Assembly (NCBI GenBank): GCA_025617745.1 | Contig: CM046853.1 | Coordinates: forward strand, 29,267,822 to 29,331,821 | Direction: 5' to 3' | DNA length: 64,000 nt | Origin: Heliocidaris erythrogramma | Taxonomy: Eukaryota > Echinodermata > Echinoidea > Camarodonta > Echinometridae | Shown here: piece after piece, positions 1 to 64,000 of the stretch | Layout of the letters: every line of letters starts with the position of its first letter | Position numbering within the stretch: the first letter of the stretch is position 1 | Position numbers and translations under genes: made by a program | The notes under the pieces: model-generated | Told to the model about the DNA's origin: nothing | Seen by the model: only the letters and a program-made list of their open reading frames with translations | The model's database searches: none

Positions 1-599
1 GATTCGTTTACATAACAGCATGGTAAATGAGTCATATTCATTCTTATTGCTAGAAAATTTCACTTGATGCTATTTTATATTTGTCTTCATCAGTAATATG
101 TCATTTTTTGTTGCCCTGATTTGGAAAATATGTTTGATGGTTTGTTTCTTTGCCCAAAAATGTACGATGACATAATGCTTTTCAAAATGTATGAATGATT
201 TCATATCATTTATAATCAATAAATAATTTGCATTTTATTGTTTCATAAGAGACACTGTACATTCGATTGTTATAATATATTACATGCAATCATTGTGTAA
301 TCTTTGAATAAGTATACTACCCTATAATATGTTTTGTAAATATGTATATAACAATTTTGTTTCTATACTGAGCTAAAGTAGTCTTTATACTTCTTGTATG
401 CCATTTCAAAATAACCCATATATAAATGGTTATTTTTCAACAGATTTTTGAAAATATCACCGTCTATACATTATGAATTAAGATGATAGGAATGTGCAAC
501 AATTTCAACATTTTCGTAAAACCAATTTTGATTACGAGGATACCATATTCTTTGTATATACATGTATATATATATATTTATGTATGTTCTTATTTATTT

Positions 600-751
600 T
601 TGGTTATGAGTTTATTTTCATGATTTTGTTGGCTATTATTGTTACTTACTATTGCTATCAGGGCCTCATGGAAGACCACCAATATTGGTGATAATGAGTC
701 ACCCTGTATAAATATCAGAAATAAATAAATAAATAAATAAATAAATAAATA
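600..751 (+). mobile_element. 3' terminal fragment of a non-LTR retrotransposon (LINE)
   Basis: A short open stretch ends in residues QGLMEDHQYW and a stop, followed by a short 3' tail (GAGTCACCCTGTATAAAT) and about eight TAAA/AATA units at 721-751. An end with a short 3' UTR and an (AAAT)n-type tail is typical of CR1/Jockey-like LINEs that insert by target-primed reverse transcription and are truncated at the 5' side. No reverse transcriptase motif is visible upstream, so only the last part of the element remains. The family is inferred from the tail style and general resemblance and cannot be fixed without a library search. Confidence 0.45.
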
Positions 752-1375
752 TACTCAAAAGATTTTCTAGATGGAGATGTCTTCTCCATGAATATTCTTC
801 GCTTCATCAACATGGATAAAGCAAAACAACTATTTCCCAGGAAATTTGCAGCTATTTCCTGACCTGTTAAACAATATTGTCAAAAAAGAAATGGTAAAGG
901 AGAAAGGGATTAATCGACTACGAACAGTCAGTCGCCACGACAAACTTTGATTTTAATAGGTCAATCGATTCAGTAGCCCTTAGGGAAATCCTTTATAGTT
1001 AACTTTTACAATTAACTTATGAAACGGTGTATCGTTTAAACTATGCAGACCTGCAGCTAAAGCAATTTTGGAATTAAAGCTTCCAGATTTTGCAATCAAG
1101 AGGATCAAAATATTATTTGATTCTTGACAATTTATTTCAGCCTACATAATTATCTTTTCATTTGCCGCCGTATCATTATCATTGAGTAAATATTTCCGTC
1201 AACCGTGTAGGTTTGATAATAAATCCTCTATTATATGAGAAAACTCTGGTCCAAAAATGCATGTTTCATATTTTTTAAGCCAGCATGATCAGATGAACTT
1301 ATCAGAACAAATTCTCCACATTTTCGCTGGAATTCATTGAAGTGATTCGAATCTGTGGAGAGACCAATTTGCCTT

Positions 1376-1441
1376 GTGGGTGTGTTTGTGTGTGATTGTG
1401 TGCGCGCGCGCGCGATTGTGTGTGTGCGTTGGAGTGTGTGG
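1376..1441. repeat. GT/GC microsatellite
   Basis: Alternating purine-pyrimidine tract of TG and CG dinucleotides, including an uninterrupted (GC)n core at about 1402-1413. Such tracts can adopt Z-DNA. Nothing suggests a gene; the minus-strand reading frames across it are low-complexity. Confidence 0.8.
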
Positions 1442-2284
1442 AGCATAGGTGTGGAGTGAGTGAAACGGGGTGACGAGATATAGCTAGGTGGTTGTGGTCA
1501 GCGATCATTCCAGATAGTTGCAGTCAAACACCTTCAGTTGAGTTTAAAAAATCATGAAAGATCTCGACGGGATATGATAATAATGTACACGTCACTGACG
1601 GTTTCCATTGATATGGAACTGATATGGAATGAAGTGAGAAGATTTCCATTAAAGATTTAAAGTTCTCTTACAATGTTTTTTTTTAATTACCAAGGGTCGC
1701 TTTCATCTTTAACCTCCTATAAGACTCTAGAAAAACACTATAATAAGAAGCTAGCTAGTCCCTAGCTGCCCGGCCGGCTAGCGCTAGCGCTACGTACATC
1801 GGCAGTCGCTAGACCAGTCGTTTCGATTTAGTGTGCATCTAGTCTATTATGTTCGTGTTAGATCTATCTTTAGATCTATAGGTCTACTCCGGTGTCAGTA
1901 ATATATTAAACACATTTTATCTCACCTAACAATGCCATTCCATCTCTCCATATTGATCAAAGAGACTCAGTGTTGTTAATTCACAATTTCCAAGTTGTGT
2001 CATCACATAGTTAATGTTATAGTGTCGGTGGCTCTTTCCTTTTTTTCGGGCATAGATTATGCAGCGCAGATAAATAGGTCAACTAAAACATGCGGTACGT
2101 ATGCCCATTTGTATTGTTTTAATTCTCTATCTGAATCCCTTCAGCAATGTCAGCAGCCCATTGGACCATTAATTTTGAGCATCCTCCCTAGTGCGCTGAG
2201 ATATAGGGTAGACTCTTTGTGCATTAGAATAAGAATGTTTTTTCTTTTAAGAATTTTGGCTTAGAAAAAATTTAAGATTTTAAG

Positions 2285-2665
2285 GACAAGGTGTGGCGCA
2301 ATCGGTTAGTCGTCAGGCTCTGCATATGACTTTAGTCATTTATTTTAAGCGTGCATGGGTTCGAGTACCGCGCCTGACCTGACAAAAATGATTGTCGCTG
2401 CATTGGGTGTAACGTGCCCCTCCCCTCCGCTTCCGATTCAGGCTCGGGTTCAGGGGACAACACTGGACGTACTGGAGGCCTCGTGTGTAGGAGAGTCACT
2501 CCATATGCATGTTAGTACGCTACACTTATCGCAAAGAGTAGGGTACTGTAAACCCGGTGTTCCTGTATACACATCAGGTATTCTGTCTTCGTACAGACCG
2601 TCGTGCTGGGCTGCGTAGTCCTTTGACGATTACCAGAAGAAGAAAAGGAAGAAGAAGAAGAAGAA
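2285..2665 (+). mobile_element. tRNA-derived SINE
   Basis: The head has a recognisable pol III promoter: an A-box-like TGGCGCAATCGGTTAGTCG at about 2293 and a B-box GGTTCGAGTACC at 2358-2369. The anticodon region is expanded and degenerate, so this is not a working tRNA. A body of about 250 bp follows, with CTTTGACGATTACCAGAAG close to the 3' end, and then a GAA-rich tail (GAAGAAGAAGAAG, 2637-2665). Head, body and simple-repeat tail in this order are the SINE plan. The plus-strand frame at 2355-2618 lies inside the SINE body and is not a gene. Confidence 0.7.
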
Positions 2666-2932
2666 CTCCGAAAAATCAGTTTCAAAAAGTCTAAATGTTA
2701 AGAAAAAGTTCTTAGCAAATATCTTTATATTAAATAGGCCTACGCATTTTGATTAAAACTTTTTCTTAAGAAAAAAGATGAGAATTTTTCTTTTAGATAT
2801 CCTTCTTAAATAGTTTGTAGAATACGGGCCCAGAGTTCCGAGTGAGAATCTTCTGACTAGGCACGTTAAAATTTGTAAATGTCTTTATTGTTCACAATTT
2901 GTATCATGCTTGGAATATGCCTCGTCAGCTAG

Positions 2933-2948
2933 CCCCCCCCCCCCCCCC
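2933..2948. repeat. poly-C run (16 C)
   Basis: Uninterrupted run of 16 cytosines. Similar G or C runs recur through the window (for example 6328-6348, 8951-8965, 17459-17468, 33277-33291, 38177-38189). Their exact lengths are likely to be unreliable in any assembly. Confidence 0.9.
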
Positions 2949-5900
2949 ACGACAGTTTTCCCCGGCAACTGTATTAAACCCTCAAACAATCACCCTATGG
3001 ACCCTTACAATGGAATACTTATTATCAACTAGCACAACTACCCTAAGTTACTTGCTGGTAATTGTACAAGGAGTCAGTTTTAAGGAGGTAGTTATCCGAG
3101 GGTAGTGTTTCAGTGTAGTGATTTATAGCCAGGGGGTAGTAGTGCTGAAAAGTTCTTACTTGGCTACAAGGAAAATTCGACGGTAGTCTTCTTCAGGCAG
3201 GGACAAATCACAGCATCGTACTTAGCTGTGCACTCCTTTACACACGAAATAGTTCCAAATTTTACGCCCCAAGCCGGCATTACAGCATCACCACTAAAAT
3301 TTCAAATTTGAACATGGTTCAAGTGTCAGATACTGGACCCTAAAAGATGCACATTTTCACCTCTCGATGTTCAATGTTGCACTCTTCTCTTTTCAGGTTT
3401 CGTCCAGAGTGCCATTTTAAAAGTTGTAATGTTAAAATTTGTTCCTTATTATAGGGTGCCGGTATTGTCCCGTTCGGCATGCACATTTGAACCTTTATTC
3501 TTTTCTTGTTGTGTTTCATGCCTTGTCCAAGGGGAGGGGTGAGGGGGGGGGGGGGTATTTTAGGATCGAATATGTCTGAGCTGTAGGCTGCAAGAATATG
3601 TGTGGGGGCATGTGTAAACATTTGATATTTGTTTTATGTGAGTGTGCAGAGCCCTTGCAGATTAACTCTCCGCCCGAGATATGAAGCATCGCATTGGACA
3701 AGCTTGCCATCACCGTGAAATTTCATCCACGTTTCTCAATAAATCTGAAAAATGCACAGACTTTTTAAGTTTTGTTATATTTCCATGATATGATCATACA
3801 CTTGGTTCAAAATCAAGCTTCAACCTTTACAACGATAGGATATTATAAAAGTTATAGTAGAATAATTCTTATGAAAAACTGAGTCGATCAGGCCGTGAAT
3901 CATAATGAGAACACTAACTTGAGTTCCTTTATACGATTTGAAGAACTGTATCTCAAATCAGAAAAGGCACAAGCTGGAAAAGAATATAAAGATACCAAAG
4001 ACAAAATTATACTATGCTGGTAACATTACTTTGGAAACAAATCTTGTTATTTCTTTGCATTAGTTCGTTATCTCTATGAAGGGATTTGGCTTTTACCTTT
4101 CCCTCATATGAAAACTTCTCAAGGAATTGAATAGAATTAACAAATTTTCCTGCATATATTCCTAGCACCCAATCCGAATTTAAGATCAACGAACTAGTAA
4201 TCAATTCCAGTATTATTCCGAAATCCATTAACGGCTTTACCACTAATGTCGTCACTCCCTTCTCCTCTCTTTATTCTGATGCATTTACTTTAACTCACCA
4301 AGATGTATATATGAAGAGGGGATTAATATTGTTCATATTTCTGTTGGAATAGTACTTTTAATTTAGCGGAGGAAGACTCATCAGTAGCGTTATATCGGTA
4401 TTGAAAGGGCAACTCTGTATTTATGAGAATGATATAATAATGAATAAGATTAATACATGGATCTTCATTTGATATGTAGTTATAGTATTTTAGAATAACC
4501 TGTCATAATTAAATACATGTAAATATCAAGGGAAAATGTGGTTCCCTGCCTAACTTTTTAAGCAGACAACACACCTTTTTTGCAGCTGTGACTATATAGC
4601 ATTCTCACTTGCTTCACAATGTATCCCTGTTTATGCCTTCGCCTTAGGATATTTTATAGCATTTTGATAGGTAGGTAGTCCAAACTATTCGATTTATTAA
4701 ATGTGTTAATCTGTTAAAAAATTTTAATGGCCAAAGATTATGTATACTTACCGTAGTATAAAAAGTAGGGTAGGAAAGTAAAAAGTGAATAGGAATTCAT
4801 AAGAAAATGGCACTATAATTTAATCACCTCATGGTAAAGATGAGAAATGATTTGCATAAACCTACCCCAAAAGAGTTAAATATTGAGCAGTTTTTACGGG
4901 ATAAAGAAGAATTAGCAGTAGGAAATTATAGACATCAGCAGAACCTTGCACTTATAAATTATTGTTAAAAAAAACCCAACAAAAATTCTAAAGGAGTTGT
5001 TCAAATTTTAGATCTTTGTAGAAAAAAAAGAAAAAAGGTGATGTACAGTTATTTCTTTGCCAAAAAACCAAAACAAAACAAAACAGTGTTAAGGCTTTAT
5101 TCAATGTTGCAAATATTTTTATAATGAGAATAATAATAATAATAATAAAATCAGCATGCGGACGAACGTAGTCCTAAAAATTTAAATCCTCGGGGTGATC
5201 TGAAATCTTTAAATAAACAAACAACATGAATACTTTATAGAAAAGGGAATAAAATTTAGGAATTGGTAAGAAAATTACAATGGCAGACGTCCCACTTTTT
5301 TCGATACTGAAAAAGACTTTTCTCCCACGTTTTTACAAATTGTTTTCAATCATACATAATACAAAATTTTAAAAAACATTGTAGCACAACGTGTCCTTGA
5401 GGAAGTCGCTATATTCATTTCTACAAGAAATTTTCTTTGCCTTCATACCACTATCAATACTATTCCGAATGCCTGCTTCATGACGCTGACGAAATAAGTG
5501 GCTTCTGTTTCAAGAGAGTGCAACTTCTGATCTGATTAATATTAAATTTAAAGTTATTTAAGTTAAATTTACTATTATTATTTATATGTAATGTCTTTTA
5601 TAAAATCTTCATATGTGCCAATCAGAGAGGAAAGTATAAAGAAAAGTATCTAGTTTCGATCCTCGGTGTTACTACAATTCCCACTTTTTTCTTTGCCTGT
5701 TACCTATTTAAAATTTTCATTTTTTTTTTTAAATTTTAATTACGATTTTATTTTATTTTCATTTTGATTTCTCAATGTAATAGTTGTGCAGTTAACAATT
5801 TAAAAAAAAAATTGACAACGAATATAAGTGCAGAGCCATTTTCAATCATTGAAAGCAAATTAAAGAACATTAACATTTAAGTTGTAAGGGAATAAAATAA

Positions 5901-7689
5901 TAACAGTGAAGACTACATTAAAATAATCATATGAAAATGAGAATGTAAAAGAGACCAGCAAATGAGAAAAGCTTGTAGAAGCGCTGGTCCCTGGCAAAAA
6001 GTAAATTATAAATCTTGCAAAAGATAAACATTAAAATGGGCAATCATGCAAAACATTTCACAATGGGTTTATAAAAATATAAAAGGGGGAAGGAGAAGAA
6101 AAGGGGAAATAAAAGGTGTAGAAAAAGAAAAAATATACATGACTTTATAATAAAAATCATAAACGACACAAACAACAAAAAATACGTTTTATCAATGAGA
6201 AAGCAATGAAAGATATTGTAAAAACAAAAAGCTGGACACTGGCAAGACTTAAAGGATTAAACTTTATAAAAGACAGAACAAGAAGGACGGTGTGACATGT
6301 GACATGGGAGGATTAGGATTGGAGGATGGGGGGGGGGGGGGGGGGGGGAGGCGGGATCTGGAAGGTTTTATTCAATTTAAAGATTTTACTACACAAGTAA
6401 ACAAAACATAGTATTAACAGATGCCAGTCTTAAATAAAGGCATTTTCAAGGCGTATGGACTTTTTATATTTTTGCAAGTAATTTTTTTGGAGTGTCTTTT
6501 TTTGTGCAGTAAGCAATTTGTGCATTATCATGCAGCTAATGCAAGATCTAGGTAATCATAACAGACTTTGGAAATGAATACTTTTTCTTAAAGATTAATA
6601 TGGTAATATGGTAAAATGATGATGATGATGACTGGATGATGGTGTATTACCATTCTGGAATAGTAATATATAAAATACATGAACTATTTCCTTCTTTCTA
6701 TTTCTGTGAACATTTTGGAAGTTTGAACGAAGGATTTGCAAATTTTGGTGAATTGGGTCATGGGCTTCCTTATATAATTCATTCCATTGTCCTATGCAAA
6801 GAAAGGAAATAATTTTAAGTTATAGGTCTACGTCTGTTTTTGTGTGGTTTAGTTGTCAATTGCCACTTGGATGGGGCGCCAAAACATAATTTGAGAAAGA
6901 GAAAGAATAGAAAGAAAAAGAAAATTATGATTATATTGTGGATTATATATGCCCCCAATATGGAGGATAAATTGCATTAGAAACTATGTCTCTTTAGAGT
7001 ATAAAATGCGAATAGTTTTCTCAAGCTTGTTCGCTTTGCACCTTCAGATAACGTTGCCTCAGGATCTTGTACAATTTTCACGCCCCTATATACATATAAT
7101 CATGACATTTAGTTTAGAAAATCTCGTCGCTCTTCTCCATAATATAAATGTAGGCCTTTAAGTTTCAGCAGCTTCTTTTTATGTATTTTGCCCCGGATAC
7201 AGGAAAAAGCTAAAAGAGCACTTGCAAAGTATTTCAACATTTGAAATAAATCTTGAGTTTTACTTGCCTTACTAAATTCCTCGAAGAATTCTCCTGGGTT
7301 TTCATGAATTCTACGACCCATTTGAAAAAAACTGTTTATCAATGTTCATAATTCAAAACGCTATACCAATTGATTGCAGTGATCCTTTGCGAATTTTCAC
7401 TAATATATATTTAAAAAAAAAAGAAAAATTAGTTACCAAACTTTCCTTGCACACAAATAAATGATCAGTTAATTACCAGCTATTCATGTCAAGGGAGATA
7501 ACAATACGTGTGCAGACAGTAGGTCATGACCAGGGGGTTGTCAAAATTAATATATATTTTTTGCACCAGGCCTTTGTAGGCTTCCCCTTTCCGTTTGAAC
7601 TGGCTGCCTGTCCTAGCAATAAACAAATAAGACAAAAGACTTCATGCACAGCTGATTGTCAACAAATTGGAGTGGTGAGTACAAAATGA
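2949..7689. other. AT-rich stretch without recognisable gene
   Basis: I see no conserved coding segment, RNA gene or complete mobile element in these 4.7 kb. It holds a G run near 3544, an ATA microsatellite at about 5130-5147, a G21 run at 6328-6348 and a GATGAT tract near 6616. Reading frames are short and lack family motifs. The end of a MITE-like element reading AGAATACGGGCCC lies just before it at about 2821-2833. Confidence 0.5.
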
Positions 7690-8151
7690 TAAAAGCTGAT
7701 TGATAGTGAGGTACGTTTTCATGAACCTACTTGACCATGCAATTAACAACAGAGCAACCAGTATTTCTGGTAACAAAATGGGGACGATCTGGGGGACTTT
7801 AATAAATCATGGAAATGCAAGTATCAATTTACACCAACAGAGCTTTGTCATCCCTAGCTCATTTTTACCGATTGAGGTGTCATATGAAAGGGCAGAAAAT
7901 GAACTTTCTAGAAATGTGATTATCTCTTTGAAATTCAGATATCGTTGGCCAAACGACTTTTTGGTAGCCCTGCTTCATATTGTCTTTATTCACTCATGCG
8001 TGAAGTATGTATCATAATTATGAGTGGCATCAAATGAAAGAAGAGGATTCGAGCTTTACAAATATGTGTCATTTATTACTCATATTTGTGATCAAGATAT
8101 GATTAAACATCGATAAATCTCGGTTTCATGTTTTCTGGGACGCACTGTATA
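7690..8151. mobile_element. Probable one-ended fragment of a mariner-like element
   Basis: The stretch ends in CTGGGACGCACTGTAT at about 8137-8152, read inward from the right as ATACAGTGCGTCCCAG. That form resembles the terminal inverted repeat of Tc1/mariner-like elements, which begin CAGTGCGTCCC next to a TA. No matching left terminus was found within a few kb, so the copy is either truncated or the match is chance. A 105-codon open frame (7700-8017, plus) inside it has no transposase motif, and I do not call it a gene. Confidence 0.3.
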
Positions 8152-9056
8152 GGATTATAATGCGAAAACATTAGAACGGCAATATTAAGCCTATTAATAT
8201 AATAAATTTTCAGCACATTGTTAGAGTTGAACAATCAATCAATGTGATGGCGATAATTAACATTATTAATAATTCGCATAGCCTTTTTTTCTGTAATAAC
8301 AGAACTCTGTCTAATATGTATACCGCACTGTTTCCCCAGGTTTATATTCCGTAATCTAGATATTGCAAAACTAGTGTGGAGTGTGGAAATTACGTGGTTA
8401 ATATTTTTCTTAAGCTCGACCACAATAGCTTTGCTCTTGAAAATTAAATATATTTTGATGTTTTCGCCGCTTTTCATAAAAAAATCATCCCGTCTACACA
8501 TTCAAGGGATATCCAGGGCTGCAGTATTGAATCAATATTTCACTTATATTCCTCTACATTTCCTTCTTTTTTTAAAAAATCTGTTAATAATTGTTTTAAA
8601 TCTTATATATTATTAAAAGGTATAGTCTATAAACATAGTTTTCAATCATTTTTGTTTCCAATTATTATTTTTACATCTTTCTGCCAATAGCCTGAGGCTT
8701 TGTTCGTATACTAAGCACCGATCGTCATGCCCAAAGACCACCCAATTGATAAAATGCAATGTACAATGTAACACCCAAACAACAGCAAAACAAACAAATA
8801 CAAACCTTTTTCATAGTTATTGATAATAACTGATGGAATCGACAGGCACACTGAATCATTCTCACCTCACATCCCTACGTATCACGGGAGTATAATGTCA
8901 AATCGGAAAAAATTGTCGTTCTTTTGGCTTGATACCCGGACGGATATGATGCCCCCCCCCCCCCCTCCCCAAATATATCTCATTCGGCTTTATAAACTGA
9001 GCTTATTTATTGAATTAAAAAAGGAAGACAAGAAATGGAGGGTGGAAGACACCCCA

Positions 9057-9142
9057 AAATTAAGGAGAGAAAAGACAGGGAAAGAATCGAGAGAAAGAGA
9101 GAGGGGAGCGAGAGACAAGATAGGGAGAGGGAGGGGGAGAGG

Positions 9143-9187
<45 letters not shown>

Positions 9188-9212
9188 GAGAGCGAAGAGA
9201 GAGAAATAGGGA
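9057..9212. repeat. GA-rich microsatellite
   Basis: Nearly pure GA/GGGAGA purine tract with an uninterrupted (GA)n core around 9145-9180. It produces long low-complexity frames (Arg/Glu-rich on plus, Leu/Ser-rich on minus) that are artefacts. Confidence 0.9.
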
Positions 9213-9436
9213 AAAGGTGGATGCAAACAGTCATGCACTTTGAGCGCAATTCAAATAGTAATATTGCCCCCGTGCCGGTGCAATATTCCTCTATCAAAAT
9301 ACCACTCCATCCAGACCACATGGTCTCCTCTTACCCCCGATTTATATGTAACTTTAACCACGTTCATCAGTTTATCGCATCTTAGTGCCTAACACTTACA
9401 TTTCATTATACCATGTTATATTATGCTATGCATGCC

Positions 9437-9568
9437 TACACTCTAAAACAAGCGGGGTACAATAATTTTACCCAGTATTGGGTAAAAAGGAACCTGCAAG
9501 ATTTTAACACGCATGTTCCCTTAGTACACAATATTGGGTTAAATTTACCCAACTGGTTTTTTAGTGTA
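9437..9568. mobile_element. Small MITE with TA target sites
   Basis: Left end CACTCTAAAACAAGCGGGTA-like and right end AACTGGTTTTTTAGTG form imperfect terminal inverted repeats. Both are bordered by TA (9437-9438 and 9567-9568), the target duplication of Tc1/mariner-type elements. Internal inverted motifs (ACCCAGTATTGGGT and AATATTGGGTT) extend the arms. The element is about 128 bp, with no coding capacity. Confidence 0.6.
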
Positions 9569-10378
9569 AACAGTGTGTTTGCGACCCCATACTTATTTTT
9601 CTTTTGAATTAGTTAATGACCAAAAGAACAACAAGAACAAAAAATATTGCAGTATAGATGATGTAATGAGATTTGGAGACATCAAGATACTTGCAATATG
9701 CGCAAAAGGTAATATTAAGTCTTTCATATCGCTTACCAAGTTTTCCAAAGCTTAGTTTTGGGGCGGATTTTTTGATCGCCGTTTATTGCAAGATAGATCA
9801 ATTACCCTATTTACGGAAAATAGCGGAAACCTTGTATTTGGGATCTAGTTCCATACTGTGAGGATCTAAGTACAGAGTTTATATTCATCCCTTTCGGGTG
9901 GCCGAATATAGCTGACACCAACTTTAAGGTATACTATGGCAGTAAAGGTCATCCACCTGGTTGAGGCCTTTATATGAGAAATCTTTAAAAGAGGAAAAAA
10001 AGAAAGAAAAAGAAAAGGGTACTCAAGACTTGCCAGAGCAAGTAGCATCGGGAGTGATAAAACTGTCAGAAACGAAATGCATTGAAATCCGTGACGGAAT
10101 ATCTGGGTTATTTAAAACATATTTTGTGAGCTGATAGAGATTTGTTTAAAGAGCTAGCGAGACATGGTGCGGAAGTTATCCGTCTAAGGCACGGTACATT
10201 TTATCACTCGTCTTATAGTAAAATCCAGTTTGATATCAAGTTGGTTTTAATAAAAGCAGAAAGATGAGAGAATCAGATGAGCAAAGTATGTGAAAAATCC
10301 GATTAAAGTATAAGAAAGGTATGATGTTTTGAAATTGCAATCAATCAAAATCATTTGAGAAAAAATACATTGCTCTTA
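9569..10378. other. No feature recognised
   Basis: Unremarkable AT-rich sequence between a small MITE and the large foldback element. Short frames here have no recognisable domain. Confidence 0.4.
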
Positions 10379-10710
10379 GTGGGGCGGCACAGCAACAAAT
10401 TCCAGGCCAATTGTGCATTTTATGGTAAAAACGCCAAATTTGGCACACAGGTACATGAATATGTTATCAGCAAACATGGATATTGAGTCACCAAGAATTT
10501 GGGCCCTGGGGCCAGTTGTGCGCGTTCATTTAAATGGCTGCCACATGTTATATTTTCTTTATATTTTGTAAAAAATGATAATTTTTACAAAATTTAAGTA
10601 TAATAAATTGTGTTGCAGTCGTATTTAAGTTTTCAGGGCACAACATTCTGATAAAACATTTAGGTGCCCATTTTTTTTCCCAAATACGTAAAATATATAA
10701 TAAATTATTG

Positions 10711-11200
10711 TGAGTTGGAATAACTCCACGTTCCGGTCAGAATGCTCTGGCCGTCGTCAGGAGAATGAGAAGAGCGAATAAATCAGCAGAATTTATATAT
10801 GAAGCAGCAATTCAATAAATAAAATGGATGCAAACACATAACATAGAAAGAAATAGTAACAGTAACATCAAAGTACCTACATTGAAAGGATAAATAACAT
10901 CAAGGTACCTGCATTGAAAGGATAAGTGACATCAAACGAATCCTGTGTTGAAAAGAAAACATTGAAAGCAAGTGAACAATAGGACTAAGAAATCAATTAA
11001 CCGTCTGGATAAGCTGGAAACAAAAGGGGGGATTGGGACCGTAGGTAATCTGTGGAGATTCTGCTGATTTATTCGCTCTTCTCATTCTCCTGACGACGGC
11101 CAGAGCATTCTGACCGGAACGTGGAGTTATTCCAACTCACATGGTTGTACCGCAAACCTTTTTTCTGAATTACAACTTCACCATGCAAACCTTCAAATCC
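10711..11200. mobile_element. Penelope-like insertion with 83 bp inverted repeats and 15 bp target duplication
   Basis: The 15-mer TATAATAAATTATTG occurs at 10696-10710 and again at 11201-11215, flanking a 490 bp insert. Inside, 10710-10792 and 11058-11140 are perfect inverted repeats of 83 bp. The right repeat is followed by a 60 bp unpaired tail (11141-11200). A 15 bp duplication is too long for most DNA transposons and fits target-primed retrotransposition. Inverted terminal repeats plus a short tail are known for Penelope-like elements, whose terminal repeats commonly carry hammerhead ribozymes. No reverse transcriptase or GIY-YIG coding is present, so this would be a non-autonomous or internally deleted copy. 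The perfect repeats indicate a fairly recent insertion. Confidence 0.5.
11090..11121 (+). ncRNA. Hammerhead-ribozyme-like core in a terminal repeat
   Basis: CTGACGA (11090-11096) matches the hammerhead core CUGANGA. It is followed by a plausible stem II (CGG and CAGA pairing with TCTG and CCG, loop GCAT) and then GGAACGTG. The usual core reads GAAAC-GUH, so one core position and the cleavage-site base differ from consensus. The same sequence occurs on the minus strand in the left repeat. Activity is doubtful; the resemblance matters mainly because Penelope-like elements carry such motifs. Confidence 0.25.
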
Positions 11201-11923
11201 TATAATAAATTATTGCATTGCAAAATATGTTTGAAATTATCCTAATTGTAATCAGAAAAAATACCATATTTAGAATCGACAGAATAGGTGGCTCACGTGC
11301 CCATTGTGCCCCATTGTGAGAAAGGCCCCAAAATATATGTTTGAAATAACAATGTTATTTTAATCTGAATAGCACATTTTGTGATAGTAGCACCAAACCT
11401 GGCACACGTGTACATACAAGTAAATGTGTTATGAGAGAAAGTGTATATTGAGCCATCTCAATGTGGGTCCTTTAGGCCTGTTGTGCCCATTTTTCTGACT
11501 GGCCGCCATAGGGTACTTTTCATGTATAATTTGTCAAATATCAGTATATTAGAGCAAATTCAGATATAATGAAATATTTTGGATTCATATTTAAAATTTC
11601 AAGGGCTCCAAATTCATGGAAAGTATTTTTGTCCCCATTATAAAGTAAGGGCATATTTGAACACCAGTGTAAGATAGAGTCATGAATCGTAGACTATGTG
11701 AAAAATGATTCTAATTGTGATCAGGCAAAGACGGCCTTCTTTAAGATTGGAAAAATCCATGTACGTGGCACGGTCAAACAGGTGTCCATTCTGAAAAAGG
11801 GCCCAAAATATACATATGTTAAAATAAGATTTCAAATCTTTGATTTCATGTTTAAATTGGTAGACAGCTAGTTTTCAAGATCATAGGACGCGCCCTCTAT
11901 CACATGGGTGCATGTGATAGATA

Positions 11924-12337
11924 ATGAAAGACTAATCTTGTACAATCTGATTTAGTTTCAACGCTTATCTTCGAAAAGTTAAGGATTGCCCATGCATATA
12001 CTGTATGTACTGCACTTTATGCCAAATGTCGCGCTTTGTGCTAGTTCGCCTATAAGACATGTTACTTGTCTAGCACCATGACATAATTGGTAATTGATTT
12101 AATACCATGAATACATGCAATGGGAAAATTGCGAAAGACCAATCTCGTACAATCTAATAAGGTTTCATCGCTTATCGAAAAGCTAAGGATTGCCCATCCA
12201 TATATACTGTATGTACTGCTTTATGCAACATGTCGCGCTTTGTGCTAGTTCGCCTATAAGAAATGTTACTTGTCTGGCACCATGACATAATTGGTAATTG
12301 ATTTAATACAATGAATACATGTATAGTTTATATGATG
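11924..12337. repeat. Direct duplication, two units of about 207 bp
   Basis: Unit 1 begins near AGACTAATCTTGTACAATCT (11928) and unit 2 near AGACCAATCTCGTACAATCT (12135). Both run through TCGCGCTTTGTGCTAGTTCGCC, GTTACTTGTCT and ATGACATAATTGGTAATTG in the same order, with several substitutions and small indels. It lies within the left half of the large foldback. Confidence 0.75.
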
Positions 12338-12345
12338 CAGGGTAT

Positions 12346-12348
12346 TCC

Positions 12349-12380
<32 letters not shown>

Positions 12381-12382
12381 TT
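12346..12382. repeat. CT microsatellite
   Basis: A run of CT dinucleotides with one GT interruption, just right of the 207 bp duplication. Confidence 0.85.
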
Positions 12383-13151
12383 ATCATCTTATCAGCTGTG
12401 CCCACCCCATGGCCATGGTAATGTATAGTTACCATGGTTACTAGCTTGTAATTCCAAGAGGCAAATAATAGTAGTCATAGACGGGACCCAATACACCCAG
12501 AAAACGCCTGGTTTAAAAAAATTCCGTGTAAATTATTTTCCCTGTATAATGGCATTAGTTCACCAGGAATTTTGATTAAATCAGGAGGGCACGAAGATCA
12601 CCCTCAATGGATCCTGGGGCGGGCATTTTTCATCGTTACCCGGTTACTTAGCTGGTGCGCAGAATGTTTGCAACGCTTTGCTGGCACTCCAAATTTAAGA
12701 CAGACCCCCTGATATTACACAGTTACAAGCGGCACATTGATATTAATTATCATGGTCACTTATTCGCGACTATGGGGCACTCAGTCAAGGCCCCTGGTAT
12801 AAGGTAAATACAAGTATCTTGGAGAGACACGTTTGCACGGAATGTATCATAGAGATCCTTTCTTTTCGTGAAAACTGGTGAACATTATGTATCCTACCCA
12901 TATGGAACATACAAGCTAACCTTGATAATCTATCCAGTGCTGTATGATCATCGCCTTTTCATGTTTAATAAATGGCGATGAGACAAATTCATTAGCAGTT
13001 AGACATTTCAAATTTTAGCATTGCGCTATGATGAACATACTAATGAATTTAAATCATCGCCATTTTTATTAAACATTAAAAGGCAATGATCATACAGCAC
13101 TGGATGGAATGTCACGGTTAGCTTGTATGAACCATGTGGGTAGGATACATA

Positions 13152-14812
13152 CAGGGTTGGAAAAAAGTTTGGAATATTTTTTTGGCGATGAGTATGTCTG
13201 ATTTTAAATGCTAGTTTCTACTATATTGTGATGAATAATTCATCCAAATCGGATTAACTGTGTTGAATGAAGTCTACTGTTCCATCTTGTACCAAAGATT
13301 ACGTAATATTGTTAAACATGTTACAATGGCTGACCAATGAACCACATGTTGTCAGTTTTGCTCTATTTGTGGTTGAACATCTTGTTATACATTTCTCTAC
13401 TTCACGTGGAATTTTGAAAAAGCTACGTGCAGTTTGTAGTCATTACCTTGTGCAAACGAAAGTTGATAACATGGTGCGTCAATTTAGCGACCACATGTAC
13501 AACAGGGTCATTACCCTGCGCAATGGCGGTTGGAAGCAAAGGGACATCGCTCTTGCATTAGGTATGACACAGGGGGCAGTGTCAAAAATTATACAGAGGC
13601 ATCGAGAGACTGGGACACCCACTCCTAGACCAAGGTCAGGTAGGCCTCGGATTACAACAGCAAGGGAAGACCGATCCCTCTTCAGACTTTGCCGCAATGG
13701 ACGCACGAAGTCTGCAAGTCATTTGAGAGAGGAGTGGATGAGGTTCATAAACATCCCTGTTACCAGGAAACTTGTGAACAATAGACTGTTAAGTGCTGGT
13801 CTTTTTGCTAGACGTCCAGTAAGAAAACCGATACTACTGCAAAGACACCGCACTGCACGCCTGCGTTGGGCACAGCGGTATCGTCATCTTCAGATTGCTC
13901 ACTGGGAATATGTGATCTTCAGCGATGAGTCTCGCTTTCTCTTGCATAGGGTAGATGGTCGAATAAGAGTGCGCAGACTGACTGGGCAACAACTCCTTGA
14001 GGATTGTGTCCTACCTAGAGTACAAGGAGGTGGTGGTGGGGTCACCATCTGGGGCGCTTTTCACAGCGGAGCAAAATGCGATCTTTACATGCTCGAGGGC
14101 CATATGAACCAGGAGCAGTACATACATGTCTTGCAAACGGTAATGCTCCCATTCGCTAGAAGGGACTTCCGAGCGAACTTTGTCTTCCAAGACGACAACG
14201 CTCCCGCACACAGAGCGCGACGGGTGACCGAATTCCTTGATAACGAGAACGTGGATCACATGGACTGGCCAGCTTTAAGTCCTGACATGAACCCGATAGA
14301 ACATTTGTGGGCAGATTTGTCTCGCCGATTAGGAGAGATGGTCAACCAACCAACAACTATAGCTGAACTCAGAGCGGCAATTGTAGCTTGCTGGCAAGAT
14401 ATCCCCCAGAACACCCTGAGGACCCTTGTTGCAGGAATGCCACGCCGTGTACGTGCTCTTCAGTTGGCTAGAGGAGGTCACACGAAATACTGATGTATAT
14501 TTTCATAAAGAGGGATGTTTATCCGATGCAAGAATGAGACTTTTGAGGACTTCGGTATAGCAATTAAACTGTATCTGATTATTTAACTTTTTCGTTAGAC
14601 ATTTGCAAAAACAGCAAATATACGCTTCCGAATTCCAAGTGGACCTCTGCACTGTGTGATAAGCCTGATTTTTAATGTTGTGCTTTTAAAGTTAAAAAGG
14701 GACACATATCTTTTATTTGAACCTCAAAGAAGAACTTAAAATGACGAGGGATATGTTTAAGACAAGAAATAATTCTTGGAATAAAAATATTCCAAACTTT
14801 TTTCCAACCCTG
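13152..14812 (+). mobile_element. Complete Tc1/mariner transposon
   Basis: Perfect 30 bp terminal inverted repeats start CAGGGTTGGAAAAAAGTTTG (13152) and end in the complement at 14812. TA dinucleotides lie at 13150-13151 and 14813-14814, the expected target duplication. At 1,661 bp it is a normal size for a Tc1 element. It carries a single uninterrupted transposase gene on the plus strand. Identical ends, an open gene and clean target sites suggest recent movement. It sits inside the right arm of an older inverted repeat, which gives an independent empty-site reference. Confidence 0.93.
13471..14493 (+). CDS. Tc1 family DD34E transposase
   Basis: The enzyme binds the element's terminal repeats and catalyses cut-and-paste transposition into TA sites in the nucleus. 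From the ATG at 13471 the protein is 340 residues, the usual Tc1 length. The frame is open upstream to an ATG at 13267, but those 68 extra residues lack transposase similarity and probably represent 5' leader. A helix-turn-helix region at about residues 10-45 (WKQRDIALALGMTQGAVSKI) is followed by an AT-hook-like GRPR (57-60). The catalytic domain has Asp152 in VIFSDESRF, Asp242 in FQDDNAPAH and Glu277 in SPDMNPIEHLW, with exactly 34 residues between the last two (DD34E). A Gly-rich stretch GGGGG lies at 186-190, as in other family members. No frameshift or stop interrupts it, so it may encode a functional enzyme. Confidence 0.95.
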   Translation: MVRQFSDHMYNRVITLRNGGWKQRDIALALGMTQGAVSKIIQRHRETGTPTPRPRSGRPRITTAREDRSLFRLCRNGRTKSASHLREEWMRFINIPVTRKLVNNRLLSAGLFARRPVRKPILLQRHRTARLRWAQRYRHLQIAHWEYVIFSDESRFLLHRVDGRIRVRRLTGQQLLEDCVLPRVQGGGGGVTIWGAFHSGAKCDLYMLEGHMNQEQYIHVLQTVMLPFARRDFRANFVFQDDNAPAHRARRVTEFLDNENVDHMDWPALSPDMNPIEHLWADLSRRLGEMVNQPTTIAELRAAIVACWQDIPQNTLRTLVAGMPRRVRALQLARGGHTKY

Positions 14813-15577
14813 TATATTCAACAGTGTTCACGAAAAGAAAGGATCTCAAAGATAAATTCCGTGCAAAACTATGCGCTATTTGCCAAACTGGGGACCTGTG
14901 CCGTACAACTTCACATCAGGCAATGTATCTTCTAGATCACACTTTGAAATATATCATATGTAGTTGACGGCTCAGTGTCTTCCTGCAATACGTCCATTAT
15001 TCAAGGAACGGGGACCTATTAAAATCATTTTTCCTTAGGTTAATATGGGCCCTCATAGGCTTCGTTATGTGTTCAATCTGTCACATAACATCATAATACT
15101 TGAAATTCGACTATTTTTTCACATGGGCCCTAAACTGGCAAAAGGGCACTTTAGTCACATTTCATTCTTGCTGCCCTGAGGCCCTGTAAATGTCAAAATG
15201 AAATTAAACATAGTACAGTATGCCTAAATTAGATTTGATAGGTCTTATAGTACCTTAATTGACTCGGACTAATTACAAGAAAAGTACAATATGCAGTCAA
15301 TGCAGACATTTTTGAAAGATGATCGCCATGGGTCCCCTGGGCAGAATATTAGATGGCTAAATATAAAAATTTGCGTATAAAATACTCATCTATCTTTGTT
15401 CCGAACACAAAACAATTAAGATCTTACTAAAATTTACAAGTATATTTTGGGCCCTTTTTTCGATATTGGGCACCTGTACCAACTATTTGTCAATTTTAAA
15501 CGAGGTAATGGTTCCCTGATCACAGTTAGAATCATTTTACACGTATTTTACAATTCAATACTTTTATGTCACGTTAA

Positions 15578-16091
15578 AGGAGAATGAAACCCCCAATAAA
15601 TGCATTTTAATAGAAGCAAAAAAATCAAAGAAGCATATCAGTGAAAGGTTGAGGAAAAACGGACAACTAATAAAAAAGTTATGAATATTTGAAATCCTAA
15701 AATTGCTAAATGAATGGAGATCTGAAATTTGCAATGTCCTCATTAGGCTAATGAGATGTAGTTATGTAAATGTGCTATATTTTCCAAAAAATCCACTTTC
15801 CTTGAATATGTCTTAGAAAATTTGATTTCTGTATTATAGGAGGTGTTGATAAATTTATTCCTCATAATATATTTCGAGCACAATGTTGATAATTCAACAT
15901 TATTTGTTTAAAAGCTGAAATCTGATAATTATTTCATTTATTACCTATAAAGCATAGCATCTTATTGGCATTATGAGTAAGTTGCCAATTTCATTGACAG
16001 ATTTTAGGTTTTAAAAATCTTCATAACTTTGTTATTCTTTATCCGTTTTTCCTCAAACTTTCAGTGATATGCTTCTAAGATTCATTCTCCT
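15578..16091. mobile_element. TTAA-flanked foldback MITE (copy 1)
   Basis: Ends are AGGAGAATGAAAC and TTCATTCTCCT, each bordered by TTAA (15574-15577 and 16092-16095). The arms extend more than 100 bp with shared blocks such as GAAGCATATCA, TTGAGGAAAAACGGA and AAAGTTATGAA. The 514 bp element has no coding capacity. TTAA duplications are made by piggyBac-like and Kolobok transposases. It interrupts the right arm of the large foldback. Confidence 0.8.
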
Positions 16092-16363
16092 TTAATATTT
16101 GAAATGGACCTTTATTTGAACAAAAATGGACACCTAGCATGCCTGGGGCTTCTTTGCGGTCTACATATATAAAATATAATTCTTTACATTTCATACAACC
16201 TAAATTTAGTAAAATATCCCAATTTTAGATTGAGATTGCACTTTTTAAAAATGGGCGCAACGGGCCTGAAGGCCCGAATTCCAGGTGGCTCAATATCCAG
16301 TTTTACTTAGAACATATTTATCTACCTGTGTGCCAAACAATGCAGATTGCTATGCCGCCCCAC

Positions 16364-17867
16364 TATCTTCTTATCTGTGGATGAAGGAATACATCTTTGT
16401 CATTAGAGGGATGTATAGAAATATCTACCCTATTGTATATTTAGGGCACAAGAATATAAAATACTTTGGAGTAAAATTATGAGAATTCAAGCACAAAAAC
16501 AAGAGGGGAGATACTCGCCAGAGAAAACATAGAGTAGCTAATTTTCATTTGATCGATCAAGACTTTCAAATAAAGACACAGAAATCAAACAAAACTTCTC
16601 ATAATTACTATCTGATATATATATATTTATGAGATTATCCTCAAACTTCCACAGACCTGTCCATTTTCTGATATTTCTTTTTTTCAATTCGAGCCAAGTC
16701 AATGAACACACTCAGACATTCACAGAACAGATCCACTGGACAAGCGCCTGCATGTTTATTTCTAATCATCCATCATGAACATAAAAAAGCATCCCACTTC
16801 TGGCCAATCAGCACGAATCAAAACCAGGAAATAAGACTGTTAGTAAAAATATTTCTTTCATAGTATTCTTTATTATTTTCTTTGAATTAACTTTCTTTTC
16901 ACTTAAAAGGTGAAACGGATAGGGAGGAGTAAAAATAGTATAAACATAGGTAACCAAAAAGACAACGTCCAGAAATTGCCCGGAAAATACCTCCACCGAG
17001 AAATCCTTCAGTTTATTACTTTATACAAGTGGGAAATAACTTGAAATAGACGGGCAAGGAGAAAGCAACTTTATCATATTCGTATTGACAATAGGTTGGA
17101 CATATTCCCAATAGAGAAAAATGGGGTCGATGAAATATTCTTCAGTTACAGAAATTAACGTGTCTATTTACTCAAATAGGCAATGAGTAATGAAAATATT
17201 CCTCGATTCGAAAATTAATTGAATTTCAAAGGAAATCAATCACAATTATTCATCATTACGCTTTTAACTTGTACGTAAATGGAGTAATTACTAACTTCTC
17301 GTCGAGAAAAAAAGGTCAAACACATTGTCTATTTTCATTTCGCCTGCTACCCAACCACCTCTCTTTCTGCTTATCCTCTTTCTTATATCTTCCGTGCTAA
17401 CTGATCTTATAATAGTTTAAACGTAATGAAATAATAATCCAGACGTCTCATTTTCAAGGGGGGGGGGGTTACAAAATTTGGCTTCAGCAAGGCCCCAGGC
17501 ATGCATGAGCGAAAAAAGAAAAATGAAACAAAGACAAAAAGTAACTATTGAAACGACTGACAGTTTAAGTTTGGAGACTAACAAGGAACATGGCCTACGA
17601 TACGGCCTTCTGATAAACATAGGAGAAAGAAATATTATGTCATGTTCCCTTCTAAATAATCTTCCCGAACGAGATGTATAGAAAGATTTAACAGAAAAGG
17701 GAAGAAACTCCCCCATGAATATTGAACAAATGTTTTACCCCATAGCTTTTATTCTCAATATTTAAGTAAATCGGAGAGGCATGAAGGCATTTATGTATTC
17801 CCAGTCATTAATGTGTATTTTATTTGAAATTTCAAATCTTGTTGTCAGTTCTTTATTCCATTAAATC
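16364..17867. other. No feature recognised
   Basis: AT-rich sequence with a G run at 17459-17468. The overlapping frames at 17417-17716 show no domain. No RNA gene or element end was recognised. Confidence 0.4.
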
Positions 17868-18550
17868 TTAAAGGACCTATGGAATGCAAGTACATGTTGA
17901 TCTTTGAAGATGTGTATTGTTCTGTACATCACACAGTTTACAATCATTTGATCTGAATATGTGTCATATATTGTTTAATATTTTTTGTAATTATTTTATT
18001 TTACCTGCTAAGCCCCGTTCCTAAAGAATCCTTTGGAATCTGATTCTTCACATGACATCAGCAGTCAATCATCAATCACCTAAAACAAGCCAAACAAAAG
18101 ACACTGGTATGTAAAGTATCTCTCTGTTTTGTACTTGCTCACAATAGCATCGTGTGTTTTCATACAACAGATTTTCAGTACCTTTCTTTTCCTGTGATGC
18201 TGGAACATTTCTGACATAGCATCTTCTATTGTGATTGAGAGTTTATGAATTGGTATTGTATTAAAACATGCGATGCTATTGTGAGCAGGTGCTAAACTAA
18301 GGGATATGTATACCAGTGTCTATTGTTTGGCTTGTTTTAGGTGACTGATGATTGACTGATGATGTCATGTGAAGAATCAGACTCCAAAGGATTTTTAGGG
18401 GCGGGGCTTAGCAGGTAAAATAAAATAATTACAAAAATATTAAAAAATATATGACACATATTCGGATCAAATGGTTGTAAATTTTGTGATTTACAGAACA
18501 ATACACATCATCAAAGATCAACATGTACTTGCATTCCATAGGTCCTTTAA
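17868..18550. mobile_element. TTAA-flanked foldback MITE (copy 2)
   Basis: TTAA at 17868-17871 and 18547-18550 border ends AGGACCTATGGAATGCAAG and its complement. Arms of about 250 bp pair through ACATGTTGATCTTTG, TGACACATATTC, TTTACCTGCTAAGCCCC and TGATTCTTCACATGACATCA. The internal stretch includes a second palindromic pair (GCTCACAATAGCATCG and CGATGCTATTGTGAGC) that brings almost the whole 683 bp into one hairpin. It is non-coding. Arms are more alike than those of the big 6 kb foldback, so it is younger. Confidence 0.85.
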
Positions 18551-18837
18551 ATCTAGGCATGTATACATTCAGGCTGTTTGTCTAGCATGTTACAAGAGCT
18601 ATGATATCAGCTATCAAAGCAATGATTGGAAGAGGAAAAAAGGTCAAAAGGAGAAGAATCATAGCCTGAGGTGTAGGAATGCCATATCTCTCGCGATTAG
18701 TAAAACGTAGCTATCATGCCTATAGAATCTTGAAAAGGAATTATCATCGCGTGGAATAGCCAGCTTTCTGACATATCATTAAAATTGGAGCGATATATTT
18801 TCATCAATTTGCTTGTTAGTCACAGAATATATATTGA

Positions 18838-18876
18838 GAGAGAGATAGAGACAGACAGACAGACAGAATAAATGAC
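18838..18876. repeat. GA / CAGA microsatellite
   Basis: GAGAGAGATAGAGACAGACAGACAGACAGA tract. Nearby ACTCCGTTAGACACAAAAC and GTTTTGTGTCTAACG at about 18877-18928 form a short inverted pair. Confidence 0.75.
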
Positions 18877-18996
18877 TCCGTTAGACACAAAACATGAAAC
18901 GTTAGACACTCCGTTTTGTGTCTAACGTAGTAATTTATTCTGTGTCTCTCTCTGTTTTAATCTCCGTCGCAGAAATTTTTGAACTTTATATATATC

Positions 18997-19080
18997 ACTG
19001 GATCTTCGTTTGGGAGACACTTGTTTGTCTCCCTCTTTGTCCATGGTGTCCCCCTAATACACCAGTCCCTAATATGGCTC
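18997..19080. repeat. Dispersed palindromic repeat, copy A
   Basis: Contains GGGAGACACTTGTTTG...CTCCCTCTTTGTCCATGG and CTAATACACCAGTCCCTAAT. The same segment occurs in inverted orientation at about 28597-28676, including the flank GAAGATC(T/C)AGTGA. Internal GGGAGACAC and GTGTC(T/C)CCC are inverted, as in a short MITE. Confidence 0.7.
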
Positions 19081-19165
19081 TTAAAAAGTGTCGTCAAAAT
19101 CTCCTTGTACCAAGTTTGGGCTGATGCCACGAATGTGGGTGAAGCCATGCAAATGTGTTACTTAA

Positions 19166-19438
19166 AGGGATACTCAACCCCAGATTGTGGATGTTTTTAT
19201 GCCGCGAGAGGGCACCGTGATCGTTACCTGATCATGCCGTTGCCCCGCGGGACGCAAATTTCGGACAGACTGGTCGCCGCACGATCCGCCTGAGCTCGAG
19301 CTTTTGTGCGAGATTCGGTCGGCTCCGTGCACTCGAAATGTAACCCCACTTAGTCCAACGGACGCGTTCGACGCACAAACTTTGTGTACGAGTGAATGGG
19401 ACCTGACTTTCCCCACGGCCGCCTGGTGGCGTATCCCT
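19166..19438. mobile_element. TTAA-flanked MITE (copy 3), CpG-rich
   Basis: TTAA at 19162-19165 and 19439-19442 bound short inverted ends AGGGATACTC / GCGTATCCCT. The interior is unusually CpG-rich for the window (CGCGGGACGCAAATTTCGG, GCACGATCCGCC, CGGACGCGTTCGACGC). Only about 10 bp of the ends pair well, unlike the foldback members. No coding. Confidence 0.7.
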
Positions 19439-19713
19439 TTAAGTCTAAAAACCTTTTAAATGTTGGATTCTCTTTCGTGTTTCAATGCTATATTGTTTAA
19501 AGCGATCTAGGATATCTAAGCTTTCACATGATTTTGCTTCAATCCATATGATAATCTCAATTTATTTTAACAGCCTACTAACTTCTTGTGTCATGATAAA
19601 AAAAAACCCCAAACATTTTACAACACAATGAAACTGATATGTACCTTAAACTCAAATAAAACACAATACTTGAAAGTTTCTATCATTTTCATTCATACAA
19701 ACAAAGGTTGAAG

Positions 19714-21165
19714 CAGTGACAGATTCAGGCAGGGGCACCAGGGGCGCACCCTCTTTAATTTTTCTGTTTTGTCATATATTTTTTGTTTTGTTCTTCGGAT
19801 CACCATAAAAATAGCGCGAGCTTTTCATAAATTTTCTTTGGTTTCATTACCAAGTATATCATTAATAGTAGCACACCACATTTTATTGTGAGAAGCACCC
19901 CTCCCCTTACTACAAGATTTTAATCATGATAAAGCGCGAAATTAGATTGGTACCGAGGCTAAAAGTGTTAGGAAATTAGTTCAGGTACTGTTTATTTCAC
20001 GATCCACGAGAGTGCGTGCGTGTACAATATAATACAGGCCACATAATCATGCAGACCGAACTGTACTCCGCTTGAATAGTCCAGTCAGCAGGCGAGTAGC
20101 CGGAGAAGGGGGCGATGGGGGCGGTTGCCCCACCAAAACGCCAAATAAAAAAAAAAAGCGAGAGCGAGAGCGCAAAAGCGGGGAAAGCTAGAGGGGAGAA
20201 AAGCCTTAAAAGGCGCTACGAGCCGTTATCTTTCTATCAAAATTTTCTTCGCGCGGGAAGGGGAAACTCCCCCGCCCTGAACCCACCCCTATTCCATACA
20301 GTGCAGTATTGTGTCCAAATAATTCGAAAGCAGTCCGGGTAACGCACTAACTTTCCGCGAAAAAAAAAGGTGCTACGAGCTGCTATCTTTATCGCAAATT
20401 TGCTTTAAAAGCGTCAGAGCCTTCGCGCTTTGCGCGGGAGGGGGAAAACTCAACCCCTCCCTGCACCCATCCCCTGCTCACAACCACAGCCCCCTAAAAT
20501 GAAATCCTGGCTACGCGGTTGGTCCAGTGACCAGTCTGTCCCTCCTTAGTCTACTCCGGAGACGTAACGAGCTATGGTAATAACATTTGGCGTTTTCCCA
20601 TATTTTCAATTTGCATGAACTTTAGAAGTAGCACAGTGCTACGTATTGTCAATCATGAATAAAAAATAATTAAAATCATCTGAATGGAAAAGTCTCAAAA
20701 GGAGGCATTTTGGTCTAGCAGTTATGATATTTTCCAAGGCACCCACATCACACTATAATTTTTCAGTCGATTAATTCTTTGTGGAATAGGTCTCAGGTAT
20801 AACAACTATTATCATTCAATATCAATAAATGTGCATCAGTTTGACTCACTGCATCGGTCAAGGTAAATATTTTATGAAATAACGCCGACCGTATTTTGAA
20901 TATTAAGAATAATTAATAAACTTTAAAGGTATTTAATTTTATTTACAACAGCCATTTCCCGGTATGTCATTCATTAACAGACAATGGTTGATTTAGAGCT
21001 TTTCCTCTAAAAAGTGTTCCTAAAATGCGACTTTCGCAAATGAAGTTTTGAAAAAGTCCTTATCGTGGGAGGGGGATACCCCCTCCCACACTCTCCACCG
21101 CTCGGTCGCTCCACTCCCTCGCCGCTGGCGCCCCTCCCTATTTCAAATTCCTGGATCCGCCACTG
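19714..21165. mobile_element. Non-autonomous hAT-like element
   Basis: Left end CAGTGACAGATTCAGG and right end CCTGGATCCGCCACTG are inverted repeats of the CAGTGGCGGAT type. GGTTGAAG occurs at 19706-19713 and 21165-21172, giving a 7-8 bp target duplication as expected for hAT (8 bp). The interior has CpG-rich blocks, with similar segments at about 20205-20290 and 20370-20470 (GCTACGAGC.GTTATCTTT, GCGCGGGA.GGGGAAA) suggesting an internal duplication. No transposase is encoded. Confidence 0.65.
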
Positions 21166-21880
21166 GTTGAAGTGACTGCTATTAAGTGAAAAATTTGTTA
21201 TACATACCCGATATAGAATATAATATGAATATATATCTTTCATCCTCATAATATTAAGTATTTTTTTCTTCATGGTACTAAATATTGAAACTTGTTGTTA
21301 AGCTTTTGTACAAACAGTTGTTTCACAATCAAAGTTATCATGCAATTTATTTAAGGAATCATTTCTCTTCTCTTCAAAACCAAAAACTAGAAAATTAGAA
21401 TTTTAGAAATGGAACTTTATCTGTACTCGAGAGCCTTCATGTATCCATTTTGCTGCTTCAATCTAGATTGATTTACTAATCTCACGTTCATAAAAGAAGG
21501 GTACAATGTCTTCCAACACTCTTTCAAAAAAAGGACATTTTCGTTAACCGACTATTCTTATCTCATATGCAGTTCCTTGTTCAAGAACTGAATCCTGTTT
21601 ACTATACTGAAATACTTTAAACCAATATCCGGAGTAACTAACTTTATACGACCTATCATAATATGACATTAAGATATTTCTGCATTTTAAAGTAGATATT
21701 CAAAGAAAATCACAAATATGGCAATTAATGTATCACTAGAAACTGGGAAGCTTACAGATGGCAATCTTATAAGTTTTATGTCAACTGCGTATCTGGTGAT
21801 TATAAAAACAACACAAATAAAAGCTCTTCTCAGCATCTGGAATATCCGAGGATTCGCCAGAAATATAGCGATGTTTTGAT

Positions 21881-22428
21881 GTCGTCACACTCGGGATCGA
21901 TCCTGCTTAAGCAGACGACGTCCTATAATGAATGAAGGTAATTGCAATGCAATTATTTATCAAATTATAAAGAGTTTGGTGTATTTAAACATGACCTTAT
22001 TTCACACCATTATAAAGGGAAAGTGAAACTGATTCTGATAGCTAAAACCGTTTGATTGTAAATACATAGGAGAAGGGTCAATGATCAATGAAATAAACCC
22101 CACTTTCAAATTGAAAAGCCCTCCGAATAATAGCAGGATGGTATTCGTTCCCTCTTGAAACGCCGAACATGCCCCGGTGCAAACAGCTGAAAATACAATG
22201 GCGTCTTATTTTGTTTACAAGTGACTGATTCCTTTATTTTTTTAACGCTGCATTTTTCATCAAAATAATACCATACACGAAGTGAGGCAACAGACTAACA
22301 TTAAGACTGACGCTAGTGAAGGAAGAGAAATAAGTGAAGAGGAGATGACAAAATAGGCTCTGAAAAATGTGTAAGATGTTATGGGACATCGTCTGCTTAG
22401 CCAGGACTGGTCCAGGGTGTGTCGTCAC
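21881..22428. mobile_element. Probable inverted-repeat element
   Basis: GTCGTCACACTCGGGATCGATCCTG...AAGCAGACGACGTCC at 21881-21926 is mirrored at 22384-22428 (GACATCGTCTGCTTAGC...AGGGTGTGTCGTCAC) at roughly 75-80% identity. The interior is AT-rich with no gene. Exact ends and target duplication could not be fixed. Confidence 0.5.
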
Positions 22429-22439
22429 ATATCTCAGCA

Positions 22440-23344
22440 GCGTTCGAGGAGCTCTTCAGCTGCTATATCGGGGGCTGTATTTTACCGTTTTATAATTGAT
22501 AATAATCATTACTTCAAATGTTTCCAAGCGTTGAATTTGGATAACCTTGTTTAATTTATGCCATCTATGCAATAATAAGTATTAAGCCAATATTTAAAAT
22601 CATCAACGTTCTACTTTAAGTAAGATTTTTTATCGTACTGCAATTCATTTCAAAATTCAAGTTGTAGTCTTTTTTTTTTATTTGCAAGCTTACAAAAAAT
22701 GACCGATGTAAGACAAACACGTCAAAAAGACTCGAAGAGGACAAGTTTTTAAACCTGATCGCATTGCCTATAGATATCATGTTCAGGTTACATAACACGC
22801 CATCGTAATGTTCACATTACAAGAGGTGACTGACAAGGCTACTGAAATCGCCTACGGTTCATTTCTAGAAAGGGTATGCGATCGTGTTGACGCCATGGCA
22901 AGCATCTATGCGTGCATTGCAGTGCAAAAAGGAAAGTAGAATGTGCTCTTTGAAAAACGCAAATTTTATGTAACATTTCCTTAATTGTGCAACAATATTT
23001 CAAACTTCGGTCTCTGTGAAATATAATTGCATTAATAATAGAAATTGATGAATGCATATATTTTCCAGAGTATACGTTGTTAATTAGATGCAGTTCTCAA
23101 CTGCCATTAAAAGGCTGCTGCTGTGAATATTATCAACTTTATTATGTGAACTTTGAATGTCAATAAACGATATATGAAAATTATTCAAAGCAGAGGCAAA
23201 GCACCTAAATTTACGCTATCATAAACTAAAGGAAAATAGGCTACAGATTCCTTTCCTATGTGTGTGGGTGTATTCTAGGTTGGGCAGGGGAAGAAAGGAC
23301 GGATGTAAAGTATGGAAAGAAAAATATGAGCTTATGTGGTGCAA
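22440..23344. other. No feature recognised
   Basis: AT-rich; short frames only. No RNA gene, element end or conserved coding segment was recognised. Confidence 0.4.
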
Positions 23345-23580
23345 AGCGAGAGAGAGAGGGAGAAGGGGAAAAGGTGGGGGAATGAGAAACGGCGGACGGA
23401 AAAAGACGGAGAGGGAGGGAGAGAGAGAGATAGAGAGCTAGACAAAGAGAGAGAGAGAGAGAGGGAGAGGGGAGAGAGAGAGAAATGGAGTGAGTGAGTG
23501 AGAGAAAGATATATATATATATCTATATGTATAGAGATACAGACAGAGACAGAGACAGAAAGAGAGAAAGAATACACGCT
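23345..23580. repeat. GA-rich microsatellite region
   Basis: Degenerate purine tract with (GA)n cores, an ATATAT stretch near 23510-23522 and GACAGA units at the right end. Open frames across it are low-complexity artefacts. Confidence 0.9.
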
Positions 23581-24109
23581 GAGTGAATCACTATTGTAAA
23601 CGTTGCTGGAGTAATCATCTTTTCTTTGATTGCCCCCTTTCTGGATTCGCAGTTTTTTTCGCTCTCAAAGAAGCAGATAAAATAGTGAAGATACACCGTA
23701 GTGTTACGCTCTCCACCTCATCACACCATCATATCCATTCCAAGATGCAGCCTAATAGTTAAGTACATTTATACTTTAGACTGATTTTATTTGATTTTAT
23801 TCGTCAGGTATATTGCAATACAAACATAACCAGGTACCATGACAAGATAGCCCATGAAAGCCGAAATGGCTTATTTCCAATGGGGTCCTTACCTAAATAA
23901 CTGATTAAAAAATACACTAAGAAAACACATTAGTACGACTACAAGACACTTTTTTTTCCGCGTGTGCATCCAACTTAACTATAATTTGGGGGAAAAATTA
24001 ATTGTTTCTACAATCAAATGTATCAATAAAGTATTCACTTTTTATTTACAGTTCTAAAACAGCAAGTGATTTTTCAGGAGAATCTATAACATATTATACA
24101 TATATAAAG

Positions 24110-24930
24110 CCTTGGTCACAAATACCATTAAGAACTCTACGAAGGCCGTACGAACGATTTTCAGACAATTTCGTAAGATCTTCTCAAGAAGGCCGTACAA
24201 AACTAGCGTTTCGTAGACCGTTCGTAGACCGTTCGTAAGTTCGCAGCCTGGTCGATGGTCTTGTCCAAGTATTTTTCAGCGTCCTACGAAGCCCCCACTT
24301 CGTAAGGCGGCCGTACGAACGTCGCAAGAACAACGTAAAAACCACGCTTCTAGAAGCCTTAAATTCTTACAATGATCGTAAGAACGCCTTACGAACGGAG
24401 ATTCGTATGGCGCTCTTACGAACGACTCTTGTCGTTTGTAAGGCATTCGTAAGATGCTCGTAAGGCGCGGGTACACAGCTGCAGTTGTAGTCTCTTTGGC
24501 ACTACTGTCATCTTGAAAGTATCAAATTTTCAACAGGCACAGAATTTTCGACAGTACACGGCAGCGCCTTTTTGCAACCCGACAAAATATACAAAAAATC
24601 GTAAGATGTTCTTACGAATGCCTTGAGAGTGCCGTGAGTTGCACGTACGACCATCTTGCGACAACAAAAATCGTAAGATGGCCGTAAGTCTGACGAAAGA
24701 ATTACTCAAGGCATTCTTACGAAAAACTCTAGGGACATTGTATAACCGAAAATCACTTCGTTTCTCAAGTAGGTCTTAAGTTTTTCTTGTGAATTAAACG
24801 GCTTTCGTACGAACTTCGTAAGAAGGCCGTAAAAATCTATGCCCCATCTACGAATCTCTACGAACTCCGGAATTCGTACGAGCAGTGAGATTCGTACGAA
24901 CGCATCGTTCGTACGAACCTTTGTGACCGT
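24110..24930. mobile_element. TTCGTACGAA-rich element with GGTCACAAA ends
   Basis: Ends read CCTTGGTCACAAA (24110) and, on the other strand, CGGTCACAAAGG (24918-24929). The ~820 bp body is saturated with short palindromic words: CGTACGAA, CTTCGTAAG, GGCCGTACG, TTACGAACG recur dozens of times. The sequence is CpG-rich against an AT-rich background. No coding was recognised. Its right half (from 24493) is included in the large tandem duplication that follows. The superfamily is undetermined. Confidence 0.55.
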
Positions 24931-25469
24931 AACTTAACATATGCCAAACGGGCGACTGCCAACAGGCAACTGAGATGAGCAAAGAATTAGTGAGTACTAC
25001 ATACTGTATATATATATATATCATAAGAGCTTCAAACATCGTATCTGATATCGGTAAAGTGGGCTAGAGGCCTCGCACGAAATATGACTATATCGTCAAA
25101 CAACGACATAATTCAAACTTTTGGAATCAATGGAATGAAAAGAAAGTATAAAAAGAGAACAGAGGAATGGGTGCTACAACAACAATTTGTCATGCCTGTA
25201 CTTATATATATCTAAAATAGATGTAAAAACTTCCAGATCGCCATTAGGCGTATTAGCCAGGGAAATCACTGTTTAACAAGCATAATATGTATCAACAGAC
25301 TCCGCGAACAGTTGCACTACACTTCTTTGTGATAATTAAGGTTTCTTACGACCTTGCGATGCGTTAGTAAACCTTTTCGCTTATTGCGAGATGAAAAAAA
25401 AACAACAAACAAACAACTGACCGTGCTCGAGGAATCCTCCCTCTCGAACACACCTACTATTTTTAGTTC

Positions 25470-25665
25470 TGAACAATAGGCCTACGTATGTAATATTTAA
25501 TACAAAACGTGCTCTCTAAGGTATTGTGTCTGAACTGAACAATAGCCCTACATATATATTAATTAATATAAAACGTGCACTCTAAAATATTGTGTCAGGA
25601 ATGAACAATAGGCCAACGTATGCATGATTTAATACAAAACGTGCACTCTAAGGTATTGCGTCTGT
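25470..25665. repeat. Short tandem motif, three degenerate units
   Basis: CTGAACAATAG.CCTACGTATG.AATATTTAATACAAAACGTGC.CTCTAAGGTATTGTGTC occurs three times in a row with about a 77 bp period, each copy diverged. The same array is present in the duplicated copy at about 27418-27613. Confidence 0.7.
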
Positions 25666-26084
25666 CAAGCGGTGATCTTTGGAAACGGATACTCTTTCTC
25701 ATCCTATGACAGGCATCGGTGTTGCATGCAGGTGTCATCAGGGTGGGGCCTAAGACCCTCATTGTGGATTTCCTTGGGGTTTTTTTTTTTTATTTTTTTT
25801 TTTTACATTATTCTCATAATCATCAGCATATTCAGGAGGTGCCATTTATCTTCTAGACATCATGTGTTAGTGTTCATTCTAATGCATATACCTGATAACG
25901 GTATATTTTTTACAAATCGCAGTTTGTTCAAAATAAGTTTTACGTTGCATGAGCAAGATCCCCCTGCAAGGTATTTTTTTTTTAGAAGGGATCCAAACAA
26001 CAACCAAAATAATTCTTTTTCGTGAAAAGACATAAAATCGTCTCTCAAGGCTAGATGAGACGGTTAAATTGTTAACAATTAAAA

Positions 26085-26259
26085 CAGTGGCGGATTTAGG
26101 GGGACACTTCCGGCCAGTGTCCCCCACCCTTTGGAAAGAAAAGTGCACATTGTGCCCCCCCCCCCTTGTTAGAAGTGATAACATTTTTTTAATTATTGCT
26201 TGTCAGAAAATTTCTGAATTCTTTTGAAGACCTTGTACAAAACCCCGGATCTACCCCTG
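26085..26259. mobile_element. Short hAT-like MITE (CAGTGGCGG ends), copy in unit 1
   Basis: Begins CAGTGGCGGATTTAGGGG and ends CCCCGGATCTACCCCTG, an imperfect inverted pair. Flanks AATTAAAA and GATTAAAG agree at six of eight positions, compatible with an old 8 bp duplication. It contains GGGGGACACT...AGTGTCCCCC near the left end and the recurring TTGCTTGTCAGAAAATTTCTG word. The duplicated copy lies at 28030-28199. Confidence 0.5.
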
Positions 26260-28029
26260 GATTAAAGAGCACTCAGAGGAAACAAATCATTTTATATGGA
26301 TGCCCGCACTGAACTTTACTTCCCGACGGCCCAAATGAGGGAGAAATATAAACAAGTGTACAGTACAGATATTTAAATTTGGAATATTTCATTACAGAAG
26401 TAATAACGTAAGATACAAAGCACAGTATATTTTGCACTACTCTTTGGCACTACTGTCATCTTGAAAGTATCAAATTTTCAACAGGCACAGAATTTTCGAC
26501 AGTACACGGCAGCGCCTTTTTGCAACCCGACAAAATATACAAAAATTCGTAAGATGTTCTTACGAATGACTTGAGAGTGCCGTGAGTTGCACGTACGACC
26601 ATCTTGCGACAACAAAAATCGTAAGATGGCCGTAAGTCTGACGAAAGAATTACTCAAGGCATTCTTACGAAAAACTCTAGGGACATTGTATAACCGAAAA
26701 TCACTTCGTTTCTCCAGTAGGTCTTAAGTTTTTCTTGTGAATTAAGCGGCTTTCGTACGAACTTCGTAAGAAGGCCGTAAAAATCTATGCCCCATCTACG
26801 AATCTCTACGAACTCCGGAATTCGTACGAGCAGTGAGATTCGTACGAACGCATCGTTCGTACGAACCTTTTTGACCGTAACTTAACATATGCCAAACGGG
26901 CGACTGCCAACAGGCAACTGAGATGAGCAAAGAATTAGTGAATACTACATACTGTATATATATATATATCATAAGAGCTTCAAACATCGTATCTGATATC
27001 GGTAAAGTGGGCTAGAGGCCTCGCACGAAATATGACTATATCGTCAAACAACGACATAATTCAAACTTTTGGAATCAATGGAATGAAAAGAAAGTATAAA
27101 AAGAGAACAGAGGAATGGGTGCTACAACAACAATTTGTCATGCCTGTACTTATATATATCTAAAATAGATGTAAAAACTTCCAGATCGCCATTAGGCGTA
27201 TTAGCCAGGGAAATCACTGTTTAACAAGCATAATATGTATCAACAGACTCCGCGAACAGTTGCACTACACTTCTTTGTGATAATTAAGGTTTCTTACGAC
27301 CTTGCGATGCGTTAGTAAACCTTTTCGCTTATTGCGAGATGAAAAAAAAACAACAAACAAACAACTGACCGTGCTCGAGGAATCCTCCCTCTCGAACACA
27401 CCTACTATTTTTAGTTCTGAACAATAGGCCTACGTATGTAATATTTAATACAAAACGTGCTCTCTAAGGTATTGTGTCTGAACTGAACAATAGCCCTACA
27501 TATATATTAATTAATATAAAACGTGCACTCTAAAATATTGTGTCAGGAATGAACAATAGGCCAACGTATGCATGATTTAATACAAAACGTGCACTCTAAG
27601 GTATTGCGTCTGTCAAGCGGTGATCTTTGGAAACGGATACTCTTTCTCATCCTATGACAGGCATCGGTGTTGCATGCAGGTGTCATCAGGGTGGGGCCTA
27701 AGACCCTCATTGTGGATTTCCTTGGGGTTTTTTTTTTATTTTTTTTTTTTACATTATTCTCATAATCATCAGCATATTCAGGAGGTGCCATTTATCTTCT
27801 AGACATCATGTGTTAGTGTTCATTCTAATGCATATACCTGATAACGGTATATTTTTTACAAATCGCAGTTTGTTCAAAATAAGTTTTACGTTGCATGAGC
27901 AAGATCCCCCTGCAAGGTATTTTTTTTTAGAAGGGATCCAAACAACACCCAAAATAATTCTTTTTCGTGAAAAGACATAAAATCGTCTCTCAAGGCTAGA
28001 TGAGACGGCTAAATTGTTAACAATTAAAA

Positions 28030-28199
28030 CAGTGGCGGATTTAGGGGGACACTTCCGGCCAGTGTCCCCCACCCTTTGGAAAGAAAAGTGCACATTGTGC
28101 CCCCTTGTTAGAAGTGATAACATTTTTTTTATTATTGCTTGTCAGAAAATTTCTGAATTCTTTTGAAGACCTTGTACAAACCCCCCGGATCTACCCCTG
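28030..28199. mobile_element. Short hAT-like MITE, copy in unit 2
   Basis: Second copy of the CAGTGGCGG-ended element, carried along by the 1.95 kb tandem duplication, with a shorter C run inside. It is not an independent insertion. Confidence 0.5.
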
Positions 28200-28469
28200 G
28201 ATTAAAGAGCACGCAGAGGAAACAAATCATTTTATATGGATGCCCGCACTGAACTTTACTTCCCGACGGCCCAAATGAGGGAGAAATATAAACAAGTGTA
28301 CAGTACAGATATTTAAATTTGGAATATTTCATTACAGAAGTAATAACGTAAGATACAAAGCACAATATATTTTGCCCATTGGCCCAATTTAACGTTGTAA
28401 CACCTGCCTTTTACTGTACAATGATAGATAAATACAATTATGCATGACTTATTAAATATCAACTGGGTG

Positions 28470-28500
28470 TGTGTGCGCGCGCGCGCGTGTGTTGTGTGTG

Positions 28501-28543
<43 letters not shown>
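28470..28543. repeat. GT/GC then AT microsatellite
   Basis: GTGTGTGCGCGCGCGCGTGTG followed by a long (AT)n tract. Another (AT)n lies at 28677-28697. Confidence 0.9.
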
Positions 28544-28545
<2 letters not shown>

Positions 28546-28596
28546 CACTGGATCGGTTATTAGGGAGACACACGACAATGCGGTTTATTCCGTCAT

Positions 28597-28676
28597 AATA
28601 GGGACTGGTGTATTAGGGAGACACCATGGACAAAGAGGGAGACAAACAAGTGTCTCCCACACGAAGATCTAGTGAC
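28597..28676. repeat. Dispersed palindromic repeat, copy B
   Basis: Inverted relative of the segment at 18997-19080: GACTGGTGTATTAGGGAG, CCATGGACAAAGAGGGAG and ACAAACAAGTGTCTCCC, ending GAAGATCTAGTGA. A further GGGAGACACACGAC block lies just upstream at 28563. Confidence 0.7.
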
Positions 28677-29104
28677 ATATATATATATATATATATAATG
28701 TGAGAAGTCAGTTGAATAAGCCAGTTCGGGGTTAGCGCATGGTACAAATGACCCCAAATATCCCCAGATATTTTAGACATGGAGGGTCCCTTTATGTGCA
28801 CTTCAGAAAAATAACTCTGGGAGTGATAGAGGTGCCTCATGAATAGCTTTTGTTTCCCCCTTTAAAAAGAATACTTCCACCTGGATATCATGGAATGCAC
28901 CATTAGTGCATAATTGAATAATGATTACATGACATTCATGAGCACATATCGAATATTAGTGTCAGTGGGTTTTAGAATTTGGTACAGATGACCTTTATCT
29001 GCTCATGCTCAGATTGCATCCCCGAAGTGGCTTATTGAATGAGAGAAATAATTTGCGTAGCTAACTCCTCTTTATGGAAATAACTGCAGGGATTGCAAAA
29101 AAAT

Positions 29105-29176
29105 GTCTCCGCCGGGAGTCGAACCCGTGTCTTTGGCACTGTACGCCAAACGCCGTAACCACTAGACCACGGAGGC
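29105..29176 (-). tRNA. tRNA-like gene or pseudogene (anticodon position reads ACA)
   Basis: On the minus strand a 72 nt cloverleaf can be drawn: acceptor GCCTCCG/CGGAGAC with one C-A mismatch, a D-arm/A-box TGGTCTAGTGG, anticodon stem TTGGC/GCCAA with loop GTACAGT, and T-arm CACGGGTTCGACTCCCG. A run of T follows the 3' end, a pol III terminator. The ACA anticodon would be Cys but is rarely used in animals, and the acceptor mismatch suggests a decayed copy. A related sequence with shared flanks lies at 60966-61036, so it may be part of a dispersed repeat. Confidence 0.55.
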
Positions 29177-29324
29177 GGGTTAGGTGGTATTTGGCTACAC
29201 CAGGTACAAACCCCTTCGTTAATTTATTCCTTTTCTTTGAGGGACAGGGGAGTATTGAACAATGAAAAGCCGCATGCCTAGCTAGATCCATGGCGGATTC
29301 ATGTATTAGAATTAATTAATTACT

Positions 29325-29350
29325 AGCGGGACCCGTGGAAATCCACGGGT
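29325..29350. other. Perfect short hairpin
   Basis: ACCCGTGG-A-AA-TCCACGGGT forms 9 bp arms with a 2 nt loop, preceded by TACTAGCGGG. Looks like the end of an unidentified repeat; no partner end was found. Confidence 0.45.
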
Positions 29351-29574
29351 TCACTTTTTACATTGCACTCCCAAGATTTTCATAATCGATGTGGACATTC
29401 TTGTGACTTTATTTATTTATTGTTTTTTTGTTAATGAAATTATCACGCATACGTGCTCAAAGTCACAATTACTTAGTCAAACATAACCACATAATCAGTT
29501 AAAAATATTGTATAATGTAATGTACAGAATATATTTTAATTCTATGATAGCTAAATATCATTATGCCATAAGGG

Positions 29575-29712
29575 GGAGGGAGAGAGAGAGAGGGAGCGAG
29601 AGAGAGGGAGAGAGATAGAGAGAGTGGTGGTAAACAGATAAAAAGAGAGAGACATGGATGTAGAGAATATAAACATAACAGAAAGAGAGGGAGAGAGAGA
29701 AAGTGAGAGAGT
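29575..29712. repeat. GA-rich microsatellite
   Basis: GGGAGAGAGAG-type purine tract broken by short AT-rich segments. Confidence 0.85.
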
Positions 29713-31166
29713 GGAATGTTGATGTTAGTGTTTCCATTTAGCTTAATGTTTTATGATATGAAAACTTAAATATAGTTGTAAAATGAATTAGCAAGTTAAT
29801 GGCCTAGTTATGTATAATTTGTGTATGGAATATTGTTGTCATCGTAGAGGCCGCTCATTACTTAGTCTATAGCAAGAAAGACAATTTTAGTTAGAAAATT
29901 GGTAGTAGTTATATATCTTCTATAAGTAATCGAGCGAATATTCACCTACACATATTATAATTCTCAAATTCAATGAGACACTTATATGTATGAGCAATAA
30001 TTGCGTTCAATCACATCCTACAATACACATTAAAAGTATTTAAAAAAAAAGAAGCATGAATTTCCGAATATTGGGCCCCTCCCTCACAAAATCCTGGATC
30101 CGCAGTTGGACTTGGTGGATGGTGAAGGCAGGCCCTATCATGCCCCTGCCCTCACTCTACTCCATCCAGTGGCATAGAAAGGTCCCAAATACAATGAAAA
30201 TAAAAATGATTGATGCATTCACATAATCCCGCGTCACCCATCCCATCTTTCACCCCCGCTAGTGCTATCTACACTGTGAGTTTATTTTTCTACTATAAAA
30301 CAAAAATGAATGATGCATTCACATATCCCCAGCCCCATGCCCGCTATATCTACGCCAATGATTTCAATGCAATGGAATAACGCTCATAGCATAATGTTCG
30401 CCCCTTAAGCTGATATTATTTTTTAAAGAAACAAAATAGATGTAGAATATACTCAAATAAGATGAATTTAACACCGAATAGAATATGAATAAAGGTGTAT
30501 TCGGCCTAACCTGTTTCCAATCTTGAAATAAGAAACCAAGTGAGGCATTTACTGCAGTGCGGGCTTTAAAATTCAAGTAATGTATAGAATCTGCTCTGAC
30601 ACATGCTCGAATACCAAGGGGGTGTTTTTTTGTGCTTGTCAGATAATTTTTGAAAAAAAAAGATTCCCCCCCCCCAAAAAAAAATACTGATGTTTTTTCA
30701 TTTTTTTTTGCTTGCCAGAGAATTTTTCTAGTAACCCCCCCCCCTAAAAAAACAAAACAAAACAAAACAAACAAAGAAAAAAATCCTTGTTTTTCCTTGT
30801 CAGAGAATTTTGGAGTAAAAACCAATCCCTTTAAAAAAAATCTTGCGTACGCCACTGTTCTGACATACGGTAGGATAAATTCATCGTCAAATGTTAACTG
30901 TAGTTAAAAAAATAAAGGATAAGTACAGGATACTATTTTCAATCTTGAAATAAGCAGCGCTTAGTAAGGTATATACTGCTAGACATTAAGCTGGGAGTTC
31001 AACCAGCAAAGCCGTACTACAGCTCAGCCTCAGACTGTACGTGGGCGCTGCCATGACAGATTACCAGCGTTGTAAAGAAGAATGTAAACAAATTTTAGGC
31101 ATTTTACTCCCAGTGTTAAAGATCGTATGCTCGATCTGTAATGAAAAGCACACGTCAGAAAAAATT
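29713..31166. other. Non-coding; fragments of CAGTGGCG-type repeats
   Basis: CCTGGATCCGCAGTTGG (about 30090) and GCGTACGCCACTG (30844-30856) are terminus-like motifs of the CAGTGGCG family. Between 30590 and 30850 the word CTTG(T/C)CAGA.AATTTT occurs three times, separated by C runs and A runs. A 163-codon minus frame here (30364-30855) is formed by these homopolymers and is not a gene. Confidence 0.45.
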
Positions 31167-31183
31167 GGAACCAGCGGGATTCG

Positions 31184-31254
31184 AACCAGCGGGATTCGAA
31201 CCTGTCATCTACTACTTGCCGGGCAGCGACTTAACCACCAGGCTATTCTGGTTC
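31184..31254 (-). tRNA. Degenerate tRNA-like sequence
   Basis: Minus strand: acceptor-like GAACCAG/CTGGTTC (7 bp), A-box-like TAGCCTGGTGGTTAAG and B-box GGTTCGAATCC. The anticodon arm and T-stem do not pair well, so it is a pseudogene or SINE head. The 3' end is duplicated: GAACCAGCGGGATTCGAA occurs twice in a row at 31168 and 31184. Confidence 0.45.
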
Positions 31255-31394
31255 ACGGCCAAGTCACGATGAACTGGAATCAAATACCCAAGATCCTCTT
31301 CTTTCTGACTCATTAATATTCAACGGTCCGCCGTAGACAATGGTTAGTAAATGAAGAAGCTTGATGGCAGGAATTTTTTTTTAAATTTGTCTGA

Positions 31395-31650
31395 TTCGGT
31401 CGACGGCGAGGCAAAGAACGCGGGCCAATGGGGTATGGTCGTTCAGGAGATCGCGCACCTGCTGCCAACGCGACGTCGTCGTGCGACGCGAAGGCGACGT
31501 TGCACATGCGGGCGGCCAGGCCGACCGGTCGAGACGGAAGGCGGCTCGCGGCGGGCAGCGGGAAAACATTTCATAGAGTCCATCGGACTCCCTCCTGCAG
31601 CGCGTGCAAAGTCAATCGAGGCGGGCGCGTGACCTCCCGCGTCGCGTTAG
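31395..31650. other. CpG-rich patch of unknown origin
   Basis: About 250 bp of markedly GC- and CpG-rich sequence (TCGGTCGACGGCGAGG, CGCGACGTCGTCGTGCGACG, GGCTCGCGGCGGGCAGCGG) within an AT-rich background. It is open in several frames on both strands, as expected from low stop frequency, and no domain is recognisable. It may be a CpG-island-like promoter, the core of an unmethylated repeat, or foreign DNA. Confidence 0.5.
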
Positions 31651-32279
31651 CAAATTAATTATAGTGATTTACAATGTGTGAGAAATTAGTTCTAATACTA
31701 TAGCATCCGCAATTCTCGTGGGTATATTTACATAATGTGAGAAATCAATCAATATAATTATACAGGCAGTGTCGCCATAAAAGTCAGTCACTCCTTTGTA
31801 AGACAGCAGTATGCAATAGATCAGAAACTGAGGAAAGATGAATTGCATGCATGCAATGAAAAAAAAACAAAAATTCATCACACTATCTGAAAGTCAATTT
31901 ATGTGACTTCAAGAGTAGACGATACGTCACGATGTGGCAGACCTCAACAACAATATACTACATGCTTACACAATATAACGAAAATGATAACTATAAAAGT
32001 GGTCACACCTGAAAGATGAAATCGATGAGGTTCTGTCAGTCAAACACCATGGGCATTGTCTTCACCGCTTTTTCTGAACTAACATTAAATGAGTAAAATC
32101 ATTGGCTCACGAATATTATGGTTGAGGTCTGTAGTAAGAAAATCGCTCTCCGAGCGATTCCAGATAGACCATAAAATCGTTGAGAGAGGCTAATTATAAC
32201 TAATCGTTGAGGCCTGAACTACAATGATGATTTCTAATTCATTTTCCACAAAAAATAGGGGACTGGTTGGGAACGATTT

Positions 32280-33665
32280 ACCGTTATAGTTACACAGTGT
32301 TTATCACGCAAAAAAAAAAAAAAAATAATAAATACACACTTTGAAAATATTATCCCAAATCATAATATTTCACAATATCGTTGCGATCTTTCTTCTATTA
32401 TGGGTGAGGGTCTGTTTCATCTGATCACACTAAGAGTATTGACAATATTTTACACTTGAGTGAGTATTGGCTTCTTTTGTAAAACTAGCAAAATTGTTTG
32501 CGCAAAAATGCCTAAGTATTGAATTTGGTCAAAGTGCATATCAGGCAGTAACTGCATGTTCTCTGTTAACTATCATTAATTGCTTTGGAAAATCATTTAA
32601 TCCTTAACCCTACAAGGTGCACACCCACTGTGGCTTATCCAGATATTGATAAAGGTGAGGGGGATGCTCCCAAGATAGCGGTTAGATGTAACTGTACAGC
32701 TCCATTCTTGAACGAGCATCATAAGCATCCTAAGTTGTACTAGATTTTCCTATTGGCTTTCAAGAAGGAGCTACACCAGCTTCACAAATTGCTGGATAGG
32801 ACCACCCCCACACACCCACACACACACAACCGCCACTATCATTGCAGGTGGTGTCTTTCCATTACAAATCATCTGCATCAATATCCATTTTTGCCGAACA
32901 GTGTCGGAAAGATTGAATCCAATAACGGGAGGAGAACCCTAACATTTACATGTTTTCTTCTATAAATGTCTTATTCCTCCTAAATGTTACAAGACCACAT
33001 AAACAACGTCTTGTACGATTTATAAAAATAATGCTTTAACCTTTCTTCAATTTAACATGTATCCTGTCCACATTCCCTACACAGTAACGTATCTTCTATT
33101 GGTTGGAGGAAATGGTGCAAAGAAGTGAACCAAACTGAATGTTCAAAACCAGCATATTTAATCTCTCTTTTTGAAAGGAAACATTTAGAAGGCATCGCAA
33201 TTTGCATCCTTTCAATATATGTTCCATAAAAAAATGGTATTTTGTGCAGAAAGACGGTAATCTGCATTTTTTTTGGGGGGGGGGGGGGGGGCGTTTGAGT
33301 GAGTGTGTGTATCTTGGATGGGGTGTGCGGCTATGTACAGGATCAAGGATTAAATGATTCTTCAAAACAATTATTGATTGTTAACAGTGAAAATGAAGTT
33401 ACTACCTCAAACGCACTTTTATCAAATTCTAGACGGAGGCATTTTTGCGCTAACCAATTTTGGTGAGTTTATTACAAAAGTAGCCAGTATCCACTCAAGA
33501 GTAAAATATTGCCAATACGCTTAGTGTCATTCGATGAAACAGACCCTCACTCATAATTGTATAAGAAAAAATCATTAAAATATTGTTAAATTATGATTCT
33601 GAAGAATCTGTTCAAAGTGTGTACTTTTTTGTAGTTATTATATATCGTTGAGTTCCGACCAGGCC
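32280..33665. mobile_element. Foldback element of about 1.4 kb
   Basis: Left arm about 32325-32545 (ACACACTTTGAAAATATT, ATAATATTTCACAATAT, GGGTGAGGGTCTGTTTCATC, GCGCAAAAATGCCT) is mirrored at about 33405-33635 (AGGCATTTTTGCGC, GATGAAACAGACCCTCACTC, ATGATTC..AGAATCTG). Weaker matching continues outward to AACGATTTACCG / ATATATCGTTGAG. The loop (32546-33400) holds unrelated AT-rich sequence with a G run at 33277-33291. No coding was recognised; the exact termini are uncertain. Confidence 0.65.
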
Positions 33666-34317
33666 TTTAAAATGAGACCTGCGATTCGACAGCTGTCAAC
33701 CAAAAACAATTTAGAGATAAAGTCTTGAGGAAATTGATTGCACGGGATTGAAGTATGTGCCAAATGTCGCTTTTCTAAAAATATTTATTACAGACAAAGT
33801 TTTGTCAAATCAAATGGTAACGAAAAATATCAACTTTATCAGAGTAATCAATCTTAATTCAAAAATTTGCAACAAATATGGGCCCGAAGTGAGAATCGCA
33901 AAATGCTTCATTTGTGCAAATAAAATATCAGCAATCTATAATATATTACCTCGCAGTAGCCCCTGTGTTACAAATCCCTTGGTCGCAAAAGACATCGGCC
34001 CCCAAAATGACCGTTATATGGATCAGTTACTTCCACTGGCCATCGACCCAGGCAATTTCTGGTCCCAGCCATGATAAAGAAAAAAACAAAAAATCCAGAG
34101 TAAATGCATCAGTCCTCCTCTTTCTGGTTCATTGCATCCACAAAGGTCTCCAGTACAACCGTTATGCTATAAATACACAGAAAATTTGTGCGTGGAATAG
34201 CGATTTCATTGCGCTTCCAGTAAGATATTTTAGAGCTTTTCTTGATAAAAACGGCAAGGGCAAGATAAATGCCACCGTGGGAAATCGAACTGTGATATCG
34301 AGAACCCACTGCTTTAA

Positions 34318-34638
34318 AGGAGAAGTCCATCCGTAGAAGCAGTAAAATGAAAGAAACAGATCAGTGAAGGTTTAAGCAAAATACGATAAAAATTAAGAAA
34401 GTTATGAATTTTTGAAGTTGTATATCAGTCAAACATAAATTGGCAAGTCCGTGACGTACAGGTCTTGCGAGCTCCTCTCCCATTTGCCCTGTACACACAC
34501 ACAAAAAAAATAAATTTCCTTTTTATGTAAAGAAAATATTAAATCATACATGCACCTTTAGATAATCATTGCTCATATGTTTTTGCACAAAACTTGTAGG
34601 AAACAAATCTATTCTTTATATCAGGGTGGACTTTCCCT
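34318..34638. mobile_element. TTAA-flanked MITE (copy 4)
   Basis: TTAA at 34314-34317 and 34639-34642 flank AGGAGAAGTCCATCC and GGGTGGACTTTCCCT. The subterminal block ATCAGTGAAGGTTTAAG...AAAGTTATGAATTTTTGAA matches the corresponding block of the element at 15578-16091, so the two are related. It is 321 bp and non-coding. Confidence 0.78.
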
Positions 34639-35230
34639 TTAACAAAATACACTAAACATAAACCTTAGCATAATGCTAAAAGATAATAAGTTTATAATTT
34701 AAATGATCGCTTAACATCACACATTCGACTTATTTTCCAGTCTCTCTTTCTCTCGCCAACATTCTCTGCTTCTCTCACACGCACATACGCACACACACAC
34801 GCCCTCACAACCTGACCATGCGAAAAGTGCTACGTCCGGCACAACTTTACGCCGACTATTCTGGTCACGCATATAGGCGGAAGCTCCTTCACACCTTCTG
34901 TCTGCACTCCATGACATAGACGAACGATTCCTTCTTTTTATTTCTGCAGATCCTTAAATCATCTGTCTTTACCTGACAAACCTCCCAAACAGCCGTATCA
35001 CGAATGCATCTATGTTCCTTCCATGCCCTATATTGCCATTAGCTGTGAAAGAATTGCAGAGACAGTACACGCCCTTTGAGGATTTGAAACGTTTACAAAT
35101 AAGTTTTGTTCACAAATTCTTGTGTTACGACAGGATACATTACGACTACGACACGTGTGGCGATTTCTTGTCACGGCCGGATGGAAGGCAACTAGCTTTT
35201 ACCATTGGAAATCTTCAAAAATAATTCCGG

Positions 35231-35659
35231 TGTAGTTATTTGAGTTGCCCTGTGGTCGTGGTAGTTTCAGCACCATGACTGTAACTGTTTGCCTTCGAAA
35301 ATCGAGTAACTAAGTTAACTCCATGAACTTTCAACTTGAAGAATCTCGGCGATATCGAAGCCCATGGACTACGATGTTACCAGGATATTTGGACCCCGAT
35401 TTCTTCTTTGTCCCCATAATGACATAGGATTGTGTCTGCGAATACCTAAGACATTGCCCAATCTGATGAAATGAGATCGAATTGATGCATCAAGAGTACC
35501 AAAAAGAAAAAAAATCTACGAAACACTAAGTTAAGTCACGATACGCCGAGATTCTTCAAGAGGAAAGTTCATCGGGTTAAATTTCGTTACTCGATTTTTG
35601 AAGCCAAATAATCATGGTGCTGAAACTATCATAACTACAGGGCAACTCAAATAACTACA
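35231..35659. mobile_element. Foldback MITE, 429 bp
   Basis: TGTAGTTATTTGAGTTGCC at 35231 is mirrored exactly at the right end (35659). Arms of about 125 bp continue with TAGTTTCAGCACCATGA, AAATCGAGTAAC, GATGAACTTTC and TTGAAGAATCTCGGCG. About 170 bp of unpaired interior separates them. No coding; no convincing target duplication beyond a few bases. Confidence 0.8.
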
Positions 35660-38600
35660 TCGTATTTCTTATGTGTCATATGGTCCAATGAAGCATCTTT
35701 ATTTGCCCTTTTCCGAAGTTACTGTTCGTCAGTATTCGGGGCTTAAAAGCTGAAAATTCAAGCTAGTGGTAAACAAATAAATAAATGCCCCACCGCTCTC
35801 CTGCGATGTTCATCGATTGTGGTTTGTTGACTTTTAAGACACAAGTACACTTTAAACCAGAAGTGGTTGACCTGAAGTAGTTTTGTGTGTTTGAATGTGA
35901 AAGGGGCCTTATTCCCATCTGTTATGATTAATCCTATTCTAGAAACCGAAGTGCTATAATCTTTATTGAAAATAATTTAAACGGTACGCTGGATGAACAT
36001 GATGCGTCAAGTGATTAATGTTGCGCTAATCAAGGATATTCATACCCATGACATATTGAGACGTCATTCTGATTGCATTATTATCTGGCTTTATCAAGTC
36101 AACCAATGCAACAGCATTTCGACGTATTTGCACTCTTCATTTTGCCTTCACTTTCGTCACTCTCACACAGCAAGTCAAAGACCGAATTATGAGTAGATGT
36201 GTTCACATAATCACAGTCACGGTCAGACCAGTCACAAACTACAGATCGTATAGCAAATTAAATTACCCAAACATGCCGAATGGCGACGCAAATGTCGGTT
36301 TGAAGTCGGTTTTGAATCGGTTTCGCCGGCGTGACTGATTTATCTCGATGAATTTTCCGCACAACGTAAGTGTGTAATGCACATGCATGAATGACTGAAC
36401 TGTCCGATTCGCATACCATTCGTCTATTCTCGTCTTCAAGAGGCACGCACATCCCTGCGCCGAACAAACGACTCGCCATACATAAGCTTGTATATTTGGT
36501 AACGTATAGTATTCCGACATTTTAGTGATACCGAACTTAAACGCACTCCATTTTCATCGAAGGTTTACATTAGAATTCATGAAAGTTCAATATATTTCAA
36601 TATCAAAAAGGCATACTCTTGATTACAACATGTAGTTACAGGTGCAGACTTGTTTGAGATGAGCAGTGGGCCAGCCGAAAATGTGTGGAATAAGCCACAG
36701 GTTTAGCTTTACCTGCTTGCCATGACAATAAGAATGAACATAAATGAAATGAAAGGTAATACAGAATACCACCATGGACTTTAAATAAAAATGGTTTGTG
36801 TTGCAATGGTTAGAAATTGAGAAATGTAATGTTTTACTAGTAACAGTGAACTTAACTGTCATAGTACACCAGGATACTGTTGTTTAAAATTTGGTATATT
36901 CTTATTATTCATTTCCTATTTTTTAAAGAATCTTTAAATGTCGCTTTTCGCTTATTATATCCCCCTACAGGGATAATGTAAAGTTGTAGCAAATGGGCTT
37001 ACGTATATATCCTCCAGACGGAGTTGAGATTGTGTGGGCATAAGCAATTATGGTGAGGAAAGGAGGGTAGTTGGGTTGATTTAGTCATCAGCCTTCAAAT
37101 TGTCCGTCCGTACCGCTTTGTCGTTAATGCAATATATCAAGAACCATTTGAGGTATGAATTTCAAAATTGGTCCAAGTATGTATCACCATATGAAGACAA
37201 TCTGATTAGATTTTGGGTTATGGAGGTCAAAGTTCAAGGTCACAGGTCAATTTGTGGAATAGAAATGTGCGATATATTTCAGAACTGGCAAAGTGCGGAG
37301 GCATTAATTTAGACTGCGCACAGTTGAGAAGCCATCTAGTTGTATCCGTATTCCACTTCTTTCTCTTCCGAATTCCTTTGCTTTAAAAAAAAGAACGTAG
37401 TAGAATTTAAAAAGAATAAAAACAGTGAAAGTCAGTGGAATGATATTCTCTATTAGAAAAGAAAAAAATAAGTGTTTTCCTACAAACATGATAGAAATAA
37501 ATGAGTGCAGGTCAAAATATCTTTTGTTGAAATAAGATATGCTAGTGCAATGAGTGAACTTGCCTTTAGGTTATTGTGTAAATATAAAATTGTATACAAT
37601 GAGGGATATTGCAAACAATCTATTTACCTATTTATATATTCATTTATTTATTTATTTATCAAACATATTTGTATGTTAATGAAATAATATTGTAATGTTA
37701 TGTATTTTGACTACCATCAAACTCTCTAATGTTATGCTATGTAAAGTTTCATTCAATAGTAAATAGGCATTCTGTTTGTTATTTTTAATTATTAATTTAC
37801 CTGATTTGTATATTTCCACATCACACTCTTCATGATGTAATCTATTGCAATGTTATGTATTTTGATTGAATATTATCAGCCTTGGTAATGAAATCAAACA
37901 CTGTAAATTTTATATAATGTGATGTAATATTTGATTAAATTTTGCCATGTGTTAGTGAAATTGAATTATTTGTACGACAAAGGATAGCTGTTTGTATGTG
38001 CTTAGATACTTTGGGATACTGGGATAGCAATGATAGTCTTGAAGATGATTGAGGTGACTGATGAAGGTGATTGTGATAACTGATTACTTGTGGAAAATTT
38101 TGATGTGGACTCTCATGAGCACAAATTTTAGATGAGAAAGATTTTTTGAATAATGGAGCAGGACGGGTAGAGATGGGGGGGGGGGGGGGGAACTGCATGG
38201 TCTAAAATATATGACGTAGTGTGCAATCTCCTAATAACTGCTGGGAATCACGGCGAGGGGGGGGGGGGGGCAGGATCCCCTGGAAGCTCTTAAGATTGAG
38301 CAATTTTTAACCTTAAGAGATTGCTGATTAAACTAAGTTTCACCCCAAAGTAGAGATTACAAAATTAAATAGATAAACGAATTGATTAATAATAAAGGAC
38401 TGAATAAATAAATAAATAAATACTGTATAATGAAAATAGAATATCCTTATGTCATCTAGTGGGGTGATACCTCTTCAACGGAGAAAAATTGCTCATTGGA
38501 AAACATTAAGCAGAATAAAAAAAAAGACAACAAACAAAACAAAAAATAATAGTAATAGTAATAATGAAAATAAAAACAATAATAGTACTACTAGTAGTAA

Positions 38601-38700
38601 TAATAATAAAACAAAACATGTAAATACGCGTACTGCATAGACTAGTATGCAAGGCAGTGTACACGACGTTTTACCGGTCAATAAAGAGTAAATTTCACCC
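35660..38700. other. AT-rich, no gene recognised
   Basis: Includes a TTTA/ATTT tract near 37640-37660, G runs at 38177-38189 and 38257-38270, and an (AATA)n tract near 38404-38420. The word ATTGTAATGTTATGTATTTTGA appears near 37690 and nearly again at 37848. No domain-bearing frames were recognised. Confidence 0.4.
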
Positions 38701-38707
38701 ATTTCAT

Positions 38708-38813
38708 TTCCCGGCAAAAGGTCGCATAGCGCGCACTCCGATCTACGCGACCTTTTGCCGGGAAGTTGAATTGCGCGGTCTGGCTTTTTTGTTCCCAGCA
38801 AAAGGTCGTGTAG
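38708..38813. repeat. 22 bp hairpin plus third direct copy
   Basis: TTCCCGGCAAAAGGTCGCATAG (38708-38729) pairs with 38743-38764 at 21 of 22 positions around a 13 nt loop. A third, direct copy TTCCCAGCAAAAGGTCGTG lies at 38792-38813. The stem could form a stable RNA or DNA hairpin. No family was recognised. Confidence 0.75.
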
Positions 38814-39309
38814 CTAAAATACCCTTATAAGTGCAAAATGAAAGATCTATTTGCAATATAATTTGATAACATAATAAATCAGTTAAATATCTTTCTCTAA
38901 GTATAGTTTTGGCTACATGAAACATAGAAACAATGCCGTTTTCAGCACTTGAAGTAGGGGGTTAAACTTCGAAAGCGTTTTTCACTTATTCAAGTGTGCT
39001 TTATAGACCTTTTTCCAGTTATAAAGAACAACACCTACAACACCTAATTCCTGATGCAAATAAACCAACACGGGAGGGGGTAGGCCTATTCTTTTCCTAT
39101 GGAGGATAACTGACCAAGAACAATAGATCTTGATCCCCAAACTATACAGCTGGTCCGCTTGTAGACCTAGTGAAAGATCATCTGATGGCAGAAAAATAAA
39201 CTGAGCAGAAAGTAAGTCTTTTGATCTATGTTTAGCCATTCAGATCTTTTACTCCCATATTACTAATGCTACAGAGAACGTAGATATGTGACATTTTATA
39301 TGGCATAGG

Positions 39310-39342
39310 TTTGCTGACGATATTGTACTGCTCAATAGACGA
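39310..39342 (+). pseudogene. Possible reverse transcriptase remnant (FADDIVLLNR)
   Basis: Eleven codons read FADDIVLLNRR, matching the catalytic FADD motif of non-LTR reverse transcriptases. The frame closes soon after (ITFGNK, stop) and no neighbouring RT motifs are seen. It may be a scrap of a LINE or chance. Confidence 0.25.
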
Positions 39343-39344
39343 AA

Positions 39345-41640
39345 TATCTACATTACATTTGGAAACAAATAGGCCTACATCTTCCAAGGATTTTAGTTCA
39401 TTCTGCCAAAACTCCTTGCTCAGATAGCGGGCTGCGTCTATTCTCTGTGTATGGGAAATTTTGGGGGAAATTGTGATTTGATTAGAACCTTGGATCAGCT
39501 CATAGATTTTGCATATGCATACTTATTTTCTCAATTACACTGATTCTGAAGTTTTTATTCTCTTTTCTTTTGTTTGGGGTTTTAATTGGATGTGCGGCCT
39601 TTAGTCAAGTGTGTATCAATTTTTTTTTCATTGAAAATTTTCTTTGAAAATGAATTGAAAGGATGTCTTCCATTATATATTTTAAGGATGACGATGAATC
39701 TTTAGAATAATGTGATTGTTATTTCATAGCGTGGAATGGCAACCACTATGGCTCCTAGTGAACGATCACTCAAATTTTTCATGTGAGATTTAAAATTAGC
39801 GAATATCAGGCATATCTCTGGAAAAGAGTGCTATCCTCTAAAAAAACAAACAGAGGCATCAAGTTTCATTTATTTGCACGTTGAATTTAATATATAATTG
39901 CACTTTGCAGTGAAACCCAGTTCAAAAGCTGATGTCTTGGTCGGTAAGAAGTTGATTGAATGGTTTATTCTGATAAAAATATAACAAGAACAGTTCAAAT
40001 TCATTTACATTGGCAGTCAAATTACTGAATTTTTGAGAATGACATACAATAATTCATAAAGATACCATCATAATTATTACATTGCAAATCAGCAGGGGCA
40101 TATGTAGTAGATATGTGATATGTTCGATTGGATGCTCTTTTCAAAACACTCTGCGGCCCCTATATATTTTGTGTTGATCTTATCTTAATAAATGACGATA
40201 TTCGTTAACGCAAGAAATGCTGGAATGCCCAGTTCCTTCTAAAAAGAACTGGTATGGTGAAGTTCTTGATATAACTTTGATATCTACATCATAAAACTTG
40301 GAAATTGTTTATTTCAACGAATCATTATGAATGTGCTTTCTGACGTAAATCACTCTAATTCGTCGGCATGTTATATTACATTTTTACATCCACCAAACAA
40401 ACCTGCGAGTGAGATGAAATGTGTGTGTTTACGATATACCATGATATATCATGTTTCGACAAGGCACATTTAATCCTGACGCCCACATAGTCCGAATTTT
40501 AAAGAAAAATACAATAAATAAGGCACCCATAAATATAAAAGTGTGCGTTTACGAAATATCATAAGGAAAAAAAAACAAATCATGGTGCGACACGGAACAA
40601 TAAAACTGATCCCCAATTTTTCAAAATATCACAGGAAATAACCGTAAATTTATTAGATGATGATGGAACAAGTTTTTAAATTTTATATGTAAAAGCTTTT
40701 GTTTGTTTCGTGGTTCTTGTAAAGACAAACTATGCATATCTTTATGAAAAACAACTAATCACCTCTATTTATTTGTTGCATTACACTGACAGGAAGATTT
40801 ATTCGAAATCCACTTGGGACGAGATAATAAGGAACTAATATGAAAATGAAGGAGGCATAATACAATGTCGCTTTAAGTTAATCTGTAAAAATGTGAGATA
40901 ACTTAGTATACGTTGGTGTTCTGTCTAGACGATAATGATAGACAGGTCATTATTTAAAGTATAAATGTAGAGTGATAAAAGATAAATACATAAACCTGCA
41001 ATTCTATATCCTAAGTGATCTCTACTTTCAAAACGTGACAACTTTCTAATTCTTTGTCCGATTTTCTAAAACATTCCCCTTTTTTCGTCTCTCTGCTTAG
41101 GCTCTCTCTAAGGCCAACTTTTTAGGAAGATTTCCCTCTAAGGGCTGTTCAAGGGTTTGATTATGTAAGAGGGAGTGGGACTCACTGACGAAAAATCTCT
41201 GACTATCAAAATAAAAAATCTTTGAGATTCTGTTTAGGTCTGAAATATTAAAGGGAACACATTTTCCTTTGTGTACTTTAGGTAAGTACGATTGATTTTT
41301 AAGGAAGTGAGGGGGTGTGCTGGTTGTGCCCCTAAAACGCCAAGTTACCATTACCATAGAGGGTTATTGGGATATTGGGACCTCCTATGGAATGTGGTTC
41401 CACTGAAGCAATGCTCACATGGTATAGATGACAGCAACCGACCCACGAGGGCAGAAAATCCATAAAACACATTATCTCCGGGTTGACATGATGAAGTAAA
41501 TCTCCCCCACCGTCACCATCTTCTCTCCTAGGTTGCTCCACTACCTCACCTCGAAGTTTTCCGCCTAATAAAACTAGTGATTAGATGAAGTGGGTGTATC
41601 AACGCTAAGCCAGTACTCACAATGTTATCCTAAACAAAAA
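39345..41640. other. AT-rich, no gene recognised
   Basis: No domain-bearing frames, RNA genes or element ends identified. An 86-codon minus frame (41097-41357) has no recognisable family. Confidence 0.4.
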
Positions 41641-41650
41641 GCAAACTTCT

Positions 41651-41788
41651 GGGGAGCGTTTCATGAAAGGAAGTTGTCAGATATTGTATCCGACAACTGT
41701 TATAAGCTACTGAAATCCTTGCATCTGATTGGCTGAGAGCAAATTTGTCGGATAAAATATCTGACAAGTCCTTTCATGAAACGCCCCC
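41651..41788. mobile_element. Short palindromic MITE (GCGTTTCATGAAAGGA ends)
   Basis: GGGGAGCGTTTCATGAAAGG and, on the other strand from the right, GGGGCGTTTCATGAAAGGAC. Further inward TTGTCAGATATTGTATCCGACAA pairs with TTGTCGGATAAAATATCTGACAA. The central part retains GATTGGCTGAGAGC. At 138 bp it is nearly all hairpin and non-coding. Confidence 0.8.
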
Positions 41789-42509
41789 CTGATATTATCT
41801 CGAATTACCATGTTGATTTGCCGGTACACTTTAATGGAAAATACCTCGCAGCTAAAATCATAATCAGATCATGTCTATCCAGATTACTTCTTCCATTTAC
41901 CATGCTTACTAGTTTATGTCAAGAAAAGAAAATTCAAAAAGCGAGAGAAAAAAACAAATATACTGAGTTGTTAAGCTTTCAGACATGCGTTGAAGGAGGT
42001 TATCGGGTAAAATTCTACAATAGAACATAATAAAACTCAGCCTCTTAGAATGTACTTTTATGATTGTCAACAAGAAAAATACAAATTCGCCAACTAGAAA
42101 AAAATTACCGGTTAGCAGGTGCGAATTTTTAGTTTCCTATACCGCACCCATGATCATCTCTCGTTCCCAACTGAGGGTTTCCGTACTGAAATTATACGTT
42201 ATAAAATATCTCATTTAGTTCTTAAATGCTGTGAAATATTTTCCCTCCAGACATAAGAAATTAAACCAATGTATTTATATATCGCAATACACCGTCTCAA
42301 CATACTCAGCGTGTGCAAACAAAGGTTTCAGAAATATCGGACCACTGTATTCAGTGTCATCTTTGCTCTCTGGAGAATGCCTGTAAGATGTATCAGCACC
42401 ATGTGGAATCTATTATACAAAGTGCCACCTAATTTCACTGACCTACCCATTACTGAGCGCTATGAACTGAAAACGGCGATTTCGAAGTACACCACTTGAG
42501 TATATTTGA

Positions 42510-42543
42510 GGGGGGGGGGGGGGACAATTACCCCCCCCCCCCC
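42510..42543. repeat. Self-complementary G14 / C13 tract
   Basis: Fourteen G (42510-42523), a 7 nt spacer ACAATTA, then thirteen C (42531-42543). It could fold as a very GC-rich hairpin or as quadruplex/i-motif. Tract lengths may be sequencing-limited. Confidence 0.85.
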
Positions 42544-43294
42544 ACAAATTTTCTTTAAGGTGAGTAAACAGAAATTTACGGTTAATTAAGAAAAAATATA
42601 TATTCTCAGATATGTTCTGCTCGGTGGCGAAACGAACAGGTATAACTATTGTTCAGTTTTAAAGTAAAAAAAACCCAACAACATTAAAAACGAAGCGGTG
42701 GGGAAATTAGGCCACTTATCTTCTGACAAATAGAGCTCTACAGATAATTTTTATAAATAAATACGAAATCTGAATTATCTTCAAACAATATGCATTCTAT
42801 AAATTTAGCTGCTCACAAAACTTTCAATTGAAACGAGGTGTGTCCGTAACAAATACAATGAATAAACAATAAAGAACAAATCCTATCACAATCTACACTT
42901 GCCCTGGGCCTGGAGTTTGCAATCCCTTTCCCCACCTTTGAATCGAAGTCCTTTGCAAGATAAACATTATAATTAAATCTCAAACCAAGCCACATTTTGT
43001 GGTAAACCTAACAAATGCATATTTAAAAACATTATAATCATTCGTTCATCTTGTAAATCATATCTGATAGATGTATGAGGAGATTGGAGATGCAGTAGAG
43101 GAAAAACGGTGTGTTTCTTTTTTGGTAAGGTATTCCATAGTTCTCAATTTATATGTATGAGCAAAAATTGATTTGAAGTGTCCATCAGGAAAAACATCTT
43201 TTTTCCCCCTTAAACTTAAGCACTTTTAATTAATTCCACGTTTACTTTCTATCTGTTTAGTCCAAAGAAACGTCCGATTTAATAGTGTTTCCAG

Positions 43295-43534
43295 CCGGGT
43301 ATTGTAAAGATGGTAGTAGTCTTGAGTTCCTTGAGCACATGTTTCTCAATACGAGGAAAACTTTCTTGACGACTTTGGAAATACCGATGAAGGCTCCTGG
43401 TACCTGTTGCAAGACAGGTACATTGCCCTTCCTGAATACAGCCTCATTTATTATGAGAAACCATGGAAATGCAGAACTTGGGAGAACAAAACGACAAACG
43501 ATTCATTACAGTTGCCTTTACGATCCTAAGACAT
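43295..43534 (+). CDS. Candidate internal exon, unidentified Cys-containing protein
   Basis: A 240 nt open segment is preceded by GTGTTTCCAG (acceptor-like) and followed by GTAAGG (donor-like). Read in the open frame both borders are phase 1, so the exon is symmetric, the class typical of extracellular modules. The ~80-residue translation starts GYCKDGSSLEFLEHMF, contains GTCCKTG, a basic RTKRQ site and ends YSCLYDPKT. I do not recognise the domain. No neighbouring exon was found, so this rests only on splice-like borders and an open frame; chance is a real alternative. Confidence 0.22.
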
Positions 43535-43961
43535 GTAAGGAAAGTCTAGAGATAGAGATAGAGATGTCTTAATTGATGATTTAAACGCTTGGCGTAAATA
43601 TGCAACGGTCGTTGGCTAGAGCGCCTGCACAGCTTTTATGTCTTTTCGCAAATATCAATCTGTTGAATACTAAAATAAAAAAACCGAAATAACTTGGAAT
43701 GAGCTTTGGTAAAATGCATGTTATACCAATATCAAAATCCTATTCAGTGGGTTAATCTATACATGTGCAATCCTTGAACAAGTGTTTGAAGTGTTTAACC
43801 GGTAGGATATAGTGTCATATGAAATGCACTGCGTGGTCTTTACGTTTGTTGGCGCAAACGTCACAAGGGAAAAATAGGGGGAAAATTGGTAAGAAAAATC
43901 CCGATCAGAATTATGCAGAATTATGCCATGCAGGCATTAATGTGCAGCCCACTCTTTCTGT

Positions 43962-44052
43962 CATATATATATATATATATATACATGTATATATATTTAA
44001 ATTTATTTATTTATCTTTTTTTTTTTTTTTTTTTTTTTTTTGGGGGGGGGGG
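43962..44052. repeat. AT microsatellite, poly-T and poly-G run
   Basis: (TA)n at 43964-43995, a T tract of more than 20 at 44017-44040 and G10 at 44042-44051. Confidence 0.9.
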
Positions 44053-45497
44053 AACTTGAACAGGAACCATAGGTTTACCTCTGCACGACAAAGGTTTTAA
44101 AAAAATACATAAACCAGCACTGAATACGGGGTGGGGAGGGAGGGTTGCGGGTTGAAAATTACTCATTTTGTCTCATTAGTGATTCCAGTTGAGGCTCCTA
44201 ATCGTCGACTAATATATTTGTATTCATATTTGTCTCTTATTCAACAATGGGGGCATAACTAGATGCCGAGAGTCTTCGGTGATTTGAGATGGTGCACATA
44301 TATGTGTTTCCGTGTGTGTGGGCGTGTGTATCTTGGGTGCGTGTATGGGTGTGTGTGAGTGCGTATATCTGATGACAGGGGTCATGCTTTACTACAAAGC
44401 GCTCACATAACATCAGTCTTTATATATAGATAAATATTTATATATACAAAAAATGGATGAAAGTGTTGAGTTTCACACAAGGAATCATTATCAAGCTCAG
44501 CATTTACATTTTGATGGATAATGGTCATTAGTAATTATTTTTACTACGCTTTTGTTCATCGTAGCAGAAAGCTAGAGGAGTTCTTTTTTATTATGGATAT
44601 ACTTCTTTTATGGAGCTTCTTTTCATCAAGTGTTAAAGACTGGGATTTCCTTTAATTCTTTTGATTTCCTCAATGAAATATCATATATGTGAAAAGCAAA
44701 ATGAAGAACAGCAATTATTTTGAAAAATTTAGATATTACCAAACAATGTTTTGGAACGGTATCTGCAAGTGTATTTTCTCTTTCTGGTCATGCATTTACG
44801 GTTCAAAATCTAAAGTTGAACCAAGCCAATTTTCGTTTGAATTGAACTTGAAATTTTTACTCCTGTACAAATGCTACTGTACATTTCTGTTTTTGTCCCC
44901 CCCCCCCCCCGACCGTTCACATCCCCCTTCTTTGTTTCCTTCCTTTTTCTTCTTTCTTTTTATTTATTCCAAACAATGGTCTGTGAAATACAAGCCACGC
45001 CTACTTAATAGACTCAACTACTCTTGTTTTCTGTTTCTGTTTCGGTTCTTAATGTTCATGTGTACTGATTTAAAATATAGTAAAAGATATACATGTTTGT
45101 GGAAAATCAATAAACTTGGAGACATTGAAACTTAATTACCAAGTGTACCACTTAATATATTAAGTTGAATTTGCACTTTAAGATATGGTGGTAGATTATT
45201 CACTTTACTTACGTTATAAGGACAACAAGAAAGAAAAGTAGCAATGAGCAAATAAAATTATCAGAAGCTTGATATCTTAGCCGGGAGCTATCCGATGCTC
45301 TAGAAGTAGTGATACTAAAATTTCTCTCAAGAATGAAGAGACTTGATCTGTGGACAAATCGCTAAGTTCACGTCAGCATGAGATTGGGATATTTCTGTGT
45401 TATTGTGTAGATAATGTGTATAAGATGTAAGGTATAGATTTTTTTTTTTGTAATGTTGCACAGGTCAGGCGCGTTATGGGGGGGGGGGGGTGTAGAG

Positions 45498-45765
45498 CCC
45501 ACAAATGTAAAAATCAACCACAAATGTAAAAATAACGACAAATGTAAAAACATTGCACCCGCAAATGTCAAAATAACCACAAATGTCATAACATGTCAAC
45601 CACAAATGTAAAAATAACCACAAATGTAATAAAAATCGCCCACAAATGTAAAAATCCGTTTAACCACAAATGTAAAAACAGTTCGCCTATAAATGTAAAA
45701 ATTTCCATTTTTACCACAAATGTCATAACATGTCGACCGCAAATGTAAAAACTCATTGCTTGCAT
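45498..45765. repeat. Outer minisatellite, left arm
   Basis: About twelve copies of (A)ACCACAAATGTAAAAA(T/C), unit roughly 16-23 bp because of variable spacers. Two further copies lie at about 45877-45918, separated by non-repeat sequence. Open minus-strand frames over it read as FTFVV-type repeats and are artefacts. Confidence 0.92.
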
Positions 45766-46371
45766 AATGTACCCATGTACGATATGTTATTATGAAATGT
45801 ATGTGTTTGTGCGCGTGCATGCGTGTGTGAGAGGTTTTCCTGACCATTAAAATCCCTAAAATATTGACACATCCTTTACCACAAATGTCAAAACATGTCA
45901 ACCGCAAAAGTAAAAATTTATTAAACTTCTCTTTTACTAGTAACAGCAACTAATACGATTCTAGTGAGGCAATTAATGTTGTATCCCCCGAAAGTAGCCA
46001 GTCCATCAGAATCAGACGTCTAGAGCGAACTCGAAAATATTTTAAAATAAAATTTACTGCCCGCTATTTAACACGCAAACTCCCATTGACTTTCGAAACC
46101 GCGCAATAAACAATTTATTGGCCCGTAATTATGTTAGCTTGGCAAAGCCAGGAAATAAATTGTAAAAACTGCATTGCTCAGATGTCTGATATGGTTAATA
46201 ATAATACTATTTCACGCAATTTTTAATGAGGAAATATTTAATTGTTGAGAAATGGCTGAAACCTGCATGTTATCGTTTCAATCTATAGTGATAATCAAAT
46301 ATAACACAAATGTAGTGGGCCTACACTATACGACGCACGCTGTTGTTTTGATTAAAAATAAAGGGTTTATT

Positions 46372-46568
46372 GCCACTTGGTCTACAGCCAGTTGGTCTAA
46401 TAGCCAATTGGTCTAACATCATTTGGTCTAATATTAGTTGGTCCAGTAACCAATTGGCCTAATCATCATTTCGTCCAATTACCATTTGGTCTAAGTGTCA
46501 TTTCGTATAATTACCATTTGGTCTATAGTCAATTCGTCTAATAGCCATTTGGTCTATTTGGCAATTTT
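46372..46568. repeat. Inner minisatellite, left arm
   Basis: About twelve ~16 bp units of consensus GCCAATTGGTCTAATA, many containing the palindrome CCAATTGG or CATTTGGTC. Orientation is opposite to the array at 48598-49215. Confidence 0.92.
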
Positions 46569-47456
46569 GGAACCGGGCCGGGGGTGATGGGGCTGCAACC
46601 CCTTCACTTTATGAGTAGACACGTTTCATATAATTTTGTTTAATGATTATGCACAATATATATATATATTTTTTAAACGAGATCACATTTTAAAGATATA
46701 TATACATTGTAATAATGTTTGGCCGCTCGCTTCGCTCGCTCGCAAAATGTTGAAATGTGTAGTTGATAGGCGTCAGTCCCCACTTCCAAAAACGTTCCAT
46801 TTCCCTGCATTGTGGTACATGTGGTTATATTGATGATAATAATGAATAGAAACAGAATGGCACAATGAGAGAGATGATGGAATATTGAACATAAAGAGTA
46901 CTATAAGGAAAGACGGAGTGAAGATGAATCGATGAATAACAATACAATAGGGAAGATTGAAAGTTAAGGGATGGAAAGATAAAGACATAGGCCTAACGTA
47001 AAGATAGAGAAAGAGAGAGAGAGAGAAATAGTAGAAGAATAAAGAAAACCATGGCGGAAGATGGAAGAGAAGATTATAAGCCCCACCCCCGCTCCATAAA
47101 CAAAAACAAGAAAGAAGAAAATAACATAACGAAATTAGAGATGAAAAGCAGAAAAAAAAAGATAAACAGAAAGAAAAATGCAAAATAGGCAAAATGATAG
47201 AAAGATAAACCAAGGAATAAAGAGAGAAAAACATAGATAGAGAAAGAGAAAAATGATAAAAGAAATAATGTAAAGATCAACATATGGAAAGATGGAAGAG
47301 GTGATAGAAGGAATTAAAAAATAACACAACTAAAGGAAATATGGAAAAATGAAAGGATAAAAGCAAAGAATAACATAACGAAAGATAGAGAAATGATAGA
47401 AGGGTAAAGCTTTATATATATAGAGAGAGAGGGAGAGAGAGAGAGAGAGAGAGAGA

Positions 47457-47979
47457 GCGAAAGATAGCGAAAGAAATGAAGGGATAAAAAACAATATAAC
47501 AAAAGCAAAGTGCATTAAAACAATAATTGAAAATTCACTAAACATATTAATTGATTAATAGATTAATCAATTTATTCACTAGATAATCAATTAAGCACAA
47601 GCGCTTTTAAATTTATTTCTTCAGGTGGAAGAAATAAATTGAAAGCGCTTGTGGAAATCAACCTGTGGATATATCTGCAGTGTCATTATTCTCTGAGTGA
47701 ACTTTATTTTAATTCTATTTCATCTATACGTTCTCCCATTTAAAATCTCTATGTAATATAGCTGATAGACTGATTTATGATGCCTCGCCTAAGACATGTT
47801 TGATCCATGCAGACTATATAATAGATGTATATATATATAGCGAAAGATAGCGACAGAAATGAAGGGATAAAAAACAATATAACGAAAGCAAAAGCATTAA
47901 AACAATAATTGAAAATTCACTAAACATATTAATTGATTAGTAGATTAATCAATTTATTCACTAGATAATCAATGAAGCA
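47457..47979. repeat. Direct repeat pair, ~140 bp, 382 bp apart
   Basis: GCGAAAGATAGCGAAAGAAATG...CACTAGATAATCAATTAAGCAC (47457-47597) recurs at 47839-47979 with about 95% identity. A 54 bp hairpin and unique sequence separate the copies. Confidence 0.85.
47598..47651. repeat. Long-stem hairpin
   Basis: CAAGCGCTTTTAAATTTATT.. pairs with ..AATAAATTGAAAGCGCTTG with about 24 bp arms, few mismatches and a 5 nt loop (AGGTG). Size is small for a MITE and a little short for a pre-miRNA. Confidence 0.7.
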
Positions 47980-48597
47980 CATGTAATTAATTAGCTATCT
48001 TAGCACAAAAGTCAATCAGGCACCATGGTCCGGATGTCTGGAGCGCCCTACCACAATGGCTAAAATTTTCCTCAATTTACTCTTTTAAAACATCGATAAA
48101 AAAAAATATATTTTTTTTTGCACTTTTTTATTTCTCCAATTTTCATAAGTACAAAGTAAAGTATATTCAGAATCATAATAGCATAATATACATAATCTAC
48201 GTAATGAACATGACATAATTACTTTTGACAAACAGACAAAACCGGACCGTTTAACAAAATAAAATAAATATAATAACAAGAATAGTGGGCGATGCTATGC
48301 TAAGGAGAGTGAAATGATGCAGGAGACCGACATCGTAAGCATAAGCTTGAAATGATGACGGCCTCGGGATAGGAAATGAAAGAAGAAAATAAAAGAAAGA
48401 GAAGACAAAGAAGGATGAATATGAATTGAAGGGTAATGTGCAGGTGGCCATGCAATATGTGAAATGAATGATTGTACAAAGTCTCTGCTTAATTTTAAAT
48501 TCAATTTAATGCCTCAATAAATGGTTAATTATAGAACAATTTTTTCTCTAACAATATTAAATACTAACTTTAATTAGTGTATTGATTAAGAAGGTGT

Positions 48598-49215
48598 TTT
48601 TTAGACCAAATGGTAAATGGACGAAATGATGATTAGACCAATTGGTTATTAGACCAACTGATATTAGATGGAATGATGTTAGACCGATTGGGTATTAGAC
48701 CAACTGGCTGTAGACCAATTGGCAATAAACCTTTATAACTATGACGGGCTAAAGTTTGTCTGTAGTATTGGACCAATGGATATTAGACGAACTGAAAATT
48801 GTACCAAACGATTAGTAAAAAAGGTAATCAGACGAAGTGATGATTAGACGATGTGGGTGATAGATCAACTGGGTTTAGGCAAAATGGCTATTTGACGAAA
48901 TTAGACCATTTGGTTATTAGACCAATTGTTTTTAGCCGAAATAGATTGGACCAAGTGAACATTAGACGAACTGATTATTAGACCAAGTGATGTTTAGACT
49001 AAATGTGTTTAGACCAAATGGGTATTAAACCAAATAGTTTTTAGACGAACTGGCTATAGACGAAGTGGTGATTAGACGAAGTGATTAAACTGATTATTAG
49101 ACCAAATGACTATTAGACGAAATGTAGATTAGACGAACTGGTGATGGACGAATAGACCGAATGATATTGGACCATTTGGTTTTTAGACCAATTGGCATTA
49201 GACCAAGTGGCAATT
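48598..49215. repeat. Inner minisatellite, right arm
   Basis: About 38 units of consensus TAGACCAATTGGTNAT, 15-17 bp each, with frequent TAGACGAANTG variants. One break (about 48720-48765) contains non-repeat sequence. Threefold longer than the corresponding left array. Confidence 0.92.
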
Positions 49216-49239
49216 TACCATAATAACTTACAACGGTGC

Positions 49240-49512
49240 ATTATTTGCAAGCAATGAGTTTTTACATTATCGATGTGTTATGACATTTGTGGTAAAAATG
49301 GAAATTGTTACATTTAGAGGCAAAATGCTTTTACATTTGTGGTTAAACAGATTTTTACATTTGTGAGCGATTTTTATTACATTTGTGGTTATTTTTACAC
49401 ATGAGGTTGACATGTTATGACATTTGTGGTTATTTTGACATTTGCGGGTGCAATGTGTTTACATTTGTGGTAATTTTTACATTTGTGGTTGATTTTTACA
49501 TTTGTGGGCTCT
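49240..49512. repeat. Outer minisatellite, right arm
   Basis: Inverted counterpart of 45498-45765, reading TTTTTACATTTGTGGT. Unit order and spacer words match the left arm. Confidence 0.92.
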
Positions 49513-49515
49513 ACA

Positions 49516-50395
49516 GGGGGCAGAGGGCGATTGCTCCCATATGGTTTTCTATATGTCTTCCCTGAAGAAAATATAGACAACCTTATATTCTGCTTTTCAG
49601 AAATTTGGGAAACATGTAATGCTTTCTGTATGTGAAATGTGAGAACCCCCTTTTATTTCTTAATTATTAGAGATATGTATATCCCCCTTAAAAAACCCTC
49701 TGGCGTTGCCCATATTAGGCAAACAATTGCACTCGCATTATTTTGTATTAAACTATAAAGCAACATTATTTATAACATGCGCCTTCCTTTGGAAGTTAAC
49801 CTGAATACATTTAACACAACATGCATTGACTTGATACAAAATTAAATTAGATAGTAACTAAAACCTCAGTAATTTTATAAGGGAAAACATATTTCGTCGG
49901 AATTGACGAAATTCGCATGTCCCGCCAGGGTATTGAAGATTAAATGTAACGAGACAATTTTCACTCATTCGGCCAAAGTTCTATATGCAAGACGTGTTTT
50001 AGAATATCACCAGTGTGAGATTTTCTTCGTTTCTTTTAGTGATAAGGGAACGGAGAAGATAAATCTTCAAAATGACGTTTGTAGCCTAGTAGCTGTTCTA
50101 TATTTTCTTACGAATGTAATATGAAAACAAAACAAACCTACCCAAAATATTTTTCCTAGGTAATTTAATAAAAGCTGGTATTGAGTAAGGAACAAAAAGC
50201 ATCCACCAGCAAGCATTCAATCACTTAGTTAGGTTCATGATAAAAAAAAGAAGATAAATGTGACGGCACTGGAAGGAAAACGCTGATATGAATCACTTGA
50301 AATGTCATTAAATTAAGGGCGAATAGATGTAAACATTAATCGGTTCTTATATACCTGCGCTTTCATTCTGCATGAAAATGGTTACGGAGGCGTCT
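49516..50395. other. No feature recognised
   Basis: AT-rich; a 73-codon plus frame (49903-50124) has no recognisable family and no splice-like borders that I can defend. Confidence 0.4.
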
Positions 50396-50438
50396 GAGAG
50401 AGAGAGAGCGAGAGAGAGAGAGTGGGGGGGGGGGGGGG

Positions 50439-50473
<35 letters not shown>

Positions 50474-50485
50474 GGGGGGGGGAGG

Positions 50486-50519
<34 letters not shown>

Positions 50520-50522
50520 AGG
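50396..50522. repeat. GA microsatellite with two G runs
   Basis: Three (GA)n blocks separated by GTGGGGGG-type G runs (50422-50439 and 50470-50481). Confidence 0.9.
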
Positions 50523-50998
50523 GGACTAGAGAGGAGAGTGAAGAGAAGAGAAGAATAGTCTTACTTGAACTTGAACTTTAGCAGCCAACTAATCTGTCTC
50601 GACACATTTCCTCTTTACCTCGTAAGGCCAAATATTTTTAAAATGAACTTTTGTTTTCAATTTTGATGCATCGTAAATCCTCAAGCTGCGAGATCATTTC
50701 AACTGTTCGCTTTCATGTATGTGGTAACGGCAAATCTTATTGATATTATACAAATCATCCAAAAAGAATATATGTATATATACAATTTTTTTAAATATCA
50801 ATATTACATACCATGTTGGCATTTTTGCATTTAGCCTTGTCTTTCTTACTTTCACTGTTTATAAGCTTTCGCTCTGCATCGCTATTCATCTTCCAGACAT
50901 ATCCATCGGATCCGTAGAATCCATTAATAAAGAAATATATCTCAGAAATATTTATCTACAGAAAGAAATTTAGATTCAAACAATAAATGACCACTTAC

Positions 50999-51083
50999 CT
51001 AAATCGGAAGATTTTTGTTTTGATTTGCAATCCGGTCCCATTAGGAGTAGACAAGTCAAGAACATACTAGGTATCAGTGTCAT
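50999..51083 (-). CDS. Candidate first exon with signal-peptide-like start
   Basis: On the minus strand an ATG at 51083 opens a frame reading MTLIPSMFLTCLLLMG then PDCKSKQKSSDL, broken after the first base of the next codon by a consensus donor GTAAGTGG. A short hydrophobic core (MFLTCLLLMG) behind a polar start and followed by a hydrophilic stretch is the shape of a signal peptide, and a phase 1 junction just after it is typical of secreted or membrane proteins. The 28-codon segment is too short for domain recognition. Downstream exons would lie at lower coordinates; none was identified. TA-rich upstream sequence offers no clear promoter. Confidence 0.35.
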
Positions 51084-52385
51084 CTCGACCCCAAAGAACA
51101 CTTGGTGACTGAACGAAAAATATTTCCTTTCACGATAAAGCAAGCAAACGAATCTACCAGCAAGAAAACCTTTCTCCGCTGATCCTTCTACGGTGAGTTG
51201 ATTTAAAAAGTGAAGGAAGGCACAGTTAAATCATTCCTGGCTACAGGCCCTTGCAAACGCGAATAACAGCATCACACGTTGGTCGTCGATGAAGAAAAAT
51301 CAACGAGAGAAATGGGTGATGATATAAATCAATACGATGACATAATAATTCTTATCCAAGAATTGTGTCAATATTTCAAAGGATTCAGAGAGAAATTAAA
51401 ACACCACGGCTTAGGGCTCCTGCATGCGTAATATAATGACGATCATGTTATGGTCGCATACTCAAGTTGGCGTGTGACAGGGAAGGGCATACGATGCAAA
51501 TATTAAAGTTTCCTTCTAATTTCTCCCCCTCTTCTCTGTCCGTCTCTTCACTATCTACCACCGTTAGATTCTCTATTCCCACTTTTTTCTTCCCGCAAAA
51601 CTCATTCCGGTTTGCTTGCTTTCGTCGTCATCACTGATGGGGTTGCAGCAATGTCCAAGTCCACCAATTAGGGATGAGATAACGAATGTAATCAAACAAA
51701 GTGGAAGCTCCTTTGATCAAAGTGCCTACTTCAATGGAAAATTGATATAGAAGTAACGGTGAGGGACGCTCCTTTGTATTAATGCCGGTGACCGAGCAAG
51801 TCTATTTTATGCTAGTTAGTTTTACATCCACGCCTCTTCTCCTTGTCGAAATAGAAATAGGAAGTGGATAGGAGAAATGAAAGGATTTGGGGGTATTGTC
51901 TAAAAAGATCCAGTCCCTTGATTAAACCGGTAAGGTCATTACTTACGCAATGACACTGATATACCGATATAATATCACATCTGACGATTCTTTGAAAATG
52001 AGTCTTGCCGATGCGTTTATTTAAGATATGAAGGTGTCATACGAAATTATTGCAAATACTCTACGAAGGAAAAAACCAGGGAAACTATTTAATCTATATC
52101 ATAATAATATAATATGTATTGATATTGACGCCATCAAAGTTGTTGCATAGTTCAATTAATGCAGATCATTAATTATAAAGAAAAAATATTACTATCAGTC
52201 TTAATATTACATATAACATAATTTAAAGGAAATGACTATTCTATCAGTATAAGAATTATATTCAAAGAATTCGAATGTAATATATAATATCAATTTGTTC
52301 GATTTCTCTCTTACTCAAAACAATATGAAAAACGATATTTTACATCTACGAAGGAGTGGAGAATGAACTTGTAATTAACATGTAA
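51084..52385. other. Upstream of candidate exon; no further feature recognised
   Basis: Would contain the 5' UTR and promoter if the minus-strand exon at 50999-51083 is real. Pyrimidine-rich at 51510-51600 (CTTCTCTGTCCGTCTCTTC). Otherwise unremarkable. Confidence 0.3.
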
Positions 52386-52388
52386 ATG

Positions 52389-52389
<1 letters not shown>

Positions 52390-52419
<30 letters not shown>

Positions 52420-52432
52420 ATTCTTTCTTCTC
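52390..52432. repeat. CT microsatellite
   Basis: (CT)n tract, TCTCTCTC with one TTTC interruption. Confidence 0.9.
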
Positions 52433-52779
52433 TCTTACTGATACCATCACTTTTTATTATTTCCAATATGATAATTTGTACATATACCAGTGCCACAACT
52501 ATTCTGTTGTGTAGTGTAAGGTGTGGGGGTGGGCAGGATAATGTTAAGTATTAATATTCAGTAATTATTTCCATATACTCAAAGCGTTTATAAAATACTA
52601 GCCGTGCTTTTCAATAGACTCCTCCACTTATGTTTCTTTACTACGCCTGATTTTACTGAAATTATGATAGTATAAGTGTTCATCATATGCAATTACTCTC
52701 TTTTTTATTATATAGTTTTTCCTTCTATGTAAGCATTTTCTTTCAGTAGTTTTGTGTGATATTATGTTATATCAACTTG

Positions 52780-52850
52780 TATATAATTATGTAAAACACT
52801 GTAAGACATTATGTGGATAATGAAAGAAACCTTGAAACCTTGAATGTTCA
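52780..52850 (+). mobile_element. Possible LINE 3' tail
   Basis: GAAAGAAACCTTGAAACCTTGAA resembles the short direct-repeat tail of some CR1/L2-like LINEs. Preceding sequence (ACTGTAAGACATTATG) is AT-rich with no coding. Weak call. Confidence 0.25.
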
Positions 52851-53364
52851 CCTAACTTATTTATTTTTAACTCTTTGTTTGCCACATAAATACTTTTCTA
52901 TAGGAGTCTGTGCCAAATGACTCAACAGTACAGTAAGTGTTTGTTTATGTCCTTTAAAATCATTAACCGATTTCGAATTTCACTAATTGTATAAATCTGT
53001 ACATTCTGCTGTTCGATTGTTCAATTTAAGGGCACATTTAGAGTTGGGCTCCATCCTCTTCACGTATTCAGTATATTGTTATGTTCGGGGCAACAGAATC
53101 TCAATGTTTGTCCAACTGCGAAGATGAGAAGGCAGGACAAACAATTGCATATTTCTGAACAGCAAGGGAGTCAGCTATCGTCATAAGATAAAGGGCACTT
53201 TGCTTGAAGAATGTGTTAAGTCCTGTCGTCCTGAGGTTATTCTCATGATATATGAGGACGAAAGAGCAGGCGTTCAGTTAAAAAATGACGTAAGATGATA
53301 TTTTATAATGAATAATATCAAAGGCATTGAACAATCATCATTGAATGTTATCTTCTCTTGAACT

Positions 53365-53590
53365 GATGGAAATTCATTTTGGTTTCAGCAGGTAGAAATC
53401 AATATCACATATCGCACTGAATTGATTAGTAATTTTCTTGGAAAAGAATTGAGATGTATGGCTAAATGTAATTTATTCGATTATTTTTTATTATTTTATA
53501 TTTTACATATTAGCTTGTTTATCATTAATTATATGTTTGCTAGAAGTTTTTCTGACAGTTCACACATGAAATTACCGCTTATAAGCTAAA
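53365..53590. repeat. Local duplication, intact copy
   Basis: ACTGATGGAAATTCATTTTG...GCAGGTAGAAATCA...CGCACTGA and on through GAGATGTATGGCTAAATG, TTGCTAGAAGTTTTTCTGAC. The other copy is at 54490-54577 plus 56686-56822, split by the LINE. This copy serves as the empty site. Confidence 0.85.
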
Positions 53591-54810
53591 TATTATAAAA
53601 GTTTTGTAGATTCACAAGGGAAATTGCCTTACCAATATTTTTTTTGTAATGAAGTAATTATATATAAAAAAGTATACAATCTTTGGGCAGACTACCAGAG
53701 TTTAATGATGAAATATATATACCTTCACATGAAATAATAAACTATATTCAAGCAATATTCATATGTTTAATAGTACCACGATTGTGCAGGGTATTATAAG
53801 AACAGGTAAGTACCTAAACCATAGTCATGGTTATGGTGGCAGCATTCCATTAGCTGTTTTGTGAGCCAGATCATTAATGGGAATAGTGCCATTCAGGAGC
53901 GCTCTCATCCAAATGTAATCTAACTCTAAATTGCACACCTTCGGGCTATTGGAGGCTGAAAATTAAATTCAGCCTTAGTTCGATTATAAATCCAACATTT
54001 ATCATATCTATTTTCATTTTTTGCTCTTTAAGGCGAGACCTTGTGTCATTCGACGTGTTTCCTCGGGAAAGTGAACCCACTCTGTGTTAATGCATATTTC
54101 ATCTTCATGGTCACATTAGCGGAGAGATAACATGATGAGACTGCATTCTTAATTCAAGGTTTCGTGTGATCAGGGAAAATGTTTTCATTAATATGATTAA
54201 ATCCAGGTGTAGGTAATAGGTTGAGCACTGTGCGGAATCTGTTTTGAAGCAAGGGTAATAACCGCTTTGCATCCCTCAACAAGGGTCCTTTACATATCAA
54301 ATTATCTTCGTTGATATAGTTGATGAAATTTTCAAATATCACAATTACGTTCATTATCAATGTCATAATTTAAAACCTGTGCTAGTCGTTAATGTCATCG
54401 GTAAATTTAATTATTGATATAGAACATATTACTATCATCTCCATCATATTTATTATCACAGGTTTTTGTAGTAGTATAGAGGTATAGAAGAAAACTGATG
54501 GAAATTCATTTTGTTTCAGCAGGTAGAAATCACTGTCATATCGCACTGATTTAATTAGTAAGTTTCTTGAAATAGAATTAATAATAATAATTAACAATTC
54601 TTATATAGCGCATAACACTTTGCGGAGCATGTCTCTATGTGCTTAGAGAGTAAGAAATGATAGATAGAGAGTCACTGTACAGGGTTCAGGGATTAACAAG
54701 AAGTTTTAAAAAGATAGGTCTTCAGAGCAGATTTAAAGTGTTCTAATTAATCAATGGACCTAACGGAAGCTGGAAGAGCATTCCATAGAAATGGGGCAGC
54801 ATTGGCAAAA

Positions 54811-55205
54811 CTAGCTCACCGTAAGTTTTTGTTTGGGCTGTTGGCACAACAAAAAAGTGTTGCTTACTAGAAGGTAAATTTCAGGTTTGTATAAGTTAAG
54901 TAATTCAATTAGATATGATGGGGCTAGGTTATGAAAGCATTGATAAGCAAGTAACAATATCTTGAATGTTATACGGGTATGGACTGGCAGCGAGTGTAAA
55001 TTTTGTCGGATAGAAGATATTGATTGGTGTTTTTTGGAGTAGGACACTAACCGTACAGCCGAGTTTTGGATAATTTGTAGTCTTTGTAGTTGCCGAACTG
55101 GTAACCCTTGCAGTAAACTATTGCAATAATCTATGTGACACATTACAAAAGCATGAACTAAACGTTCTGCTGTGTTTTTGTCTATGAAAGAGCGGATTCT
55201 TCCAA
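54811..55205 (-). pseudogene. LINE reverse transcriptase, C-terminal segment
   Basis: Reads RIRSFIDKNTAERLVHAF then VMCHIDYCNSLLQGLP, then LQIIQNSAVRLV, LHSLPVHTRITFKILLL and LHNLAPSYL-like FHNLAPSYLIELL. This is the conserved region downstream of the palm/thumb in CR1/Jockey-type LINEs. It is separated from the main RT domain by a MITE. The open frame begins at M of VMCHIDYC only by convention. Confidence 0.85.
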
Positions 55206-55207
55206 TA

Positions 55208-55426
55208 GGCCTGTTTACTAAGTGTATTTAAATTTATGCATGTTTCTCTCCAGAATCCTTAGCTACCAACTATTTAGTGCACATGATATGCATAATGGCA
55301 TCTCTATGGATGGAATCCATTTTGCATATATTAGATGTTGCTATGTCGGGCAAGCCTCTGGCAAGCTTTTTAGTCGTCAAGAGAAACTTTTGTTCAAGAA
55401 GTATGCATAAAATTAGTAAACAGGTC
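55208..55426. mobile_element. TA-flanked MITE inside the LINE
   Basis: Ends GGCCTGTTTACTAA and TTAGTAAACAGGTC are inverted repeats (13 of 14). TA lies on both sides (55206-55207, 55427-55428). Removing the element and one TA joins LINE residues ASFALHRI directly to GRIRSF, so the host sequence confirms the borders. The 219 bp interior has a 62-codon plus frame without recognisable similarity. Confidence 0.85.
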
Positions 55427-56110
55427 TATTCTATGAAGAGCAAATGATGCAAATCTAGTTTAAACTTATTATCAAAAATTACACCTAAATTTCTACAAGT
55501 TTCAGTTGCTTGAACGATTATGCCATCCATGTTTACTGAAGATATGGGAATCGTAGATCTATAACGAGAAGTAATGTGAAGAAATTCCGTCTTGCTACTA
55601 TTTAGCTTAAGACCATTTTCCCATGACCACTCTTTGATAGTTTTCATGCACTCTGATATTTTCAAAAATACATCATCTATATCAGATTGTTTAAATGCTA
55701 TATATAACTGAGTATCGTCGGCATAAAACATCTTGTGTACACCGTGTCTATCAATAAGGGATTCTAATGGAGACGTGTACATAGTAAACAAAAGGGGTCC
55801 CATTACAGATCCTTGCGGAACTCCTTGGGATAGTTGATGTGGTGTGGATGTATCTTTACCAATAGCTACAGTATGAGTTCGCCCTGTTAAGTACGATTTA
55901 ATCCAGTCATGTGCTTTACCACATATACCAAATCTTCGTGACGCCCGTTTTAACATGGTATCATGCCTGATAGTATCAAATGCAGATGAAAAATCTAAGA
56001 GGACTATAACAACTTCTTCGCCTTTGTCTAGGGAAGTTAAAATATCATTAGTTACACGTAATAAAGCAGTTTCAACACTATGAAATGACCTATATCCTGA
56101 CTGTGCAATG
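55427..56110 (-). pseudogene. LINE reverse transcriptase, catalytic palm
   Basis: In order: SGYRSFHSVETALLRV, VVIVLLDFSSAFDTI (motif A with Asp), RFGICGKAHDWIKSYL, GVPQGSVMGPLLF (motif B), KMFYADDTQLYIAF (motif C, YADD) and LKLNSSKTEFL, CRNLGVIFD. Catalytic aspartates are intact. The order and words (YADDTQLY, SAFDTI, LGVIFD) point to the CR1/L2 group. Upstream frame is shifted relative to the N-terminal part. Confidence 0.9.
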
Positions 56111-56636
56111 CCGCCAACTTCTCTAGAATTTTAGCAAAAAACTTCAGGTTAGCAATAGGCCGATAGTTCTTTAAGTCTTCAGGATCACTCTTTATACCTT
56201 TGAGTTTGGGGGAAATACTAGCACGCTTAAACTGGTCAGGAAAACACCCACTCTTAAAAGACTCGTTAACAATAAATGTAATAATAGGAACTAATTCATT
56301 ACGAAACATCTTTACAAATCGAGTGGGAATAGGGTCCAAATTACATGTTGCAGAGGAAGACTCATTTATAACTTTTAACACTTCATTTTTAGTAACAGAC
56401 CTAAAACTTTCAAATGAGAAAGTTTTCTGTTCTTCATCTATAAAGCGTTATGTGTCACTGTCTATTTTCAACTGTAAATCTTGCAAGATGTTGTCAACCT
56501 TCTCTGTGAAATACTGAATAAAGCGTTCACTAAGGGGTATCGAACAGTCTCTATTACTGGGAAGAACATTAGACGAATGAGGCCGCGTCATTTGATCAAC
56601 TTTCCTGAATAATTCGCGGGAGCTGCAGTCTTTCAA
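56111..56636 (-). pseudogene. LINE reverse transcriptase, N-terminal segment and linker
   Basis: Linker residues LSERFIQYFTEKVDNIL precede a TAA stop (about 56446) and then the frame continues FRSVTKNEVLKVINESSS, NLDPIPTRF, LKNYRPIANLKFFAKILEKL. These are motifs 0-2 of non-LTR RT. The frame ends where a small deletion removes the usual HL....QSGYR connection. Confidence 0.85.
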
Positions 56637-56685
56637 CTGTTCCCTATGATATATCTTCTTTGCTGCTGTCAGTTGATTGCTGAGA

Positions 56686-56822
56686 TGTATGGCTAAATGT
56701 AATTTATTCGATTATTTTTAATTATTTTATATTTTACATATTAGCTTGTTTATCATTAATTATACGTTTGCTAGAAGTTTTTCTGACAGTTCACACATGA
56801 AATAACTGTTTTTAAAAAGTTT
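56686..56822. repeat. Local duplication, second copy, right part
   Basis: GAGATGTATGGCTAAATG...TTGCTAGAAGTTTTTCTGAC resumes the duplicated segment after the LINE. The left part is 54490-54576. Confidence 0.85.
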
Positions 56823-57454
56823 TGTAGATTGATTCACGCGACCTCATTTTCTAAGGAGAAGAAGCATTTTTTATAATTACATGACTTTAAATGACTACAT
56901 AAGTAGAACGAGTGAAAATCCATAAATTAGATAGACTTTTATCAGATTTCCCCTATATAATAAGGGTTATCTATCAATAATTGAATAGAAAAAAATATTT
57001 CGTTAAATTCGATCCATCAAAAAACGGATTAGTTGCAAAGGAAAGTAGTCAAAGATTGATAATGAAGATCACAATACCTTATTTACCTCCATGTATTTCA
57101 AAACACGTACTCACATTCACTCAATTCAAAGCAACATAAAAGCATTAGTATTCATCAAGCCTATTGAAAAGTCAAAAACAAGCGAGCAAGGTTTGTCATC
57201 CTTGCAAACAAAGAGGTAAAAGATAATAGTTCGTTGGTCTCATAGGTCCATGTGACCTGGAAAATCAATGACACGCCTACATTTACGGGAGGTGCCGTAT
57301 TATTACTAATATTATCTTCCTCCTTTATATACTTTAAGAAAAAATTACTTTCATTTACCCCTCCAGTAACGCTGGTATATTTGACGTAATGAGCTGCATT
57401 ATACTATATTATATATGCTGCAGACCATATTTTCCCCCCTGTCAAATCATACTG

Positions 57455-57535
57455 TCAATCCATCGGTATGGGGGTCCAATTTCCCTCCATCATTCTCTGA
57501 CAAGCAAAAAAAAAAAAAAAACCCTTGATCCGCCA
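57455..57535. mobile_element. Right end of a CAGTGGCG-type element
   Basis: GGGTCCAATTTCCCTCCATC, CTGACAAGC then A16 and CTTGATCCGCCAATG. The same block GGGTCCAGTTTCCCTCCAT...CTGACAAGC and A20 is found at 61313-61367. No left end located. Confidence 0.45.
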
Positions 57536-57705
57536 ATGCTGCAGCACTTTTTTACACTCAAGTTCCTGACGTACATGCCAACTTTTTTTAGCTGACATGT
57601 ATGTATTACCATGTGTACGTGACATAAATACAAGTATATGAAAAGCCACACGTGGTATTTAGGCCACTGTTTTTTTTTCTCCGATGAATATCTTACTTAT
57701 ACTAA

Positions 57706-58022
57706 TGATAATAATAATAATTGGATTTGTATAGCGCATTTTTCCAGAGGATACGAGGCGCTGTCCCTTGTCTATGAACAAAATAAATTAGAAAGAATTG
57801 TAAAGGTATGTTTTCAGATGTTTTTTTTAAATACAGTTTCTATAATAGACTACCTGGGCTACATGTTGTTAATCCAAGAGATGGAGAATTCCACGATGCA
57901 TTAGAGGAGTGAATGTCTTCCCAGATATCCTTAATCAAGGAAGTGCCGCACCTGCGCGGTTTTTAACTCTGGCCCTCCCGGTTACAAGACCGCTGCTCTA
58001 CCACTGACCTATCTTACCTCTT
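57706..58022 (-). mobile_element. tRNA-derived SINE with LINE-like tail
   Basis: Minus strand: tRNA-like head GGTCAGTGGTAGAGCAGCGG (A-box region) followed by TCTTGTAACCGGGAGGG (in place of a B-box, partly decayed). A ~200 bp body follows, then the 3' end AAATGCGCTATACAAATCC and ATT repeats at 57706-57720. The 3' end resembles the tail of the CR1-like LINE at 54577 (ATGCGCTATATAAGAATTG + ATT repeats). SINEs that share a LINE's tail use its reverse transcriptase. Confidence 0.7.
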
Positions 58023-60835
58023 AAAAACACCAACCTCCACAACTTGGGTGTTATGAGATTATTTATATATTATCTATTTTATCTATTTATTATCTATTCT
58101 TCTACTTTCATATTGACATTGTACCGGCCCGTATTCTGCTAATTTAAACCCGTCCATTCACGGGTCTAAAGTCTGTTTTAACAAAAGGCGTTAGATTTAG
58201 GTTTAAGTTTTCCTTTTGTTAAACATGGCCCTTATGACTAGGGTTTTGACTGAATTAATAGAATACCAAACAACATGTTCATAACTTTTTATGGAACACT
58301 CCTCGAATATTATCACTGGGTATGTCTATGGGACATTAACTTAATTAAGCCGAATGAGAGTTGCTGCTTAGACTTGGCATTTAGTATCATTTATCTACCT
58401 TTTAGACGTATATTTACATAAATAAAACAAAATTTTAGATCATTGATTATTTAATGTTGTTCATGTTTCCATTTGTTGGATTCGTAATAGGTTTAAGGAA
58501 TAGATTATCTAAAATTAACATAGATATGCCTGAATTGGTCTATTTGCTGATCATTCGTGGATATACAGAAAAGGCCACAGGGAGAGGAAATGTTATATAT
58601 ATATCAATAACGGGCTGGAGGACTCCAATAATAAGTGTCATAAATATTCAGATTATTATTGCATCGACGTGCATGGAATGCCTCATTACATTTTATAGGT
58701 AATGCGTTAAGTTAATAACAGTGGGTGGGAAATTATTGGAGTTATAACTTTCTATGTGGATAGAGAAACTGAAAATTAAAGTTTTTGCATAAACTAACGG
58801 TTCGTTTTCCTCGCTTACTCGGTTATGAAATACTAGTAGCCCATCCAGTTAATAATCAAAACCATTTATGAAACAAACGCATCCACGAACTTTTACATTG
58901 TCAAGCTAATTGTTGTGTCGGATTATTTGAAGGTTAACAGTTTCTCAGAATACGGTCAGTCGCGTGTGGTGAAATAGCGAAAGAGATATCTCAGCATCTT
59001 TCACTATGCAAAATTATCCTTGCTTTATTCAGAGTAATTCTAAATGGTTTCTAGGTCGATTGGAAATATATATCTGCTTACTTGAGTTTTCTGGGAGACA
59101 GGCTCTTTTATATTCTGATCAATTCTGAGCAATCAAGCGTTCATTTGGGATTCTAGAGACACGTAAAGGTATACGTATTTAACTTTTCTTGTTAACCTCA
59201 ATGCCAATTAATTCAATTTCATATTGAAAACAGGCATAATAATGTTATTGAAGATATCAGATTTCGAATTAGAGTGTAATTTGAGCCCCTTGTACACTGC
59301 ATGGAAGTACTTTCCAGGTGTGTAGGGAAGGTTTGTCCCGTGGTGTCTTTAGAATTGTGGGGATACCTGTCAGCAGTGCTAGGGCTTCTGAGGGCATGCT
59401 CCTCCAGAAAATATATGTAAAGTATTTAAATGTACTGTATGTCATTTTTCTTGCAACCTGAGGCATTTACTTTGACTAAAACAATATGTGAACCTTTTTA
59501 TTGGTAGTGTTAATATGGGGGTCTGCAAACTCAGGTATGCGTGTGTAAAGCAACTCTGCTCTATACTATGTTGCTTCATAAGCAACAAAATGTAGTTTTC
59601 TTCTCAAAGAATTATTTGCTCTCTGTTTGGCAGAACGGGAGGAGGATATGAATCTCATTAGATATGCACAAACTATGTATAAATTTCATGTTTATGCCAT
59701 TCATAACGCGCAAGTATCTATGCTTCTGAACTGGATTTACAGCCGAAAAATAATCATAATTGTGATGCCAAACAAATTGACATTTGTTTGAATTTTACAG
59801 CCTGTAAGCCAATATCCGGCGGTGACATGAAGATGTATGAAGAGATTGATGAGATATTTTAAACTTAGAATCTCAGAGATTGATGTGATATTTTAGATCG
59901 AGAATCTCGATTCAAAGTAACATATTGTGGAAATGAACGAGAATAAAGGAGTATTGGAAAGGGGGGAACTTTGCGCTAGTTGGATTATACATAGTTTTGT
60001 ATTATCTTATTTCCTACTCAGATGTATGAAAATTAGACATTGATCTTTTGTGTAATTCTGACTTCATGGCCTGGAACAAATGAGAACAATTTACAACAAT
60101 ATGGACTTCAAGCAGAGTTGTTCTTTCAAAAAAATACCATATACGGATTTCATAACCAAATAATTAGTTGTATACCTACAAGTAATATTACAAGTTTGCT
60201 TTGCCAGAGGCAGTATAAGCTCATACAATTTCGGTAATTATATTCCTAGCCCTGGTTCTATTAATGAAATTACATGTTCTATACAAATTGTAAAAAAGTG
60301 AACGTAATTCAAATTACATAGTGTTATTAAAAGTAGAAGATGCGGCAGAACAACCAAATTAATTATTTTGATCACACTATGTGAAGCGTTTTTTATTTTT
60401 GTCCCCATGAAAGATAAAATGCCACATTCACATTTCAAGTAATATCATTCTTTAAATCCACATTTTTGTTCAATATTCATTTGTAAACCTTCACCAATGG
60501 GACACCAATTTACAAAAGCTTGGACTATTTTAACCGTCAACATGCACACGGCTATTGGCGTCATGACATTTCCATACAGTAAATTTGAGTCTTGCTCGGA
60601 GACTAGATCACCCCCACCCCGCCGATATTCGAGTTAGTGATAGTATCTCCATCGTATTCAGGGCTATCCCTGAAGCCATTATTGTTAAGTTTCATGACAG
60701 GAAAGGTAAAAGCTGCTATCATGCCATTAGTGCGGTGTTGAAATATGCTGATCAGTGCATTATTCCTGACTATAAGTTCGAGGCCTGCCCTTACGTCGTA
60801 TTCTTAAGATATATCAACGCTTTTAATCCAAAAAG

Positions 60836-60840
<5 letters not shown>
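58023..60840. other. AT-rich, no gene recognised
   Basis: Holds GGCCCGTATTCTGCTAATTTAAACC (58130, terminus-like) and TTTTAACAAAAGG / CCTTTTGTTAAAC (58171-58224, short hairpin), probably a MITE fragment. A near-repeat AGAGATTGATG(A/T)GATATTTTA occurs at 59840 and 59877. No domain-bearing frame was recognised. Confidence 0.4.

Positions 60841-60866
<26 letters not shown>
60841..60866. repeat. AT microsatellite
   Basis: (TA)n tract of about 13 units. Confidence 0.95.
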
Positions 60867-60874
<8 letters not shown>

Positions 60875-60965
60875 AAAGGAATTGCGAGAATAACGTTGCG
60901 TAGCTCAATCAAAGTTCCCCAGAGCTGTCCTCCCTTTTTGAAATTTTTGCAAAGGCTGAAAAAAT

Positions 60966-61036
60966 GTCTCCGCCGGGAATCGAACCCGGGTCGTTGGCTT
61001 AGAACGTCAATGCCTTAACCACTAGACCACGGAGAC
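60966..61036 (-). tRNA. tRNA-like gene (anticodon position reads TCT, Arg)
   Basis: Minus strand, 71 nt. Acceptor GTCTCCG/CGGAGAC pairs perfectly, D-arm/A-box TGGTCTAGTGGTTAAGGC, anticodon stem TTGAC/GCCAA with one A-C mismatch and loop GTTCTAA (T33, anticodon TCT), T-arm CCGGGTTCGATTCCCGG perfect. T6 follows the 3' end as a terminator. It is better preserved than the related copy at 29105-29176 and could be expressed. Shared flanks with that copy (AAAAGCCGC.TGCCT.AGCT.GATCCA upstream, GAGCTACGCAA downstream) show that both are copies of one larger unit of roughly 300 bp. Confidence 0.65.
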
Positions 61037-61312
61037 GGGTTAGTGGTTTCGGCGACACCAGATTCAATTGACCGACAGATTGACAAATCCTCAACCTTAT
61101 TAATTAATTCCTTTGTCGGGGCAGGTGAGTTTTGAACTAAGAAAAGCCGCGTGCCTCAGCTGGATCCAAGCGAATGCTTTGAATACATGTATACATTAGA
61201 ATAATTATTAACAAGTGTAAGGAAATAACATATACAACAGCTTTGGCAAACCTTTTAGGGACAAATTTTTTTTTTCACCAAACCTTCTAAAATCGCTCAG
61301 TAAGGGGTTGTG

Positions 61313-61367
61313 GGGTCCAGTTTCCCTCCATAATTCCCTGACAAGCAAAAAAAAAAAAAAAAAAAAG
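61313..61367. repeat. CTGACAAGC-A(n) repeat fragment
   Basis: Copy of the block at 57470-57522: GGGTCCAGTTTCCCTCCAT, CCCTGACAAGC, then 20 A. Confidence 0.6.
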
Positions 61368-62149
61368 GTTTTCACTCTAAAAGGGTGGACACAATCGAGA
61401 AAATGGCGGATCGTCTATGGTAAAAATTCATACTTCTCTTCCAAAAGGGGGAGCACGGACACACACACCAAGATAAGGGCTCTCGCTGAACCAAACTCGG
61501 AGTTCGGTTCCGCGCGAGCATTTTCCTTTATTTCCTTCATACTCCCAAACTGTTGACTTATAGAACAGCAGATAAAGTTCTTTGAGGCTGATTTTATACT
61601 TTCTAGCTGTACACATTTTATCTGTTCAGGTGATTAGTAGCCTAGACTATAAAATCCATTACTTAGACCAAGTCATTTTACCGTTCCCATGCCTGCTTAT
61701 AGGCCTTTCAATTCATGTGAAATCTCAGCATAACAATGTATTTCTTTCATGCACTTATAAGTTTTTAAAGGATGATATTTCACAAATTGATAGTACACCA
61801 GCAGCCGTGATTATTCAACGGATATATCCAGTTAAGTCGAGAAATAAAGCTTTATACACTGCAGGGGCGGGGATTATCTTCATGGCATTTCAGAACTTAT
61901 GGAACTGTTTCATTGCTCTTACGTCTCACAATCCTTATAAAACGTTTTACTTTATTTTTATATTTTTTAAATTTTGGATTAGGTCGAGACTCTTCCTCTA
62001 TAAGATTATGTCAGTCTAAGAACATTTCCCAATTTTATGCCCCAGGATATATTTGCCTTTCACAAGAGGGAGGTGGTATGTCAATAACATTTGAAGTTTA
62101 GAAGCATGCGTGCTTAATGTGATACTATAAGTGGAAATGTAGCACACAA

Positions 62150-63363
62150 TATTTCGAATTATATAGACGTGTTTACTTTACTACTGCTTACCGACAAATG
62201 TGTAGCAACATTAGACTAAACAAAATAATGACTAAATTTCTTGGTGTGTATATTAATGAAAATTTAAAATGGAATGATCATGTAAAACACATAATTTTAC
62301 CTATCTCTCGTAATGTTGGTCTGTTAACTAAGCTAAAATATTTTTTACCTACTTCTGTACTATTTACGCTGTATAATACGCTTGTCTTGCCATACATATC
62401 ATATTGTAATATTATCTGGGCAACTCATAAATGTTATACAAATCCCATATTAATTCTCTAGAAAAAAGCCATCCGGGCGTGTAGTGGGGCAAGTTTTTGC
62501 TCTCACACTGACCCTCTGTTTTTTCGTCTTAAGTCCCTCAAGGTCAAAGATATTAATTTCCTACAAAAAGCTCTATTCATGTTTAAGTATAACTCCAACC
62601 TTTTACCCCCAGTATTTGCAACATTATTTCAATCGAACACACAAATTCACGCATATCCCACCAGACAATCAAAAAATGTGCATTTATTTAACCCCAGGAC
62701 TGCTCTTGCACATAATTCTATTAGGCACTCTGGCCCTGATGTATGGAATTCCCTTCCTCCCGAAATAAAAAACATGACTTTAATGTACTCTTTCAAGCGA
62801 GCAGCAAAAAATCACCTAATTAAGCAATATTCCCCACAATAATGATTGTGTAGTACACCCATAATATCTTGTATAATTATGTAAATAGGACCCATGACTT
62901 GGCACATTTTCACCTCTTTGGAGGCAGATATGATATTAGTTTACAAAACGAGTTTACCACTTGCTATTATGTTAATATCATGTCTGCCTCTCAAACCGGA
63001 TGATTAACTCTCTATTGTTAATACAGTTGTTATTTAAAATATTTGGAAAGGTACAATTGCCTCATTTTATCCTCCTCTCTTCATCCCGATTTCTCTCTGT
63101 ATCCTCTTCCCATTCTCTCTCTCATTACTTTTTTAATTATATTTTATCTCAAAGGGCTTTCATGCTGTCAAGCCTCGGCTTATTATGAAAACCCTCTTGT
63201 TTGATTTCTCTTTCTATAATCCTACTGTTAGCCTTGTAGTTTAAGATATATTAATGTCATGATGTTCCATTGTATTGTATATCGCATAATTTGTATAACG
63301 TATGCATTATTTGATGAATTGAGAAATCAAGCAGAAATAAATAAATAAATAAATAAATAAATA
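62150..63363 (+). mobile_element. LINE 3' end (Jockey/CR1-like), 5' truncated
   Basis: Retains the post-catalytic RT region, a ~450 bp 3' UTR and an (AAAT)n tail at 63336-63363. Coding similarity starts abruptly around 62190, as expected for 5' truncation. It is a different family from the minus-strand LINE at 54577-56683, judging by sequence and tail type. Confidence 0.8.
62198..62842 (+). pseudogene. LINE reverse transcriptase C-terminus with one in-frame stop
   Basis: Reads TKFLGVYINENLKWNDHVKH, NVGLLTKLKYFLP, YNTLVLPYISYCNIIWA, then a TAG at 62459-62461, and continues in the same frame KKAIRACSGASF, DPLFFRLKSLKVKDINFLQK, NLLPPVFATLF, YPTRQSKNVHL, SIRHSGPDVWNSLPPEIKN and ends SFKRAAKNHL. 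These words are typical of the C-terminal region of Jockey-superfamily LINEs. Only one stop interrupts 215 codons, so this copy is fairly young. Confidence 0.85.
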
Positions 63364-64000
63364 ACCGAAATTACAATCCAACAGATAACCAATAATTTCC
63401 TACGCTTTCAGTTCTTATTTCTTGCCCCTACCATGTCCACGGTGCGATATGTTTTATGCTATTTATATGCTTTTATGGGATTGGGCAAAATCCCCTCTAA
63501 GGTTTAAAGTCACAGTTTACCATCGTAAATTGGATAATATGAATAATTCAAGTTAATAAACACACACCAAGCAATGCATTTTCCGTATTTTTTTTTCCGT
63601 ATTCGTAGAGACATATTAATGCAAAATTGATTTAACAGTGGATTATCTCGCTGGAACTCGCAGAATATTTTAAAAGAAAATATGTTTGTCCGGAGAGTAC
63701 CAACGAATTCGACGATTTGTATGCAGGATCAGCGTGTGTAGATTACATTAAGTCAGGGTTACCTCCGTTTAATAGATAAGATGTCAAATCGATACGTACA
63801 TATACCCACAGGTTGTTATATGAAAACGTTCAAGTACGCATTTAGACTTGTTCATTATACTTTCTTTTGGGCCATGTATACGTTGTATCTGGTTAAGCCT
63901 GGATATCGCAAAAGGGATCCTTAAAGGCATTACAGTATTGGTAAGAGATGCTATATCAAATCACGGTTGATAGGATATAACACTGTTAGAACGTGTTCGA
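63364..64000. other. No feature recognised
   Basis: AT-rich sequence after the LINE tail; no gene or repeat boundary recognised. Confidence 0.4.

Follow-up and report, generated by a model that had tools for sequence, protein, structure and literature searches.

A dispersed sea urchin foldback family with two stacked minisatellites per arm and a five-base target duplication in G/C runs

The window analysed here is a stretch of 64,000 nucleotides from Heliocidaris erythrogramma (assembly GCA_025617745.1, contig CM046853.1, positions 29,267,822 to 29,331,821). It contains an element at 45491-49515 bounded by exact inverted ends, TGTAGAG...CTCTACA, which are identical over their first 43 bases (Table 1). 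The outer arms (45491-45736 and 49270-49515) are 246 nt long and 94% complementary, and BLAST recovered the outer inverted repeat over 297 columns at 90.9% (E about 1e-115). With long inverted arms of short tandem repeats and a variable middle, the element has the structure of the foldback (FB-like) group. An earlier note, made from the letters of the window alone, had described exact inverted ends and two stacked arrays in each arm, and both features were confirmed.

Table 1. Features of the foldback element and its immediate flanks (window coordinates).
Feature	Position	Strand	Remark
Left target-site duplication GGGGG	45486..45490	.	last five bases of a 13-G run, 45478-45490
Left tip TGTAGAGCCCACAAATGTAAAAATC	45491..45515	+	first 20 bases: 484 exact genome occurrences
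Arm A outer minisatellite, 12 units of CCACAAATGTAAAAAT type	45499..45751	+	unit 1 lies within the tip
Arm A spacer	45790..46357	+	first part present again in most fetched copies
Outer-type dimer inside arm A spacer	45878-45917
Arm A inner minisatellite, 12 units of TAGACCAAATGG type	46361..46556	-
Middle of element	46557..48600	.	no recognised gene
Duplication, 47456-47599 and 47839-47981 (95.8%), around 47600-47838	47456..47981	+
Arm B inner minisatellite, middle-side block	48601..48722	+	48601-48734 pairs with 46361-46494 (134 nt, 91% complementary), an inverted repeat of its own
Arm B inner minisatellite, outer block	48768..49217	+
Arm B inner/outer array junction	49218..49262	-	recognisable in 15/17 copies
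Arm B outer minisatellite	49259..49507	-	mirrors arm A unit by unit
Right tip, inverted	49491..49515	-
Right target-site duplication GGGGG	49516..49520	.

The outer units of the window element are 18-27 bp long, mostly 18 and 23 bp, and the first ten, read inward, have the same lengths in both arms (19, 18, 23, 18, 23, 18, 22, 24, 23 and 27). The motif CCACAAATGTNA occurs 16 times in the window, every time within the element, compared with 0.07 expected. This unit-by-unit equality bears out the earlier note and makes its proposal of one inversion-duplicated ancestor for the arms likely. The inner arrays, of TAGACC type, are unequal, with 12 units on the left and 34 or 35 on the right under two different unit definitions, rather than the 38 first counted. 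The right inner array falls into two blocks (48601-48722 and 48768-49217) with a gap of 45 bp, and the mirror is imperfect, for the left arm is interrupted at 45790-46357 by some 570 bp of spacer with no counterpart in the right arm. The difference between the inner arrays, which had been ascribed to unequal expansion, is partly structural, a spaced arm facing a direct one.

The first 20 bases of the tip occur exactly 484 times in the genome (none in either control) and 966 times with up to two mismatches (four in controls), so that the single-copy case, which would have undone the claim of a family, does not hold. Paired ends were found at 16 of 20 fetched tip loci, and in all 34 arms inspected TGTAGAG starts directly at the duplication. 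Because the copies were picked by tip similarity, the conservation of tip and outer array is biased upward; because several copies have flanks in common (L009, L015, L025, L027 and L028; L018 and L019; L020 and L021), there are fewer sites than copies.

The junction between outer and inner arrays recurs as well. Its core has 129 exact occurrences in the genome (0 in each control), the junction is recognisable in 15 of the 17 full copies compared, and all 15 are polar, with one direct and one spaced arm. The stacking of two arrays belongs to the architecture of the family, with the order kept from copy to copy and inner-array runs of 4 to 66 units. Identity to the window drops inward: the median is 93.8% in the outer array (24 copies), whereas one piece of the middle gives 78.8% (5 copies) and another 84.0% (7 copies). 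The first kilobase of the window middle is common to some other copies at about 77-84%, and both halves of the window duplication (47456-47599 and 47839-47981) match one single stretch in L020, L021, L022, L026, L030, L032 and L033. In an arm tree that includes the junction, the A arms form one group. With the outer array only, the tree requires 7 changes of arm label, against a mean of 11.0 after shuffling, and 5 of 500 shuffled sets required as few, so that this was not used as proof of a single arm duplication; arm L012_A was excluded from both trees.

Target duplications were scored at lengths of 1-11 bases (1-15 in the odd-flank set). An exact 5-bp duplication flanks 19 of 30 copies overall: 15/17 full copies, 2/3 longer copies and 2/10 copies selected mainly for odd flanks. 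Eleven of the 19 are embedded in homopolymeric G or C, where length is uninformative, and the GGGGG of the window copy does not by itself fix the length. In seven copies with mixed bases (L011, L012, L022, L023, L026, L031 and L046) length 5 alone matches; L054 matches at five and also at one base. The remaining 11 of 30 lack an exact 5-bp duplication. The duplication is off by one base in four of the ten odd-flank copies and agrees at 4/5 positions in L014; flanks match at length 4 only in L032, in L016 the flank is G at one end and C at the opposite one, and no 5-bp match is present in L042/L043, L050/L051 or L052/L053. The L036/L037 pair reads GGGTACATA/GGGTACACG, with 7/9 positions matching.

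The target itself is narrow. Four G/C bases lie immediately outside 280 of the 484 exact tips, against a background of 2.5-3.0% of 4-mers. Manual counts among the matches listed gave GGGG or CCCC outside 79 of 100 tips, and among 22 facing pairs, 20 were compatible with a 5-bp duplication under a less stringent comparison of four bases. Empty sites, which the earlier note had proposed looking for, were found: a query made of the two L026 flanks joined together aligned along all of its 249 bases, at 96%, with C5:25778322-25778570, a further 38 places match across the junction, and all six places fetched from this host repeat carry a single GGGGC without a gap. Insertion occurs into runs of G/C with a 5-bp duplication, and dispersed copies, target duplications and empty sites together establish FB-like mobility, as the earlier note had anticipated.

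No gene was recognised inside the window copy, in agreement with that note. The element overlaps 27 stop-to-stop ORFs of at least 55 aa, and the longest, the one of the 27 that was scanned, had no Pfam match. A fragment near 48000 in the middle looks LINE-like by eye. Elsewhere, the strongest domain matches among eight ORFs from L011, L012, L019 and L027 were RVT_1 (E 0.009) and a RhoGAP below threshold. Twelve further full copies plus L010 contain 32 ORFs of at least 100 aa; among the 20 scanned, two gave RVT_1 (L015 and L028; E about 5e-6, under the cut-off) and 18 gave no domain. Ten frames taken from nested stretches were also scanned for domains, with RVT_1 in L024, L029, L031, L032 and L034, accompanied by GIY-YIG in L029 and L034 (Penelope-like), and with endonuclease domains in L031 and L032. 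L030 carries a Tc1-type transposase frame (HTH_Tnp_Tc3_2) between two tips, which is taken as nested and not the family's own; L030:2460-2981 had no domain match. Frames in L034/L035 look Gypsy-like by eye only. A DIRS-like name given by eye to two L017 frames is unsupported, as the domain scan of both gave nothing.

In the copies read, then, no transposase of the family's own was found, and the middles contain reverse-transcriptase fragments or nested elements. Neither a MULE domain nor an integrase-type transposase between the ends appeared in 39 scanned frames of copies and nested elements, and the longer relative with a transposase between the same ends, suggested as a check, did not turn up among these frames. 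Pattern scans of viral contigs (0 matches) and phage BLAST (no match) are uninformative for this element.

The TU foldback elements of sea urchins, which the earlier note named as precedent, have long inverted arms of short tandem repeats, a variable middle, 15-bp units and a duplication of about 8 bp. The likeness is one of structure only. Neither of these lengths was found here, where units are 18-27 bp, a second array class is present and the duplication is 5 bp in G-runs.

For other systems, comparisons refer to excerpts of the cited papers. Tetris/DAIBAM of Drosophila virilis are non-autonomous foldbacks that resemble this family in their multi-domain arms, internal tandem repeats resembling the end domain and variable middle, and differ in having repeats of about 220 bp and duplications of 8-10 bp (PMC4079207) against 18-27 bp and 5 bp here. 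Tm1 of root-knot nematodes shares composite arms with repeats of a ~14-bp motif, and we also count as a likeness the different terminal motifs at its two ends; it differs in its 8-10 bp, mostly 9-bp, duplications without target consensus, in the putative transposase of some members and in its Mutator assignment (PMC3169594). MuTAnT is foldback-like, with 218 copies, and targets simple repeats, but its target is (TA)n, its duplication 9 bp and its Mutator transposase known (PMC4486113). Galileo has internally repetitive arms of unequal length, whose repeats were proposed as additional transposase-binding sites; it belongs to the P superfamily, with ~210-bp repeats and 7-bp duplications (PMC3573991), a length other than the 5 bp found here. 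Rehavkus, also from animal hosts, has a TIR-adjacent minisatellite, but only before the 3' TIR, and has a PHD-finger transposase and a 9-bp duplication (PMC6446971), again unlike the 5 bp of this family. Ginger1/Ginger2 have a short duplication and TGTNR ends, a pattern followed by TGTAG in 34/34 arms here; they differ in their own integrase gene and in their CCGG or CCGT/ACGG, or RTATAY, targets, as opposed to the 5-bp G/C-run target, and the excerpt makes no mention of minisatellite arms (PMC2836005). Among the matches listed in open-licence PMC, no paper was found by title on a G-run-targeting foldback.

The family is very probably a foldback DNA transposon of the non-autonomous kind, mobilised in trans. 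Movement in trans, as the earlier note had also supposed, would follow from the coding content described above, although no autonomous partner was found. A transposase made elsewhere would bind the tip motif. Intact copies appear to repeat this motif about twelve times in the outer array of each arm, which would by analogy make that array a set of putative transposase-binding sites. The enzyme would then pair the arms, cut at the ends and insert them into a G-run by cuts staggered by 5 bases. The inner arrays and exchangeable middles look like passengers, altered perhaps through slippage, unequal exchange and the acquisition of LINE fragments. We suggest, tentatively, that the transposase lies outside Mutator and P, the two superfamilies linked to foldbacks in the papers cited, and is possibly integrase-like or undescribed. 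It would recognise a minisatellite made of its own binding sites and insert into G-runs with a stagger of 5 bp, perhaps guided by an unusual guanine-tract structure.

As to which enzyme this might be, a Transib/RAG-type transposase acting in trans is very doubtful: Transib prefers GC-rich targets, which would suit this family, but its ends begin with CAC and all 34 arms here with TGTAGAG; the shared 5-bp duplication (PMC8355894) speaks for it. An integrase-like transposase in trans (Ginger/TDD, IS481EU or LTR-retrotransposon type) is a possible, more speculative refinement. The TGTAG...CTACA ends agree with the TGTNR termini known from Ginger and Gypsy (PMC2836005), IS481EU of H. meleagridis has TGT...ACA ends, and a 5-bp duplication is within what LTR elements (3-6 bp) and Ginger2 (4 or 5 bp) produce (PMC10045372). 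However, TGTNR is a weak signature, expected once in 128 by chance, a G-run is neither the 4-bp CCGG or CCGT/ACGG target of Ginger1 nor the RTATAY of Ginger2 (PMC2836005), and no integrase was found in the frames scanned. That the family is instead a Mutator-type (MULE) foldback like Tm1, Tetris or MuTAnT, its duplication length misread owing to the G-runs, is unlikely. Most foldbacks are assigned to Mutator (PMC4079207; also PMC3169594 and PMC4486113, each in excerpt), and the 7/9 agreement of L036/L037 is the exception that would suit a MULE; MULE duplications measure 8-11 bp, whereas the seven mixed-base copies match at 5 alone.

Other readings concern the architecture itself. Large inverted repeats are error-prone in assemblies, but an assembly artefact or simple inverted duplication has next to no probability and is rejected for the family, given hundreds of dispersed tips, differing flanks with target duplications, and empty sites. 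The assembly inversion raised in the earlier note is likewise inadequate because the arms differ at about 6% of sites and the junction core recurs 129 times. The double-array arm could be merely apparent if two unrelated foldbacks were nested one in the other, as the separate inverted repeat formed by the inner arms (46361-46494 and 48601-48734) might suggest; the recurrence of the junction in 15/17 copies and of its core at 129 places makes this highly improbable, and two independent nested elements are disfavoured. A single ancient nesting could nevertheless have founded the family.

Looking ahead, repeat-armed foldbacks are a recognised group whose mobilising enzyme is often unknown. The family described here has precisely defined ends, hundreds of tips, empty sites, a narrow G-run target and a duplication measured at 5 bp. 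These features speak against the customary Mutator and P assignments and make the missing transposase searchable. It also places two minisatellite classes in fixed order within transposon arms, and such arms might give rise to satellite arrays, as has been suggested for Tetris (PMC4079207, in excerpt).

The inverted ends described in the earlier note for the foldback element of the window are identical over their first 43 bases, and its outer arrays do match unit by unit, with ten units of equal length and order in the left (A) and right (B) arms. The mirror image reported there holds for the outer arms, complementary at 94% along 246 bp, but is broken by a spacer of about 570 bp found in the left arm only. 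A second, more internal inverted pair covers 134 bp (91% complementary). Within the window CCACAAATGTNA occurs 16 times, against 0.07 expected, and all 16 occurrences lie inside the element. The inner arrays, previously put at about 12 and 38 units, hold 12 on the left and 34-35 on the right, close to that estimate; the right array is split into two blocks.

Coordinates of the window element, of its neighbours and of features at loci (L) and contigs (C) elsewhere in the genome
Feature	Location	Length	Description
Foldback element	window 45491-49515	4,025 bp	ends TGTAGAGCCCACAAATGTAAAAATC and its reverse complement
Duplication within the element	window, around 47456-47981		in other copies one stretch matches both halves
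Tc1-type transposase frame	window 13267-14493		outside the foldback element
LINE-type reverse transcriptase frame	window 55426-56130		outside the foldback element
Tandem duplication	window 24492-28375	~1.95 kb	98.9% identity; triple 66-bp repeat in each half
MITE-like sequence	window 10709-11141		perfect 84-nt inverted repeat flanking 265 nt
Shortest facing tip pair among the matches listed	C5:29385733-29386466	734 bp	100 places per list; read by eye
Longest facing tip pair among the matches listed	C2:12141141-12164820	23.7 kb	100 places per list; read by eye
Family copy with inverted flanks	L016:7228-9677		flanks inverted copies of each other (67 bp, 98.5%); G-run left, C-run right; tip-like sequence just outside (by eye)
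Expanded arm A spacer	L024:929-2251		a ~210-bp piece repeated about five times in tandem, adding a third tandem class to the same arm
Second foldback-like element	L030:6148-9833 (G000:C2:16369147-16372832)		inside a span of the window element's family
Frame with GDVDPNPGP motif	L032:6660-7388		motif which we take to resemble 2A peptides
Family copies in or adjoining interspersed repeats with GGCGGATCCAGG	L026:279-400; L034:1-41		two copies
Empty site matching the joined L026 flanks	C5:25778322-25778570		96% match over 249/249 bases

The window element belongs to a large family. Against the possibility that it is unique, a search of 1.06 Gb in 26 contigs, in which the window is C1:29267822-29331821, returned 484 exact matches to the 20-base tip (244 + 240; none for a reversed-pattern control) and 966 with at most two mismatches (494 + 472; control 4), while a 110-base tip query gave 1,082 candidate places, of which the best 40 were scored. 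Twenty tip-centred stretches of 10 kb each were fetched. Paired ends were present in 16 of them, spanning 2.3-7.8 kb; L010 is either nested or cut, and for L013, L017 and L024 no partner end was found inside the fetched stretch.

Our searches show the ends, target duplication, target, empty sites and polarity of this family. A 5-bp duplication is exact in 15 of the 17 full copies (the window and 16 fetched; exceptions L014 and L016), as well as in L031 and L033, while L032 is without one. Among ten pairs fetched by their ends alone it is exact in two, one base off in four and without a match at 5 in three, and the remaining pair, L036/L037, has the flanks GGGTACATA/GGGTACACG. This sample was biased by choice: seven were picked for at least one flank other than four G/C bases, two because a four-base test had rejected them, and one for being an informative positive. 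In total, 19 of 30 copies have exact duplications, 11 of them pure G or C runs that carry little information on length. For the seven of mixed bases (GCCCC twice, GGGCC, GGGGT twice, GGGGC, AGGGT) 5 is the sole matching length; CGGGC at L054 matches at 5 and also at one base. The insertions are not all independent, as L009, L015, L025, L027 and L028 lie in one common host sequence and flanks are common to L018/L019 and to L020/L021.

Genome-wide, four G/C bases lie directly outside 280 of the 484 exact tips, against a background for such 4-mers of 2.5% across the window and 3.0% across the 27 loci that were fetched. Among the matches listed, the outside 4-mer is GGGG or CCCC at 79 of 100 tips (hand count), and 20 of 22 facing pairs are compatible with the duplication by the four-base test (failing: C2:53441331 and C4:21807252), which is weaker than the full test: C4:5822123 (L032) passes at four bases and fails at five. 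Orientation of the element relative to the G-run has no evident bias: with all copies turned so that the spaced arm is on the left, five sites have G and four have C (by eye, L016 and L022 excluded). L016 may sit at the centre of a palindromic repeat.

Empty sites, which the earlier note had proposed to look for, were found for L026, a copy in an interspersed repeat with GGGGC at both flanks. When the flanks were joined through a single GGGGC, the query, which includes the GGCGGATCCAGG host repeat and had 2,079 first-look candidates, matched a full-length place on contig C5; 38 more of the best 40 scored match across the junction in the repeat part only, and one is the L026 flank itself. All six fetched places carry one GGGGC, gap-free. 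This shows insertion with duplication, resolved to the base.

Fifteen of the 17 full copies are polar, with one direct arm, in which a junction of about 45 bp joins the outer array to the inner array, and one spaced arm (outer array, a different junction, spacer and, in some copies, inner array). The inner array of the direct arm is reduced to its first unit in L016, and in the spaced arm of L011 the alignment covers the spacer start alone; the exceptions to the polar anatomy are L012, with a rearranged arm, and L027, without an inner array. The direct junction has a 28-base core with 129 exact matches genome-wide (69 + 60; control 0), so the two minisatellites follow each other in this order as a family feature and not by an accident of the window. 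Median identity to the window, for copies with at least 60% cover, drops inward from 93.8% in the outer array (24 copies) through 91.3% (21) and 88.3% (5) in the spacer to 78.8% (5) and 84.0% (7) in the middle, a fall that is partly selection since copies were located via their tips. Counted as runs of three or more units, inner arrays hold between 4 and 66 units, and some copies have the window-type middle, others, of 5-6 kb, broken reverse transcriptase pieces. The unit-by-unit match makes the proposed origin of the arms from an inversion-duplicated ancestor plausible, though phylogeny does not prove it: all A arms form one group in a tree of 33 arms with the junction, and do not in a tree from the outer array alone (L012_A dropped from both).

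By structure, the family is a foldback transposon. TU foldbacks, with duplications of about 8 bp and 15-bp units, differ from it on both counts; the second foldback-like element at L030 is closer to TU in unit length. Its arms consist of GCGACAATTGCTCCT-type units of about 15 bp and show 96% complementarity along 325 nt, and the element lies between direct repeats that, by eye, measure some 115 bp. The ends of Transib differ from TGT...ACA. According to excerpts of the cited papers, the 5-bp duplication is shared with Transib (PMC8355894), and the ends agree with the TGTNR pattern known from Ginger and Gypsy (PMC2836005), although the targets of Ginger differ, and with TGT...ACA of IS481EU (PMC10045372). 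On the same partial sources the 5-bp duplication departs from those of Mutator (8-11 bp) and Rehavkus (9 bp; both PMC6446971) and of Galileo (7 bp; PMC3573991). No description of a foldback targeting G-runs was found among the titles listed from open-licence PMC.

We listed the open reading frames of 20 full copies plus L010 (thresholds 55-150 aa) and of the partial spans L013, L017, L024, L029, L030 and L034+L035, and scanned 39 of these frames against Pfam. A transposase of the family's own was not found in these frames, nor was the longer relative with a transposase between the same ends that had been suggested; the sole transposase domain, of Tc1 type, lies with other nested material in the 13.7-kb span of L030, and we take it to be a passenger. 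Since the sample is small against 484 exact tips, an autonomous member may well exist. We infer movement in trans, as the earlier note had it, by a DDE-type transposase. As the first outer unit forms part of the tip, the tip motif recurs along the outer array. Internal repeats as extra transposase-binding sites are discussed for Galileo in an excerpt of PMC3573991, and by analogy the simplest use of the outer-array units would be the same.
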